In this document: piece after piece, positions 1 to 64,000 of the stretch | Layout: each line of letters opens with the position of its first letter | Numbering within the stretch: position 1 is the first letter of the stretch | DNA from: Bolinopsis microptera | Taxonomy: Eukaryota; Ctenophora; Tentaculata; Lobata; Bolinopsidae | Direction of reading: 5' to 3' | Length of the DNA stretch: 64,000 nt | NCBI RefSeq assembly: GCF_026151205.1 | Contig: NC_087075.1 | Coordinates: 13,901,628-13,965,627, forward strand | Translations under genes and position numbers: made by a program | Notes under the pieces: model-generated | The model's input: the letters and a program-made list of their open reading frames with translations, nothing else | Told to the model about the DNA's origin: nothing | Databases searched by the model: none

Positions 1-3000
1 AGCAGCCAACACTTGACTAATACTCATTCAGGCGTTACTGAAGCAGCCAACACTTGACTAATACTCATTCAGGCGTTACTGAAGCAGCCAACACTTGACT
101 AATACTCATCCAGGCGTTACTGAAGCAGCCAACACTTGACTAATACTCATTCAGGCGTTACTGAAGCAGCCAACACTTGACTAATACTCATTCAGGCGTT
201 ACTGAAGCAGCCAACACTTGACTAATACTCATTCAGGCGTTACTGAAGCAGCCAACACTTGACTAATACTCATTCAGGCGTTACTGAAGCAGCCAACACT
301 TGACTAATACTCATTCAGGCGTTACTGAAGCAGCCAACACTTGACTAATACTCATTCAGGCGTTACTGAAGCAGCCAACACTTGACTAATACTCATTCCA
401 GGCGTTACTGAAGCAGCCAACACTTGACTAATACTCATTCAGGCGTTACTGAAGCAGCCAACACTTGACTAATACTCATTCAGGCGTTACTGAAGCAGCC
501 AACACTTGACTAATACTCATTCAGGCGTTACTGAAGCAGCCAACACTTGACTAATACTCATTCAGGCGTTACTGAAGCAGCCAACACTTGACTAATACTC
601 ATTCAGGCGTTACTGAAGCAGCCAACACTTGACTAATACTCATTCAGGCGTTACTGAAGCAGCCAACACTTGACTAATACTCATTCAGGCGTTACTGAAG
701 CAGCCAACACTTGACTAATACTCATTCAGGCGTTACTGAAGCAGCCAACACTTGACTAATACTCATTCAGGCGTTACTGAAGCAGCCAACACTTGACTAA
801 TACTCATTCAGGCGTTACTGAAGCAGCCAACACTTGACTAATACTCATTCAGGCGTTACTGAAGCAGCCAACACTTGACTAATACTCATTCAGGCGTTAC
901 TGAAGCAGCCAACACTTGACTAATACTCATTCAGGCGTTACTGAAGCAGCCAACACTTGACTAATACTCATTCAGGCGTTACTGAAGCAGCCAACACTTG
1001 ACTAATACTCATTCAGGCGTTACTGAAGCAGCCAACACTTGACTAATACTCATTCAGGCGTTACTGAAGCAGCCAACACTTGACTAATACTCATTCAGGC
1101 GTTACTGAAGCAGCCAACACTTGACTAATACTCATTCAGGCGTTACTGAAGCAGCCAACACTTGACTAATACTCATTCAGGCGTTACTGAAGCAGCCAAC
1201 ACTTGACTAATACTCATTCAGGCGTTACTGAAGCAGCCAACACTTGACTAATACTCATTCAGGCGTTACTGAAGCAGCCAACACTTGACTAATACTCATT
1301 CAGGCGTTACTGAAGCAGCCAACACTTGACTAATACTCATTCAGGCGTTACTGAAGCAGCCAACACTTGACTAATACTCATTCAGGCGTTACTGAAGCAG
1401 CCAACACTTGACTAATACTCATTCAGGCGTTACTGAAGCAGCCAACACTTGACTAATACTCATTCAGGCGTTACTGAAGCAGCCAACACTTGACTAATAC
1501 TCATCAGGCGTTACTGAAGCAGCCAACACTTGACTAATACTCATTCAGGCGTTACTGAAGCAGCCAACACTTGACTAATACTCATTCAGGCGTTACTGAA
1601 GCAGCCAACACTTGACTAATACTCATTCAGGCGTTACTGAAGCAGCCAACACTTGACTAATACTCATTCAGGCGTTACTGAAGCAGCCAACACTTGACTA
1701 ATACTCATTCAGGCGTTACTGAAGCAGCCAACACTTGACTAATACTCATTCAGGCGTTACTGAAGCAGCCAACACTTGACTAATACTCATTCAGCGTTAC
1801 TGAAGCAGCCAACACTTGACTAATACTCATTCAGGCGTTACTGAAGCAGCCAACACTTGACTAATACTCATTCAGGCGTTACTGAAGCAGCCAACACTTG
1901 ACTAATACTCATTCAGGGCGTTACTGAAGCAGCCAACACTTGACTAATACTCATTCAGGCGTTACTGAAGCAGCCAACACTTGACTAATACTCATTCAGG
2001 CGTTACTGAAGCAGCCAACACTTGACTAATACTCATTCAGGCGTTACTGAAGCAGCCAACACTTGACTAATACTCATTCAGGCGTTACTGAAGCAGCCAA
2101 CACTTGACTAATACTCATTCAGGCGTTACTGAAGCAGCCAACACTTGACTAATACTCATTCAGGCGTTACTGAAGCAGCCAACACTTGACTAATACTCAT
2201 TCAGGCGTTACTGAAGCAGCCAACACTTGACTAATACTCATTCAGGCGTTACTGAAGCAGCCAACACTTGACTAATACTCATTCAGGCGTTACTGAAGCA
2301 GCCAACACTTGACTAATACTCATTCAGGCGTTACTGAAGCAGCCAACACTTGACTAATACTCATTCAGGCGTTACTGAAGCAGCCAACACTTGACTAATA
2401 CTCATTCAGGCGTTACTGAAGCAGCCAACACTTGACTAATACTCATTCAGGCGTTACTGAAGCAGCCAACACTTGACTAATACTCATTCAGGCGTTACTG
2501 AAGCAGCCAACACTTGACTAATACTCATTCAGGCGTTACTGAAGCAGCCAACACTTGACTAATACTCATTCAGGCGTTACTGAAGCAGCCAACACTTGAC
2601 TAATACTCATTCAGGCGTTACTGGAAGCAGCCAACACTTGACTTATACTCATTCAGGCGTTACTGAAGCAGCCAACACTTGACTAATACTCATTCATGGC
2701 GTTACTGAAGCAGCCAACACTTGACCTAATACTCATTCAGGCGTTACTGAAGCAGCCAACACTTGACTAATACTCATTCAGGCGTTACTGAAGCAGCCAA
2801 CACTTGACTAATACTCATTCAGGCGTTACTGAAGCAGCCAACACTTGACTAATACTCATTCAGGCGTTACTGAAGCAGCCAACACTTGACTAATACTCAT
2901 TCAGGCGTTACTGAAGCAGCCAACACTTGACTAATACTCATTCAGGCGTTACTGAAGCAGCCAACACTTGACTAATACTCATTCAGGCGTTACTGAAGCA

Positions 3001-5819
3001 GCCAACACTTGACTATACTCATTCAGGCGTTACTGAAGCAGCCAACACTTGACTAATACTCATTCAGGCGTTACTGAAGCAGCCAACACTTGACTAATAC
3101 TCATTCAGGCGTTACTGAAGCAGCCAACACTTGACTAATACTCATTCAGGCGTTACTGAAGCAGCCAACACTTGACTAATACTCATTCAGGCGTTACTGA
3201 AGCAGCCAACACTTGACTAATACTCATTCAGGCGTTACTGAAGCAGCCAACACTTGACTAATACTCATTCAGGCGTTACTGAAGCAGCCAACACTTGACT
3301 AATACTCATTCAGGCGTTACTGAAGCAGCCAACACTTGACTAATACTCATCAGGCGTTACTGAAGCAGCCAACACTTGACTAATACTCATTCAGGCGTTA
3401 CTGAAGCAGCCAACACTTGACTAATACTCATTCAGGCGTTACTGAAGCAGCCAACACTTGACTAATACTCATTCAGGCGTTACTGAAGCAGCCAACACTT
3501 GACTAATACTCATTCAGGCGTTACTGAAGCAGCCAACACTTGACTAATACTCATTCAGGCGTTACTGAAGCAGCCAACACTTGACTAATACTCATTCAGG
3601 CGTTACTGAAGCAGCCAACACTTGACTAATACTCATTCAGGCGTTACTGAAGCAGCAACACTTGACTAATACTCATTCAGTGCGTTACTGAAGCAGCCAA
3701 CACTTGACTAATACTCATTCAGGCGTTACTGAAGCAGCCAACACTTGACTAAACTCATTCAGGCGTTACTGAAGCAGCCAACACTTGACTAATACTCATT
3801 CAGGCGTTACTGAAGCAGCCAACACTTTGACTAATACTCATTCAGGCGTTACTGAAGCAGCCACACTTGACTAATACTCATTCAGGCGTTACTGAAGCAG
3901 CCAACACTTGAATAATACTCATTCTCAGGCGTTACTGAAGCAGCCAACACTTGACCAATACTCATTCAGGCGTTACTGAAGCAGCCAACACTTGACTAAT
4001 ACTCATTCAGGCGTTACTGAAGCAGCCAACACTTGACTAATACTCATTCAGGCGTTACTGAAGCAGCCAACACTTGACTAATACTCATTTCAGGCGTTAC
4101 TGAAGCAGCCAACACTTGACTAATACTCTTCAGGCGTTACTGAAGCAGCCAACACTTGACTAATACTCATTCAGGCGTTACTGAAGCAGCCAACACTTGA
4201 CTAATACTCATTCAGGCGTTACTGAAGCAGCCAACACTTGACTAATACTCATTCAGGCGTTACTGAAGCAGCCAACACTTGACTAATACTCATTCAGGCG
4301 TTACTGAAGCAGCCAACACTTGACTAATACTCATTCAGGCGTTACTGAAGCAGCCAACACTTGACTAATACTCATTCAGGCGTTACTGAAGCAGCCAACA
4401 CTTGACTAATACTCATTCAGGCGTTACTGAAGCAGCCAACACTTGACTAATACTCATTCAGGCGTTACTGAAGCAGCCAACACTTGACTAATACTCATTC
4501 AGGCGTTACTGAAGCAGCCAACACTTGACAAATACTCATTCAGGCGTTACTGAAGCAGCCAACACTTGACTAATACTCATTCAGGCGTTACTGAAGCAGC
4601 CCAACACTTGACTAATACTCATTCAGGCGTTACTGAAGCAGCAACACTTGACTAATACTCATTCAGCGTTTACTGAAGCAGCCAACACTTGACTAATACT
4701 CATTCAGGCGTTACTGAAGCAGCCAACACTTGACTAATACTCATTCAGGCGTTACTGAAGCAGCCACACTTGACTAATACTCATTCAGGCGTTACTGAAG
4801 CAGCCAACACTTGACTAATACTCATTCAGGCGTTACTGAGCAGCCAACACTTGACTAATACTCATTCAGGCGTTACTGAAGCAGCCAACACTTGACTAAT
4901 ACTCATTCAGGCGTTACTGAAGCAGCCAACACTTGACTAATACTCATCAGGCGTTACATGAAGCAAGGCACCGTTCTCTACTGAAGCAGCCACACTTGAC
5001 TAATACTCATCAGGCGTTACTGAAGCAGCCAACACTTGACTAATACTCATTCAGGCGTTACTGAAGCAGCCAACACTTGACTAATACTCATTCAGGCGTT
5101 ACTGAGCAGCCAACACTTGACTAATACTCATCAGGCGTTACTGATAGCAGCAACACTTGACTAATACTCATTCAGGCGTTACTGAAGCAGCCAACACTTG
5201 ACTAATACTCATTCAGGCGTTACTGAAGCAGCCAACACTTGACTAATACTCATTCAGGCGTTACTGAAGCAGCCAACACTTGACAATACTCATTCAGGCG
5301 TTACTGAAGCAGCCAACACTTGACTAATACTCATTCAGGCGTTACTGAAGCAGCCAACACTTGACTAATACTCATTCAGGCGTTACTGAAGCAGCCAACA
5401 CTTGACTAATACTCATTCAGGCGTTACTGAAGCAGCCAACACTTGACTAATACTCATTCAGGCGTTACTGAAGCAGCCAACACTTGACTAATACTCATTC
5501 AGGCGTTACTGAAGCAGCCAACACTTGACCAATACTCATTCATCAGGCGTTACTGAAGCAGCCACACTTGACTAATACTCATTCAGGCGTTACTGAAGCA
5601 GCCAACACTTGACCAATACTCATTCAGGCGTTACTGAAGCAGCCAACACTTGACTAATACTCATTCAGGCGTTACTGAAGCAGCCAACACTTGACTAATA
5701 CTCATTCAGGCGTTACTGAAGCAGCCAACACTTGACTAATACTCATTCATGCGTTACTGAAGCAGCCAACACTTGACTAATACTCATTCAGGCGTTACTG
5801 AAGCAGCCAACGCTTGACC
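1..5819. repeat. 41-bp satellite array, about 140 copies
   Basis: A head-to-tail repeat of a 41-bp unit that begins AGCAGCCAACACTTGAC and ends GGCGTTACTGA fills the window from its first base. Units are almost identical from 1 to about 2,600. From about 3,600 to 5,760 single-base indels and substitutions become frequent, and one unit near 4,957-4,990 is scrambled. The unit is not a multiple of three and carries stops, so it does not code. The array starts outside the window, so its real length is unknown. Confidence 0.97.
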
Positions 5820-6371
5820 ACAGGAACAGTATAGCCTCCCAAACAGGGCTCATCAAGAGAGAATCTACCATAACTGTAGTTATTCTAACTGCTATGTACC
5901 TGGTTAGTGTGAATTCGGGTTACCTGCTAGCTGGGAATTAACCGGTGATTAATAGTCACAGATATGAACAAATTAATTTGTGAGACTGATTTTGGGTTTT
6001 GAATTGTCGATGCTGAAAGCTGGATAGTCCATGGTAAATAGTTGTCACTATGATAAGAGTATCCATATTTTAATCTGGTTGATAACCCGTTGAATTTTTT
6101 GCTTAACTATCCATCGATATTATTATGAAATCTCTTATAAAATTACCTTGAACATTCTTAAGTTGTGCTATTTTTGTAAAAATTACAATTTGTAGGAAAT
6201 ACTAATTTTCGGGTCTTTCCAAATTCATCGACGCGAATCTGTATGTGCTTTTGGCTTTGCAAAGCTGCAGAGTGCAGGCTGACTTTTAAATGATTTACGG
6301 TCCTTCGTCCCTAAACTAAATCTTAATCCACATCAATTCCTACGCAGCGCCAGTTGACTTACAAGTTATAA
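5820..6371. other. Unique sequence between satellite and receptor fragment
   Basis: No open frame, RNA gene or repeat family is recognised here. The missing upstream exons of the receptor fragment at 6372 were looked for and not found. Confidence 0.5.
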
Positions 6372-6764
6372 ATGATTGATCCTCTCAAGTACAACTTTAA
6401 CGCTAAACCATTACTTCAGATGTGTTCCACGACCTCTGCCATCTTCCACTTTGGCTACTACTTCGACTACCTGGTAGACTGTGGTCAAGACAGCCGGTTT
6501 GGAGAGGAATTAGACCCAGTGGTGATGACACTGTTAACAACCTTTGCTATTCCTCTCAACTCCGCACTCAACACAGTCATATACTTTTGTAGGATCAAGG
6601 ATTTGAGGACGTTTGCCTTGTCAGTGTTACACTGTAACATGTGTAACACATTATGTAACATCTGTAACATCTGTAACTTAAAGATATGTAGATGTACAAC
6701 AAGGGAGGGGAACACTGGCGATGGAAAGAAAGGAATTGAGCTGACAACTTTACAAGATCAGTGA
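6372..6764 (+). CDS. Rhodopsin-class GPCR, C-terminal fragment (TM6-TM7 and tail)
   Basis: The 130-residue frame looks like the last third of a seven-transmembrane receptor. Residues about 50-75 form a hydrophobic segment with the sequence PLNSALNTVIYF, which occupies the place of the NPxxY motif of TM7. It is followed by a basic helix-8-like stretch (CRIKDLRTF). The tail is cysteine-rich: CNMCNTLCNICNICNLKIC is encoded by near-repeats of TGTAACATC and could be palmitoylated. There is a stop just upstream of the ATG and no TM1-TM5, so this is either a last exon whose partners lie beyond the satellite or a broken copy. The decayed receptor at 21.5-23.7 kb contributes TM1-TM5 but no TM6-TM7; the two do not obviously belong together. 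Ligand unknown. Confidence 0.5.
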   Translation: MIDPLKYNFNAKPLLQMCSTTSAIFHFGYYFDYLVDCGQDSRFGEELDPVVMTLLTTFAIPLNSALNTVIYFCRIKDLRTFALSVLHCNMCNTLCNICNICNLKICRCTTREGNTGDGKKGIELTTLQDQ

Positions 6765-8881
6765 TTTTAGGGGTTTGTGACTGCGTCATTGGCAAAAAAT
6801 TGGAGCCAATGAATCGGGCGGCAAATTTCCGCTTTGAGAAATCCTTGGCATGTGAATTGTGAAATGAGATTAGTTATTGTTGGGGCTTCTTAAATCCATC
6901 AAAGAATCTCGGACAATGGGCAATATTTTAAAATATTATACGGTTCAAAGAATTTAGAAATAATCAAATCTTTTGAGTCCGCTGTGAAGCAAACTGGCGC
7001 CTTACATCTCTGATCGTTCGACAAAAAACTAAAATCTCAAACCCACGGGCACTCCCATATGAGTTTTTGTTGCAAAGAATTTGAGCCTCACTTACTACAA
7101 TTAGACTTTAAAAGGTTGAACCCTTGTTTGATTTCTAACTCCTTATAACTGCACTGGATCCAACGATATACTCTCTCTGTAAAAGAATCAAAATATCCAT
7201 ATACCCAGCTTAAATGCCAATGTCTAGAAATCGTGATGTTCAGAATGTCATAAAATTTGAAATAACCAGGTTGAGAGAGTCATAACCTGTGCGGTTTAAA
7301 GTGTTAAAATCCAGCAGCTGTTTAGTCCTAACAACAACCCTGCACTAACCTTGGGTTCCTGGCCAGTAAGTCCAATTCATAGTGAGGTTACTCTCAACGG
7401 TGTCAACACTTTTACCGTGCGGTATTATAGGTGTTTGAGTGATATTGTAAGATTCCCACATTTGTCACGTCTACTAATGAACAGGAACACGTATCTACTT
7501 TACTCATTACTTTAAACAAGAGTGACATTGTGCACAGTGTTGCACAAGAGCAAGTCTATGATGCCCCGGTATTATAATATAATAGTAACATGATAATAAT
7601 ATAAACTGAAGCTTACTTCTTACAACTTATTGTACCACTTGGAAACTGGGTGGTATTTCGGAGAAATTGAAAGTTTTCAGTGGAAATGTTCGTCGGTAAC
7701 AGCATTGACATTTGTATCCAGACATTCTGTATTTCAATGTTTTAACTCGTACGTGAAACTGAATATCTAGGCTACCATGGCACTGGATGTTAAAGAACTG
7801 TTAGGTTGCAATTAGCAACAACAAAAAAGAATTCGCCCCCTTGATTCTGAAAACTGCCTATTGATTGATAAATCGATGACTTTATCCTTTAGGTGCCGTG
7901 AATAATGCGAAGTTGTTGATTTTTGTTAAAATAAAGCCCACTGTAGTTAAAATAGAGCCCATTAATTGTTGAAGGATATAAAATGATATGGTAATGTTTA
8001 TTGCATCTGGATATTAAGGTTTTGTATCAGAAGAAAGTATGTTATATCAATTACATTTATATATACAATATATATACAAAGTATATCAGAGGTAGAGAGA
8101 AATATAACAATTAAGGCGGAGAATTCCATTCGCACTGCAGAGCAACCGGGCGTCACATCTAATTTTGCGGTAATTGCGAATTTTTGTCCGAGTCTTCTCC
8201 CTTACTGCTGTTTCTCAGGCGTCCACCTAATGTTGACAGATAAATATTTGGATCGGAAAGCATCATAAATTCCGTTTGGTAAAAGCTCAGAATTATAATA
8301 AATGCGATTGATCGAGCCAAGTCGGGTTGACTGGCAGTAACAGCATGTCACCGACAAATAGCAAAATGCGAATTATCAAATTAAGGAACCATGCTGAGTA
8401 ATGGTGACGAAATTTAGATGATTCAACAGTATTTCAGGGTGGGGGCAGTGTGACTTCAGCACTGTGACCCGATCTTAGCGCATGTCTCGGTCAATGACCA
8501 GCCTCCCTAACACGCCACCCTGTATTATATTTTCACCTCACACAGCACACACGAGGAATCGTATTCCGGGATATTCGTCAATGATGTTTTAATAGGGCGG
8601 TTCACGGATTTCTCACCCAAATAACCACGTGACCCCAGCGATATGAAGGCTAATGTACCACGTGACCATGGCAACGCACGCCACGTCACCAAGGTACGAT
8701 CAAGGTGTTGCCAAGTTGCGCGGTATTAGACGCGCCTTACTTGTGGAAGCTCAAGAAATTCGCACTTGCAGCAGGAGTGTTGAAATTTGGTATTTAACGG
8801 ACAACAATCGACATATTTTGCCACTTCGGTTAGATAACATATAACTTGCGTTTTGTTTCCTCTCCCAGATTTACTAAAGAT
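6765..8881. other. Intergenic; upstream region of first cysteine-rich gene
   Basis: There is no convincing gene. A 63-codon frame at 8653-8844 overlaps the probable leader region and resembles nothing I know. CACGTG E-box palindromes occur near 8624 and 8657, within 260 bases of the start codon. A pyrimidine stretch ending CTCTCCCAG just before the ATG at 8882 looks like a 3' splice site, so a 5' untranslated exon or a spliced leader is possible. Confidence 0.4.
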
Positions 8882-9502
8882 ATGATGATGATCCTCACGA
8901 GATTTTGTTTGTTGATAGTTTGTTGCGTAGCCATTTGCAATGCCGCCTCAGATGTACAGAGTATCGAATCTTCGGATGAGACGATGGTATTTGATCTTAT
9001 CTACGGATGCTTCGAGGACAGAGGAGAGGATTTAGCTCCATGTGACCACTACCAAAACCAGATTGATTGCCTAAAACCTTTCTCCGCTAACCAGTTTGTT
9101 AAAGAGCTGCTGGAAGGATTGGATTCTACAGTGAGTATCTATGGCTGCCAAAAGAAGGACGAGTCACAAGCCATCGCTAATGAAGTAGAAGCCTCAGATG
9201 CGGAGAACGATGTAGCAGAAAACGAGCTTGAAAGTGAAAGTGAAAGCGAAAGTGCCGTGCACCACCGAGAACGCAGAATGTTCAAATCCCCCTGCCAGAA
9301 CTACAAGCACCCTCGCCTGGACAACGCCTGCGCCAACTGGATGTTCAACAACTACCACCTTCTCAACCCTGGCTGGGAGAAGTGCTCCACCTTCGACTAC
9401 AACTACACCAAACCTTGTGGCTGGTACTGGGCTAAGTGCAAGAGAGCTCATAGGAACCACCACTGTTGCGTCAGTGTTCACTGTCACGGAGGACTCGGCT
9501 AG
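8882..9502 (+). CDS. Secreted cysteine-rich protein 1 (one N-module, RERR site)
   Basis: The protein has 206 residues and I do not recognise its family. The first ATG is at 8882; the frame is open further upstream only through non-ATG codons. Residues 1-21 are a clear signal peptide (MMMILTRFCLLIVCCVA). A short module follows with FDLIYGC at 37-43 and cysteines at 54, 63 and 89. An acidic Glu/Ser linker (about 90-125) ends in RERR at 129-132, a furin-type R-x-R-R site. Then comes the eight-cysteine domain (138-206) shared with the next two genes, with landmarks NNYH, NPGW, WAKC and CC-x4-C. One glycosylation sequon (NYT) lies in it. The gene is intronless in the coding part and an AATAAA signal lies at 9612-9617. 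Cleavage at RERR would release a 74-residue, histidine- and tryptophan-rich peptide; this is an inference. Confidence 0.85.
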   Translation: MMMILTRFCLLIVCCVAICNAASDVQSIESSDETMVFDLIYGCFEDRGEDLAPCDHYQNQIDCLKPFSANQFVKELLEGLDSTVSIYGCQKKDESQAIANEVEASDAENDVAENELESESESESAVHHRERRMFKSPCQNYKHPRLDNACANWMFNNYHLLNPGWEKCSTFDYNYTKPCGWYWAKCKRAHRNHHCCVSVHCHGGLG

Positions 9503-9611
9503 AAAGATCACGTGTGGAGTAACTTTTTTAACCGGACGTAGAGGACTTCAGACTCTTTACGACCAATTTCACTTGCACTTTCATTTTAAATAGTGGGAGT
9601 GTGAGTGAGCA

Positions 9612-9617
9612 AATAAA
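9612..9617 (+). terminator. Polyadenylation signal AATAAA of cysteine-rich gene 1
   Basis: A canonical AATAAA lies 110 bases after the stop codon of the gene ending at 9502. Confidence 0.55.
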
Positions 9618-12600
9618 GACAGTTGTTGCTGTGTGAAGCAAGCGTGAACTTCAACGGAAGACTTCGTGAATGTTTCATGTTTTTTAACAGACTATTTAGC
9701 CTGGATATGGCCTTTATTTTAATGTTGATCGAGTTTAGTGACTGAACTATGGTACAACTGAACGATTGATGTGTTTCTGTACAAATGTATTTTTATGATG
9801 GACCGCGTATTAATTGTTAGGAGAGTTCACATTTTTGTAATTTTTTATCAATTCCAGAGTCTTTACCGTCACTGACACTTCCCAAAGTGTCATCGATTAT
9901 TTTTGTCAAATCGTCGCCATTTTTGCACCTCTGAACCCTCCTTTAATTGATGCCATTTAATGTGAACTCTCCAAACTAACCATGACCTCAAGTTGATGAT
10001 TTGGGTTAATTTGGGTAACAATCCTGCAGACTGCAGAAGGATTAGGTTAATTGGATAATTGATGATATCACGTGGGTAGCGGGTGGGTCTCTAACATGTG
10101 TAGAGGTAACACCTTGTCTACCCGCCGTATGATATCACTGATTACTTCATACCTTTTACTTATTGCTTTCAATTTGACACCGAGCCTAACCCTGTGAGTT
10201 GACAGTTGATGACGCTGTGGTTGCTAAAGTGATCACATGTTGGAGTTAAAATGTCACAGATTTAAGTTAAATCATGGATTTTTGTTAAATTTGTGATTTT
10301 TAACGCCTTCGCACGGTCGTCTTTAGCTACCATGGTGATGTCATCTTATTGTAACAAAATTTAAACCGGTTTAAATTTAGAGTATGACGAGCCTGCATGT
10401 AGTGATTATAAAATTGTGTTTGTATTTAAGTTATTTGTACAAGTATACTTTCAATTCAAAGTGTATAGATATGATATGGTGTAAATGTAACGCGGAGATG
10501 TCAATTAAAATGCCGCCTTGAAACGTAAACTGCATGGATGTTATTTAAATTGTATTTAAAATTAATTTAAATCTAAATTATGAATGTTATATTTAACATG
10601 ATAATGTGGTCGTAATTTAAATTTATTTACAGCATAGCTCTTATTTTTTTTTCAAAGTTATCAGCTAGGTATTTATCTCTTTATTTTTTAATGAGTTGAA
10701 CTTTTACTTCTTGTGTTATTATGTATCCAATTTGTGATTCAACATACAATTTTGTATCTCAAAAAGTTTTTTAGAAAAGGTTTGTCTTTCCTGTTTCCAA
10801 ATAAAATTCGAATAACAAGATGGTGTGGAATTTAAAAAAATCAGAAATCGGAACAATTCCAAAATTAAGCGGCAACAGATAATCCAATTTACGGAATTAC
10901 TCGGATAAAAATAGAAAATCTGCAACAGCAAAGTAAGCTGCAACAGTAAAGCCAAATGATCGAGCCGTCGAAATGTCCACAATCGATTTGTAAAAATGAC
11001 TTTGTAATGAATGACACGGTTACTATATTGGTTGGTAATATTTATCAAATTAAATTTAATTATCCTAACTCAAAGAATCTGTAAAGACGTTGAAGCGTAC
11101 GTGTCAAATTAAGATCAGCGACATAACATAACTTGCTCTTTTGATCTAAATATAATGTTAATCTGATTTGTTCAGCTTATCCTTAGTTGTGGCTCAGTCC
11201 CTGCAGACGACTACAAATTATAAACTGATTATTATTGACCTTTTCCTTCCGGCGTAAAGAGGTACCTATGCAACGTGTATCCACCTTTTCCTTGCACCTA
11301 GTATTTTCCATTACTATATTATAGTAACGCCCGAAAAGTTTATTTTTACAACATTTCCTTTTCAATCCTACAGTAACTCCTTAGTCCTAACTCTTGCACG
11401 TTTACAGCATTTTTTCCTGCAGTAGCTCCCTTATCGCACACATTTGCAACAACGACAGCCTATCATGTGAAGCGAGGACCTGTAAAGTATACCAGACTTT
11501 GCTAATCGTACCAGCTACCAGATTATGAGATTTATCTTATAAATAGACTTCAGTAATATGTCATGACTAATCTTGGAAAAAATCAACAAGCTTTACACGT
11601 GTCACGGTGACACGACTAGTCTAACTCTGTTTATTTCATTTTCACGTGGTGTGAATACTGTGCTCTGATTGGTTAGTTTGAGCCACGTGGTATGAATCGT
11701 AATGAGATGATGGGCTGATTTAAAGTGGCCGTTTTCCTACACATGCAGTAAACAATTCTCTGAATAGCTCAGCTCTCCTAGTTACACCTAGCACAGGTCT
11801 AAAAGACGGAAATGACACGCGTTTTTCCAGGAATACAACAGGTCAACTTCAGTTATTTTGGCCTGCTAGCTAGTCTCATCTCTTTGAAAACTTTTTTCCG
11901 TCTTAAAGTCTTGCTCGTTACCAGGTAAGTAACTTAGAGCTTCAAAATACTTGTCATCTCTTCTTTTGGAAAGACTTTTAGGCGACTCAAAGTAAAAGCC
12001 GAGTAACTTGCTCTGAACAGAAAACCTCCAAAGTACCTCCTCGACACTGCAGTGTCCAGTCAGCAATAACTTTGAGAGTAACCAGCGCAAATTCCTGCAC
12101 CACACCTCTCCAAACGTCTAAAACCCTAATCTATGACTCGTTTAATATCCCTCTAATCTATAACTAAGCTTAGCGTTAATACTCCACCAGACCGGCCACC
12201 TGAATACCATACTCTTCAACAGCCCAACCAACCTCCAGTACCACCAGGCACGATGTAATTCTGGGCGGGTATTCACATGTTCTTCTATTGGTCCACTAGA
12301 TAATACTCAATACCTTACGTTACAAGTCATCATGCCCGTAATTATAATAAATTTGGTGTAGCACTCTCCAAAAATGTAAGAAATGCGCAAATCTTAATCA
12401 GTGTCACAACAGTCCCACAACAGCGGCGAGAAGGATACTGCATGATCAAATTAGGTGGCAGACATGAAATATTTAAGGAGACTTAAATCTGCTGATAGTA
12501 CGAATTATAAAACAGGTACAGCATGAGCAGGTACAGGGTCTGGGTATAGTACAGGAGTGACGCCATCTCATATCTCCGTGTATGCTAGGTCCTTAATTGG

Positions 12601-12777
12601 ATAATTGAATGTATTTTCGTCGGTCTTTTGTTAGGATCTGTCGTGCACCTATAATACGAATTTAACAAGCGCTAATTGATCATTGTTGTCACCTTCATTT
12701 ACTTTAAAACATTCTAGCGCCAAGGCTGCACTATTTCCGTTTGTTTGATACGACGTTAGGACGTTATTACGGCGACC
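9618..12777. other. Intergenic between cysteine-rich genes 1 and 2
   Basis: Only short chance frames are seen. A small imperfect foldback occurs around 10,060-10,135, its ends sharing TGATATCA with GGGTAG/CTACCC inside it. Otherwise nothing is recognised. Confidence 0.45.
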
Positions 12778-13677
12778 ATGATGGTCTTTTCAAAGGTGTT
12801 TGTGTTCATACTTTGTTTCGGTATTAATGCTTCTCAAACTGAAAGTGATGTTTACACCGAGAATGACATAGAGAATGACCTGCTAGTGTTTGATTTTATC
12901 TACGGCTGCCTGTCCGAGTACAGTGAAAAAGTGGCAAGCTCTCTGAGCCACGCACGGCAGCAGGAAAAACATCAGATATCTGAAGAATGTGCGTTTTACC
13001 CGGGATTCAAAAAGTGTCTCCAGACCAAATCAGGGAACACCTACGTGGATGAGTTTATGGTCTCTCTGGACGACACGATGGGTTTCTGTGAGTGTATCAG
13101 CAGGGAGATTCTTCTTTCTTCCACTAGCCTGGGGGAGGCGGCATATTGTAGGGTTTGCGAGGAGCAGGTGTATTGTTTGGGGCCGTATTCAGATAACCCC
13201 TTTATTGGGGAGCTGTTACCGGGGTTAGATATGGCGGTTAAGTCTAAACGCTGTGTTGAAGCTAAAACACAGGAGAGGGAGAGGGAACTGGAGAAGGAAA
13301 GGAGAAAAGAAGAGAAAAGAAAAGAGACGGAAACGAATCAATTCGAAAGGGCAGGAAATGCCGTAGCAAGTCGGTTCGACCATTTTACCGAGAGGAACTC
13401 AGTGATTTCAACAACATCTCCAACTTATTTATTACCAGATAACATGGAGACACCGTGTACAGACCGTGACCACCCCACAGGTGCTATGACTCTGAAATGT
13501 GTGCACTGGTTGTACAACAACTACCACGTGGCTAATCCCGGGTGGAAACATTGCAGTAATTTTACTGGATCGTACGGTAAAAAATGTGGGTTGTACTGGG
13601 CTAAATGCAAGAAATCGGGTAAGACAAGTAACAAAAACTGTTGTATCAGTATTCACTGCTACGGGGGACTTGGTTGA
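12778..13677 (+). CDS. Secreted cysteine-rich protein 2 (two N-modules, charged linker)
   Basis: This is a 299-residue paralogue of the genes at 8882 and 15686. A signal peptide (about 1-19, MMVFSKVFVFILCFG) is followed by FDFIYGC at 38-44. Two related cysteine modules come next, one at 71-106 (C-x8-C-L, then YVDEF...LDDTM) and one at 124-159 (CRVCEEQVYCL, then FIGELLPGLD). The linker at about 164-195 is highly charged (repeated Glu-Arg/Lys) and could form a helix or coiled coil; a serine/threonine stretch follows. The C-terminal domain (227-299) has the eight invariant cysteines, NNYH, NPGW, YWAKC and CCISIHC, with one NFT sequon. Unlike gene 1 there is no RxRR site directly before the C-domain. 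Coding is uninterrupted. Function unknown. Confidence 0.87.
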   Translation: MMVFSKVFVFILCFGINASQTESDVYTENDIENDLLVFDFIYGCLSEYSEKVASSLSHARQQEKHQISEECAFYPGFKKCLQTKSGNTYVDEFMVSLDDTMGFCECISREILLSSTSLGEAAYCRVCEEQVYCLGPYSDNPFIGELLPGLDMAVKSKRCVEAKTQERERELEKERRKEEKRKETETNQFERAGNAVASRFDHFTERNSVISTTSPTYLLPDNMETPCTDRDHPTGAMTLKCVHWLYNNYHVANPGWKHCSNFTGSYGKKCGLYWAKCKKSGKTSNKNCCISIHCYGGLG

Positions 13678-13917
13678 TGTTGAGCAGTTTTTTAGGATTT
13701 ATTTGCAGTGCTGACAGTTTGTTAGGATGTAATTAATGATATCAAGTTGCAGGTATTTTAAGTGTTTATAATTGATTTATATTTTTGTATGTTGTGCAAA
13801 GATTTATGACATTTTATGAGATACTGAGGTTTGAGTATGAATAATGCAATATATGCAATATATATATATATAATAAGGATGTCGCGTCATTTTTTATTGC
13901 GGATGTTTAACTGTGAA

Positions 13918-13923
13918 AATAAA
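13918..13923 (+). terminator. Polyadenylation signal AATAAA of cysteine-rich gene 2
   Basis: AATAAA lies about 240 bases beyond the stop at 13677, after a TA-dinucleotide run (about 13,859-13,872). Confidence 0.45.
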
Positions 13924-15685
13924 CTACAAGTTTAACTTGAAACCTGATGCAACACAGTTAAAACTTAACGAAATGTTATTTTAAAGTTTAGATATTTTTG
14001 AACCTAAATCCAAGTGTGAAACTGAAACTTTTATAAAACTTATATAAAAATGAAACTTCTATATATACGACTAAGTCTGGGAGGGCTTCACAGCGTGCCC
14101 GGATATGTCATAAAAAGTAAGTATATCCTGTGCTTGGTGTCCTAGCTCCAAGATTTAAGCCTCCTAGTTAAAACCGATTGAATCATAAGTTTAAGGGATA
14201 TGCCGGGTCAAATTGGCATTATAAAAGTTTGAGTAAGCTATTATAGAGTTATAGGAGCTTGGAACTTACAAATAAAAACGCTTACCTGACTCAGAGTGCT
14301 TAAAGGTGGCGGATTGTAGACTGTAGTTAATAGTAGTAGTAGTTCACTAGTTGATCTGATCCCCAATCATACCAATGTTTCATCAGTGATAAGATAGAGT
14401 CCACCAAGTTTTGATACATCTTTAATAAACCAAGGACCAAATTAGGGGCCATCTATAATATGCCGCACGTCCTAAGCTGTAGATGGCCATTATTAGATAT
14501 GTTTATTATCACACTGCTCGTGGGGGTGACGGACATTTTTGTTCCAAAATATAAAAAAACTAATTTCAGTCTCCAAGTATAATGTAGTGAACCGACCTTT
14601 CGCTTACATCCCTTTTTGGTGTTCTTTGAGAAACTACTTTTCATCGCCCTCCAGAAATTTGCCGCCTAAAGAGTGATAAACTTTGCAGTTTTGGACGGTA
14701 ATTTTTAATAGTTCCGATGGAATGTCGCGGGTATAAAGAGGAATGTAGACATTTTTAAGTGGTAGGCTTTGCCAGTTTGACGGGGAACCTGTGGCCTGTA
14801 AGTGGAGGTCGAACAGTTTGTTGAAACACTGGGTGTCTCCATCTAATTTTCTTGAATCTGAAGATCTAAAATAAGGTTCCAAAGAAAAATATTTATCATC
14901 AGCTGCTATTAGTGATATAAAATACTTATACAGCATTATTATTCACGATTACTGAATTTTTCTTCCGTTAGTACAAAGCCTATTTTGCTGAACTATCTTT
15001 TGTACATTTCTGATGAAATCCGAAACGGTCGCTTCGTTACTTATCAATATTCGGAATGACTTTGATCCGATTATCTAAGCTTGAATCGCCCTTTGTAACA
15101 GTATAACTTGGCTGGGGTTGTGATACTAGGGATATGGAGGTTGGTGTGAAGACCCCCCTCTAAATGAAGGATCAGGTGGCAGATTCCTGATCCTCCCCAA
15201 GTCTAATCGAGTTGGTGGACAAAGATCACAGATCATAACATGAACGAAAAACGGGCCCGATAAATATTCCTATTACGAAACGCTTCAAGAATTGTCAATT
15301 GCAACAACTTTTAACATACACAGGGCGTTGTGAGTGCAAAACACAAAAGGACAAACCTTAAGAAATAACCTAGCTACGACCTTTACCCGAAGCAATTGTA
15401 CTTCTATTTCAACATAATTTTGTGTCTGCGGTTACAGACAAAAATAGAGCTCTGAATACAGACCCGTACGAAAATAAACTGAGAAGCCACCCGGTGGCCA
15501 CATATTTCAGGGCAGTAACAGAACCACACCGACACTCACTGATCTCAGCGAGTTAAGAGCAAGTATGCAGCGAGCGATGAGCGACGATTGAATATTTTGT
15601 CACTTTGGATCTTGTGAAAATCCGCACAAAACTTTCGATCTGTCATTTTTAGCTTGATAGCGGCTAATTTGTGTGCTTTGTCATC
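13924..15685. other. Intergenic between cysteine-rich genes 2 and 3
   Basis: No gene is supported. A 100-codon frame on the minus strand (14634-14936) has no recognisable domain, no paralogue in the window and no splice context, and is probably chance. Confidence 0.45.
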
Positions 15686-16576
15686 ATGATTGTTGCGAGG
15701 TTATTTTTACTGGTCGCTTGCTTCGATCTTTGCCTTGCTAAAACTGATTCGTACGTCACGAGCCTTGTTCCCACTGAATCCAACGGAGAGCTGCACGTCT
15801 ACGACTTTGTCTACAGATGTATGAGGGAGTACAGTGAGAACCTGTTCCGAGCACTTCACCACGACTTCTCCACTCTGGAACAGATAGACCAGGAGTGTAA
15901 TCTCTACACGGAATTCCAAGAGTGTCTAGCCCCTAAGTCCGGGGACACGTACGTTGCGATGTTCATAGCGGGACTGGGAGAGGAGATGAAGTTCTGTCAG
16001 TGTTTTGATGAGTTAAATGACTTTCTAAACATCCCGGGGGTGAATGAAGCTACCGCAGCTAATATCGTGTGCCCGATGTATGAAGTACAGGCGGACTGTC
16101 TACAGACGTACTTCTACAGGAACCCTTTTGTTAAGAACGTTCTTGCAGAGCTGGAGGTGAAGATGGATTCTGATTACTGTGACATTCCTCCCACCTTGTC
16201 CACCGACGGTTTGATTACACCGGGTACGGCCACTACACCGCAGTCAGAAACCATGACAGGGGGTCTGAGCACAGAACCGGGCACATGGCCAGCCACAATG
16301 CCAGCCACAATGCACGCCACCGTAACCACACCCGAGGAAGGTCCGGATGATGTGCGGGGACACTGCTCCGATACACCACACCCACACTCGCGGGAATGTG
16401 CTCATTGGCTCCACGGTAACTACCACACAGTAAACCCCGGCTGGAAACCTTGTCCGAGTATCACAGCAGGTGGGTATTCCCGACCTTGTGGGTACTGGTG
16501 GGCTAAGTGCAGCAAGGTGGTGAAGAATAAACCGTGTTGTATTAGTGCACATTGCTATGGTGTTAGGGGAGCATGA
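15686..16576 (+). CDS. Secreted cysteine-rich protein 3 (two N-modules, Thr/Pro linker)
   Basis: The first ATG is at 15686; the five codons before it start at a GTG and are not used. The 296-residue product has a signal peptide (about 1-18, MIVARLFLLVACFDLCLA), then YDFVYRC at 39-45. Its two cysteine modules (71-106 and 129-165) align with those of gene 2: C-x8-C-L with YVAMF...LGEEM, then CPMYEVQADCL with FVKNVLAELE. The linker (about 166-222) is rich in threonine, proline and alanine, including repeated PATM, and looks like an O-glycosylated mucin-type spacer. The eight-cysteine C-domain occupies 227-296 with GNYH, NPGW, WWAKC and CCISAHC. The gene lies about 2 kb after gene 2 on the same strand, as expected of a tandem family. 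Function unknown. Confidence 0.87.
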   Translation: MIVARLFLLVACFDLCLAKTDSYVTSLVPTESNGELHVYDFVYRCMREYSENLFRALHHDFSTLEQIDQECNLYTEFQECLAPKSGDTYVAMFIAGLGEEMKFCQCFDELNDFLNIPGVNEATAANIVCPMYEVQADCLQTYFYRNPFVKNVLAELEVKMDSDYCDIPPTLSTDGLITPGTATTPQSETMTGGLSTEPGTWPATMPATMHATVTTPEEGPDDVRGHCSDTPHPHSRECAHWLHGNYHTVNPGWKPCPSITAGGYSRPCGYWWAKCSKVVKNKPCCISAHCYGVRGA

Positions 16577-16828
16577 TAGAGTTTGTGGTAGTTTGAAATG
16601 ATCCCAAAGAAGGTGGAGCGGACTTATTTACAAATTGAAAAGATGAAATGAGGAAGATTACTGATAGATAAAATACCATGGAGCAAATTGATATTATTTA
16701 ATGTGAACATTATATACTGTATACACTACACTACATAACATATATGCTGATTTACGATGACTTATTTTTGATAACATGTAATTTTCTACTAAATTCATCC
16801 GCAGTTTTCAACGTTTACTTCCAGTTGA

Positions 16829-16985
16829 GGGATCGTTCGCATATTACGTCTCATCTAGGGGGAAATGGGGTTTGGAAAGCAGTTTAATTTCTACACATAA
16901 GCTATGTGTAGAGTTGCTTGCAGAGGGGGAGGGGATCTGGATTTAAAGGTCGAAATCTGGCTTACGTAATACGTGAACGGTCTCT
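16829..16985. mobile_element. MITE with GATCGTTC..GAACGGTC inverted ends (copy 1)
   Basis: The ends are inverted: GGGATCGTTCGCATATTACG on the left and its near-complement ending CGTGAACGGTC on the right. TTGA stands on both sides, a likely decayed TTAA target duplication. The middle has a small palindrome around ACACATAAGCTATGTGTAG. The same ends and middle recur at 37862-37996. There is no coding capacity. Confidence 0.75.
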
Positions 16986-18104
16986 TTGACTCTCATTACT
17001 CAACATCTAGATCATTGCACGATAAGGGAGGTTTTTTGTAAAAATGGATATGATCGCATTCAGGAATGGTAGTCTCCATTTTTTACCAGCGAATATGTAT
17101 GGTAGCATATTAAAAGAACAACGCCTGTCGCCACACAGCTATCACTAACTGCTTTAGAAAATTTGTAGAATGCTGAGATCACCTAATATATGATAAGAAT
17201 GTTAATCATATCCATGTAACAGGCTACAAAAGCAATTACGGCTATAAAAGCAATTTTAAGAAAATCATCCAGTCTCCACAGTCCATTGATATATTGCCCA
17301 AAGTACCCGATCGAATTGAATACCTAAGCATCGTTAACTCGGTTCCATCGAAAATTCAATTATTGTACTACTCAACGCATCTAAGTACTCAACTAATTAA
17401 CTACTTCGGTCAATTGAATATTCAAATATCCGATCTAATCAACTCATCAAGTACTTGAACAATTATTTGCCAAATATTCCATGCCAGTTATCAGGTTTGT
17501 CTCACACGAATTATCCCGAGATATCAATATCCTAACACTACCAACGAATTACTAACATAAACAAACACACGTGTGGATTGTGGAATCAAACGGATTGAAA
17601 ATTGAACGACAAGAAATCCCGCCAGATTTTGCTTTAGCTTTTGATTTTTTGATTTGAAGAAAAAAACGTGCGTGCATTATGCATGGAGCGATCGAATCGA
17701 GCTGAGAATAATAAAAACGCGCGTGGTATAATTACTAATTTGTACTAGCGCTCCACGCAAACAGTATTTTCGCACCAAGACCGCAGAGGGTGTCCAGACT
17801 ACCGCGTATTAAACCCCTCGCCGAGAATATTCTACGGGTTGTAGAGCAGAAAATTGAACATGCCTTAATTAACGTTAAGATCTTTAGTCTTGTAGAAAAC
17901 GAATTTTTTTGTAGCGAGCCGTACTAAATAAAACACAGAATATCCCTACCATAAAACTAATAAATTACTCAAAACTCAATCTATGAAATTAGAAATCTCT
18001 TCTATACATCTTGGAAAATAAATCTTGATCCTGAGCCACAGTTGTGCCCAAATTCGAAACCAGAGTCCCGATTGAGTCTCGATTGAGTCCTAGTTTTAGT
18101 AACA
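16986..18104. other. Intergenic between cysteine-rich gene 3 and pyrophosphatase A
   Basis: AT-rich sequence with no gene recognised. Convergent transcription from gene 3 (plus) and pyrophosphatase A (minus) would end here. Confidence 0.45.
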
Positions 18105-18544
18105 TTAAGCACAGACACTTTCAGGAATAGTACGCTTAACGAAACACTGGTTTTGGGTTGAGGGGTCCACGGCAGGCCCGGTTGGGTGGGGTGCGGCCAC
18201 TTTGTTTAGGATTTGAGAAGCTTCGTCAACACTGAAATAATTGGTTTTATAACGGTGTTTCGGTGCAATTCTTAAGTCAAAATTCGAGTAGAAACACAAA
18301 AACTTAAACACCATGACGTGTCCATTTAAGATGCCGAGGGTTCAGTAATAATTCTAGACACATGGAAATACAATGCAATAAAACTATACCATAAAAACTT
18401 ACGTTATAAGACCATGACTGTTTTGAACAGTAGTATTTTTAGTGTTCACATCATCTGCCACTCCCTTGTTCGACACTAAAGCTTTCCAGTGACCGTTGGT
18501 TTCTTTGATGATGTTGTCTGCGAAAGCTTTGTCTTTCCACTCAC
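18105..18544 (-). CDS. Last two exons of pyrophosphatase copy A
   Basis: These exons lie 6.3 kb from the rest of the gene and are easily missed. The exon at 18403-18544 reads [20 protein letters not shown] and onward, the helix-rich C-terminal part of the PPase fold. The exon at 18105-18231 reads [10 protein letters not shown] to the end [14 protein letters not shown]. Both align with copy B exons at 32283-32421 and 31937-32129 ([20 protein letters not shown]), in the same phases, which confirms the join. Confidence 0.88.
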
Positions 18545-21500
18545 CTGAAATCATCATTATTTATTGAACAGCTAAAAAGAACAAGGAAGGTTTTAATATC
18601 TGGTGAAGAAATAGTAATACCAAGCCTAGAAAATGTAAGGATATTGGATACTTTATCCACAATTTGCAAAATTAAAGGGATCCATAACGCAGTGGACAAC
18701 ATAACAAAGCATACGATTTGCCCATAAAAATTCATGCTCTGATCTGTTTATTCCAAAGCATTGTATTGGAGTGAAACACAGGTATAGATCCGTGTATTAT
18801 ATTGACCACCACATACAATACAAATAATTGGCTGGGTCTGATCAAAGTTATGGAACGGCATAATCGATCAGCATTGTGCTGATATCTTCGTCAACTTTGT
18901 TAGATTTCTGTGCAATTAAGATGAAATAGTTGTAGTAAGAAAAGCTGAGTACTCGAACTATTAAAGGACCAGTTAACTGAAAAATTTGTAGTCTCCAATT
19001 TGGCTAAGATTTAAATCAGCTGTGACAAACTGGTAAAGAATCGTATCGCCGAAAGAACCAATTCTCTAGCGTAGGTGTAACGCGTGTTATTGTAATAATA
19101 AGCTGTGGCCTCGTGACGTCATAAAGTCCCTCAGTGCGCGCTTGCATAGCGTAATTTACATTACAAATGTTTATCATCGTCAATAAAACACGTGTAACTC
19201 ACTCAAATTTTAGAATTATGACTATTACCCTAGTTCTCCAAAATCCTTATAGTTTTGGCTATCATCCTAACTAAAGGAATAGCTGATTGGATGTACAGTG
19301 CTCACGTCATGATTTTAAACAGTGATATAGGTTCTTGAACAGTGGCGGGTGAATGTACGGTTAGAAAGTTACTGCTATTACAACTTATGTCATATGTGAT
19401 AATTTTGGATTGTTTTCATTGCTTAATTACACAAGCAGGGAGACTGTACCGATTATTTTTCCCCAGTCCATGAAACTCTAACGAATTTAGAAAGGATACA
19501 GATAAGTAGGAGTTTGTTCAATTCCGAGAGCAATTATATTTATAGCATAGCGAAATTTCTAACTTTAATCTGCAAGTGTCTGCCAGTACAGGAGACAAGA
19601 AGTCTGGCTACTTTACGGCCGTTCCTCTGGGACCATTAGTAGAAGTAGCTTCTATCAGAACAGTGCCGTGGGAACAGAATTCCCGCCAAAATACCCGGTC
19701 TACCAAATAGTAAAATTACTGATTGGAGGTGTGTACGGTGTGAGGTGTGTTTTGAATAAGACTTCCGGCTTACCTAGTTGTTATCCTAATTGCATTATCA
19801 TCGGTGCATAACATAAATAAACTACTGGTAAGTTTAAATACCAAGTGCAAACGTGTTCAGTCGATCGACCCACTGAACAACTATAGAATTTCCAAGACCC
19901 TATTATTCTCTGGCCATATATTACGGCACGATCGATTGTTAGATGGCTAAATGACCAACGTTAATCTATACAATTCTAAAACTATGAGCTAGCACTTTAA
20001 TCTAAAAATACCTTTTTTATATTACTCCTGATTTTTACATTTCACGTAAAACATTGTCGCCAGAGGTTGATCATGGACACTAACAGCTTAATTTGAGATA
20101 AATGACTTATGAGTTTCTCTAAAGTCAACTCTAAAGTTGTGTAGTCCAGTCATTTATGGACATTTATGGAAATGAACCTGCAAATGTTCTAATACTCACG
20201 AAACTTTGCACAGACCTTCCCGAAGTTATGATTAAACGATTTTCGTTTGGAGACATTTTTTTGACCGTGGAGAAAACCCAGGAGGGCCGCGCCCATATTG
20301 ACCCAATAACGTAACCGACCCCTTGCTTCTGAAGGTCGTAGAGACTTCAAAATAGGCTTGAACGAAGCCGCATATGCATGTTTATATAGGAGTTATTGAG
20401 CAACACATGGCCTAAAATCCTTACTTTTCGATAAATTCGCCAAAAACCATTTTGGGCGTGGTGCTAAGCCCATTTTCGATATGATCGTGATGGAGTCTTC
20501 AGACAGGATGCAAAAGAACCGCAATTAGCATATTAATATATGACTTACGAACAAACATATGCCTTAAAGTGCTTATTTTTTCAGTTATTGGCGAAAAACT
20601 GATTTTCGGTTCCAGAAATCATGCAAAACTATGGGTATCTGGTTAATTGGGCTATGAAGGCCCTAAAGGTTTTTGAATGTGTGCAAATTGTGCAGAATGG
20701 CCATGTTTATATACAACTTATGAAGCAACATGTACCCTAAATTACTTACTTTTCGAGTTATTCGGGGGAAAAGATTGTATTATGTCCATTTTTTACCTGT
20801 AAAATACAGTCTCACGAGCTACTCTGCGCGCAAGAGGGACTTTATGACGTCATCGCCAAAATAATACAAACGCTATTTACATGCGTTAGAGAGCAGTTAG
20901 AGATTTAGGAATTTCGACTCGTTGCTTAGTTTGCTATTTGTCACAATCTGTCAAAATATGAGGATAACTTTTTTTTCAGTTAACTGGTCCTTTAACCATC
21001 TCCAACACTTTCGGTAAGATATTTATAAATTTCTGGTTTTCGCTTCACATAAAATCGCATTGATTTAAGCACGCAAGAGAATTTAGCGAAATGAATAAAA
21101 TTGTAATTTTCTTTTCAAACGATAAATCGTTTTGTTCTCTTTTCGCCTGCTATAAAGCAATGAAAGGCATTAGTTTGGTCAAATCAAACGGAACATATGC
21201 TATCAGACTTTCAACTGACTAAGGCAGGGTTAAAACAGTTTCAACGCTAGCAACGATGACTGGGAAATATATAAGTAACCCCCATTTACCACGGAATCGG
21301 GAAAGGGACAGCCGCAGTAAATTAAAGTTAGCGGTAAATTTGGGTATTGATTGTTCATAATATAATGTAACCTCCGTTTGGTGGAAAGGAAATGACCGGC
21401 GGTAAATCGGGGTTTTGTGGTAAATCGAAGTTTACTGTGTTACATTTTGTAACTATTTCATAATGAACAGGTTGAGTATATATACTACAAATAACCAGTC

Positions 21501-23538
21501 AACATGGATACGGATCTACAGAAAATGGCACTGAATATTACTAGATATTATACATCTACTATAGAAGTTAATACTACCGATTGGATCTAGAAGATGTTCA
21601 GAACAACAACGGAATACGCGTACGATCATAGGGAACACGATGGAATTCGAAACATGTTGGTATTATGGACTTTAACCGTCGTGCTGACATCGCTTTTAGG
21701 AGACAGTGTCATTCTGCTAGCTACAATCAAATACAAAGCTATAAAACTACACAGAGTTATAATCACAGTTATGCAACATATGGCAATATCTGATCTACTG
21801 CAGACAGTCTTTGTAGTATTTCCAACAACTTTGGCCTTGATATTTGATCGCTGGGTGTTAGGCGAGTTTTTCTGTTATCTGCAGGAATGTGTTCGCTGGT
21901 TTGCGTTTACAGTGATTGTCTTTCTAACAGCTGTTTTAACGACCTTAAAGCTGGGGATCTTATCAGTTTTCAAGTCTTATCAGTTAATTGCTTTTGCGTC
22001 GGTTTAAACAGCTCTCACTGTGTAGCAGATAATATACTCGTGTATATTAAACTGGCCCTGCGTGTACATTGTACATCATGGTTAACAAATACTTGGAGAA
22101 TCTTGACAATGAAATAGCGTTGAATTACTCTACACTCAAATTCAGATCAATGTATGCTGAACAGATTTTGGGTGCTCAGATTATGCTACTCAACGATATG
22201 CGTCAAGCGGCAGGTGTTCAGAAATCCAATGTGTTACGTAAAGAAACGCTCAACAAGCCTCAGATCACCAAGGCTACGCTGTGTGATTGGATGGAAACTT
22301 TTATCGACATTCTCGACAGTTATTGTTCACCGCTGTTGTTTTCAGCCACCAAACTACAAGATGAAATCGACCAACTGAAGGACGAAAAGATTGCAGATCA
22401 GAACACTGTGATTAAACTGCAAGGACAATTGCTTGAGAAGAAAAGTGAAGATTTGACCTCTGTTCAGACGACAGTGAAAAGCGAACTCAAAGCCTGGTCG
22501 TCAGTTGTGAAGAATTCATGCAGCAAGGCGCTAGCGCCTAAGAAAATGAAAGCTGCTCTGAAACGTGCCTCCGAGGAAGAGGATCGTAGTCAAAATCTGG
22601 TCATCTACGGTCTACCAGAAAAGAGTGAAGAAATCCTGGAAAAGAGAGTGCTTGAGGTACTAGAAAACATAGATGAGAAACCTCGAATCGTTTCTTGCTG
22701 TAGGATGGGGAGAACTGTATCAGATGGAGGACCAGCCGTTAAACCTATCAAGTTCACTCTCAGCGGCTCAGATCATGTGCGGCAAGTGTTGAGCAAAGCG
22801 AGAAAACTAAGAGAAGTGGAGGGGTATGACTCAGTGTACATCAGCCCCGACCGATCAGCCGAGCAGAGAGCTGCCTTCAGGAAGTTAGTTCTTGAAGTTA
22901 AGCAGAAACGGGAATTGGAGCCTCAGCGAGTTCATGTTATAAGGAACAATAAGATCGTAAGCTCCGAGAAGGACTGATGGGATATGATTTTTTATCAACA
23001 TATTATTTAATTGATTTTCATTTACCAGGGACTAGGCTTGTGCGGTGTGGTTTCGACTACAATTTTACTGCGTTCTGGTTTCCCTTTGAGATTTACATAC
23101 ATCTGTCCTTTAGAGATCGCAATCAGTTATATTTTGTTTTTATTTTGCGCCACATGTTATATTGTATGTAAATTTTGAAAAGATTTTCATAAAAAAAAGG
23201 ATCCTGGTCCTCTGTGTTCGCACACAAGATCTGTGCAGCCGTGTGGCTCTTTTCTCTGGGTTTCAATGCACCACAACTTTCCGTAATGACGTTGCCTCAC
23301 AATTCTAATGGAACAGTTTTCCTTGATTATATTACCCACATATGTGAAATAGAATATAATACTTATTTTTTTCAACCAGATTTTTATCTTTATTATGTGA
23401 TAGCAGCTTTTATTGGCATCCCTATAATATTTAATGTGACCATTGTAGTAACTTCAATACTTCTTTTAATAATAGCAAAAAGACCAGCAGCTCAACACGC
23501 TAACACACTACGATGGGAGGGTGTATCTACGGAGAGAG

Positions 23539-23582
<44 letters not shown>

Positions 23583-26500
23583 TGTATCTACGGTACTACC
23601 AACTTCAGCAGTACTGTTGATTTCCCAGATAGGTTGGTGGTTAAATTCTGGGACAGATTTCAGTCATCTCCACCTGGACTTCTCGATCATATATATATAT
23701 CGCGTGTTCATACATCTTCAGTTCCTTAACATCATGGCAAACTTTTTTATCTGCAAATTTTTCGAATCTTCTTAAAGCTAAAGATAACCAGATTCATCTC
23801 TCTGCTACGGCCCCTCCATGGAACTAATACAAGACCAGCAACTGTACCACGTCCACGTGAAGAACTTCATCTCAGACAGGCACGTCCTCACAGACTTGCT
23901 ACAAACCAAGATACTCCAGAAACACAAGATACTCAAGGAGGACAAGATGGAATCATCCTTCCGTCAGTAGTTTAACTACAATGGTATCACGGAGGAGCTG
24001 AGACGATTGATATTGAAACCATTAGCTTTAGAGTGTTTAGTGATTATTTATAAATGCTAAAATGATATTTTCTTGTGATTATTTTACTCAATTTTCACGT
24101 GCGTCATACGTGCAAGACGGAATTCTCGAATTATTAGTAAGACTAGGCCCGTGGTCACATGGAAAAAGCTAATATGATTCTTTGATCGTCAGATTTGTTT
24201 GCAACAACAAAACCGATCATAATGTCGTTCCAACAATAGGGGGGGGGGGGGGGGGGGTCCAAGGGGAACTTTGGGGAGTTTTGGGGAACTTTTTTTTGGG
24301 GAACTTCAGGAAACCTGGGGGACTTTCCCAAAGTTCCCCAAAGAATTATCAATGAAACAAATAATTTTGGGGAATTTTGGGGAACTTTTTTTTGGGGAAC
24401 TTCAGAAAGTTCCCCAAAATTCCCCAAAGTTCCCCAAAGTTCCCCAAAGTTCCCCAAAAAAATTATCATGCCTAAAAAATTATCATGCTGCAAGTATCAA
24501 CAAGTAAGTTAAGATTATACCTTATAATAACATACATGTTAACATTAATGGGTATTAATGTATATTAGAGAAATTTTGAATAATTTTGAATAATTTTGAA
24601 TAATTTTGAATAATTTTGAATAATTTTGAATAATTTTGGGGAATTTTGGGGAACTTTGGGGAGTTTTGGGGAACTTTTTTTTGGGGAACTTCAGAAATCT
24701 TGGGGGACTTTCCCAAAGTTCCCCAAAGTTCCCCTTGGACCCCCCCCCAACAATAATTGCACGTGCGCGGTTTCATTTTAGTAATTATGCAACTTACTAT
24801 TTCTCTTCTAATTTGCACGTGGGTGGTCGTGCGTGCGGAAAGAAATTTTCGAATTATAAGTAAGATGCCCTTACCATTAAAAGCGAACTCGTTCATAGGT
24901 TTGCCGGTAGGGAACTTGTATATTCTGAACCAATCTCTGGTAGCCTCCAGGTATCCTGGCATTACCCTTTCAACGTCCCTGCAAACGGAGGTTATAATCT
25001 ATAAATCGCATTCTCAATATTTATAGATCTATAGATAATATACAACATATAATCAATCATTGCACACATTTTATGGTATCAGTCAGACGTTTTATTCAAA
25101 TAAAACATGAGTCAGACGTTTTATTTAAATAAAATATGAAATAAAATACAAAATGGTACATAACATATATATAGCCCGCTCATATAATGGTTGATAAGAT
25201 GAGGACAAAGTTCTGGTTCTGAACGTGAATATTTACAATTTAAAATATATTAAAATTCCTAAGCTATGAATATATTAATTACATACCCGATATCGTTAAG
25301 CTCTCCAGCTAGAGGGTCGTTTCTATCGATGCAAATCAACTTCCAGTCAGTTTCCCCTTCGTCTATCATTGCTAGCACTCCTGTAATTGTAGATATAATT
25401 ATGTAATTGTAGATATAATTATGTAATTGTACATATAATTATGTAATTGTAGATATAATTATGTACATACAATCTTACAAGTTAAGCAGTAGATACAGGT
25501 GTTATCTACTGCCTATCATACATGGTTTGATTATTAGCGACTTTAAAATATAACTTTTGCCCGGTATTATTATTCGCTTTAAAACCCAGAAATGCGGCAG
25601 AGGTTTTTACAATAACCCAAATTACTATTTGTCGCTATTTTCACTTACCAAGTATTTTAACTTGTTTTACTTCTCCTCTCTTGGCTACACCGGCTCCAAT
25701 CTGAGATATAGTTAGTTGGAATGGAATATGGATCTGTAATGACTTTGCAGGTATTTGCCAGGTATTTACCAGGTATTTGTCAGGTATTTGCAAGGTATTT
25801 GTCAGGTATTTTCCAGGTATTTTTAGGTATTTGTCAGGTATTTGTCAGGTATTTGTCAGGTATTTGCCAGATATTTGCCAGGTATTTTTCAGGTATTTGT
25901 CAGGTATTTGCCAGCTATTCGCCAGATATTTTTCAGGTATTTGCCAGGTATTTGTCAGGTATTTGCCAGGTATTTTCCAGGTATTTTCCAGGTATTCGCC
26001 AGGTATTTGCCAGGTATTATTCAATCTATCTCACTATCAACTTAATAACACCAGAATGTGTGTGTGTCTGTGTGTCTGTGTGTAATTTCCGAACGGTTAT
26101 ACAAAAAAAAGGTAATAGTTACGGGACTGGTTTTTTCGGTATAGTGCTGACAAAACTCTGACGAAGCCCATAAGCAAATTTTATAAAAATCGGCCGGTGG
26201 TAAGTGGTTTAATTGATGATTTTGTTCCAGAAATGTGACATAAATGGATGGGAGAGAGAACGAGGAGGATAACATGTACCGTAATTAGTTTAGCCCCACG
26301 TAATACTATAAGCTTAGAGCTCACTCTTGCGGCCGCTTTGTTTCAACTGTAGGGAGATTTCATACTTTCATAAGACAGCGTTATGCGTGATATCAAATAT
26401 ATAATGCGGTTGTATACTTTTACATTGCAACTGTGACAGTTAAGTCCCGGCCGAAGGCACGGGTTACACTAGTATTATTATAATATGTGATACAAATGTG

Positions 26501-28521
26501 AAGCTCAAGCGTATGAACCATCAATACTTATCAATATTTTCTCAATATCAAATTCGAAAACGTTTAATCTAATCACGTGATATCATAATATTCAACTTAC
26601 CTCCACAGCATCCAAAGGATCGTCGTCACCCTTAGCTTTAGTGTTAGCATCAACGTGGGCGGGGTCCTCCCAGGTCTGAGATAATAAATTCGTTAATGAC
26701 ATACTATACTTATCAGTAAATAATAACCAGATTTTCTGCAGATTCAGAATTCTCAAAACTACTACGTGTTCAGATTCCTGTTCAGATACCTTGCGACAAC
26801 ATGGTATCAATAAAACTGACATATAATTTGAAATTCCACTATATTATATATAATATTATGAACAGCTATCCTAGATTGTGAGTCACGGTTTTAACAAATC
26901 ACAATTTATAACTCTTTAAAACCGTGACCATGTCACGTGTCTAAACCGTGACCATGTCACATGTCTAAACCGTGACCATATCACGTGTCTAAACCGTGAC
27001 CATGTCACGTGTCTAAAGCGTGACCATGTCACGTGTCTAAAGCGTGACCATGTCACGTGTCTAAACCGTGACCATGTCACGTGTCTAAACCGTGACCATG
27101 TCACGTGTCTAAACCGTGACCATGTCACTAGTTAAAAAGGTGACCATGTCACGTGTCTAAACCGTGACCATGTCACGTGTCTAAACCGTGACCATGTCAC
27201 GTGTCTAAACCGTGACCATGTCACGTGTCTAAACCGTGACCATGTCACGTGTCTAAACCGTGACCATGTCACGTGTCTAAACCGTGACCATGTCATGTGT
27301 CTAAACCGTGACCATGTCACGTGTTAAAAAGGTGACCATGTCACGTGACCGACCTGAGGGATAGCTCCGTAGTTCCAGATGTACCCGTGGTAAGGAAACA
27401 CGTTGTTAACAAACCGCAGCTTACCTGATAGATTGTAAAAATGTATTCACAGTGAAACAATTCAGAGCTTTTAATGAAATGTGTCCGTTTGAATATGTGA
27501 TTATCCCGGGAAATTTTATTTTCTATTTATTATTAATTTTAATAATTGATAGTTAAAAATATTTTTTATTTATCTAAATTACCTTTCTTGATATCCTGTT
27601 TGATGGGGTTGAGTGGTTCGTCTTTACTAATCTCCATTTTAGCGTTAGTCCAGCGAGGAATCTCTACCACCATGTTGCAATCTGAAGTAATTAATAAATT
27701 TTAATAATTAACAAGTTAATGATAATAATAATAATAAATTGAAATTTAATAACACCGCTTTTACGATACAACTTATACTCAGCAGTGTTTAAACTACTTC
27801 TCCCAGAAAATAACTTGAATACTAGATAAGCAGTCTGGAGTAATTAATAAATAAATAATTAATCGATTAATTAATAAATAAGTTCTTGTTACATGGATGG
27901 TAAATAAACAAATAAAAGATAAAGTAAAATTCGATACAGCTTTTATAAATAGATACTTAATTCAATAAAAGTAATAAATGTTAGAAGTTATTTATTTATT
28001 TATCAATATCTAATCATTAATTTCATTAATGTCTCTAACTAACACTGCTGGGAATCGTCAGAGTTTAAGGGGGAGATAGCAGCTCCATTCTTAGTCGATT
28101 AATTAGTGATTAACTAATTAGTAATTAATTAATTATAATTAACTTACACTGCTGAGAATCGTCAGCGTAAAGGGGTATATCGTGGAAGGGGGAGATAGCA
28201 GCTCCATTCTTAGTCGATTAATTAGTGATTAACTAATTAGTAATTATTTAATTATAATTAACTTACACTGCTGAGAATCGTCAGCGTAAAGGGGTATATC
28301 GTGGAAGGGGGAGATAGCAGCTCCATTCTTAGTCGATTAATTAGTGATTAACTAATTAGTAATTATTTAATTATAATTAACTTACACTGCTGAGAATCGT
28401 CAGCGTAAAGGGGTATATCGTGGAAGGGGGAGATAGCAGCTCCATCCTTATTAGTGTAGAATATCCTGTAGTCTAGTGTGTTGGGAGTACCACGTTCTAC
28501 TGCACTGTACATCCTGAGCCC
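18105..28521 (-). CDS. PPA1-like: Inorganic pyrophosphatase (family I), copy A, nine exons
   Basis: Minus-strand exons, 5' to 3': 28386-28521 (ATG at 28510-28512), 27583-27681, 27354-27424, 26601-26675, 25649-25700, 25287-25380, 24875-24978, 18403-18544 and 18105-18231. All junctions are GT-AG and all phases agree, giving 296 codons plus stop, close to the roughly 290 residues of animal soluble PPases. The enzyme hydrolyses pyrophosphate to phosphate using Mg2+. Family landmarks are intact: [38 protein letters not shown], the signature [15 protein letters not shown] and RIYKFP. The first listed exon opens in phase 0 with GLR before the Met, exactly where copy B has an intron after its signal peptide, so an upstream exon is likely (candidate 30995-31057). 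Copy A has introns after IPQ and after ILG that copy B lacks. Intron 7 is 6.3 kb and holds transposons and a receptor pseudogene. Confidence 0.9.
18965..20991. mobile_element. Non-autonomous TTAA DNA transposon (2.0 kb)
   Basis: The left end AGGACCAGTTAACTGAA and its complement on the right are perfect inverted ends, and TTAA flanks both sides (18961-18964 and 20992-20995). Inverted similarity continues inward: TGACGTCATAAAGTCCCTC near 19,115 matches the complement near 20,835. TTAA duplications are typical of piggyBac and Kolobok elements. There is no transposase frame. The interior has three degenerate direct repeats of about 165-170 bp (about 20,380-20,790), each with a version of CTTACTTTTCG. 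It sits in intron 7 of pyrophosphatase A. Confidence 0.85.
22008..23199 (+). mobile_element. ORF1-only LINE (half-LINE) insertion
   Basis: The segment between receptor TM3 and TM4 contains a complete LINE-type ORF1, then about 210 bases of non-coding 3' sequence, then a short A-run (about 23,191-23,198) exactly where receptor homology resumes. No reverse transcriptase follows. The left edge is approximate and a clean target duplication could not be fixed; GGATC occurs at both edges. Confidence 0.6.
22078..22977 (+). CDS. LINE ORF1-like RNA-binding protein
   Basis: The 299-residue intact frame starts at the ATG at 22078. It has a coiled-coil region (about residues 95-150, [13 protein letters not shown] and onward), then an RRM-like fold announced by [16 protein letters not shown] and closed by [15 protein letters not shown], then a basic C-terminal part ([15 protein letters not shown]). 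This plan is that of ORF1 proteins of invertebrate LINEs, which coat the element RNA. The frame has no stops or shifts although the host receptor gene is decayed, so the insertion is fairly young or the protein is under selection. A decayed relative is on the minus strand at 46.8-47.2 kb. Confidence 0.75.
   Translation: MVNKYLENLDNEIALNYSTLKFRSMYAEQILGAQIMLLNDMRQAAGVQKSNVLRKETLNKPQITKATLCDWMETFIDILDSYCSPLLFSATKLQDEIDQLKDEKIADQNTVIKLQGQLLEKKSEDLTSVQTTVKSELKAWSSVVKNSCSKALAPKKMKAALKRASEEEDRSQNLVIYGLPEKSEEILEKRVLEVLENIDEKPRIVSCCRMGRTVSDGGPAVKPIKFTLSGSDHVRQVLSKARKLREVEGYDSVYISPDRSAEQRAAFRKLVLEVKQKRELEPQRVHVIRNNKIVSSEKD
23200..24230. other. Receptor remnant, microsatellite and non-coding intron sequence
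   Basis: After TM5 of the receptor pseudogene there is a GA-rich microsatellite. A 51-codon frame (ATG near 23818, [14 protein letters not shown]) has no recognisable domain. All of this lies inside intron 7 of pyrophosphatase A. Confidence 0.4.
24239..24747. mobile_element. Foldback MITE with G-tract ends and 8-bp target duplication
   Basis: The ends are inverted: a run of 19 G then TCCAAGGGGAACTTTGGGGA on the left, and the complement ending in about eight C on the right. CAACAATA is repeated directly at 24231-24238 and 24748-24755, an 8-bp target duplication as made by hAT elements. The interior is built of GGGGAACTT/AAGTTCCCC blocks in both orientations plus about seven copies of TAATTTTGAA (about 24,570-24,640). 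There is no real coding frame. It lies 120 bases from exon 7 of pyrophosphatase A. Confidence 0.85.
25384..25463. repeat. 20-bp minisatellite, four copies
   Basis: The unit TAATTGTAGATATAATTATG is repeated four times starting three bases inside the intron upstream of the exon at 25287-25380 (minus strand), so the repeat forms the 3' splice region. This intron is absent from pyrophosphatase copy B. Confidence 0.9.
25745..26025. repeat. 11-bp minisatellite (CAGGTATTTGC type), about 25 copies
   Basis: Variants of CAGGTATTTGC/T are repeated head to tail in the intron between the pyrophosphatase A exons at 25649-25700 and 26601-26675. The long open frames across it on the plus strand arise from the repeat and are not genes. 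Confidence 0.92.
26923..27350. repeat. 24-bp minisatellite with E-box, about 17 copies
   Basis: The unit is AAACCGTGACCATGTCACGTGTCT with a few variants (written in two parts: AAACCGTGACCATG and TCACGTGTCT). Most units carry the palindrome CACGTG and the near-palindrome GTGACCATGTCAC. It ends at the 5' splice site of the pyrophosphatase A exon at 27354-27424. Octapeptide frames on the minus strand (TWSRFRHV) are repeat artefacts. Confidence 0.93.
28037..28380 (-). repeat. Tandem copies of part of a pyrophosphatase A exon and its donor
   Basis: A 119-bp unit is present twice (28143-28261 and 28262-28380), with a third shortened copy at about 28037-28142. Each holds the last 60 or so bases of the exon at 28386-28521 (encoding [19 protein letters not shown]) with its GTAAG donor and the first part of the intron. 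The copies are nearly identical except for the oldest, which has an internal deletion. Confidence 0.9.
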
Positions 28522-30994
28522 CTACAAAACGATAGTAATTAGTTAATTGGAAAGTGGGTGCTTAATTAATTAGTTAATAGATTAGTAATAACATCGTCAA
28601 TTGATTAATGAGATTAATGAGATATAGTTATTCAATCGATTGAGATAATTATAATTATGTGAAATCTACCAGGGGGCTCAGAATTCAAAGAAAATTTTAA
28701 TAAATCAGTCAGAATATTATATTCGTTAATTCAAAACTGAGCTGTGTATGAATAAAAAATGTTTAATCAGTTCCTAAATTTTGAAAAATTATTTTGAAAA
28801 AAGTGGCAGAATGGCAAATTTTAATATCGCCTCAATCTAACATTCAACATTCAAGTTGAACTAAGTTTTTAAATCACATACAAGATCGAGTAGGTACGAC
28901 TTTAAATATAAAACATTATTGCATCACAACCTATTATTATATTATAACAATTCCGTATTAGAACATTAATTAATCTTGTGTAACATTCTAAGATTGAGAT
29001 GGTATCCGATAGAGCACCAACGAAGGAAGACATTATAAGATAAAATCAGAATAAGCCAATAAGCAGAGACACTACGATTGATTGGGGATTGGTTGATTAA
29101 TCGGGTTCAAATGTTTAGAATCAGGTTTAAAAACAAGCATGGTCTCCGTTGATACAGGACGACGAAATGAAAACAAGTAATATCTAATATCATTTATTGA
29201 ACGATTGCAGGCAGGCAGGCAACTTAATGATCTTAGAATTTGGCCACTCTTAAAAATTCTGCGATACGGCCAGTAATACAGACAAAAAATGAAAATACTT
29301 ATCATAACAATTAATATTATCATAAGAAATTCTCAAATCAGTACCCTGTCTCAAACCATAACAAACAAGCATAACAATTATATTATTATCTAACGTTACG
29401 ACAAATAATTACCTTAAAAACGGACAAGAGAGGAGGGTATCTGAATGTGGAGGCAATTTGTCTACTACAACATCCTAACATCCTACTGCAATGGTTTACA
29501 GGTAAAACACACAGTTTAAGCAGTATTATATCGTAATTCGTATAATGTACTATTATATAATATATAATATTATATAGATGCCATTGTGGAGTAAGTGGTC
29601 TCCTGCATCTTTTCTGTCTCGAGATGGTGAAAAAACATAGGCATGCAACCTGCAATGTGAAGGTGATTGCAGCCCTTACGGAAGACTATAAGGTCTTCAT
29701 TTTCCATAGCAGTTATATTATTATATTGTAAGGTAGAAGATAACATTGAATTATGCAAATTACAATATGACATATGTTACAAAATAACATTATCTCTTCT
29801 CTTTTTCTCTTACATAACATTATTAGAATGATCAAGATGAAGCAGAGATGTTTTTCATCTAGTCAAGATTTTCGTTAACTTCATGACCTGGTGAGGATAC
29901 AGAGATGGGTAGTATTGATTGTATACATACATCATACTAGTACATTAATACATTAACTTATTATAATGTATAACCATGTACAAAATGTTTTGTGTATTAA
30001 TGCTTTTCATACAAAGTTACAACGAATTCTTCATGTAGTGCATCCTGGGTTTGGACAGGATATGCCCGCTTAAAATACTTCCATCACGTTACATTACATA
30101 ATTCTCAATAAATGTAATAGATTTGTAGTGTTGTAATTAGTTTAAAACCTGACTGAAATTAGATTATATTTTACAAACAGCACCAGGTCAGATAACGGCC
30201 CATGTAGTACTTTAAGGAGGAGCCCTCACACAACACCCATTTGAAAACATTCCATCTTGACCGGTGTTATTTCATACAGCGGTGGGTAGAAGTAAAAAAC
30301 CTTAAATTGGTAACCTTGTTACCTGCACAAGAAAAATTCTAACTGCATATCCACATTTTTTGTGTTCAACAAACTGATATGAATCCTATCTGGACAAAAT
30401 GTTGTGTTGTCTGCACACTAAACTTTGGGTTGTGAGAGTACAACAGCTGTTGTGGCATGCGACTATAAAACACTACTATTATTAACGATAATTACTTTAG
30501 CAACTACGCACAAAACATCACACAAAACATCGCACAAAAGATCGCACAAAAGATCTAAATTATAATGCAAAAGTAAGCAACACCAGCGCAACAAGTAACT
30601 TAAAGAAAATTACCAGGCCTGGTATAAGTTCATCACCAAAACATGTGTACGAACACATTATACCTTTTATGGAAAAGCTAGCGACTTCTTGTTCACAGTT
30701 ATTGGTTTATTCCAGAACTTTATACCTGCCCAAGTTCGTAATATACATTATATATTACAGTGAAGCCCCGATTTAGGAGTTGCGGTGAAAGGAAAAAACC
30801 GTGCAGCCCGACTCAATTATTTAATTTAATTAATAAATAATAAACCGGTAAACCTAGGTTAGATGACGAGTGTATCAAATTACAAGGTGCTCCATTTTAT
30901 ACATTGCACAATAAGAGATGTTAAAACAATTCGTGTCAATATTATTATTGCAAGGAAGAGGAACAGAACAGACTATCACGGTACCAACACTGAC
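28522..30994. other. Probable first intron of pyrophosphatase A
   Basis: AT-rich, with many short repeats and no supported gene. Short minus-strand frames (for example at 29072-29323, with a hydrophobic start) have no splice donor in the phase needed to join the exon at 28521. Confidence 0.4.
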
Positions 30995-31057
30995 ACGTAA
31001 AGGCCCACAACCCAAGAAAGACAAACAACAAAACAGAAAGTTAAGATATCTGATCAT
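30995..31057 (-). CDS. Candidate signal-peptide exon of pyrophosphatase A
   Basis: A minus-strand ATG at 31057 opens 21 codons starting MIRYLNFLFCCLSFLGCG, a plausible signal peptide, followed by a GTCAGT donor in phase 0, the phase needed to join GLR at 28521. It lies about 880 bases after the end of copy B, where a first exon of copy A is expected. The donor is not a strong one, and the join is a guess by analogy with copy B. Confidence 0.25.
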
Positions 31058-31936
31058 GTAATGGAGTTAATCTAATTCTGATATACAGTGCGTGTGGTCC
31101 GAGTGTAAGCTTGGTGTGGGAAGTTACACGTCACCCTCCCACCTACTTACAGTAGGGTATTGTTATGTGAACAACGTTTCATGGTTACACTGCTATGGTG
31201 TATCGGGCTTATTCAATATAGCGAATCCAATGTTCGGCCTCGAGATGTAATGAAAATATCGCCAAACTTTTAAGGAGTTTCGTCAAATGTTGTCCGGCAG
31301 GTAAATTGATAAAATGAACACTGGAAATGTTTCTTTTCCCTCCCATGACAATGACCACATAAACTGTGTTCTCGTAGACTGTACCCGTCAATTAACTACT
31401 GTGAAGGATTTGAAAACTGATTCTTCTTGTTGAATCTCGCTTTTGCCAATAGGAATCTGATCTGAATCCTCTGGTTCATGAACTTCAACAAAATTCAAAT
31501 TATTCAGTTTTTACTTTAATTCGACCTAACTAACAGTTCATCACTTTTCTGAGGTTTTTAAAAAATATCACAACCAGAATAAAAAGTGGAAGCTGGAGTC
31601 AACACAGTTTTTAAATTAGAAAAATAAATCAATTAAATTTACAATAAATGAGATTAACAATGAATAGATTGTAAAATTGTTTTACTAGATAATTTAACGA
31701 TTAAAATTTAGACAATTAAATAAATTAAAATTAAATTTGAGTGAATCAAATCTTATCTGAAACGCTATAAATCTTCAAATTCAAGTATTTTTTAAATTAT
31801 TTCAATAAAACGCAGCAGAAGAGATCAGTACAAAACTTCTATACAACATGATAAAGTTCATCAAACATAGTATAGAAGTTCTGTTCTAATATTTTCTAAA
31901 TACCACAGCCTGCAATCTCTTTCTACTTCTAACATA

Positions 31937-34900
31937 TCAATTATTCCCAAGACTACAAAGTGGCAGAACTGGCAGCGCCTCCCCCACTTCATCGCTCACT
32001 GCATCGCAGACCGGTTCACTAACAGTTCTCTTCACAAAGGACACGTGCTGCACAGATTCGGGAGGAGGGACACGTGCGTCCGGGTTATAACGAGGGTTTG
32101 ATTTCAGGATCTCGCGAGCTTCTTTCTTGCTGAGATTATTTATTTGTGTGAAAGTTACATTGAGGTTTATTAATAACAGCAGACGTGTTTATAAAGTTTG
32201 TAAACTTTGAGGAGCGTATGATTTAAAATAATATTATCGTGCCACTAACCACACCATTTCCCATTTAATGAATTACTCTAACCTGATATGCCAAGGCGAA
32301 TTATTAATACTGGTATTTTCTGTCATTATTTTCCCTTTTGTTGTCCTGGATACCAGCTCTTTCCACTTCTTGTGTGTTTTCTTTAGTAATTTCTCTGTGA
32401 ACTCTCTTCCTTGCCACTCTCCTGCATCACGATTTTAGTTAATTAGCAACCAATTTTCATTAATCAGTTACCTTGAAATGCAATGGATCATCATATATCA
32501 TTATAATATGTATATTGTATAAATATAAAATCTACTAAAACAATATCAAAATATCGATTTCTCTCATTAAGAAGTGGTGCACGTTTATAACCGTTTTAAG
32601 AGTGTTCAGATTTTTAAAGGAATTTTGGGTTTTACTAACTTTTTACAATTTCTAGGGCTTATGTCACTGAAGATGACGCCTTGCAACATGTTTGACGATA
32701 GCCTGTAGATTGATAGTTTGATCTCAGTATTTACAACAATTCATCTAGTTTGATTGATTCAAAGGGAAACAAATTCCTCTGCACCATGGTGATATTGTTA
32801 AAAACAATATGTTCACACAAGATTTATACAGATAAATGCTGACACCTGACACTAATTCAAACCGTATAAAATGGCATGATAAATCACTTCAATCGGTACA
32901 GTATCTTGAAATATCCTCACCTTCAAACCCAAAAACATTGTATTTTCCTCCACGAGGGACTTTGTAATTTCTGAAGAAGTCTCTAGAAGCTGCAAGAAGC
33001 CCTGGCATCTCGTTTTCAACATCTCTGTTAAGTGTTAATTAATTAATTAAAGCAAATATATTTGTTTATTACAGCTAATTGATTGATTTAAAGATAAATG
33101 GAGGTTAACTGGTTTAGGAGCATAATAACAGCTCAGCTGACTAAATAATGACCTTGGTTTTAAAAAGTGTTTACTACTATAAATTGTACTAGCAAGCAAT
33201 GAACATTTTATTATTCATTAATAGTTGACTTACTGGATATCATTGAGAGAGTCAGCCATAGGATCGGTAATATCAATACTCATGATCTTCCAATCAGTTT
33301 CTCCCCCATCAATCAAGGCAATAACTCCCAGTATCTTCACTTGTTTTATCTCACCAACATACCCAACATTACGACCAATCTGTTACATAACATTAAATCA
33401 TTATTTACTTCCTGACCCCTCAAAACTAAAATAAATTGGGCAGCATACCCTTAAAGGTAAAGTAACACGAAGAAGGAGATAGTGACTGTTTTTACTTATA
33501 ATATCATTCCACAAAAGTTCTATTTATAAAGGATAGTTAAAATCAGCGCCCAAGTCTAATCTTTGACAAATAACTAAATGTCAAAACTGAAGTTTCTTTA
33601 TGACACAGTTTTCACAGATCACATTTGTGCTGTACCCACCTCGACAACATCAACAGGATCGTTATCACCTCCAACCCCAGTGTTTGGGTCAACATACTCC
33701 GGATCTTCCCATGTCTGTGGAATAGCTCCATAGTTCCACATGTAACCATGATAAGGGAACAAATTGCTGACATATCTCAGTGTGTTTACTCCATCTGTAG
33801 TTTGGAGTAGTGTTCAGTGATACAGTTGATAACTATCATAAATTGAACTTATGTTATCTTAATATATATCTTAGATTTTAAACTTATACTAGTATAAGTT
33901 TAAAATCTAAGATATATAGTAAGATAACATAAGTTCAATTTATGAGGTTTCGAACCGGTAGTAGCCCTTTTTAGTGACAACTGACAGCATTATGTAGTGA
34001 CAAACCAACTGCAATATTACAAATTCATGACATTTTCAACAAAAGTTTGACTTCTTACTTATTACTCATGCAATGAATCAGAAGCTTTACCATATATTTT
34101 GGTATCTTGAATGATGGGGTTCAATGTTTCCTCCTTGGTAATTTCGTTCTTTGCATTACTCCATCTTGGCATCTCTACCACCATGTTGTATACTGAAATG
34201 TTAAGAAAACTCATCAGTCAATAATTAAAATATATATCAGTACACGCTACAAATGTGGTAAATTACAGGACCAGTACTGTTCATCAAGATCATTACAATT
34301 TAATTTAAATCATTAGAATTAGTAGTCGTAGAATCAAACCATAGTATAGAAGTACTAATAGTAAAAGTCAAATCTCAATTTCTTACCTCCATCCACAACT
34401 TTAAAGGGAATGTCATGAAAGGGAGAGATAGGCACACCATCTAGTAAGGGGAAAAGTGGCATTCCGTTGGATTTGAATGTTCACAAGGATTTCTCAACGG
34501 AATATGGTAGTTAGGACCCCTACGAACATAATTAGACTTGTTGCCAATTTTGTATCTCAACGGAAACACCACTTTTACCACTTTTTACCACCTTTGTACC
34601 ACTTTTCTGGTTTGCCAAATATCTTTAGTTGTGAACGTCGTAGAAGGCTGAAAATTAACCTAGAATGTTTATCTTATCAAGGAGTAAAACTTTTGTATCA
34701 AAAAATTTTTACATTGGACAATCAGCTAATTGGATAATTACCAATTAGTTAATCACCAAAAAAAGTGAAAATTGTTTATTGGCTCAAAATGATTGAAATC
34801 GTTTGAAACACGGAGAAATGTAGTTTTTAGAAAAACTTCAAAAATTTTTCACTCAAAATTTTTTTTCGAGACTTCAAAAAAAAGTTTGAAAATTTGAAAA

Positions 34901-37900
34901 TATTTTTTTCCGCCAAAAGTGATCGAATTGCATGAAACGTGGATAAAAATGCCTTGCAGAAAAATTTCGAAGATTTTTAGATTGAGGAATACTAAAATCA
35001 TCAATATTTGAAGTTGGAGTTCAGTAAATCTCGACATATTTTAGTAATTAGGAATAGCTTAGCGGAAAGGGCTGGACCTGAAAAAGGTTAACCACACAAT
35101 ATTAGAGTTTCGTAACTAATTACAATACAGCTTTATCAAATTCCACATAAAGAAACAGCACAAAAGGACCATTTAAGATCGAACCGATTTTACCTGCTGT
35201 ACTATCATTTTATTGATTTCAATGATCAAAACCTCTGTCAATCTTGCCAATCTATACCGGGTATCTGAATGTACCGGACCTCTTATTTACCTCTATAATT
35301 AGACCCAGTTGTGCAAGAAATGCGATTTCTCACAGGGGTTTCTTTAAACTGTGCACTTTTTATCACTCTCGCAACTCGCAAGAGGCCTGGTATTATAGGG
35401 GGGGTATAGGAAGCGAGTGTAAATATACCTTCCATCATCCATTGTGGCTTTTTTGTATTGTGAATGTGCATGCCGCTTCGTTTGCTATGCCATATACCTC
35501 GAATAACCCCCATATGTCATTGCCAGGGTCGGGATAGAGCTGGAGATAGCATTGAAAAGTTGCTAGAAATAGCTAGATTTAGAGTAAACTGGTGGTAGCT
35601 GGGTGGTGCTAGCATGGATGTAGCAGAACGTAGCTACACGGGGTTTCATTGGAGTTGGTTATTTTAATGGCCAAAGAGTGCCGGAACTAAAGTTACTTAA
35701 GATTGCAGTTTAAGGGCAGTGTAAACCACGGTGTAGTCAGGGACACAGAGCTACAGTGCAGGAGTACTGCAATAGAACAGTGCAAGTGATACAGTCTGCA
35801 ACAGTAAAACGCCGACGAAGCTAGACTTAGAGTGAACTGATGGAAGCTGGGTGGTGCTAAAATGGAGGTAGCAGAACGTACTACATGATGAAAACAGGAA
35901 AACTAAGGCTGGTTGAGACCTAAAAAGATGTGAATCTGTCCTGATAGATCCAGTGAAGAGCGAGTAGCGAAGAGTTTGATCACTAACCTAAAGCTCTAAA
36001 GAAGAAGAGGGCTAAAGAGACTCACTTTGATCAATAAATCCGGTACGGCAAGGTCTGTAGCCTTGATAAGAAGATACCATGAAGTAATTCATGCAGAAAA
36101 GTCGATTTATATAAAGGGTTTCGTTGGATCTAAAAAGGGTGGGTCAGTCTCTCTGTTTTCATAAGATTCTGATGAAATGCTGTTAAGCTCAGGACGGTGA
36201 TCTTAATAGGTCGGATAGCTGTATCTGGTTGCTTCCAGCCCACCCTTGTCGCTTGAAAATAAGTTCTCACCCCACCTCTTCCAAAAATACAGTTACCAGA
36301 GCAGGAAACTCTTCTTCCTCCTCTTCTTTCAACACAAACACAATCAGGTTCCAGCTACTCTCCTCCTCTGCAGCCACAATCTTATCTCCTTCTTCGGAGT
36401 TTTACTGTTGCAGACTGTATCACTTGCACTGTTCTTTTGCAGTACTCCTGCACTGTAGCTCTGTGTCCCTGACTACACCGTGGTTTACACTGCCCCTAAA
36501 CTGCAATCTTAAGTAACTTTAGTTCCGGCACTCTTTGGCCATTAAAATAACCAACTCCAATGAAACCCCGTGTAGCTACGTTCTGCTACATCCATGCTAG
36601 CACCACCCAGCTACCACCAGTTTACTCTAAATCTAGCTATTTCTAGCAACTTTTCAATGCTATCTCCAGCTCTATCCCGACCCTGGCAATGACATATGGG
36701 GGTTATTCGAGGTATATGGCATAGCAAACGAAGCGGCATGCACATTCACAATACAAAAAAGCCACAATGGATGATGGAAGGTATATTTACACTCGCTTCC
36801 TATACCCCCCCTATAATACCAGGCCTCTTGCGAGTTGCGAGAGTGATAAAAAGTGCACAGTTTAAAGAAACCCCTGTGAGAAATCGCATTTCTTGCACAA
36901 CTGGGTCTAATTATAGAGGTAAATAAGAGGTCCGGTACATTCAGATACCCGGTATAGATTGGCAAGATTGACAGAGGTTTTGATCATTGAAATCAATAAA
37001 ATGATAGTACAGCAGGTAAAATCGGTTCGATCTTAAATGGTCCTTTTGTGCTGTTTCTTTATGTGGAATTTGATAAAGCTGTATTGTAATTAGTTACGAA
37101 ACTCTAATATTGTGTGGTTAACCTTTTTCAGGTCCAGCCCTTTCCGCTAAGCTATTCCTAATTACTAAAATATGTCGAGATTTACTGAACTCCAACTTCA
37201 AATATTGATGATTTTAGTATTCCTCAATCTAAAAATCTTCGAAATTTTTCTGCAAGGCATTTTTATCCACGTTTCATGCAATTCGATCACTTTTGGCGGA
37301 AAAAAATATTTTCAAATTTTCAAACTTTTTTTTTGAAGTCTCGAAAAAAAATTTTAAGTGGAAAATTTTTGAAGTTTTTCTAAAAACTACATTTCTCCGT
37401 GTTTCAAACGATTTCAATCATTTTGAGCCAATAAAAAATTTTCACTTTTTTTGGTGATTAACTAATTGGTAATTATCCAATTAGCTGATTGTCCAATGTA
37501 AAAATTTTTGATACAAAAGTTTTACTCCTTGATAAGATAAACATTCTAGGTTAATTTTCAGCCTTCTACGACGTTCACAACTAAAGATATTTGGCAAACC
37601 AGAAAAGTGGTACAAAGGTGGTAAAAAGTGGTAAAAGTGGTGTTTCCGTTGAGATACAAAATTGGCAACAAGTCTAATTATGTTCGTAGGGGTCCTAACT
37701 ACCATATTCCGTTGAGAAATCCTTGTGAACATTCAAATCCAACGGAACCCTTAAATCGACCACTTTTCCCCTTACTAATCTGAACTCTTCAAGTATATCT
37801 TATGGCTAAAAGTGCCCGGAATTCCTTTGTGGACTGGTTTGTAATCTTCACTCTGAATTAACGGGTCGTTCACATATTATGTAATCAGCCGAGGGGGATG

Positions 37901-38229
37901 GGGGTTTTCGAATGATTTGTAATTTTGACACAATAGCTATGTGTAAAACTGATATTAATTTTTCCAAAAAGTGATTACGTAATATGTGAACGACCCCTAA
38001 GTTCATTTCAATGACAATGCAATGGGTATACAAAATTGGTTACTGGTTAAAATATTTAAGTAACACAGTAGTGGTGAAATATCAGCCATTGGTCCTAGCG
38101 ACTAATCCTGTAATAATGCTATGTTGTAATTTTAATTGATCACAATTTATCTGCAGCGGATTATTAAAATATAAGGACACTTACTTTTAGGAGAGGTACC
38201 AACAAGATGAAACAAATAAAAATGAGCAT
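31937..38229 (-). CDS. Secreted-type inorganic pyrophosphatase, copy B, exon 2 split by transposon
   Basis: Minus-strand exons: 38185-38229, then 37778-37852 joined to 34387-34438 (one exon split by a 3.3-kb element), 34091-34192, 33640-33794, 33234-33379, 32921-33024, 32283-32421 and 31937-32129. With the element removed, all phases agree and 336 residues result. Exon 1 encodes [15 protein letters not shown], a signal peptide with an in-frame stop upstream, so the enzyme would enter the secretory route. Landmarks kept: [33 protein letters not shown], the signature DNDPVDV, ETDWK and NYKVP. One active-site-region change is seen: DGGETDW for the usual DEGETDW. The C-terminus is about 20 residues longer than copy A. 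On this allele the split exon should prevent a full product unless the element is spliced out; nothing else is broken, so the insertion looks recent. Confidence 0.85.
33837..33944. repeat. 108-bp near-perfect palindrome
   Basis: The two 54-base arms are complementary with a single mismatch and meet at AACTTATACT/AGTATAAGTT with no spacer. It lies in the intron between the copy B exons at 33640-33794 and 34091-34192. It could be a tiny foldback element; no target duplication is evident. Confidence 0.92.
34442..37777. mobile_element. 3.3-kb foldback transposon with 1.4-kb inverted arms
   Basis: The left arm (34442 to about 35820) and right arm (about 36390 to 37777) are near-identical inverted copies starting TAGTAAGGGGAAAAGTGG. 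The flanks carry ATC at 34439-34441 and 37778-37780; removing the element and one ATC restores the pyrophosphatase B reading frame exactly. The loop (about 35821-36389) begins with a degenerate second copy of part of the arm (TTAGAGTGAACTGATGGAAG, compare 35571-35640). Each arm has the same 97-codon frame (35244-35537 plus, 36672-36965 minus) that I cannot relate to any transposase. The superfamily is unknown; a 3-bp duplication fits several. Confidence 0.93.
37862..37996. mobile_element. MITE with GGGTCGTTCAC ends (copy 2), beside a splice acceptor
   Basis: The left end GGGTCGTTCACATATTATG is matched inverted by CATAATATGTGAACGACCC-type sequence at the right end. TTAA (37858-37861) and CTAA (37997-38000) flank it. 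The centre ACACAATAGCTATGTGTAA matches that of the copy at 16829-16985. It lies in intron 1 of pyrophosphatase B, nine bases from the exon end at 37852. Confidence 0.8.
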
Positions 38230-41200
38230 AATGTATCTGCAAGCATCAACTACTCATCTCTGTGCTTATAAATGCTACGGAGACAATGAGATTACGAAGT
38301 CATTCATCTATGAAAAGTGGTAAGTGCCTATGTTAAAATCTTTCGCAAAAGTGATAAATCAATGACTAGAACCAGCTACATTTGTAAACCAATGAGTTTA
38401 CATCTGATAACATTATCAAAAAAAAGACAATAGTAAAATTCCCTTAACAGCCAGATGTTAGAATATGTGATTCAAAGGGATATATCGCAGACAATTGCAT
38501 TAAGATTTCATGGTCCGGTCCTGACCATTTCAAAGTACATACACAATTAGGATACAAATGTGATTATTACTTCATTGCAGTGGTGTAACGAAGGGCCCCC
38601 GCGTTGTCCTTAAGTACTAGCAAAAAGTTTTATTTTGGACCGAATAAAAGTTCTTAACTTTCGAAAACTAAAATAAATCCTGTCTTTAATAATATGTAAT
38701 GACAGGTAAAGTACTGGAAAGAGTTTATACTAAAACACAAATGTTAATTTTGCAGTTTAGTAATACAAATCGGTAATGTTTAGTAAAAACGACCTCTAAC
38801 GAAACGATTTGTACGTCTTGTTGTAACACAACAGTAAGGAGCCCTCTCATGGGATAAGTCCGCATGAAATATTTAAAATTGCATCAGATTTATCAGTCAA
38901 TTCAGTAATTTATAATTATAATTTCCTTGGAACAAGAAGAAAATTCTACCCGCTGTGGCACTAAGTTGGTTAACTTAATCTTATTTTAGCAGTACATGGT
39001 AAATATATTCTTATCATTATTTATTAGACACCTCTTATCACGTAATTAAACCTTCGTCCCTTACCCAATTAGCAATATATTATCAAAGCTTAATTAGTTT
39101 ATAATGCATGATAACGTATTTTTTTAAATATACTAGCAGGAACCCGTCTAACCCTATAGTGGTGTCAAGACTCAAGAGACTATAATAATTATTATCTATT
39201 TAATTCTCGGTTTTTGACACCACTTGGGGGTCCACATTTTGGGCATTAAAATTCTTATTCTTTCTCTGAACATGCTGAACGCCTAATTTTTTTAGGACGG
39301 TAGAGTATTAAATGTTGCATAGGAATACAAGGAATACAAGGAATACAAGGAATACAAATTTAAAATCTTTAGTTACAATAGTAACTGTTAAGATAATAAC
39401 AATATCATATGATTTAAATTTATTATATTATATAACTTTAACTAAAGTGAAAAATAAAGATTTTGACAATAAATATTTTGTTTACAGTCGCCTTGGTAAT
39501 GCTGTAATGCTTGAGCCAGGTCACTCTGCACTCATTGTTGCGCGAAAAGAAACAGCGCTGGTACAGTGATGTTTAATGTTCATGTACTGGCCAGAGAGTC
39601 AACGAATTTCTTGCGGTTGTTAAAACACGTAGTGGCAAATCTAGCAACGACTCTCGTGATGGACTTGACTTTCGTTCGTGATTAATTCAATGATTTCACT
39701 GTTGTTGCTGATGAGTTTGAGAACGTATATGATCTGAAAATATGAGGCAAAACAGATTAAAAATGACAAAGTTATCAAGCATTTTCTGTATCTCGTTAAC
39801 AAAATTGACTGGGTGATTATGTGACACCGTGACACGACACCTTAATTGGGCACCCTTAAAAATTCCCATAATGTTTAACGGAGTGGTTAACGCGAACGGG
39901 TTCACCTAATCACGTGGTTAGGTAAACCGATCACCTGATCACACGTAATGAATAAACTCGTTATGCTTCATATCTCGGTCATCTGAGAAGCTACAGTTCT
40001 AATTTTTAAAGGACAAACGTAATTCGAATGGCCAAACACAATTCAATAAAATTTAGTTCGATCCGACTATCCAAACTATCAAATAAATGCAAAAATGAAC
40101 CTTCATTTGAAAAAAATGATCTTGAATATTTTTCGATTTGACAAATTCCTCGAACCAGTGGTGGTAGTAAGTCATACCAGAAAGAATTATTTCAATTGGG
40201 CAATCAGTGACTGAGCTATTAAGGCCAACGTATGCCCACTGACTTTTGGCCCACCCTGTATATAATATATCGTCTCGCTTTCTATATAGTAAGATACTTT
40301 ATATTTCTTTTCGAACTTATACATAATAATAATACTGAAACATTATTCTTCCAAACAAACAAATTGCCAACAGTCAGTACCAAATTTAAAATCTCTGGGA
40401 CCAATTAATGAACATGGTTACTCTTCATCAATAACAAAGTTTCAAGTTCATGGAAGACAAAAGAAACAAATAATCGCATAATCCGTACAGACTCAACTCT
40501 GCACCCGTGTCAATATGTTCATTATATGCAAGCCTCTTGATTTATAATCACCGAGTCTAGTAATTGTTTAAGAGAGTTCTCTGGCAGTTACGAAACTCGA
40601 GAGACTGTGGGATACTGAAGGGAAAGGAAGCAGTTCTAACGAGCTCTTCTCAAACACAAGGATATAACTTGTGAACTCGGCTAGTATATATGAAACATTT
40701 GTCATGGAGTTGTAGAGGGAGTTATGTGCCTCGCCGGGCTAAAGTAGTGGATGACCTTGATGTACGGCAAGTTAAACAAGGATCTGAAACTACTAGGTTC
40801 CGTACAGACTCAACTCTGCACCCGTGTCAATATGTTCATTATATGCAAGCCTCTTGATTTATAACTCCCCATATTCCATCAGTTTCTACAGCACAACCAA
40901 AACCTATCTTCTGAGGATTATCTCCCAAAGATTTCTTGGTGTTGAACAGCCTATTAATCATATTGTAGCATTTAGTTTAGAAAAAAGGGTGATATTCAGT
41001 ATCCTAGTGGTCAAAACGTCCATGTAAATTTTCCGAGGGGAAACGTATCAATGCAAGGGGATTTGGACAACATGTGAAAGAAATTGCAAGTGAAGTAAAG
41101 CAAAGTAAAAATTGTGACATCACATCATTACACATGATGTTGATATTCAGTTACTTATTTATATCATTATGGAACATACTCATGGGAATATGGAAAATTG

Positions 41201-41429
41201 GGAGTTAGATCACTATATTCGCACTTGTTTCTTTTTTGATAAAGATGTAACGAGGTTAAATTTTAATGATTTTTATTTTTATTTTCAGAACATTCTTGCA
41301 TTGCACATTATTTTTTAATTTCTTTATTCTTTCTTTTCTTTAACACCTCACAGCAAGTAGACCAAAGTGGCTTTTGCATTGTGAAAGGTGTATCAACTAC
41401 CCGCCAAAGCAGTGGGTTGGGAGTCCCCC
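38230..41429. other. Gene-poor, AT-rich region with a 65-bp direct repeat
   Basis: No gene is supported. A perfect 65-base direct repeat occurs at 40483-40547 and 40800-40864. Near 39161-39237 AGTGGTGTCAA and TTGACACCACT form a short foldback. A 10-bp repeat (GGAATACAAG) lies at about 39,320-39,358. Confidence 0.5.
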
Positions 41430-41463
<34 letters not shown>

Positions 41464-41563
41464 ATATATCCTGTCATCACTCCTGGAGTAATGGATATTA
41501 TATGTTTATTTCAATAAATATAATAATCAATAAATTACAATAGAAACTTGTCTTCTTTTCAGC

Positions 41564-42517
41564 TCACTCTTCTGAAACCTCTTCCTCTACATTCTCAGCC
41601 TCATCATCAACTTCATTATCTTCATCATCAACATCATCACCCCTGTCTTCATCGTTGGTGGTGTGTGCAAGATTTAGGTCCAGTTCGTCAACAGGTATTG
41701 CTTTCTCATAATACCGTCCTCTGTGTCCTCTCACTGCAATCAATACTGTCTTAAGTAGCTCAAACCTCAAACGACGTCTTAGATTTGCCATAATGAGGCT
41801 TTTGTCCTGGCTGGTCTTGGCTGCCAGAAGTGTTGCTACTCGTTTAAGGAACATGGTAGCCTGTGGGCCCATACCTCCGGTGGTCGAGAATACGAGGCCA
41901 TTGCAGGTTCCTTTTTCAATTTGTACACAGCGATCTCCATATTTCCTTTCTTTCTCTCTCTCATGCTTGCTGTACATCTTTGCTGGGGTGTTGTGGTTAG
42001 CGTTGGATTTGGCTCCGGGGTGTAAAACCCTGATATCAAAAAATGCCATCTCCATTGGTGACCACAAACCTCTAGCTGCTATGTCGAGCCTTGCCCCATC
42101 ATCCAGAATGGTACCAGGGCGAAGGCTTTCTCCAGTGCATGGCTGGAGTGTGGGCTCTACAACAACCTCATTACAGATTTTTTCAAGAATGCTTGCAACA
42201 GTGTCTCTCAGTCGGTTGTGTCTGCTGTTGACAAAGCCTCCTTTCTTGCAAATAAGAATGTGGTTGTAGGTGTTATCTTTGCCACAAATGCATTTCTTGG
42301 CTATGTTGGCAATGGGTAGTGCATATCTCAATGCTATCGCGTCTTTGAACCCTCGCTTGTTCAAGACAAAGCCGTACTTCTCATAGGGAAGTCCGGTCAG
42401 CCAGCTTGATGCACCTTTTTCACATGCATGTGGGATCTTCTTGCTGATCGAAGGTGGAAGATCGTTCATCAGCTGGTTTTTCAGTGACTCATACCTCTTG
42501 GCATTAGAGGAAAACAA
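41564..42517 (-). CDS. LINE C-terminal part: zinc knuckle and restriction-like endonuclease
   Basis: A 317-codon open frame, the better kept half of the LINE described over 41430-43640. Residues about 35-60 (KGASSWLTGLPYEKYGF) precede the CxC...H...C knuckle near residues 76-90. The endonuclease core lies around residues 140-175, and a conserved FSTTGGMG stretch follows. The ATG at its start is chance: in related elements this segment continues directly from the RT thumb, so it is a fragment of a larger protein, not a gene of its own. Confidence 0.75.
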   Translation of the reverse strand: MFSSNAKRYESLKNQLMNDLPPSISKKIPHACEKGASSWLTGLPYEKYGFVLNKRGFKDAIALRYALPIANIAKKCICGKDNTYNHILICKKGGFVNSRHNRLRDTVASILEKICNEVVVEPTLQPCTGESLRPGTILDDGARLDIAARGLWSPMEMAFFDIRVLHPGAKSNANHNTPAKMYSKHEREKERKYGDRCVQIEKGTCNGLVFSTTGGMGPQATMFLKRVATLLAAKTSQDKSLIMANLRRRLRFELLKTVLIAVRGHRGRYYEKAIPVDELDLNLAHTTNDEDRGDDVDDEDNEVDDEAENVEEEVSEE

Positions 42518-42860
42518 ATTTTTTTTTTTAGGAAAACAAATTTAAATTTTGGTATTTATTAATAACAATCAAAACATATCATATCATAAAAATAAAGCCG
42601 CGCGTTGGTTGACTGCCTCAGTAAGGTGAATAATATAAGCTCGATGGTGCCCTGCGCATTTATAGAACCTCATGCGGCGATCACATGATCATGAGGACCT
42701 GTGAGCGCCAAATTTAATTTAAAGTTTTTAGAAATCATACATCACTACGAGTTACTCATGCTTTTTTAATTTTTATAGGAGTGTAGATTGTCAGGTATTT
42801 CATTCATTCATACTTAGTCGGTTTAAAGCTGTTATATTTATGTTTAGAACTCACTATTGT
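42518..42860. other. About 340-bp interruption of the LINE
   Basis: This segment separates the two LINE coding parts. Beside it AGGAAAACAAATTT is repeated directly around a T-run (about 42,508-42,542), which suggests a retroposed insertion with a target duplication, but the other edge is unclear. Confidence 0.45.
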
Positions 42861-43640
42861 TTAAACTATGAAAGCAGAACGGAGGTAATGGACAATGTAC
42901 CGACGACAATACCAAGGACCCGAGTGCCACAGGCTAATGGCAGACTTGACTGCTTTCCCAGCCTCTCTGTTGGTATTGAGAGTGGTGTGTTGCTTCAGGA
43001 TGTGGTCTGTAAGCTGCTGGTTAGCCATGAGTGAGTTCTTGTACTCATTATCAGCAATTTCTACTGGATTGATGATAGCTAGTCCACCTAACTTGGCTGG
43101 GAGGGAGAACAGGCTGCGCTCAAAGTTGGACCTAATTGTGTGTCCTGTCATGTTGGGAATGAGAAAATTCCTGATCTTGTCCTCAATCGGCTGCAAGTTC
43201 ACTGCTATGTCAGGGGTGGTCCTCATCAGGAAAGACCATCTGCGGGAGGAGCCGTAAACAAAAGCGGCGTAAGCAAGGTGTGGCTCATGCTGTGCAATTG
43301 ATGCCAATCCCTCGATCTCTTCTATCCATTCAGCACATTTGGCTTGGATAAACTTATTCTTTCCAGACTCTGTACCAATAAAGGAACCCAGGTAACGACA
43401 ACCTTCGGTGGTGATGTTAAGGTCGGGGAAGAGAGACTTGGCTTCCTCTTGATACTCCTCTTTAACTATAAGCCAGGTCTTGGAAGGTTTGGGAAAATAG
43501 CCATAAACGGGGCCAGATGCCTGTAGGGTATCCCACCAAATCTTCAGGGCTTTAAGCCTTCCTGCTGCTCCAGAATCATCTGCAAACCATATGTGTTTAG
43601 CAGCTTTGTTGGAGGGCTTATTTACCTCCGGAGTCCTTTA

Positions 43641-45734
43641 TAGTAGAGGCTCTTACGGGCTTTGTCTGCTAGATACACTAAAATCACCAGACCCATCTTA
43701 TAAGACGTATTTTTGACCGTAGAATCGATTAAAAGTGGTTAGAAGTGTTTAAAATGATGGTTACCCTGGTTTTATTTTGAAAAACCGATTTTTGGCCCCA
43801 AAATGCCATTTTTTGAGTGAGGTTTTTAGAAATTTTATTTCGACAGTTAACTTCAAGTGAAAAAAGCTAGATATTTTTGGGTTTTCTTGTTCATTTTTAT
43901 TTGCCGCACTAGTTAATACCAATATAATAGGCATACACAAGAGATTAACTGGTCAAAATAAAAAAAAACCTCCCAAAAAAAAATGTTTTTTTGCGCGCCC
44001 ATTTTATTTCCGGCTCTTTAACCCACCCACAATGAAATCTTTTTTTTGCCCGACAAAGTGTTTTATACTGTTTCAATTAATACTATTTGAAGTTTTTCCA
44101 AGCGTAAAAAAATAAGTTTTTGAAAGCGGAAGAAAAATTATATTTTCGGTTTGGCTGAGCACTTTGAAATTTTTTATAATAAATCGATCGCTATACCGTA
44201 AGATTGTTAGTAACCCGTTACCTGAAACCTCATTAAGTTGTTTGTAACCGGTAGAGTTTGTCCTATTCTGAAGTTCATGCCTTAATTTCATATAATATTG
44301 TTTAAAAACAGCACAGTAAAGTGATTTATAATTCTAGAGCTTCGTCACTGGCCATTTCTATATACTTCAATGTTATATTGTTGAGAATACTTTACTATAC
44401 TTTGCTGATTTAACCTTTTGTAATACAATTTCACCAGTTAGTATTGCATTGCATATATACTATTTGGATTAATAATTCATATGCGCTTGTGGGTATGAAT
44501 TAACTTTTGGGTTCACAATCAAACAATAAAATTCTACTGTTTGGTACCCTTACAAGATTAATTTATAAACTTTTTACAGGAATGCCGACTTAAACCCCCT
44601 CATCCATCACCATTTCCGTGTTTACTGTTGGATGTGAGGAACCCAAACCACAACCTGAAGTATTGTAAAGGTACCCTTTCAGTACATAAATAGAGCAATT
44701 TAAATAATATAGATTAGATACTGCTATCTTCTCAATGCAATTGTGGAATACATGTCAGGAACAACCTGACTTAAACCCCCGCAACCTCACTCATTCTGTT
44801 TGCCTTTGTATATGAGGAAAACACACCACAAATGGAGAAATGTAAGGCACTCTTCAGTACACACAAAATAAGCACAGCAAATAATATAGATTAGTTGCTG
44901 CCTACTTCTTAACATGAATTTTATTTTATTTATAAATATATTAAGTAAATGTCAGGAATGCCTGACTTAAACCCCCTCCTCCATCACTAAATTTCGAATA
45001 AATGATAGATGCTGCATTGAATACATGAAGAATTATCAATCGTTTTGAGCAATCATTCCCTTAAGCTCCCCCAATTCTTGATTGTTTCAAAAATTAGTTC
45101 AAAACACAATATGTATTGTTTAGTTACATCTTTGCTTGTTATTTAAGCCATTTCATCTCAAGTAGATTCAAATAAGTTTCTGCAATTCTGATATTATGCG
45201 GAACAAACTTGACAATCACCATTAGAAAGAAGGTGACATGTTTATGGACCCAGAACTAGCTAGACAGCTAGACTCGGTGTAAATGGCAATCACTTCCATG
45301 ATTTCTCTGATGAAAGAAGCTTTGTGTGGTTGTTAAAAGACTCGATCCGCCAAGCGCATGCAGAATAAATAAGACGAATTAGATCCGACATTATTTGGAT
45401 AACAATGAAAACTCAAATGTATGATTTTAGGCTAAATTACCATAATTATTATAATTTATAAATACAAGGCTGACAAATGTTTCATTCACAAAATGTATCT
45501 GAAATAATGTAATTTAACTGAATCTTAAGCTGTCAAAAGCTTTGTTAGATGATGTTTTCGATGCTGTATAAGTTGAAAAACCTTTGATGATGAGAGTACA
45601 TTGAACAAACCACACTAACAATACAACATTCCAGCTTGAAACGAAATGATGGAGTTTGAACGACGCCTGTTTATCGAAACCTCCATCATACAACCCTTTT
45701 CAAACTATGGCAAGGTTAATAATGAAATGAAATG
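43641..45734. repeat. Degenerate about 185-bp direct repeats and non-coding sequence
   Basis: Three diverged copies of a unit containing TGTCAGGAATGCCTGACTTAAACCCCC start at about 44,575, 44,750 and 44,945, each followed by similar text (AATATAGATTAG...CTGC..TCTTC). The rest of the stretch shows no gene. Confidence 0.55.
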
Positions 45735-46110
45735 AAATACTACTACTACTTTGTCGGAACTAAGTTCCGATCTACGCCAGAATAACCCCCTCCATATATC
45801 CCTGTCCCGCTTCAGAGATCAACAGTTTCCCTTTTGATTTTGTCCCAATTTCCTTCAGTAACATAGACAAGTAGGCTTTGGTCTTGTCCGGGCCACTTGC
45901 TGTGCTCTACAAGTGCATAGGTTTTCCATAAGACAAAATCACTGGCAAGTAGCTCAGATGTCTGATGCAGTGTCCCCGCCAAGAGTTAGTCTCCTCGCTC
46001 GTAACTTGTTTGACAGCCTTGGTAGCTACCATACAAAGTTTTATATTGCTGAACCTTGTCCTTCATGAGATACCCAGCACCATACCATAGCATCTTTGTG
46101 AGACGGCCGG
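45735..46110 (-). pseudogene. LINE ORF2 C-terminus and 3' tail relic
   Basis: On the minus strand a frame ends MLLKEIGTKSKGKLL...GVILA and a stop, resembling the last residues of many invertebrate LINE ORF2 proteins, with frameshifts upstream. After the stop comes a palindrome TCGGAACTTAGTTCCGA, then (AGT)n and (ATTTC)n simple repeats, a typical LINE 3' tail. Confidence 0.5.
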
Positions 46111-46802
46111 CCCAATACAAATGATAATAAATTATTTTTTATCACCTTATATCAACAATCAAAATTAAAAACTATGGACTATATCACTCGATTAAGATAT
46201 GACATATTCAGCAGCGCTACTCTAGTATTGGGTACATCCTTGTCCGTCGCTAACAAATATTACCACTTCTGATATAATAATGTTTTTTTGTGTCCTTCTT
46301 GGCTCAGCATGGCCTCCAGCTCAAATTCTATGGGTGGGTGCAGCTTGGCGCATGGTGGGGGGGGGGGGGGGGGGTATGAAGCCCCTGGGAAAATTTTGGA
46401 ATTTTACTCTCCTAAACAGTATTTTAATATCTCCAAAACAGTCCTCAATTGATTAGCAGAATCAATTGACCCTTAGTTTTTTAAATACAAAATTTGACAA
46501 TTTTGAGAGAACATTTTCAATCGATTGCTGGTGCAACACCCTTTGGGTGGGTGCGCACCCCACCCGAACCTACACTGGACCATGCTTGCTTTTGGCTATC
46601 TGTTTCATTTCCAAGACCAACCGCTGATGGATAACTCGATCTTTCAGGTGATCGATCTGGAGAGATGAAAACATTCTTATGAGTCATCACACAGTCTCAG
46701 CTTTTTGGCATTTACTAAGATCTGATGACGGTTAAAGTTTAGTATATCTAGCGAAACTTTGACTGGTCTAGTCTGTTGGCTGATTTTCTCCCATCCATAT
46801 AG

Positions 46803-47190
46803 CTATTTTTCAAACTTGATTTTCTTCAATCTGCTAAAAATCACGGTAACTTTATTGCACAGTTCCTCTTCATCAGTCTCCTTCAAACCAAAGATGAGCA
46901 CATTCCACAGCGATCCTCTTCCGATACACCATACTGTACAACCTTTTAAAATCTCTTCTGCAAGCACATGTGCATTTTTAGTCACAGCTTGACTGTATGA
47001 CTTCATCTCAGCTTGGACAGTGTCTAGAACGGTCGGTCCTTGACGGTGGAGTGCAATGGAATCCAACTGCTTCGATTTAGTTTTCCCAGAAGTTCAGCCT
47101 GCAGCTTGATAAAGTACTTTGCGATCTGGATAATATCGCTGCATTCAAACTCTCCATATCTTTCTTGTTATCCGGAAACGGACTTACATG
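46803..47190 (-). pseudogene. LINE ORF1 relic
   Basis: The minus strand reads SYSQAVTKN and NVLIFGLKETDEEEL, matching the coiled-coil/RRM junction of the ORF1 protein at 22078-22977 ([20 protein letters not shown]). An upstream piece (KYFIKLQAELLGK) matches its coiled coil in another frame, so at least one frameshift has occurred. It may belong to the same decayed LINE as the tail at 45735-46110. Confidence 0.55.
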
Positions 47191-48130
47191 ATTATCGTAG
47201 TCTGATACCAGAATACAAATTATAAATGTTTTACTGAAGACTGACTATTCACTGGCTTTTTTAACGTTACAACTGAAAACTCAGATTTATTGTCACTTTT
47301 CGTAGCTTCTCGCGAGTTTCTGTGATCCAACCGTTTTATAGACCTCATACTCTTCATGAAGTAGCTAGTAGAATAACTGAACATCTTTAAGAGTTTCCAT
47401 TCCTCCCACGATTACTTGAACATGTATCAAGTAAAACACAGTACCAGCAAAATTGCAGTTGTATAATGTAGCGGATAAAAATAGAGATATGAGCGAGAAT
47501 TATCAACACGTAAAAAAACTGTAAAACATGTATCATAATATTATTATGCTTTAACATCATCTGTTGTGATATACATGACAAAGGGTTTGGAAATGTAACA
47601 GAAACCTTACTATATTGCAATACCCAATATTATGTGAACGGACCCCTCTAACCCCCTTATCAAAGGCTCTATAAGTATTGAATAATGATACTGCAGATTT
47701 CAAAATGTACAAGGCATCATAACAAAGATTGCAATATGCCCGAAAGAAGGACAATTCCAATTTGGCTCTCTGGATTGTAATGGAAAGCTCTCAACCTCCA
47801 GAAAAGGACTGTTAAGGAACACTTAAATCCCGTCCGACAGGTAATTATTAAAATAATAACTAGTCTACACTTCATTATGTCAAATCACCTACCATAATGA
47901 AGAACTAAAATTGTTTGTGTACCGAAACCAATTTAATGTGACTCAATTTTTGGTGGAACATTAGAAATTTGGACGTTAATCTATCATGTCATCTTAAATC
48001 TCATATTAAATACTCAATTTCATTAAACAAGACAAAGTTAAACTTCTCTAGGCCCTCTGGTGGTGACGTAAAAGTCTTTCTCAGTACTTTCGCTCCGCTT
48101 TTGGCCAATTCCATGAGTTTCAATATTAAT
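47191..48130. other. Non-coding, no recognised feature
   Basis: Only short chance frames. Around 47,630-47,645 TATGTGAACGGACCCC resembles one end of the MITE family seen at 16829 and 37862, without a recognisable partner. Confidence 0.4.
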
Positions 48131-48302
48131 CAGTGTCGACCGGGGGGCAGGATTCTGACGCGGGGCCGGGGAGCCCCAATATAGAGCCGGGCCGTGGCTG
48201 ACCACTTGAGAATTGGCCGGGGCCAGGGTTTACCCCCGGAGAATTTTGCCAATTTTTGCTGGGGGTTGTGATTTTGGCCAGGGGGCAACCGGGCGACCAC
48301 TG
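48131..48302. mobile_element. Possible short GC-rich MITE
   Basis: The ends read CAGTGTCGACCGG on the left and, complemented, CAGTGGTCGCCCGG on the right, in a sharply GC-rich 172-bp island. No matching target duplication was found, so this is tentative. Confidence 0.35.
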
Positions 48303-50129
48303 CTTTTTATGTCGCGATTTTAAAACTTTTATTTCATAAGTTTTATGAAAAACATCAAAACTTTGCATGCTCTCATTTAAGTAAAGTCAGTCCATGCACT
48401 AAGCACAGTACACATAAATAACCTAATCCAGCCTAGGGAGATGGGTTTTGAAATCGCTTTGTGCTAGAGTGATTTATACTCAATAGCTATGTGAAAAGTG
48501 GCTCAAGGAGGTGAGACCGACGGTAAACAATTTTGATTGGAGAAGTTAAGATTAAGGTCTTAATAAAAAACTTCAGCCGGACCGTCCAAGCTGGCCTACA
48601 AAAAGCTGGCAGGATGTGCCGACCTAGTTGGGCACAGAGGCATGCTCATAGAACAGTAGTATGACGAAGGAGTTTGAATGGAGACCAAGTGAGTATTGAC
48701 ATGTCCAGCTGCCTTCATACCATCCGCAGAGGTACAACAATCAGTACACTAGAAGCTGCAGGATCTCCATAGATACGACCTGAGGCTTGTAACAATACCG
48801 TCATGGCTAACACCATCTACTAGTAGACAAGTGTGTTCAACTGACTCAGAGATGTTCCTTTCAACATAGGAGCCTCCCAGGAGAACCGCACAGCTGTAAA
48901 TTGGTTTAACCACGCAATCTAGCTGGAGCTGTTGTGCACAGAAGAGCAGTCCTCCCTCAACCCCCAACCCTCCGATAGCTTGATAACCACATGCTCTAGA
49001 GGGCCCGCTATTCAGGACGAAGTAGAGGAATTGGTGAAGATCAGAGAGTACAGATATCGTTTCAGATCTTCCAAGAATAATTCTCAGTGAATGGAGTCTC
49101 TTGTGCAAAAAATTGACACAAAGACAAAGTTCTTACCAGATAGTAATTTACAAGAATGTTGGTGCATGTGACGAGTGGGATATGAACTAAGAGGAAAGGA
49201 GAGTGGAGAAACGAGACGCTTTCTTGGTACTAAGCTTGGATAAGCATGATGTTACTAATAGCATTAATAAAGCTAACAACCGCCTTCAGGGCATTTGACA
49301 AGCGTATGCGGGCTCAAGAGGAGTCAGAAACTGAAGAAGAGAAAGAATCATACTCTATAAAACGACTCACTAGTAGTAATCAGTACTTCCTGTACAACTA
49401 CTGCTTCTGGGCCGTACCTCAGCATGTTCAGCGTCTGTAGATGTTTTGTTCAAGGAAGCACCTCAATCGCATCCTAACATCTATTGGCCTAGCTCAACAT
49501 CTAACAAGGCCCTCTACGCTCGTACCCAGACCAGGCCCCCCGTTTCCGAGAGAGTGAAAAGGCACGTGGACAATGCTAGGTCATGTTTCTAACGCATGAC
49601 AACGAAATTGCCTGCCTACCAGTCTCGTTATTTGCTTCACTAGGATGTCAACAGTTAAAACTAAAGGGACGAGTGGGTAGAACACAGGACTAAATTTGTA
49701 TGATATTATTGTGAAAAAGGACTATTAAGAGACAAATTTATTTGAAAAATGAAGATGATTTTACCAACTTAGTGAACTTAGCAAGAGATAGAGTAGGATG
49801 GAGGGTTATTATTTACTTTGAGACATATTAACGAATGAGTCTTCGAAGCGTAAATAGGCAGCACTTTGCTGAGCCTCTTTAGGTGCCTCTTTGTGTTATA
49901 GATGTTATTTATAAATTTAAAGAATATCAATCTTTAACCACCATACATAAGACTTTGCCGTAGGGTAATACAAAAATGTGACCATTCATATCAATTTCAG
50001 AGTGTGTATCTGTTACCCGATAAAATAAAGGATTTTAAATGACACAGTTTCTTCCGCTCTGAAAGGAACGAATTAACAAAACAAGGTCTAGAGAATTCCT
50101 CGCCCTGCTGCAGAAGATCAATCCTGGGT
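48303..50129. other. Decayed repeat sequence; unassigned 119-codon frame
   Basis: At about 48,430-48,510 sequence like the interior of the 16829/37862 MITE recurs (GATGGGTTTTGAAAT and AATAGCTATGTG). A minus-strand frame at 48749-49108 has no domain I recognise. A plus-strand frame at 49246-49440 is rich in Glu and equally anonymous. Confidence 0.4.
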
Positions 50130-50176
50130 TGTGCTCACCACCTGGGTTGTGCTCACCACCTGGGTTGTGCTCACCA
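50130..50176. repeat. 18-bp tandem repeat, three copies
   Basis: CCTGGGTTGTGCTCACCA is repeated two and a half to three times just upstream of the SINE. Confidence 0.85.
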
Positions 50177-50217
50177 ATACAAAGCAAACCTCTTTTTTTG
50201 TGTATTCAGTTTTTAAC

Positions 50218-50572
50218 GGCCAGGTAGCGCAGTTGGATAGAACGCCTGGCTTACAATCGTAAGGTTGCGAGTTCGAACCCACTGACTGCCTGGTCGTGGG
50301 GTGAGCGTCGTCGCCGTACACAAAGGATCATGAGTGGTCTATGGCAGCCCCCCGGTCTACTCAAGCAGACATACTCGAGAAATGGGTGTGAGGGTTTAAA
50401 TGAGAGCTGCACATTGCCGCAAGTCTCGACGAAGAAAGTATGGTACACACTACCTAAACCGTCACTGGCCAAAAAGATCCTTCGGCTTCCTGTAATTGGC
50501 TGGTTGCACTTGTGTAACTTGTGGCTGCTGGAAAACACCGAAGTAAAATAAGTGTCTAGATAAAAAAGAGTC
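50218..50572 (+). mobile_element. tRNA-derived SINE
   Basis: The head (50218-50295) keeps tRNA form: GGCCAGG pairs with CCTGGTC as acceptor stem. The pol III A box TAGCGCAGTTGG is at 50225-50236 and the B box AGTTCGAACCC at 50270-50280. About 270 bases of tRNA-unrelated body follow, ending in an A-rich tail (GATAAAAAAG). Frames through it on either strand are artefacts. The well-kept promoter suggests a young copy. Confidence 0.88.
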
Positions 50573-50646
50573 TTAAACTAAGTAAAAGACCAACTATAAC
50601 AGGTATGAGTGGTTTTCCTCCTGTTTTACTAACATTTAAAAAACAT

Positions 50647-51233
50647 CAGGAGGTGACCGGGATTCCCTGTCGGATTGCAAATTTTGACTATCCCGGTCCG
50701 GTCCCGGTCAATGCAGATTTATTTAATTTTAGATCCCGGTCCCAGGCCCCTGTCCCCGGTTAATACGGGATTCTTGGAACCCGGTCCGGTCCTGTCCCGT
50801 CAATCACTCAAAATTTGCCGGGATTTTGACCGGATCTTTTACATAATTTCATTCACAGTGATTTTTTTAAGTTTTTTCCTTTCATTCATTGTGAATTTTT
50901 CAATCTTTAAAAGTTTAAACATCCTCTGAGCCAAATACAACAATGGTTTTTAAAATTGCCTTAACAAGTATTGAGTAATAAAATATGATCAGAATTAACC
51001 AGTAATCGACCGGAATTACCGTACCCGGAATCCCGGTACCTGGATTGGCAATTTTGAGCTATCCTCCCGGTCCCGGTCAAGTCACATTTTCATCCCCGGT
51101 CCCGGACCCGTCCCGGTAAATTGAATAATCACAATTTTGGCTATCCCGGTCCCGCTTCCCGGTCCCGTCAAGTCACATTTTTGAATCCACGGTCCCGTCA
51201 GAGAGGCTGAAATCATGTCCCGGTCACCTCCTG
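50647..51233. mobile_element. hAT-like MITE with 8-bp target duplication
   Basis: The ends are a 16-bp inverted repeat, CAGGAGGTGACCGGGA, and AAAAACAT is duplicated at 50639-50646 and 51234-51241. CAG-G ends and 8-bp duplications are hAT hallmarks. Both halves are filled with variants of TCCCGGTCCCGGTC, so the ends can fold back in many registers. There is no coding frame. Confidence 0.9.
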
Positions 51234-51241
51234 AAAAACAT

Positions 51242-54200
51242 TATTTTCAAAGTAAATAGCCAGCGATCAGTAGTAATTTTTCATCCATTTCTATCGGATT
51301 TGCAAACTTTAAAATGATATAACACTTGTACGATCTCCAAACTTATGTGAATGAATACTGTTGAAATAAATGTGGGAAGTAATAAATATTTGGCAGGTGT
51401 ACAGTGCAGTTTTCTGAAATTGACGATATGATGAGATGAAGATTGAAGAAGCAATTGCCATCCAAGTGGAAAAAGTCCCGCCACATGTCACCCTCCTCGA
51501 ATAGAACTAAGAAATGAGGAGACTTCTTCATTTAGTTCCAAATCAAGTGGACCACAGTGAAAGCAGGATTAATGAACAATAGTGTGACATTGGGTTCTCA
51601 ACCATGGAAATTTAGAAGTTGTCCCTACATGCTGTTTCTTTCTGGCTCCATGTGGCTAGGTTAGTGGGTCTGAGGTATCCGAAAAAAAAAAAAAAATCCA
51701 GATTTGAATACCCAAATTTTCTGGGTGCCAGGCTGAGGTTATTAAAGCGGCGAAAATGACGCGATTTTGGACTAATTAAGAGCTTTTGTTGCCCATTTTC
51801 ATGAATAACAGAATCAGGAAAGCTGCTCAGATGATTGAAAGGTTGATACCATTGTGGATACACCCAACACACATAAATAGTCGTGATATATGTGATTTTA
51901 ATGAGAAAAATATGATCTCAGGCCCCATTTTATACCAAAAATATGCCAAAACCACTCGCACTTTGGTCAAAGCTTCCTCATTTTTAGACACATTTAAGGA
52001 TTATTAGGTATCAACTTATGGTTTGGGATCTGATAGGATGATGTCTTGCATTCATTTTAAGCCATCAATGAGCATGGCAGGTGTGTAAGAAAGTAACTAT
52101 TATCCAACTCCGTGGCCGTCCATTATATAGTCTGGGCCCATGCGCTCGCGCGCGCGGCGCTTTTACAAACAAGAATTATCTCCCTCAGTATCTAACGAAA
52201 ACTTTAAAGACAATGATTTGAATGCATCCTACTCACACATAGTGCTACAGGATGGTGGAAAGCATTTCACATAAAAAAACGTTAAATGTGGAAGATAATG
52301 AGCACATTATCTGTTGTGCGCGCGCTGCAAGCCGCGCGCGCGCATTATACAAAACTTGGAAATATCCTCAGTCCTTTTCACCTATCCTGAGATTTTGTTT
52401 CAAACTTAATTGACTCTGAACGAACTTGCCAAAGGAAACAGAAGAGTAACTCAGAAAGACCACAACTGTAAGTATTGATGAGATATTGAGGTTAAACCCA
52501 AATAATTACGAATGATGTCACACCAGAAAACCTCTATTTTTGGTATATTTAACCTCATATCTTGAACGCGCAGTACTGGATAGAGCTAAACTTGGTCATT
52601 TTTTGTAGCCCTGAAATCCTCGATCATATGTAACAGGAAAAAAACTGTTTAGATGTTCTATCTTAATTATTAAGTAGGCCCTTAGTTCTGAAAAGTGAGA
52701 ATGTCATTAATACTGCTTTCACTGACAGTATGTGATGTTGTTTGAAATGGACAGAGACTTGGTGTTTTCATATTGCCAGGTTGAACAGGTTTTGTGTGAA
52801 ACTTTTGCTCGCATATATAATTATAATACATATTTATCTCGGATATAAATTTAAGAGATATGAAGGTATTCTTCTTAAAAAACAATACGAATTTTTTCCC
52901 TAGACGTTAGAAACGAAAAAGGATAGTCTGATACACGGAAAAGATTACCTGCTTGCACTGCCACTCATACTACTTTAGAGAGTTCTCACAAGAACAGAGT
53001 GAAGACTTCCACCCAACTTACAACTTAAGCAGTCAAAAACAGGATTCCAAAAGCATCGTCTCCTCAATCTAAAGCACCAACGTGTAGCCAGTACCCCTCT
53101 CCTCCAGATGCAGGCTCCCCTACTACCTGAAAACCTACCCCTCCTTTACCACATGATACAGGTGCCAGTAACAGACAAACCAGGCCAGAAGTCATTACTG
53201 AACTACTGAATCTGAGAAAATTATTGCCTTACATCAGTCCATGTCTTTCAAAACAAGATGAACGGTCACTCCGTCACATCAATTAGCACCCCCTACCACG
53301 TACATGGGTTCTAAACTTCAGAAAATGAGCCACCAAATTCCTGAGAACTCAAACCATTAATTTGTGAAATGAACAAGTACAAACTGACTTTTTTAACAAG
53401 AGCTAACCGGATCACAGACCCACCTGACGGCCCCGGTTATCAAATCATGCTCATCAACAAGTCTGCTGGCTCGATAGTCACCTGCCTAACCATTCAACCG
53501 TGAAGTGACCAACCAACCAGAATCATCAATACTTACATTGTCTCTTCTCGCCAGATCTGCAAAATCAAAGTTAACTGAATGTGACTCTAGAACAGAATCC
53601 TCACTTGAATGCATGATCGCTCCCTGAACAATAATATCCGTAGATCACAAGAAGTTTACAGCCTATGATTTGAGCGTGCTCAATATCAGATGTATTAGGT
53701 ACTCTCTGAACCATTCGTGCTGTTAGCTGGACCAATAAAAATGCACAATGCTTACATGTGATTCAAAACACGGCTTCTTGCGTTTTGAGGTCTGCACAAG
53801 AGGGTAACCTTGGCTAACTCAGCCAGGTCCAATAGTTCCTGGGCTCCCAGAAATGAAGATATCAACCCTGTTGTACGCATGGGTTTCGCCATGTGGTGCT
53901 TCCACTGTGGATCAATGACTGAGACGCCGGATATAGTTTGTGAGAATGATGTTTGCGGATTGTTATAATAAACACAAGCTGAAAATTAAACAAATTAAGA
54001 ATCTTACCCCAGCACGAGAGCTGATTTTTAGTATGTAAACTGCTGCACTAAGGAACTTAGAGCTAATGTAAAAAGTTAATGTATTTAATAGACTTAATCA
54101 TTCGACCTGCTCCCTACATGTAAGGATGTCGTATGTGGTATACGGTATCGAAACAGTATGCCCAGCAACTAGGTACTTGCGGACGAACTGTCGAAACAAT

Positions 54201-54599
54201 TCGACAGACATGGTCGACTTGATACACTTCATCTTAACAAGTTAGGGGCAAGAGTCCCTTGCTGGACACATTAAACCAATCTGTATTAGTATAGGTTAAA
54301 TGTCGGAAGAGACAGAAGAAAACACATCGCAAAGTCAATGGACGTCTAAACAGCAACGTGGCTAGGGCCCCGCCTGACTGCAGCGGAGGGGACTCGGAAC
54401 GTGTTTAACAGGTATGGTTAATCGGTTCAGAAAAGAAATTTGTAGTCACTGACTGAAGAATAATGGATTAGTGCTTCCCCACTTTGAATGTTTTTAACTG
54501 CAATAGTATTCTCCAACATCCAAATGTATTAATCCTTCCAAAGCGCAAGATTATCAATGACAACTTTTACAGCAAACGAGTGTAAACATTTCATATCTA
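51242..54599. other. Gene-free region with paired GC-rich islands
   Basis: No gene is supported. Two short alternating CG islands (about 52,141-52,162 and 52,317-52,343) contain GCGCGCGCGGC in opposite senses and bracket about 190 bases, perhaps a small element. From about 53,000 the plus strand has many stop-ridden frames that may be the start of the decayed LINE to the right. Confidence 0.4.
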
Positions 54600-56200
54600 A
54601 AAAATATAATCCTTTTCAAGTATGACCGATCCTAAGTAAATGACTGGACCCCTGTATCCAAATGAAGTCCGATGCTTTGGAAAACTGTAGATATTCTAAA
54701 CAATGTAATGACTTTAACACACATATCAAACCGTGTTTTGCAAGCAACTGCTTCCACGATTTATCCAAACATATATGAAATAAAACAAATTTTGATGCCT
54801 TTAGCATGGAACTAAACCGATTAGCCGAAAAATTAAAATTATGGACTTGCTGAAACCAAATATTGGAATAGAGGAAAGCACTGTCTACCATCTAGAAGGG
54901 TAACAATGTTTCTATCAGGACAAACATATCAACAAAGCAAAGGGAAGTGGAGTAGCATTGTACTTAAAGGACAACTTAACGAGTTGTTAAGACAGAAGAA
55001 TTAAAGCATGGTAACCAAAATCTTGAAACCCTATTTAATTACTAATCAACATGATGAACCAGTGACATGTGGAGTACTGTACCGTCCTCACTAGAGGGGA
55101 CCCTCAAAGAGCCACTAAATGAACTTTAGAAAAATTATTGAAACATGCCCAAAAAAGAATGTTTACAAACTAGGAGACTATTAACATAATCTCCATGATT
55201 AAAACAGTAAACTTGATCAAGACTTTGAAACCTAATTCAAGTCTAGCTTATCACCACTTATTTTTCACTTCCAGCATCATAAACCAGGTTGTAACGGAAT
55301 CATGCATTGACAACTACTCCACAACCAACATAGAGAACTCTATCAGCTCTGGAACAATTAGTAACCTGCATCAGTCACACACCATGCTGTATTTAAATAT
55401 ACACTCACCCCTATCATTACTGAGGTCCAAGAACACAACTATATCCAGTACTATGACTAAACTTTGTCAAAAAATGTGGACAAATTTGTGAAGTACTAGA
55501 CAATGAATTAACGTAGTGATTCCACCAACGACTTCATAATTTTTTCACTGTATTTAATCATCAGACTAGACAGTGTCATGTAAACTAACCAGCCTAAGTG
55601 TACAAAACGTCCTGCTAAGGAATAAATCCATGGATTACATCAGGCCTGATTGCCCTCTATAAAAAGAAAACATGAGCTTTAGGAACGCTGTATAAAAAGG
55701 CAGTTGAAGAGAAATGCCTTCAACGCCTCTTCAAACCAACCATGCAGACTGACTTACCCTTGTTTAATTTACAAAAAACGTAACACGTCAAGAAGAAATT
55801 AAGGCACACCGAGGAAGTTTAATAACCCACCTTATAATTCTGCAAAACGTAAGAATCATGTGTTAGATTACAGGAAAGGCGCTGGAGATATTAAAGAAAA
55901 CTTGCAGATAATAGAATGAACTGGCGTGGAAGAAGAGACCGTGAGATTAAACCTAACTTAGTGATAAATAACGATCGTGTGTGATTAATCGCGATTAATT
56001 AGCAAAATGAGTTTCATAAAATACTTTGCCTCATTAGCAGCTAACTAGAACGAAGCATACTCTGTGACTTCTTAAGAATAAATTCCTTCCGTCATTTCCT
56101 GATTACCTGCCCACAGCAAGTTTACGTCCAGTATTTTTCTTTGTGATGTGACTGTATTGAGAATAAAGAGATCATAAACGAACTAAAAAACGAAATCTAG
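54600..56200 (+). pseudogene. Heavily mutated LINE with APE-type endonuclease
   Basis: Pieces of an apurinic-type endonuclease and the start of a reverse transcriptase can be followed on the plus strand through many stops and shifts. GIEEST...HLEG...YQDKHINKAKGSGVALYLKDN lies near 54,860-54,980 (GVALY is the usual motif), a YRP-like piece near 55,080, TRVTES-CIDN-type text (VVTESCIDNYSTTNIENSIS) near 55,290-55,350, and LYKKAVEEKC near 55,690. No poly(A) end was found. Confidence 0.5.
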
Positions 56201-57130
56201 AGGACCATACCTATTCATTGTATAACATCCGAGAAGCCAAAGACACACGTTGGATAAGTCAGGAAAGAAGTCAATAGATATACAAAGAACCCCCACGGGC
56301 TAACAGAGACACATAAATAAAACATACTCCTAAAATATAAGGAGTTAAAACTCACATTCAAAAAACGATACAACATATAAAATATAATAGGAGAAAAACA
56401 AGTTTCACAATCTCCCTAAAAAACTATCTCTCCAAATATTAAAAATGTTTAAATATTAAAAATCCCTAAAATAACGTACCCAAGTACACACTGGGCCTAC
56501 CTTTAAAAAAACACAAGATTCTGCTGCCCGTGGTCAATTCAATCAAACAATAGAATTATATCCAAATATTCATTCTCAGTCATTTCACACTTTTTATTTT
56601 AAAAGTTCAGTTCTCACTTTCATTAATACATTACAGTTAATAGTTCAATTCCTACGTTCATTACACATTACATCAATTACTGAGGCTTACAATAGAGGTA
56701 CAGTTCTCAGTTCACTAGGAAAGTGTCCCCCTTTTCTAAACACCATACACGCAACAAAGACGAAGAAGCACCAGCCTTTGTCAAACAGTCTGCAAGCAGG
56801 AGATTTGATGGAACCCCCACACATAAAGTACTTCTTTTCTGTTGAAAAACGTTGACTTAGACAAGGGCCATGGGAATCCTCAACCCTTTGTATTCAAAGG
56901 GTGAATGTTTTGTTTTCACAGCATCAAAGAAGACTCTGCAATCTTTATACAGACTATAGAAACATCTATTTTCACAAATTTTTCATACCACTGGGCGCTT
57001 AATCATCACGCAAGACTCCAGGCCGTCAACATACGCCCAACGTTTCAGCAGCTAAAGTGCTCTTACAATCCTTTCTTTATCTTACTACTCTGCCATGTAA
57101 GTGGACAGCACTGACCAGATCGGTCCACCA
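56201..57130. other. AT-rich non-coding sequence
   Basis: Nothing is recognised between the LINE relic and the copia relic. An LTR for the latter was looked for and not found. Confidence 0.4.
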
Positions 57131-59700
57131 TCAATACAAGATGCCACCTTGTGAGGATCCATCAGCCAGGTACCAAAGGAAGCCATCACTGAATACAACC
57201 AATGTTGTGTGTTGAAGGTCCAAGTGAAGGAAACTCTGATTGAACAGTGTGTTTATCTGCATAAGACACAATTGTCCTTGTTCACCAGTTTTCAGATCTT
57301 GATCGTTCCGAAGCATAGGAGTTTGGATGCAATGCATGGTGCCATAATCGCAATATCTGGTCGTGACTGGTTGCTGCCCAAGCACTGTCCGGCTACTGGA
57401 TCGCAAACTGACTACTTTCTGCCTCATTGATTGGACATGCAAATCAGTTTATAACTTTGTCTGGTCGATTTTGATTCTGCTCACTTGATTTACATAACCC
57501 AGCTGTGATATTTTGATTGCCCTGTAAATTTTGACTGAGACGAGCCCATGTACGTCAAGGATGTATCGACTTCCATACTGAGCCATTTATTTCATTTAAA
57601 GCCCAAGACCTCTTGATGAATATTTCCAGTCCTCCAAACATAAATCATCAACATGGATCACTATGATCCCACACGCTATCATTTCTCTTTAAAAAGAAAA
57701 ATGATTCATCGTACACTTACACAGTTACACCAAGCTATACTAGGGTATCTCTTAGTTCGACATAACCACATCTGGACCATCGACAGCCATAGATGCATTT
57801 GAGGAGTTTCCAGCACAATTTTTCCAGATACCCTTAGCATCATTGGTGGTTTAATGTAAATCTGTTTCTTGAGAAATCTTTTCCCTGTAGAAAAGCGCCT
57901 GTACATCAATGTGTCAGCAGTATCCATGCTCTGCTTGCAAAAGAGTAATTGCCAATCTGATTGAGTCCCTACTGCATGTTGGGAATCTGATCGTATTGCT
58001 GATTTTCTCCTGATAGCCTAGAGCAACAACCGTGCCTAGTACACATTCGTGGTATTCTTTAACTCTTTGTGATTACCCCACCTCACACCAATCGTTTTCT
58101 GACCTACATCAGGAACTTCCTCATAGACCTTTAATTTATTGGTACAAAACTTCAAGCTCTGCCTCCTTAAGCATCAACAATTGCTTGTTTCACATGAATC
58201 TGTAACGCTTGTAAACATAACATCAAGTTCCTGCCCTCTTCTGTATCTTCGTGCCATTCCTCAGTTAACTCAAACCAGTCAGACACAAAGAGTTTCTTCC
58301 TCCCCATCAAGCGGAAATGTTCAGGGCATTTTTTGTATTTTATTTCCTCCAGCCTTACCTGCCTACTAAGATGTAAGCCTTCTCCCCAGACATCCTCTTC
58401 TCCCTCTTCAGTACTTGGGTTTGTAACATCACAGAAGTTTTCGTCTTAGGCAGGTTTTTATTTCATTACCATTAACACTGGCTGTGCTTACAGGAGCACT
58501 AGAAGGAGTATCTATTTCATCATTTTTATTTTTTTGCCCTAGCCCAATGGCAAACTGTCATTTTCAATCCTAATTCTATCTTCTGTTCTTTGTCATATTT
58601 TTCTCAAAAGTCAGATAAGTCATCATCGTACGTATCTGAAGGAGCTTTGGACACTGACGGGATCACTTTTGTCCTTCAAAATTAACCAGTTTCTTCTAAT
58701 TCAGGGACATATGTTGGCTAAAGTGACAAGGATGTACCTTGAGATTTTGAAACCGATGCTATACAACAAACGACTGACCATCCCGACCAATGACAACACC
58801 TGGTTCCATGCCAGGAGTCACTGTTGTATCTTTTATAGAAAATCTTTCCCCCTGGATCGAGATGAACAATCATTACATGTTCTGACCTGGCTTTTCAAAG
58901 CTCTCATGATCTTGGAACTATCTCTGCTCTTATAAACCCCTCTCTGGCAATCCTCATTGTTCTTAGATGATTCGCTACAGTGTTCACTTCAGACACTACA
59001 TACTCGATTCCATGCAGGAAGCTTACTGCTATCACATGGGGAAAGATGGGATTTCTACCCATAACCAACTGGCATGGGTGGAATCCCACCCGTCATTTGT
59101 AAAGAGTTTTTAGCACTAAGTGCCCAGCTTAAAACAAAGCTGTTTTCCACGAACAATTCGAATCTTGCTTTGTCTTATCATACGTCCAGCTAGAACTTGA
59201 TGATGGCGTTCCACCATACCATTGCTAAAAGGACTTTCAGCTGCCGAGTTGTGATTCGATTTTGAATTCTCACACATTTCTACATATTGCTGCAATTAGA
59301 AAAACTCCCCTCCATTATCGGCCATATAACGGCGGGAGGGAAGGCCAGAACTGAGCTATCCACCCAGACATATTTCCTCTACAATTGTCCTCTTTTCGTT
59401 TATATGGACCAACAATGCAACAGATTATCGTGTAGCACAGTCAATCATGTGCAGAAATGTTACCTCTCCCTGGACCGTTTCAAAGTCCATAGCTACACAA
59501 TCATTAAACACTGTTCCTCGTGGAGACCAACTACTGTCTGGGCTTTGGCTAGAGTAGCTTTGTGCATCACTTCACACTTTTGCATACATCCTCTAGTTAC
59601 CTCAAGAAATAGTTTAGAGACAAAACCTGCATTCTTTAGGAGGGTCTTTAGTTGTACATCGGTGCATGGGCAAACAGTCTGTGGAGTTTAGGTGCCTTGT
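57131..59700 (-). pseudogene. Ty1/copia-type pol relic (IN-RT-RNase H)
   Basis: Read on the minus strand from high to low coordinates, the order is that of copia. A zinc-binding integrase start (LHRLFAHAPMYN, then CMQKCEVMHK) lies near 59,570-59,690. The integrase core follows (MDFETVQGEVTFLHMID, then DNGGEF near 59,315 and NGMVERHH near 59,210), then FHPCQLVMGRNP near 59,060. Reverse transcriptase remains are KQIYIKPP near 57,860 and the catalytic IHVDDL near 57,650. An RNase H piece (LADGSSQGGIL) is near 57,140. Stops and frameshifts interrupt every domain. No LTRs were identified. Confidence 0.72.
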
Positions 59701-61016
59701 CGCCATAAAGCCTTTTGTTGTTCCCACCAAAAGTTTCAACTGTAACTGTGATAAAATACTTTCACACTGGAGAGCCACACGATCCTCTTTTTGTTACTGA
59801 TAGCACACAGAATAATCGCCAGCCTTGGAGATCGAAATATAACCGTTTTGTGTGTATGTGGATGAAACAGGGCATAGTGATTGGCGATTCTGGTACAAAA
59901 TCATTTAACTTTTGGTATTAACTGCAACAATAATGATCGACAATTTATTGCAACACCTGCGTAAAACTAGAGTTTTCCTTTCTGGGGAGCCTCCCTTTAC
60001 AAAGTTATAATTAACGGTAATCTTCACTAATTGTATGATGTATCCAAGATACCATTCATATGATCTGTATAATAATAATACCATTATAATTTATAGTCCT
60101 CCGACTGGTCCACGGACTGGTTCAAGCCCACCGGCCCACGGCCGGACGCTAGTCTGCGGGCTGGGACGGGTTTCTTAGATACTGTAAAGGTCTTTACTGA
60201 GTGCAATAATAACAAATAATGATATAATATTGGGCTCTTACTAATTCGCTCGCCCAAAATTATGGACTTTGGTTTTTATGGTTACTTTCATTATCATACC
60301 CTCAGGGCCTTTTCACAAGAATTTTCTTAAAATTTGGGCTAGCGATTTAGTGGGAGCGATAACATTGCAACTAATAAGAACTTATCAATAAACAAGTGCA
60401 GAGTATTTTTTAACAGAGATTACAAAACACCTGAAAATTCATTTTAATTGCAGTAATCGTCATTTTTATCGCAGAATTGTTTAACAATTCCACATTGAGC
60501 TCTAAACCAGACGCGAAGTGGACGTATCGCCTTACTCTCATTTCTTACTAGCTACTTTTTATCATTAGGCATTGTTCGCTAAAAGCAAAGCTTAACTAAT
60601 TATAAATATGCAGGGAATGTACAATGTACAAACAAAGAAAAGAAATTTGTAATAGTTTGCAAGAGGCAACATTAACTTTATATTATAAGGGATTGTAACT
60701 GTAACCATGAACCAGTAACATGTAAGTGAAGCTCGAGTAAATTAAAATGAAGAAACTCAAACATATAAAATGCTGGAAAAATGGGTACGCTATAACTCGA
60801 TTAAATGATACATCGAATGACTTTATCTGATCAAAATTTAATCTGCATATTTCAGTGAACAGTGGCATGATTCAAGTTCAATAATTTAAAATTGCGTAAT
60901 ACAGTATGACTATGAATGAATTGTGAATATTATTTTCAAAAAATGCGAAAACATATTCACATGGTTTGATGGTTGGCTGTGATGATGATTAATCACTTTA
61001 CGACGCAACTACACTC
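59701..61016. other. Non-coding, one GC-rich patch
   Basis: A GC-rich patch at about 60,100-60,170 (GGACTGGTTCAAGCCCACCGG type) stands out from AT-rich surroundings and may be a fragment of a repeat. No gene is recognised. Confidence 0.4.
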
Positions 61017-63590
61017 GACTGTCACGTGACTTTTTTAACCCGTTCTCTGGCTGGCCCTGAACGAGTATGGACTATTGGAAACCATAACCCTCTAATCTGA
61101 TCCCAACCCTAACCCTACCCATGAAATTCTTAACAAAAGCATATGCTTAAACCCTGTACTAACCCGTACGAGAAATTATACTAACTTCCTTATTATACGG
61201 TTATTATACGGTTATATATATTTGTATCACGTGGTGACCCCCACTGTCGCTTCACTATAAAGTTTCACTGTAGAGTTTCTACGATACAGGGGGAGCCGCG
61301 CACTCGTGCGCGGCGGGTCATACAACGTATGACAAATATATATCACGTGATTGAGACAGTTTTTTTCAATATCTCGCCATACCAGTACAGGGGAGCATTT
61401 TAATCTTATGTCATGGGGGAGATTCGGAATCAGCGTCCGAAAATAAATCGTTTCAAGCTGGTTTCAATTGTCGGGGAGCCTTTTAGAATAATCTCGAAGA
61501 TCGACTGTAAATAAAGTAATTTAGCACGCTCGGGTTGTGGGTTGGCTCGTTGACTGTTGACTTGTAGTTGTACTATACTTGTATTGTCATGTAGCGCATT
61601 ACCTGAGGACCCCAGGCTATTATGTTCATTAACATAATAGAATAAAGATTTGGCGGAATGACAGGCTGAGCGCGGCCCAGTAAGTAGCGCATTGCGCAAT
61701 GTATTAATATACTGGGCCGTTGATTGACGGTGTCAACCCATCTATCGAGATCGTTGCTCTGCGATCGACGATGCGAAGCAAAAATGCGAAGCAAGAATGC
61801 GAAGTAAAAATGCGAAGCAAGAATGCGAAGCAAGAATGCTAGTTTGCGCGGCGCGTCGAAGCGGCAAAGTCTTCCAATGATTGTTGATGACGCGCGGAGG
61901 GCCGGGGCTGATGTGTGATGATTAATTTTAAAGTAATTACGCACCGGCAGAGACTCGACATGCCGCCCGATCCTATCGGTTTTCGTAAATGCTGCAGCCA
62001 CATCCCGTCATCCCGCGTGCACAATATAAATTGTAAATCTTTAAAGGATATTACCATTTTAAGCAATGACGATGATGTAATTTTTTTTGTTTACATTCAA
62101 CATTTAATTGTCCGTCGATCAATTTGATAAAATTAATTCGATCGCACGCGCGATTTAATTTAACAGCTTATTTAAATTTAAATTTTTAAATGATTTACAA
62201 CATTAATGCATGGCAATGATTAACTGTGGCCGTACATGGAAAAGTTTGTAGAATTCTGTAATTTAAACTTGAAACTGTCATACATTATACACTAGAAACC
62301 CGCCGCTAGTCGAAAGCTTTGTTCGAGGAAATTTTAAGCATCAGTTATGTTTTAATTTCTCTTCATCATATAGCCCCAAAACGATACTTTTTACCGCATC
62401 AAAAAATTTCAATTACAACCAAAGTTATAAATATATATAGGTATATAGCGTCATGAGGGTAAATGTTAGCTAGTTGTGAAATTCTGATATTTCAATCGAG
62501 AATGACAGTCAATTGAATTATTGCCAGGCAATTAAAATGTTTAACTGCGCAAAGTTATTTGCGTAATTAGAAAACAACAATATTTTTGTTGATTGTGTGT
62601 GCGCGGCGTAATGTCAGCATTGTGTGTAGCTCTAGCGAATTTAGTATCGAAAAAAAAAGTATCGATACTTTTTACTGCATCAAAATATTGCAATCAGAAA
62701 CAAAGTTATAAAAAGTCATAGCGTGAGCGTAAATGTGAGCTAGTTTTTAAATTATGACGTAGCATACAGCATAACAACGCGCGTTGTTAATCTGTGGTTG
62801 CTCGCGCACGTGCATTTTTATCGTTGCTACGCAACAGCGCAGTAAACCTTTGCTAAAATAACGCCATTATTCTAACGATTATTTAACCTCACTTCCGACG
62901 TTAATTATAAAAAATCTAAAGCCTAAATCAAAATTCTAAGAATGCTATAGCCTATTCCTATCCTTTTTTACAACCCTGCTAAAAATGGCGAGGTTTCAAC
63001 TCCATTTGCAAGCTGGGTTTGGCTTCACCAGAGGGTCATTTTGAGGTCGATTTTCGGTGTTTTTTCTTCTATGTCCCCGTTGCCGGGGAAATTTCGTCAA
63101 GTTTAAAATATAATATAGATAACAGTAATTACTGGGCGGCGCTCAGCCTGTCATTCCGCCGAATCTCTATTTGTTTATGAACATAATAGCCTGACTCCTG
63201 AGGTCCCGCCCCAGGCCGGTAAAACAGTACATGCTAAACAGTAAACGTTTTGACGAATGTTACTCATCTAAATTTCTTCAAAGTAGCGCGCGCCGTTTCG
63301 AAGAAAAAAGCACATGGTTAGATAATCGAATAAACTTTTTAGAACAGTCAATCGACTGTTATGCATTTTTTAACAGGTTCTCTAGGTGGCTCTAAATGAT
63401 TATTCTAAACTGATCCCGATTGATCGAGTTGTGCGACTAGGGGAACATTTTTATTTTTTCTATGTCATGTGTGGGATTCGGAATCAGTGTCCGAAAATAT
63501 ATCGATTCTAATTGGTTTCAACACACAACAGTCGGGGACCTTCTAATAAATAAAATTATCAAATATCGAGTGTAGAGTCAAGAGTTATGT
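61017..63590. repeat. Complex of direct and inverted repeats
   Basis: About 61,400-61,480 and 63,450-63,535 are direct repeats (GGATTCGGAATCAG-GTCCGAAAATA). An outer pair TTTTTTAAC-GGTTCTCT is near 61,030 and 63,370. About 61,610-61,675 and 63,149-63,205 are inverted repeats (CAGGCTATTATGTTCAT; GGCGGAATGACAGGCTGAGC). The arrangement suggests two related elements or one rearranged element. A perfect hairpin GCCGCGCAC-TC-GTGCGCGGC is at about 61,295-61,314, and a degenerate direct repeat (CGATACTTTTTAC) at about 62,380 and 62,663. Confidence 0.65.
61772..61837. repeat. 15-bp minisatellite
   Basis: About five copies of GCGAAGCAAGAAT or GCGAAGCAAAAAT in tandem. A 142-codon minus-strand frame running through it is not a credible gene. 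Confidence 0.85.
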
Positions 63591-63737
63591 AGCATAATTA
63601 ATGTTTAAAATAAATGAATTTATGCAAATTTTAAATGCTCAGCGTTTTATTTATAAAAAAAATTTATTAACGATCTGACTACAGACTGGCGGTCAACGTT
63701 CCCCGTATAGTAGCTCAACGGAGGGGGTAATCAGGGC

Positions 63738-64000
63738 CAGTGGCGTAACTTGGCCTGTTGGCGCCCCCCCGCTCAGTGACGAAAAGCGCCCCCCTAAAAT
63801 TTTTTGTGTCCCTAAAAAAATAAAATAAAAAAAAAAAAGTCGGGTACTTTTTTCTCGCCCCCCCCCCCCTAAGGCTTCTTGCGCCCCCCTGAAGCAAAAA
63901 AGGGTACCCCAAATATTTTTTTCGCGTCGACCGAACGCATAATCGGACAGGGAAATACACAAACAAGACGTTTTTTCAGTGAAAGGGCCTAAAATTCAGG
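63738..64000. mobile_element. Edge of a hAT-like non-autonomous element
   Basis: CAGTGGCGTAACT at 63738 is a familiar hAT-type terminal sequence, followed by C-rich GCGCCCCCC blocks repeated several times (to about 63,890). The other end lies outside the window or was not found. Minus-strand frames here arise from the C-tracts. Confidence 0.6.

What the first reader, a model, noticed from the sequence alone, without database searches (positions are those of the whole stretch)
8882..16576. Tandem family of secreted proteins with an unrecognised eight-cysteine domain
Three same-strand, intron-free genes share a C-terminal domain with eight cysteines and fixed landmarks: W-x(3)-N-Y-H, NPGW, C-G-x-[YW]-W-A-K-C, CC-[IV]-S-x-H-C-[YH]-G. 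The spacing (C-x(6)-C and CC-x(4)-C invariant) does not match ShK, EGF, defensin or other cysteine frameworks I know. Conserved histidines and tryptophans hint at metal or glycan binding, which is conjecture.
Basis: partly seen in the sequence, partly recalled or inferred. Interest (0 to 1): 0.75.

Follow-up and report, generated by a model that had tools for sequence, protein, structure and literature searches.

The report
Comb-jelly family of secreted cysteine-rich proteins
Three neighbouring genes in what is very probably a comb jelly genome encode secreted proteins that end in a positively charged, disulfide-rich domain not found in the domain libraries searched; they seem to belong to a family of about twenty genes that may be a home-grown set of defence or mucus proteins in one of the oldest animal lineages.

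Summary
Three intact, intronless frames at 8882-16576 share an 8-cysteine C-terminal domain with the stated landmarks, under purifying selection. No credible Pfam or PDB sequence match was found. The genome is a ctenophore, very probably Bolinopsis microptera. The trio belongs to a wider set of about 20 gene-like loci on C4, C6 and C12. The intron-bearing copies have a phase-1 acceptor 2-11 bases before the fourth core cysteine, so the core looks like an exon-sized module, C-x6-C-x(8-14)-CC-x4-C, present in 18 of 18 copies compared. The Trp/NYH landmarks mark one branch and NPGW only the trio, which weakens the metal/glycan idea. All five intronless members pair an acidic N-terminal part with a cationic domain, a layout described for Hydra antimicrobial peptides. 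Preferred reading: secreted host-defence effectors (0.4); mucus/adhesive module, ligand and venom component are rivals. No fold, expression or cross-species data were obtainable. My own lead that it derives from ShK was tested and not supported.

The parts
8882..9502 (+). gene 1: secreted protein, 205-206 aa (ATG 8882 or 8885)
   Evidence: AATAAA at 9612
8990..9148 (+). gene 1 N-terminal Cys module (one repeat unit, 4 Cys)
9266..9277 (+). gene 1 furin-type site RERR between acidic stretch and domain
   Evidence: residues 128-131 from ATG 8885; not shared with g2 or g3
9293..9484 (+). gene 1 eight-cysteine domain, C1 to C8
12778..13677 (+). gene 2: secreted protein, 299 aa
   Evidence: AATAAA at 13918
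12886..13254 (+). gene 2 N-terminal module (two repeat units, 9 Cys); AlphaFold2 all-helical, mean pLDDT 66
13456..13659 (+). gene 2 eight-cysteine domain, C1 to C8
   Evidence: AlphaFold2 mean pLDDT 50.5
15686..16576 (+). gene 3: secreted protein, 296 aa from ATG 15686
   Evidence: no AATAAA/ATTAAA within about 500 bases of the stop (nearest 17109)
15797..16180 (+). gene 3 N-terminal module (two repeat units, 8 Cys)
16364..16555 (+). gene 3 eight-cysteine domain, C1 to C8

Best explanation
The three genes are one branch of a multigene family, seen so far only in this ctenophore genome, of secreted disulfide-rich proteins. Its ancestral unit (inferred) is a short gene: a leader exon (seen in L016 and two C6 units), an exon with C1-C3, a phase-1 intron, and an exon with C4-C8 (C-x6-C-x(8-14)-CC-x4-C). 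Five members, including the window trio, have one uninterrupted coding frame and carry the unit behind different N-terminal parts: a Cys module predicted helical, an acidic repeat stalk, or almost none. Most likely mechanism (inferred): the protein is secreted; the acidic N-terminal part masks the cationic C-terminal domain during transit; in gene 1 a furin-type site could release it; the exposed basic domain then binds anionic microbial surfaces as a host-defence peptide, in mucus or at the body surface. Shown: secretory-type leader, architecture, charge split, homology within the long branch, intron position, purifying selection. Inferred: inclusion of the C6 cluster (supported less strongly), processing, target and role.
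For: Charge split in 5 of 5 intronless members: part between leader and domain -20, -13, -24, -20 and (11 aa only) -1, against domain +6 to +9. For the four with a long N-part, residue shuffles reach the domain charge in 0, 79, 1 and 22 of 5000. Over the copies compared the domain is net positive in 14 of 17. Furin-type RERR in g1 just before the domain. Clusters of diverged paralogues: trio on C4, nine units in about 22 kb on C6. Homology chain: exon-3 profiles C6-type vs intron-bearing long branch 92%, long branch vs intronless 95%; phase-1 intron just before C4. Analogy from print: passages of PMC10945409 describe Hydra antimicrobial peptides as bipartite in charge, with complex cysteine patterns, without homologues outside Hydra, and periculin genes as clustered.
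Against: Three of 17 copies are not cationic: L015 domain 1 -3, L017 0, L018 -5. Only 1 of 5 intronless members has an R-x-[KR]-R site; g2, L004 and L005 have none and g3 only a distant R-x-x-R. The trio's N-terminal region is itself constrained (pN 0.41, pS 0.72), more than a simple neutralising propeptide needs. C6-type vs intronless exon-3 profiles match directly at only 19%. Exon-2 profiles of C6-type vs long branch reach 5.6%, hardly above the 2.6% of the unrelated ShK profile, so that link rests on the intermediate branch and the intron. No fold could be assigned. No expression, processing or activity data.
Confidence: 0.4

Rival explanations
1. Structural or adhesive secretion: the domain is a C-terminal cross-linking or anchoring module on acidic, repeat-rich stalks, forming mucus, egg coat or colloblast adhesive.
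For: Long acidic tandem repeats precede the domain in L004 (stalk -20) and L015 (418-aa stalk, charge -119); L014 and L015 carry two domains each; g2 has an odd number of N-terminal Cys (9), which allows intermolecular bonds. Signal peptides are enriched among ctenophore colloblast and tentacle candidate genes (passages of PMC6278862).
Against: L005, L016 and the C6_a units are short, without a long stalk; L017, L018, L022 and the other C6 units also look short, but full gene models were not built. The same paper found low-complexity regions not enriched in colloblast or tentacle candidates.
Confidence: 0.27
2. Ligand or hormone-like precursor: the N-terminal module is a prodomain and the released Cys domain signals through a receptor.
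For: RERR in g1 and an N-terminal module shared by the trio.
Against: Cleavage site not conserved in g2, g3, L004 or L005; many divergent clustered copies are unusual for a ligand (inference).
Confidence: 0.15
3. Prey-capture or deterrent toxin of tentacle gland cells. The C6-type exon 3 has the order C-C-CC-C-C with loops 6/12/0/4/6, which I recall as the cystine-knot order of many venom peptides.
For: Order seen in 6 of 6 C6-type exon-3 modules aligned in A10; passages of PMC6278862 raise toxin secretion by ctenophore tentacles.
Against: The window genes and the rest of the long branch lack the sixth Cys; profiles of the C6-type modules find no knottin in PDB; Pfam gives no toxin family for the two C6-type exon-3 modules scanned; PMC6278862 found no significant overlap of its candidates with toxin Pfam domains.
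Confidence: 0.13
4. Divergent ShK domain in which one cysteine became histidine (register C-x-D...C-x2-W-x3-N-Y-H-x2-NP-x-W).
For: At least 100 ShK matches in this genome; visual register of C, W and NP with the ShK pattern as I recall it.
Against: hhalign of 15 own-genome ShK copies vs exon-2 profile 2.6%, vs whole domain 0.9%; no Pfam ShK hit in the copies scanned; YH, NPGW and the W are not family-wide.
Confidence: 0.03

Closest known systems
Hydra antimicrobial peptide families (periculin and others)
   Same: Secreted, bipartite charge, complex cysteine pattern, lineage-restricted, clustered paralogues (passages of PMC10945409; periculin's eight Cys is my recollection).
ShK/ShKT domain (PF01549)
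   Same: Small disulfide domain abundant in this genome; superficial C..W..NP register.
   Different: Six Cys, different spacing, no profile similarity.
Inhibitor cystine knot peptides (knottins)
   Same: C6-type exon-3 module has the order C-C-CC-C-C (framework definition recalled).
   Different: The window domain has only five of these cysteines plus three in the preceding module; no knottin match in PDB sequences.
SCRiPs / tau-AnmTx Ueq 12-1 of cnidarians
   Same: 8- or 10-Cys secreted peptides (passages of PMC5450702).
   Different: Marked by a C-terminal triplet of cysteines; none of the 18 exon-3 modules here has CCC.

Membership tests
ShK/ShKT (PF01549) | match to family profile | tested here: not met
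   hmmscan; hhalign 2.6% and 0.9%
ShK/ShKT (PF01549) | six-cysteine framework with C-x3-C-x2-C end | tested here: not met
   own-genome ShK alignment vs framework of the window genes
Inhibitor cystine knot | order C-C-CC-C-C within one module (recalled) | tested here: not met
   five Cys in the exon-3 part of the window genes; the order is met only in the C6-type copies
Inhibitor cystine knot | knotted disulfide pairing | not testable with these tools
   model of the window domain has pLDDT 50.5; by its stated rule the folding tool takes window proteins, not these other loci
SCRiP / Ueq 12-1 group | C-terminal CCC triplet | tested here: not met
   0 of 18 exon-3 modules
Hydra-type antimicrobial peptide precursor | secretory leader plus acidic N-part and cationic Cys-rich C-part | tested here: met
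   5 of 5 intronless members, L005 with only an 11-aa N-part of charge -1
Hydra-type antimicrobial peptide precursor | sequence homology to periculin or another named Hydra family | not tested
   sequences not available in the tools
Hydra-type antimicrobial peptide precursor | antimicrobial activity | not testable with these tools
   needs bench work
Any Pfam-A family | score above curated cut-off | tested here: not met
   stray hits below cut-off (Atrophin-1, Hao_C, DUF1163, DUF5471, OrfA, zf_VAL1_N)

The most novel reading that the evidence does not exclude
Ctenophores evolved their own superfamily of secreted disulfide-rich effectors, unrelated to any described animal peptide scaffold, in which one exon-coded Cys module (C-x6-C...CC-x4-C) was repeatedly recombined with new N-terminal parts (helical Cys module, acidic repeat stalk, short acidic propeptide) and, in one branch, spread as intronless copies. 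It would be a first defined peptide-effector arsenal of the phylum that is probably sister to all other animals.
Probability: 0.33. Interest if true: 0.72.

Novelty: new variant of a known kind. Interest (0 to 1): 0.52.

Why it matters
[quoted passage not shown] The full-text searches made here on their secreted or cysteine-rich proteins listed no paper whose title or shown abstract start describes such a family (20 of 55, 20 of 36, 8 of 8, 2 of 2 and 2 of 2 papers listed). A defined, alignable family with a clear exon module gives probes for expression and activity tests, and shows how lineage-restricted disulfide domains gain new N-terminal partners. If the host-defence reading is right, it makes the question of how so early-branching an animal controls microbes directly testable.

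Tried and rejected
ShK origin: tempting by eye, not supported by profile comparison. Cnidarian origin of the genome: my first guess from ShK abundance; a GFP-family search found nothing, but its control also rang nowhere, so it is uninformative, and COX1 was not found; the photoprotein search pointed to a ctenophore. Relatives in viral contigs and in prokaryote genomes: none confirmed (25 and 14 pattern matches). Structure: AlphaFold2 on three window domains reached only pLDDT 50.5 and on the N-terminal module 66.3; Foldseek gave no match at E 0.001 or better for either (0 of 9 and 0 of 86 matches with E up to 10), so no fold is claimed. PDB hits to PRL phosphatases (best E 0.026) rest on a short stretch around CC-x4-C in what I know as intracellular enzymes and were discarded as chance. 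The comparison of A6 with A2 (98.5%) is circular, because A6 holds members of A2, and is not used. Metal/glycan site: not supported family-wide. The short CC-x-S-x-HC DNA pattern is not specific (30 matches against 18 for the control). Weak hits C5:11735827, C5:8224493, C1:9327742 and C7:2881196 were not followed. Rows left out of the comparison: L014 (near-identical to L015), the second C6_a gene, C6_h exon 2 and C6_d exon 3 (identical to C6_c).

Full report
1. The observation. All three frames are present, intact and on the + strand. The quoted landmarks are in 3 of 3, and the Cys gaps are 11/17/10/6/8/0/4, 13/17/10/6/10/0/4 and 10/17/11/6/8/0/4. In the own-genome search with g2, g3 scores E 6.7e-43 and g1 5.2e-22. 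Domain comparisons give pS 0.79-0.90 against pN 0.31-0.38, which is purifying selection on protein.

2. Which animal. Photoprotein genes are single-exon and tandem in Mnemiopsis (passages of PMC3570280). G000 has 264.65 Mb in 232 contigs and its C1 is 26,206,493 bases. A table passage of PMC11797021 gives Bolinopsis microptera 265 Mb, 346 scaffolds, 13 chromosomes, largest 26.2 Mb, and M. leidyi 248 Mb, largest 20.0 Mb. So the window is very probably B. microptera; the contig count differs.

3. The family. Protein searches found two more members with one uninterrupted frame, on C12: L004 (355 aa, acidic repeats, C-terminal domain) and L005 (112 aa, leader plus domain). They also found intron-bearing members: L014 and L015, a near-identical pair about 90 kb apart with two domains each; L016; L017 and L018; nine units in about 22 kb on C6; and L022 on C4. 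That is 20 gene-like loci (3 + 2 + 2 + 1 + 2 + 9 + 1). Search counts are lower bounds, and complete gene models with leader exons were not built for L017, L018, L022 and most C6 units.

4. One core, one intron. A script listed phase-1 donor and acceptor candidates for 17 exon pairs; one of these joined exons of two different L021 units and is set aside, so that unit's own acceptor was not listed. In the other 16 an in-phase AG acceptor lies 2-5 bases (long branch) or 11 bases (C6 type, L022) before the codon of C4. For the first domains of L014 and L015 the donor lay beyond the script's range; for L015 I read GTAAGT by eye, and L014 has the same peptide there. The other likely donors read GTAAGT, GTGAGT, GTAAGA, GTATGT or GTAAAT, except two C6 units (GTAGAT, GTACAT). 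The window genes have no intron there. The exon-3 module fits C-x6-C-x(5-14)-CC-x4-C in 18 of 18 copies compared; the observed middle gap is 8-14. Exon-3 profiles without shared members match: C6-type vs intron-bearing long branch 92%, long branch vs intronless 95%, C6-type vs intronless directly only 19%. Exon-2 profiles of C6-type and long branch align in register but at only 5.6%. ShK controls give 0.2% and 0.1% against the C6 profiles and 2.6% against the long-branch exon-2 profile, so exon 2 alone does not show the C6 link.

5. What is not general. NPGW is in the trio alone; W-x3-x-Y-H belongs to the long branch, with exceptions. C6-type peptides have ten Cys: an extra one beside C2 and a last one at the C-terminus, both lacking in the long-branch copies compared. 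This joint presence or absence suggests that the two are partners or that their loss was compensated; it may be one event on the tree, so it is weak evidence.

6. Architecture. The trio has a private N-terminal module: searched with the g3 copy, the genome shows only g3 and g2, with g1 recognisable in alignment. AlphaFold2 predicts it all-helical at pLDDT 66 with no PDB match. In 5 of 5 intronless members the part between leader and domain is acidic (-20, -13, -24, -20, and -1 for 11 aa) and the domain basic (+6 to +9, pI 9.0-9.5). Over 17 copies, 14 domains are net positive; L015 domain 1 (-3), L017 (0) and L018 (-5) are not. Gene 1 alone has a furin-type RERR before the domain.

7. Function. 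The charge split, cysteine richness, clustering and divergence resemble what passages of PMC10945409 say of Hydra antimicrobial peptides. That is resemblance in working principle, not membership: no sequence comparison was possible and no activity is known. The acidic repeat stalks of L004 and L014/L015 fit a mucus or adhesive role about as well. I put host defence at 0.4, structural/adhesive 0.27, ligand 0.15, toxin 0.13, ShK derivative 0.03.

8. Known or new. No credible match in Pfam-A, PDB sequences, viral contigs or prokaryote genomes. Paper searches on ctenophore secreted or cysteine-rich proteins listed none that describes it by title or by the shown start of the abstract; apart from the papers named next they were seen only as listings. 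Papers seen in passages: PMC5450702, PMC10945409, PMC4820302, PMC12194522, PMC6278862, PMC11797021, PMC3570280. I rate it a new variant of a known kind: a lineage-restricted secreted cysteine-rich family with an undescribed core module. Confidence that the trio and its long branch are one real family is about 0.95, that the C6 cluster belongs to it about 0.85, and in the mechanism 0.4.

Noticed in passing
G000 C1:21.999-22.007 Mb, C2:11.246-11.273 Mb, C3:3.415-3.801 and 16.39-16.42 Mb, C5:17.0127-17.0264 Mb, C13:11.082-11.094 Mb; singles on C9, C10: 51 full-length or nearly full-length single-frame photoprotein genes, many in arrays (C5: 15 copies at about 939-bp spacing); Mnemiopsis is reported with at least 10 (passages of PMC3570280). 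Assembly duplication not excluded.
   Followed up: partly
L005:1692-2424: A 52-bp minisatellite (14.1 copies, 97% matches) starts inside the last codons of the L005 gene, so the gene's 3' end, stop included, looks like the source or first unit of the array.
   Followed up: partly
window 21594-23729: A rhodopsin-type receptor-like frame (21594-22007) appears interrupted by a transposon-like insert with a 302-aa frame (22069-22977) and may resume at 23214; a very similar 277-aa frame lies beside L015 (5534-6364). Judged by eye.
   Followed up: partly
window 1-5818: 41-bp satellite array, about 121 copies at 98% match in 1-4965, extending to 5818.
   Followed up: no
window 41564-43307, - strand: Frames of 317 and 148 aa that look like pieces of a retroelement (judged by eye).
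   Followed up: no
G000, genome-wide: At least 100 ShK-domain matches (E up to 0.01) in a ctenophore genome (150 of 235 candidates scored).
   Followed up: no
L014 and L015 (C4:14.08 and 14.17 Mb): Near-identical duplicated genes about 90 kb apart that differ mainly in the number of acidic stalk repeats (322- vs 517-aa frame).
   Followed up: partly
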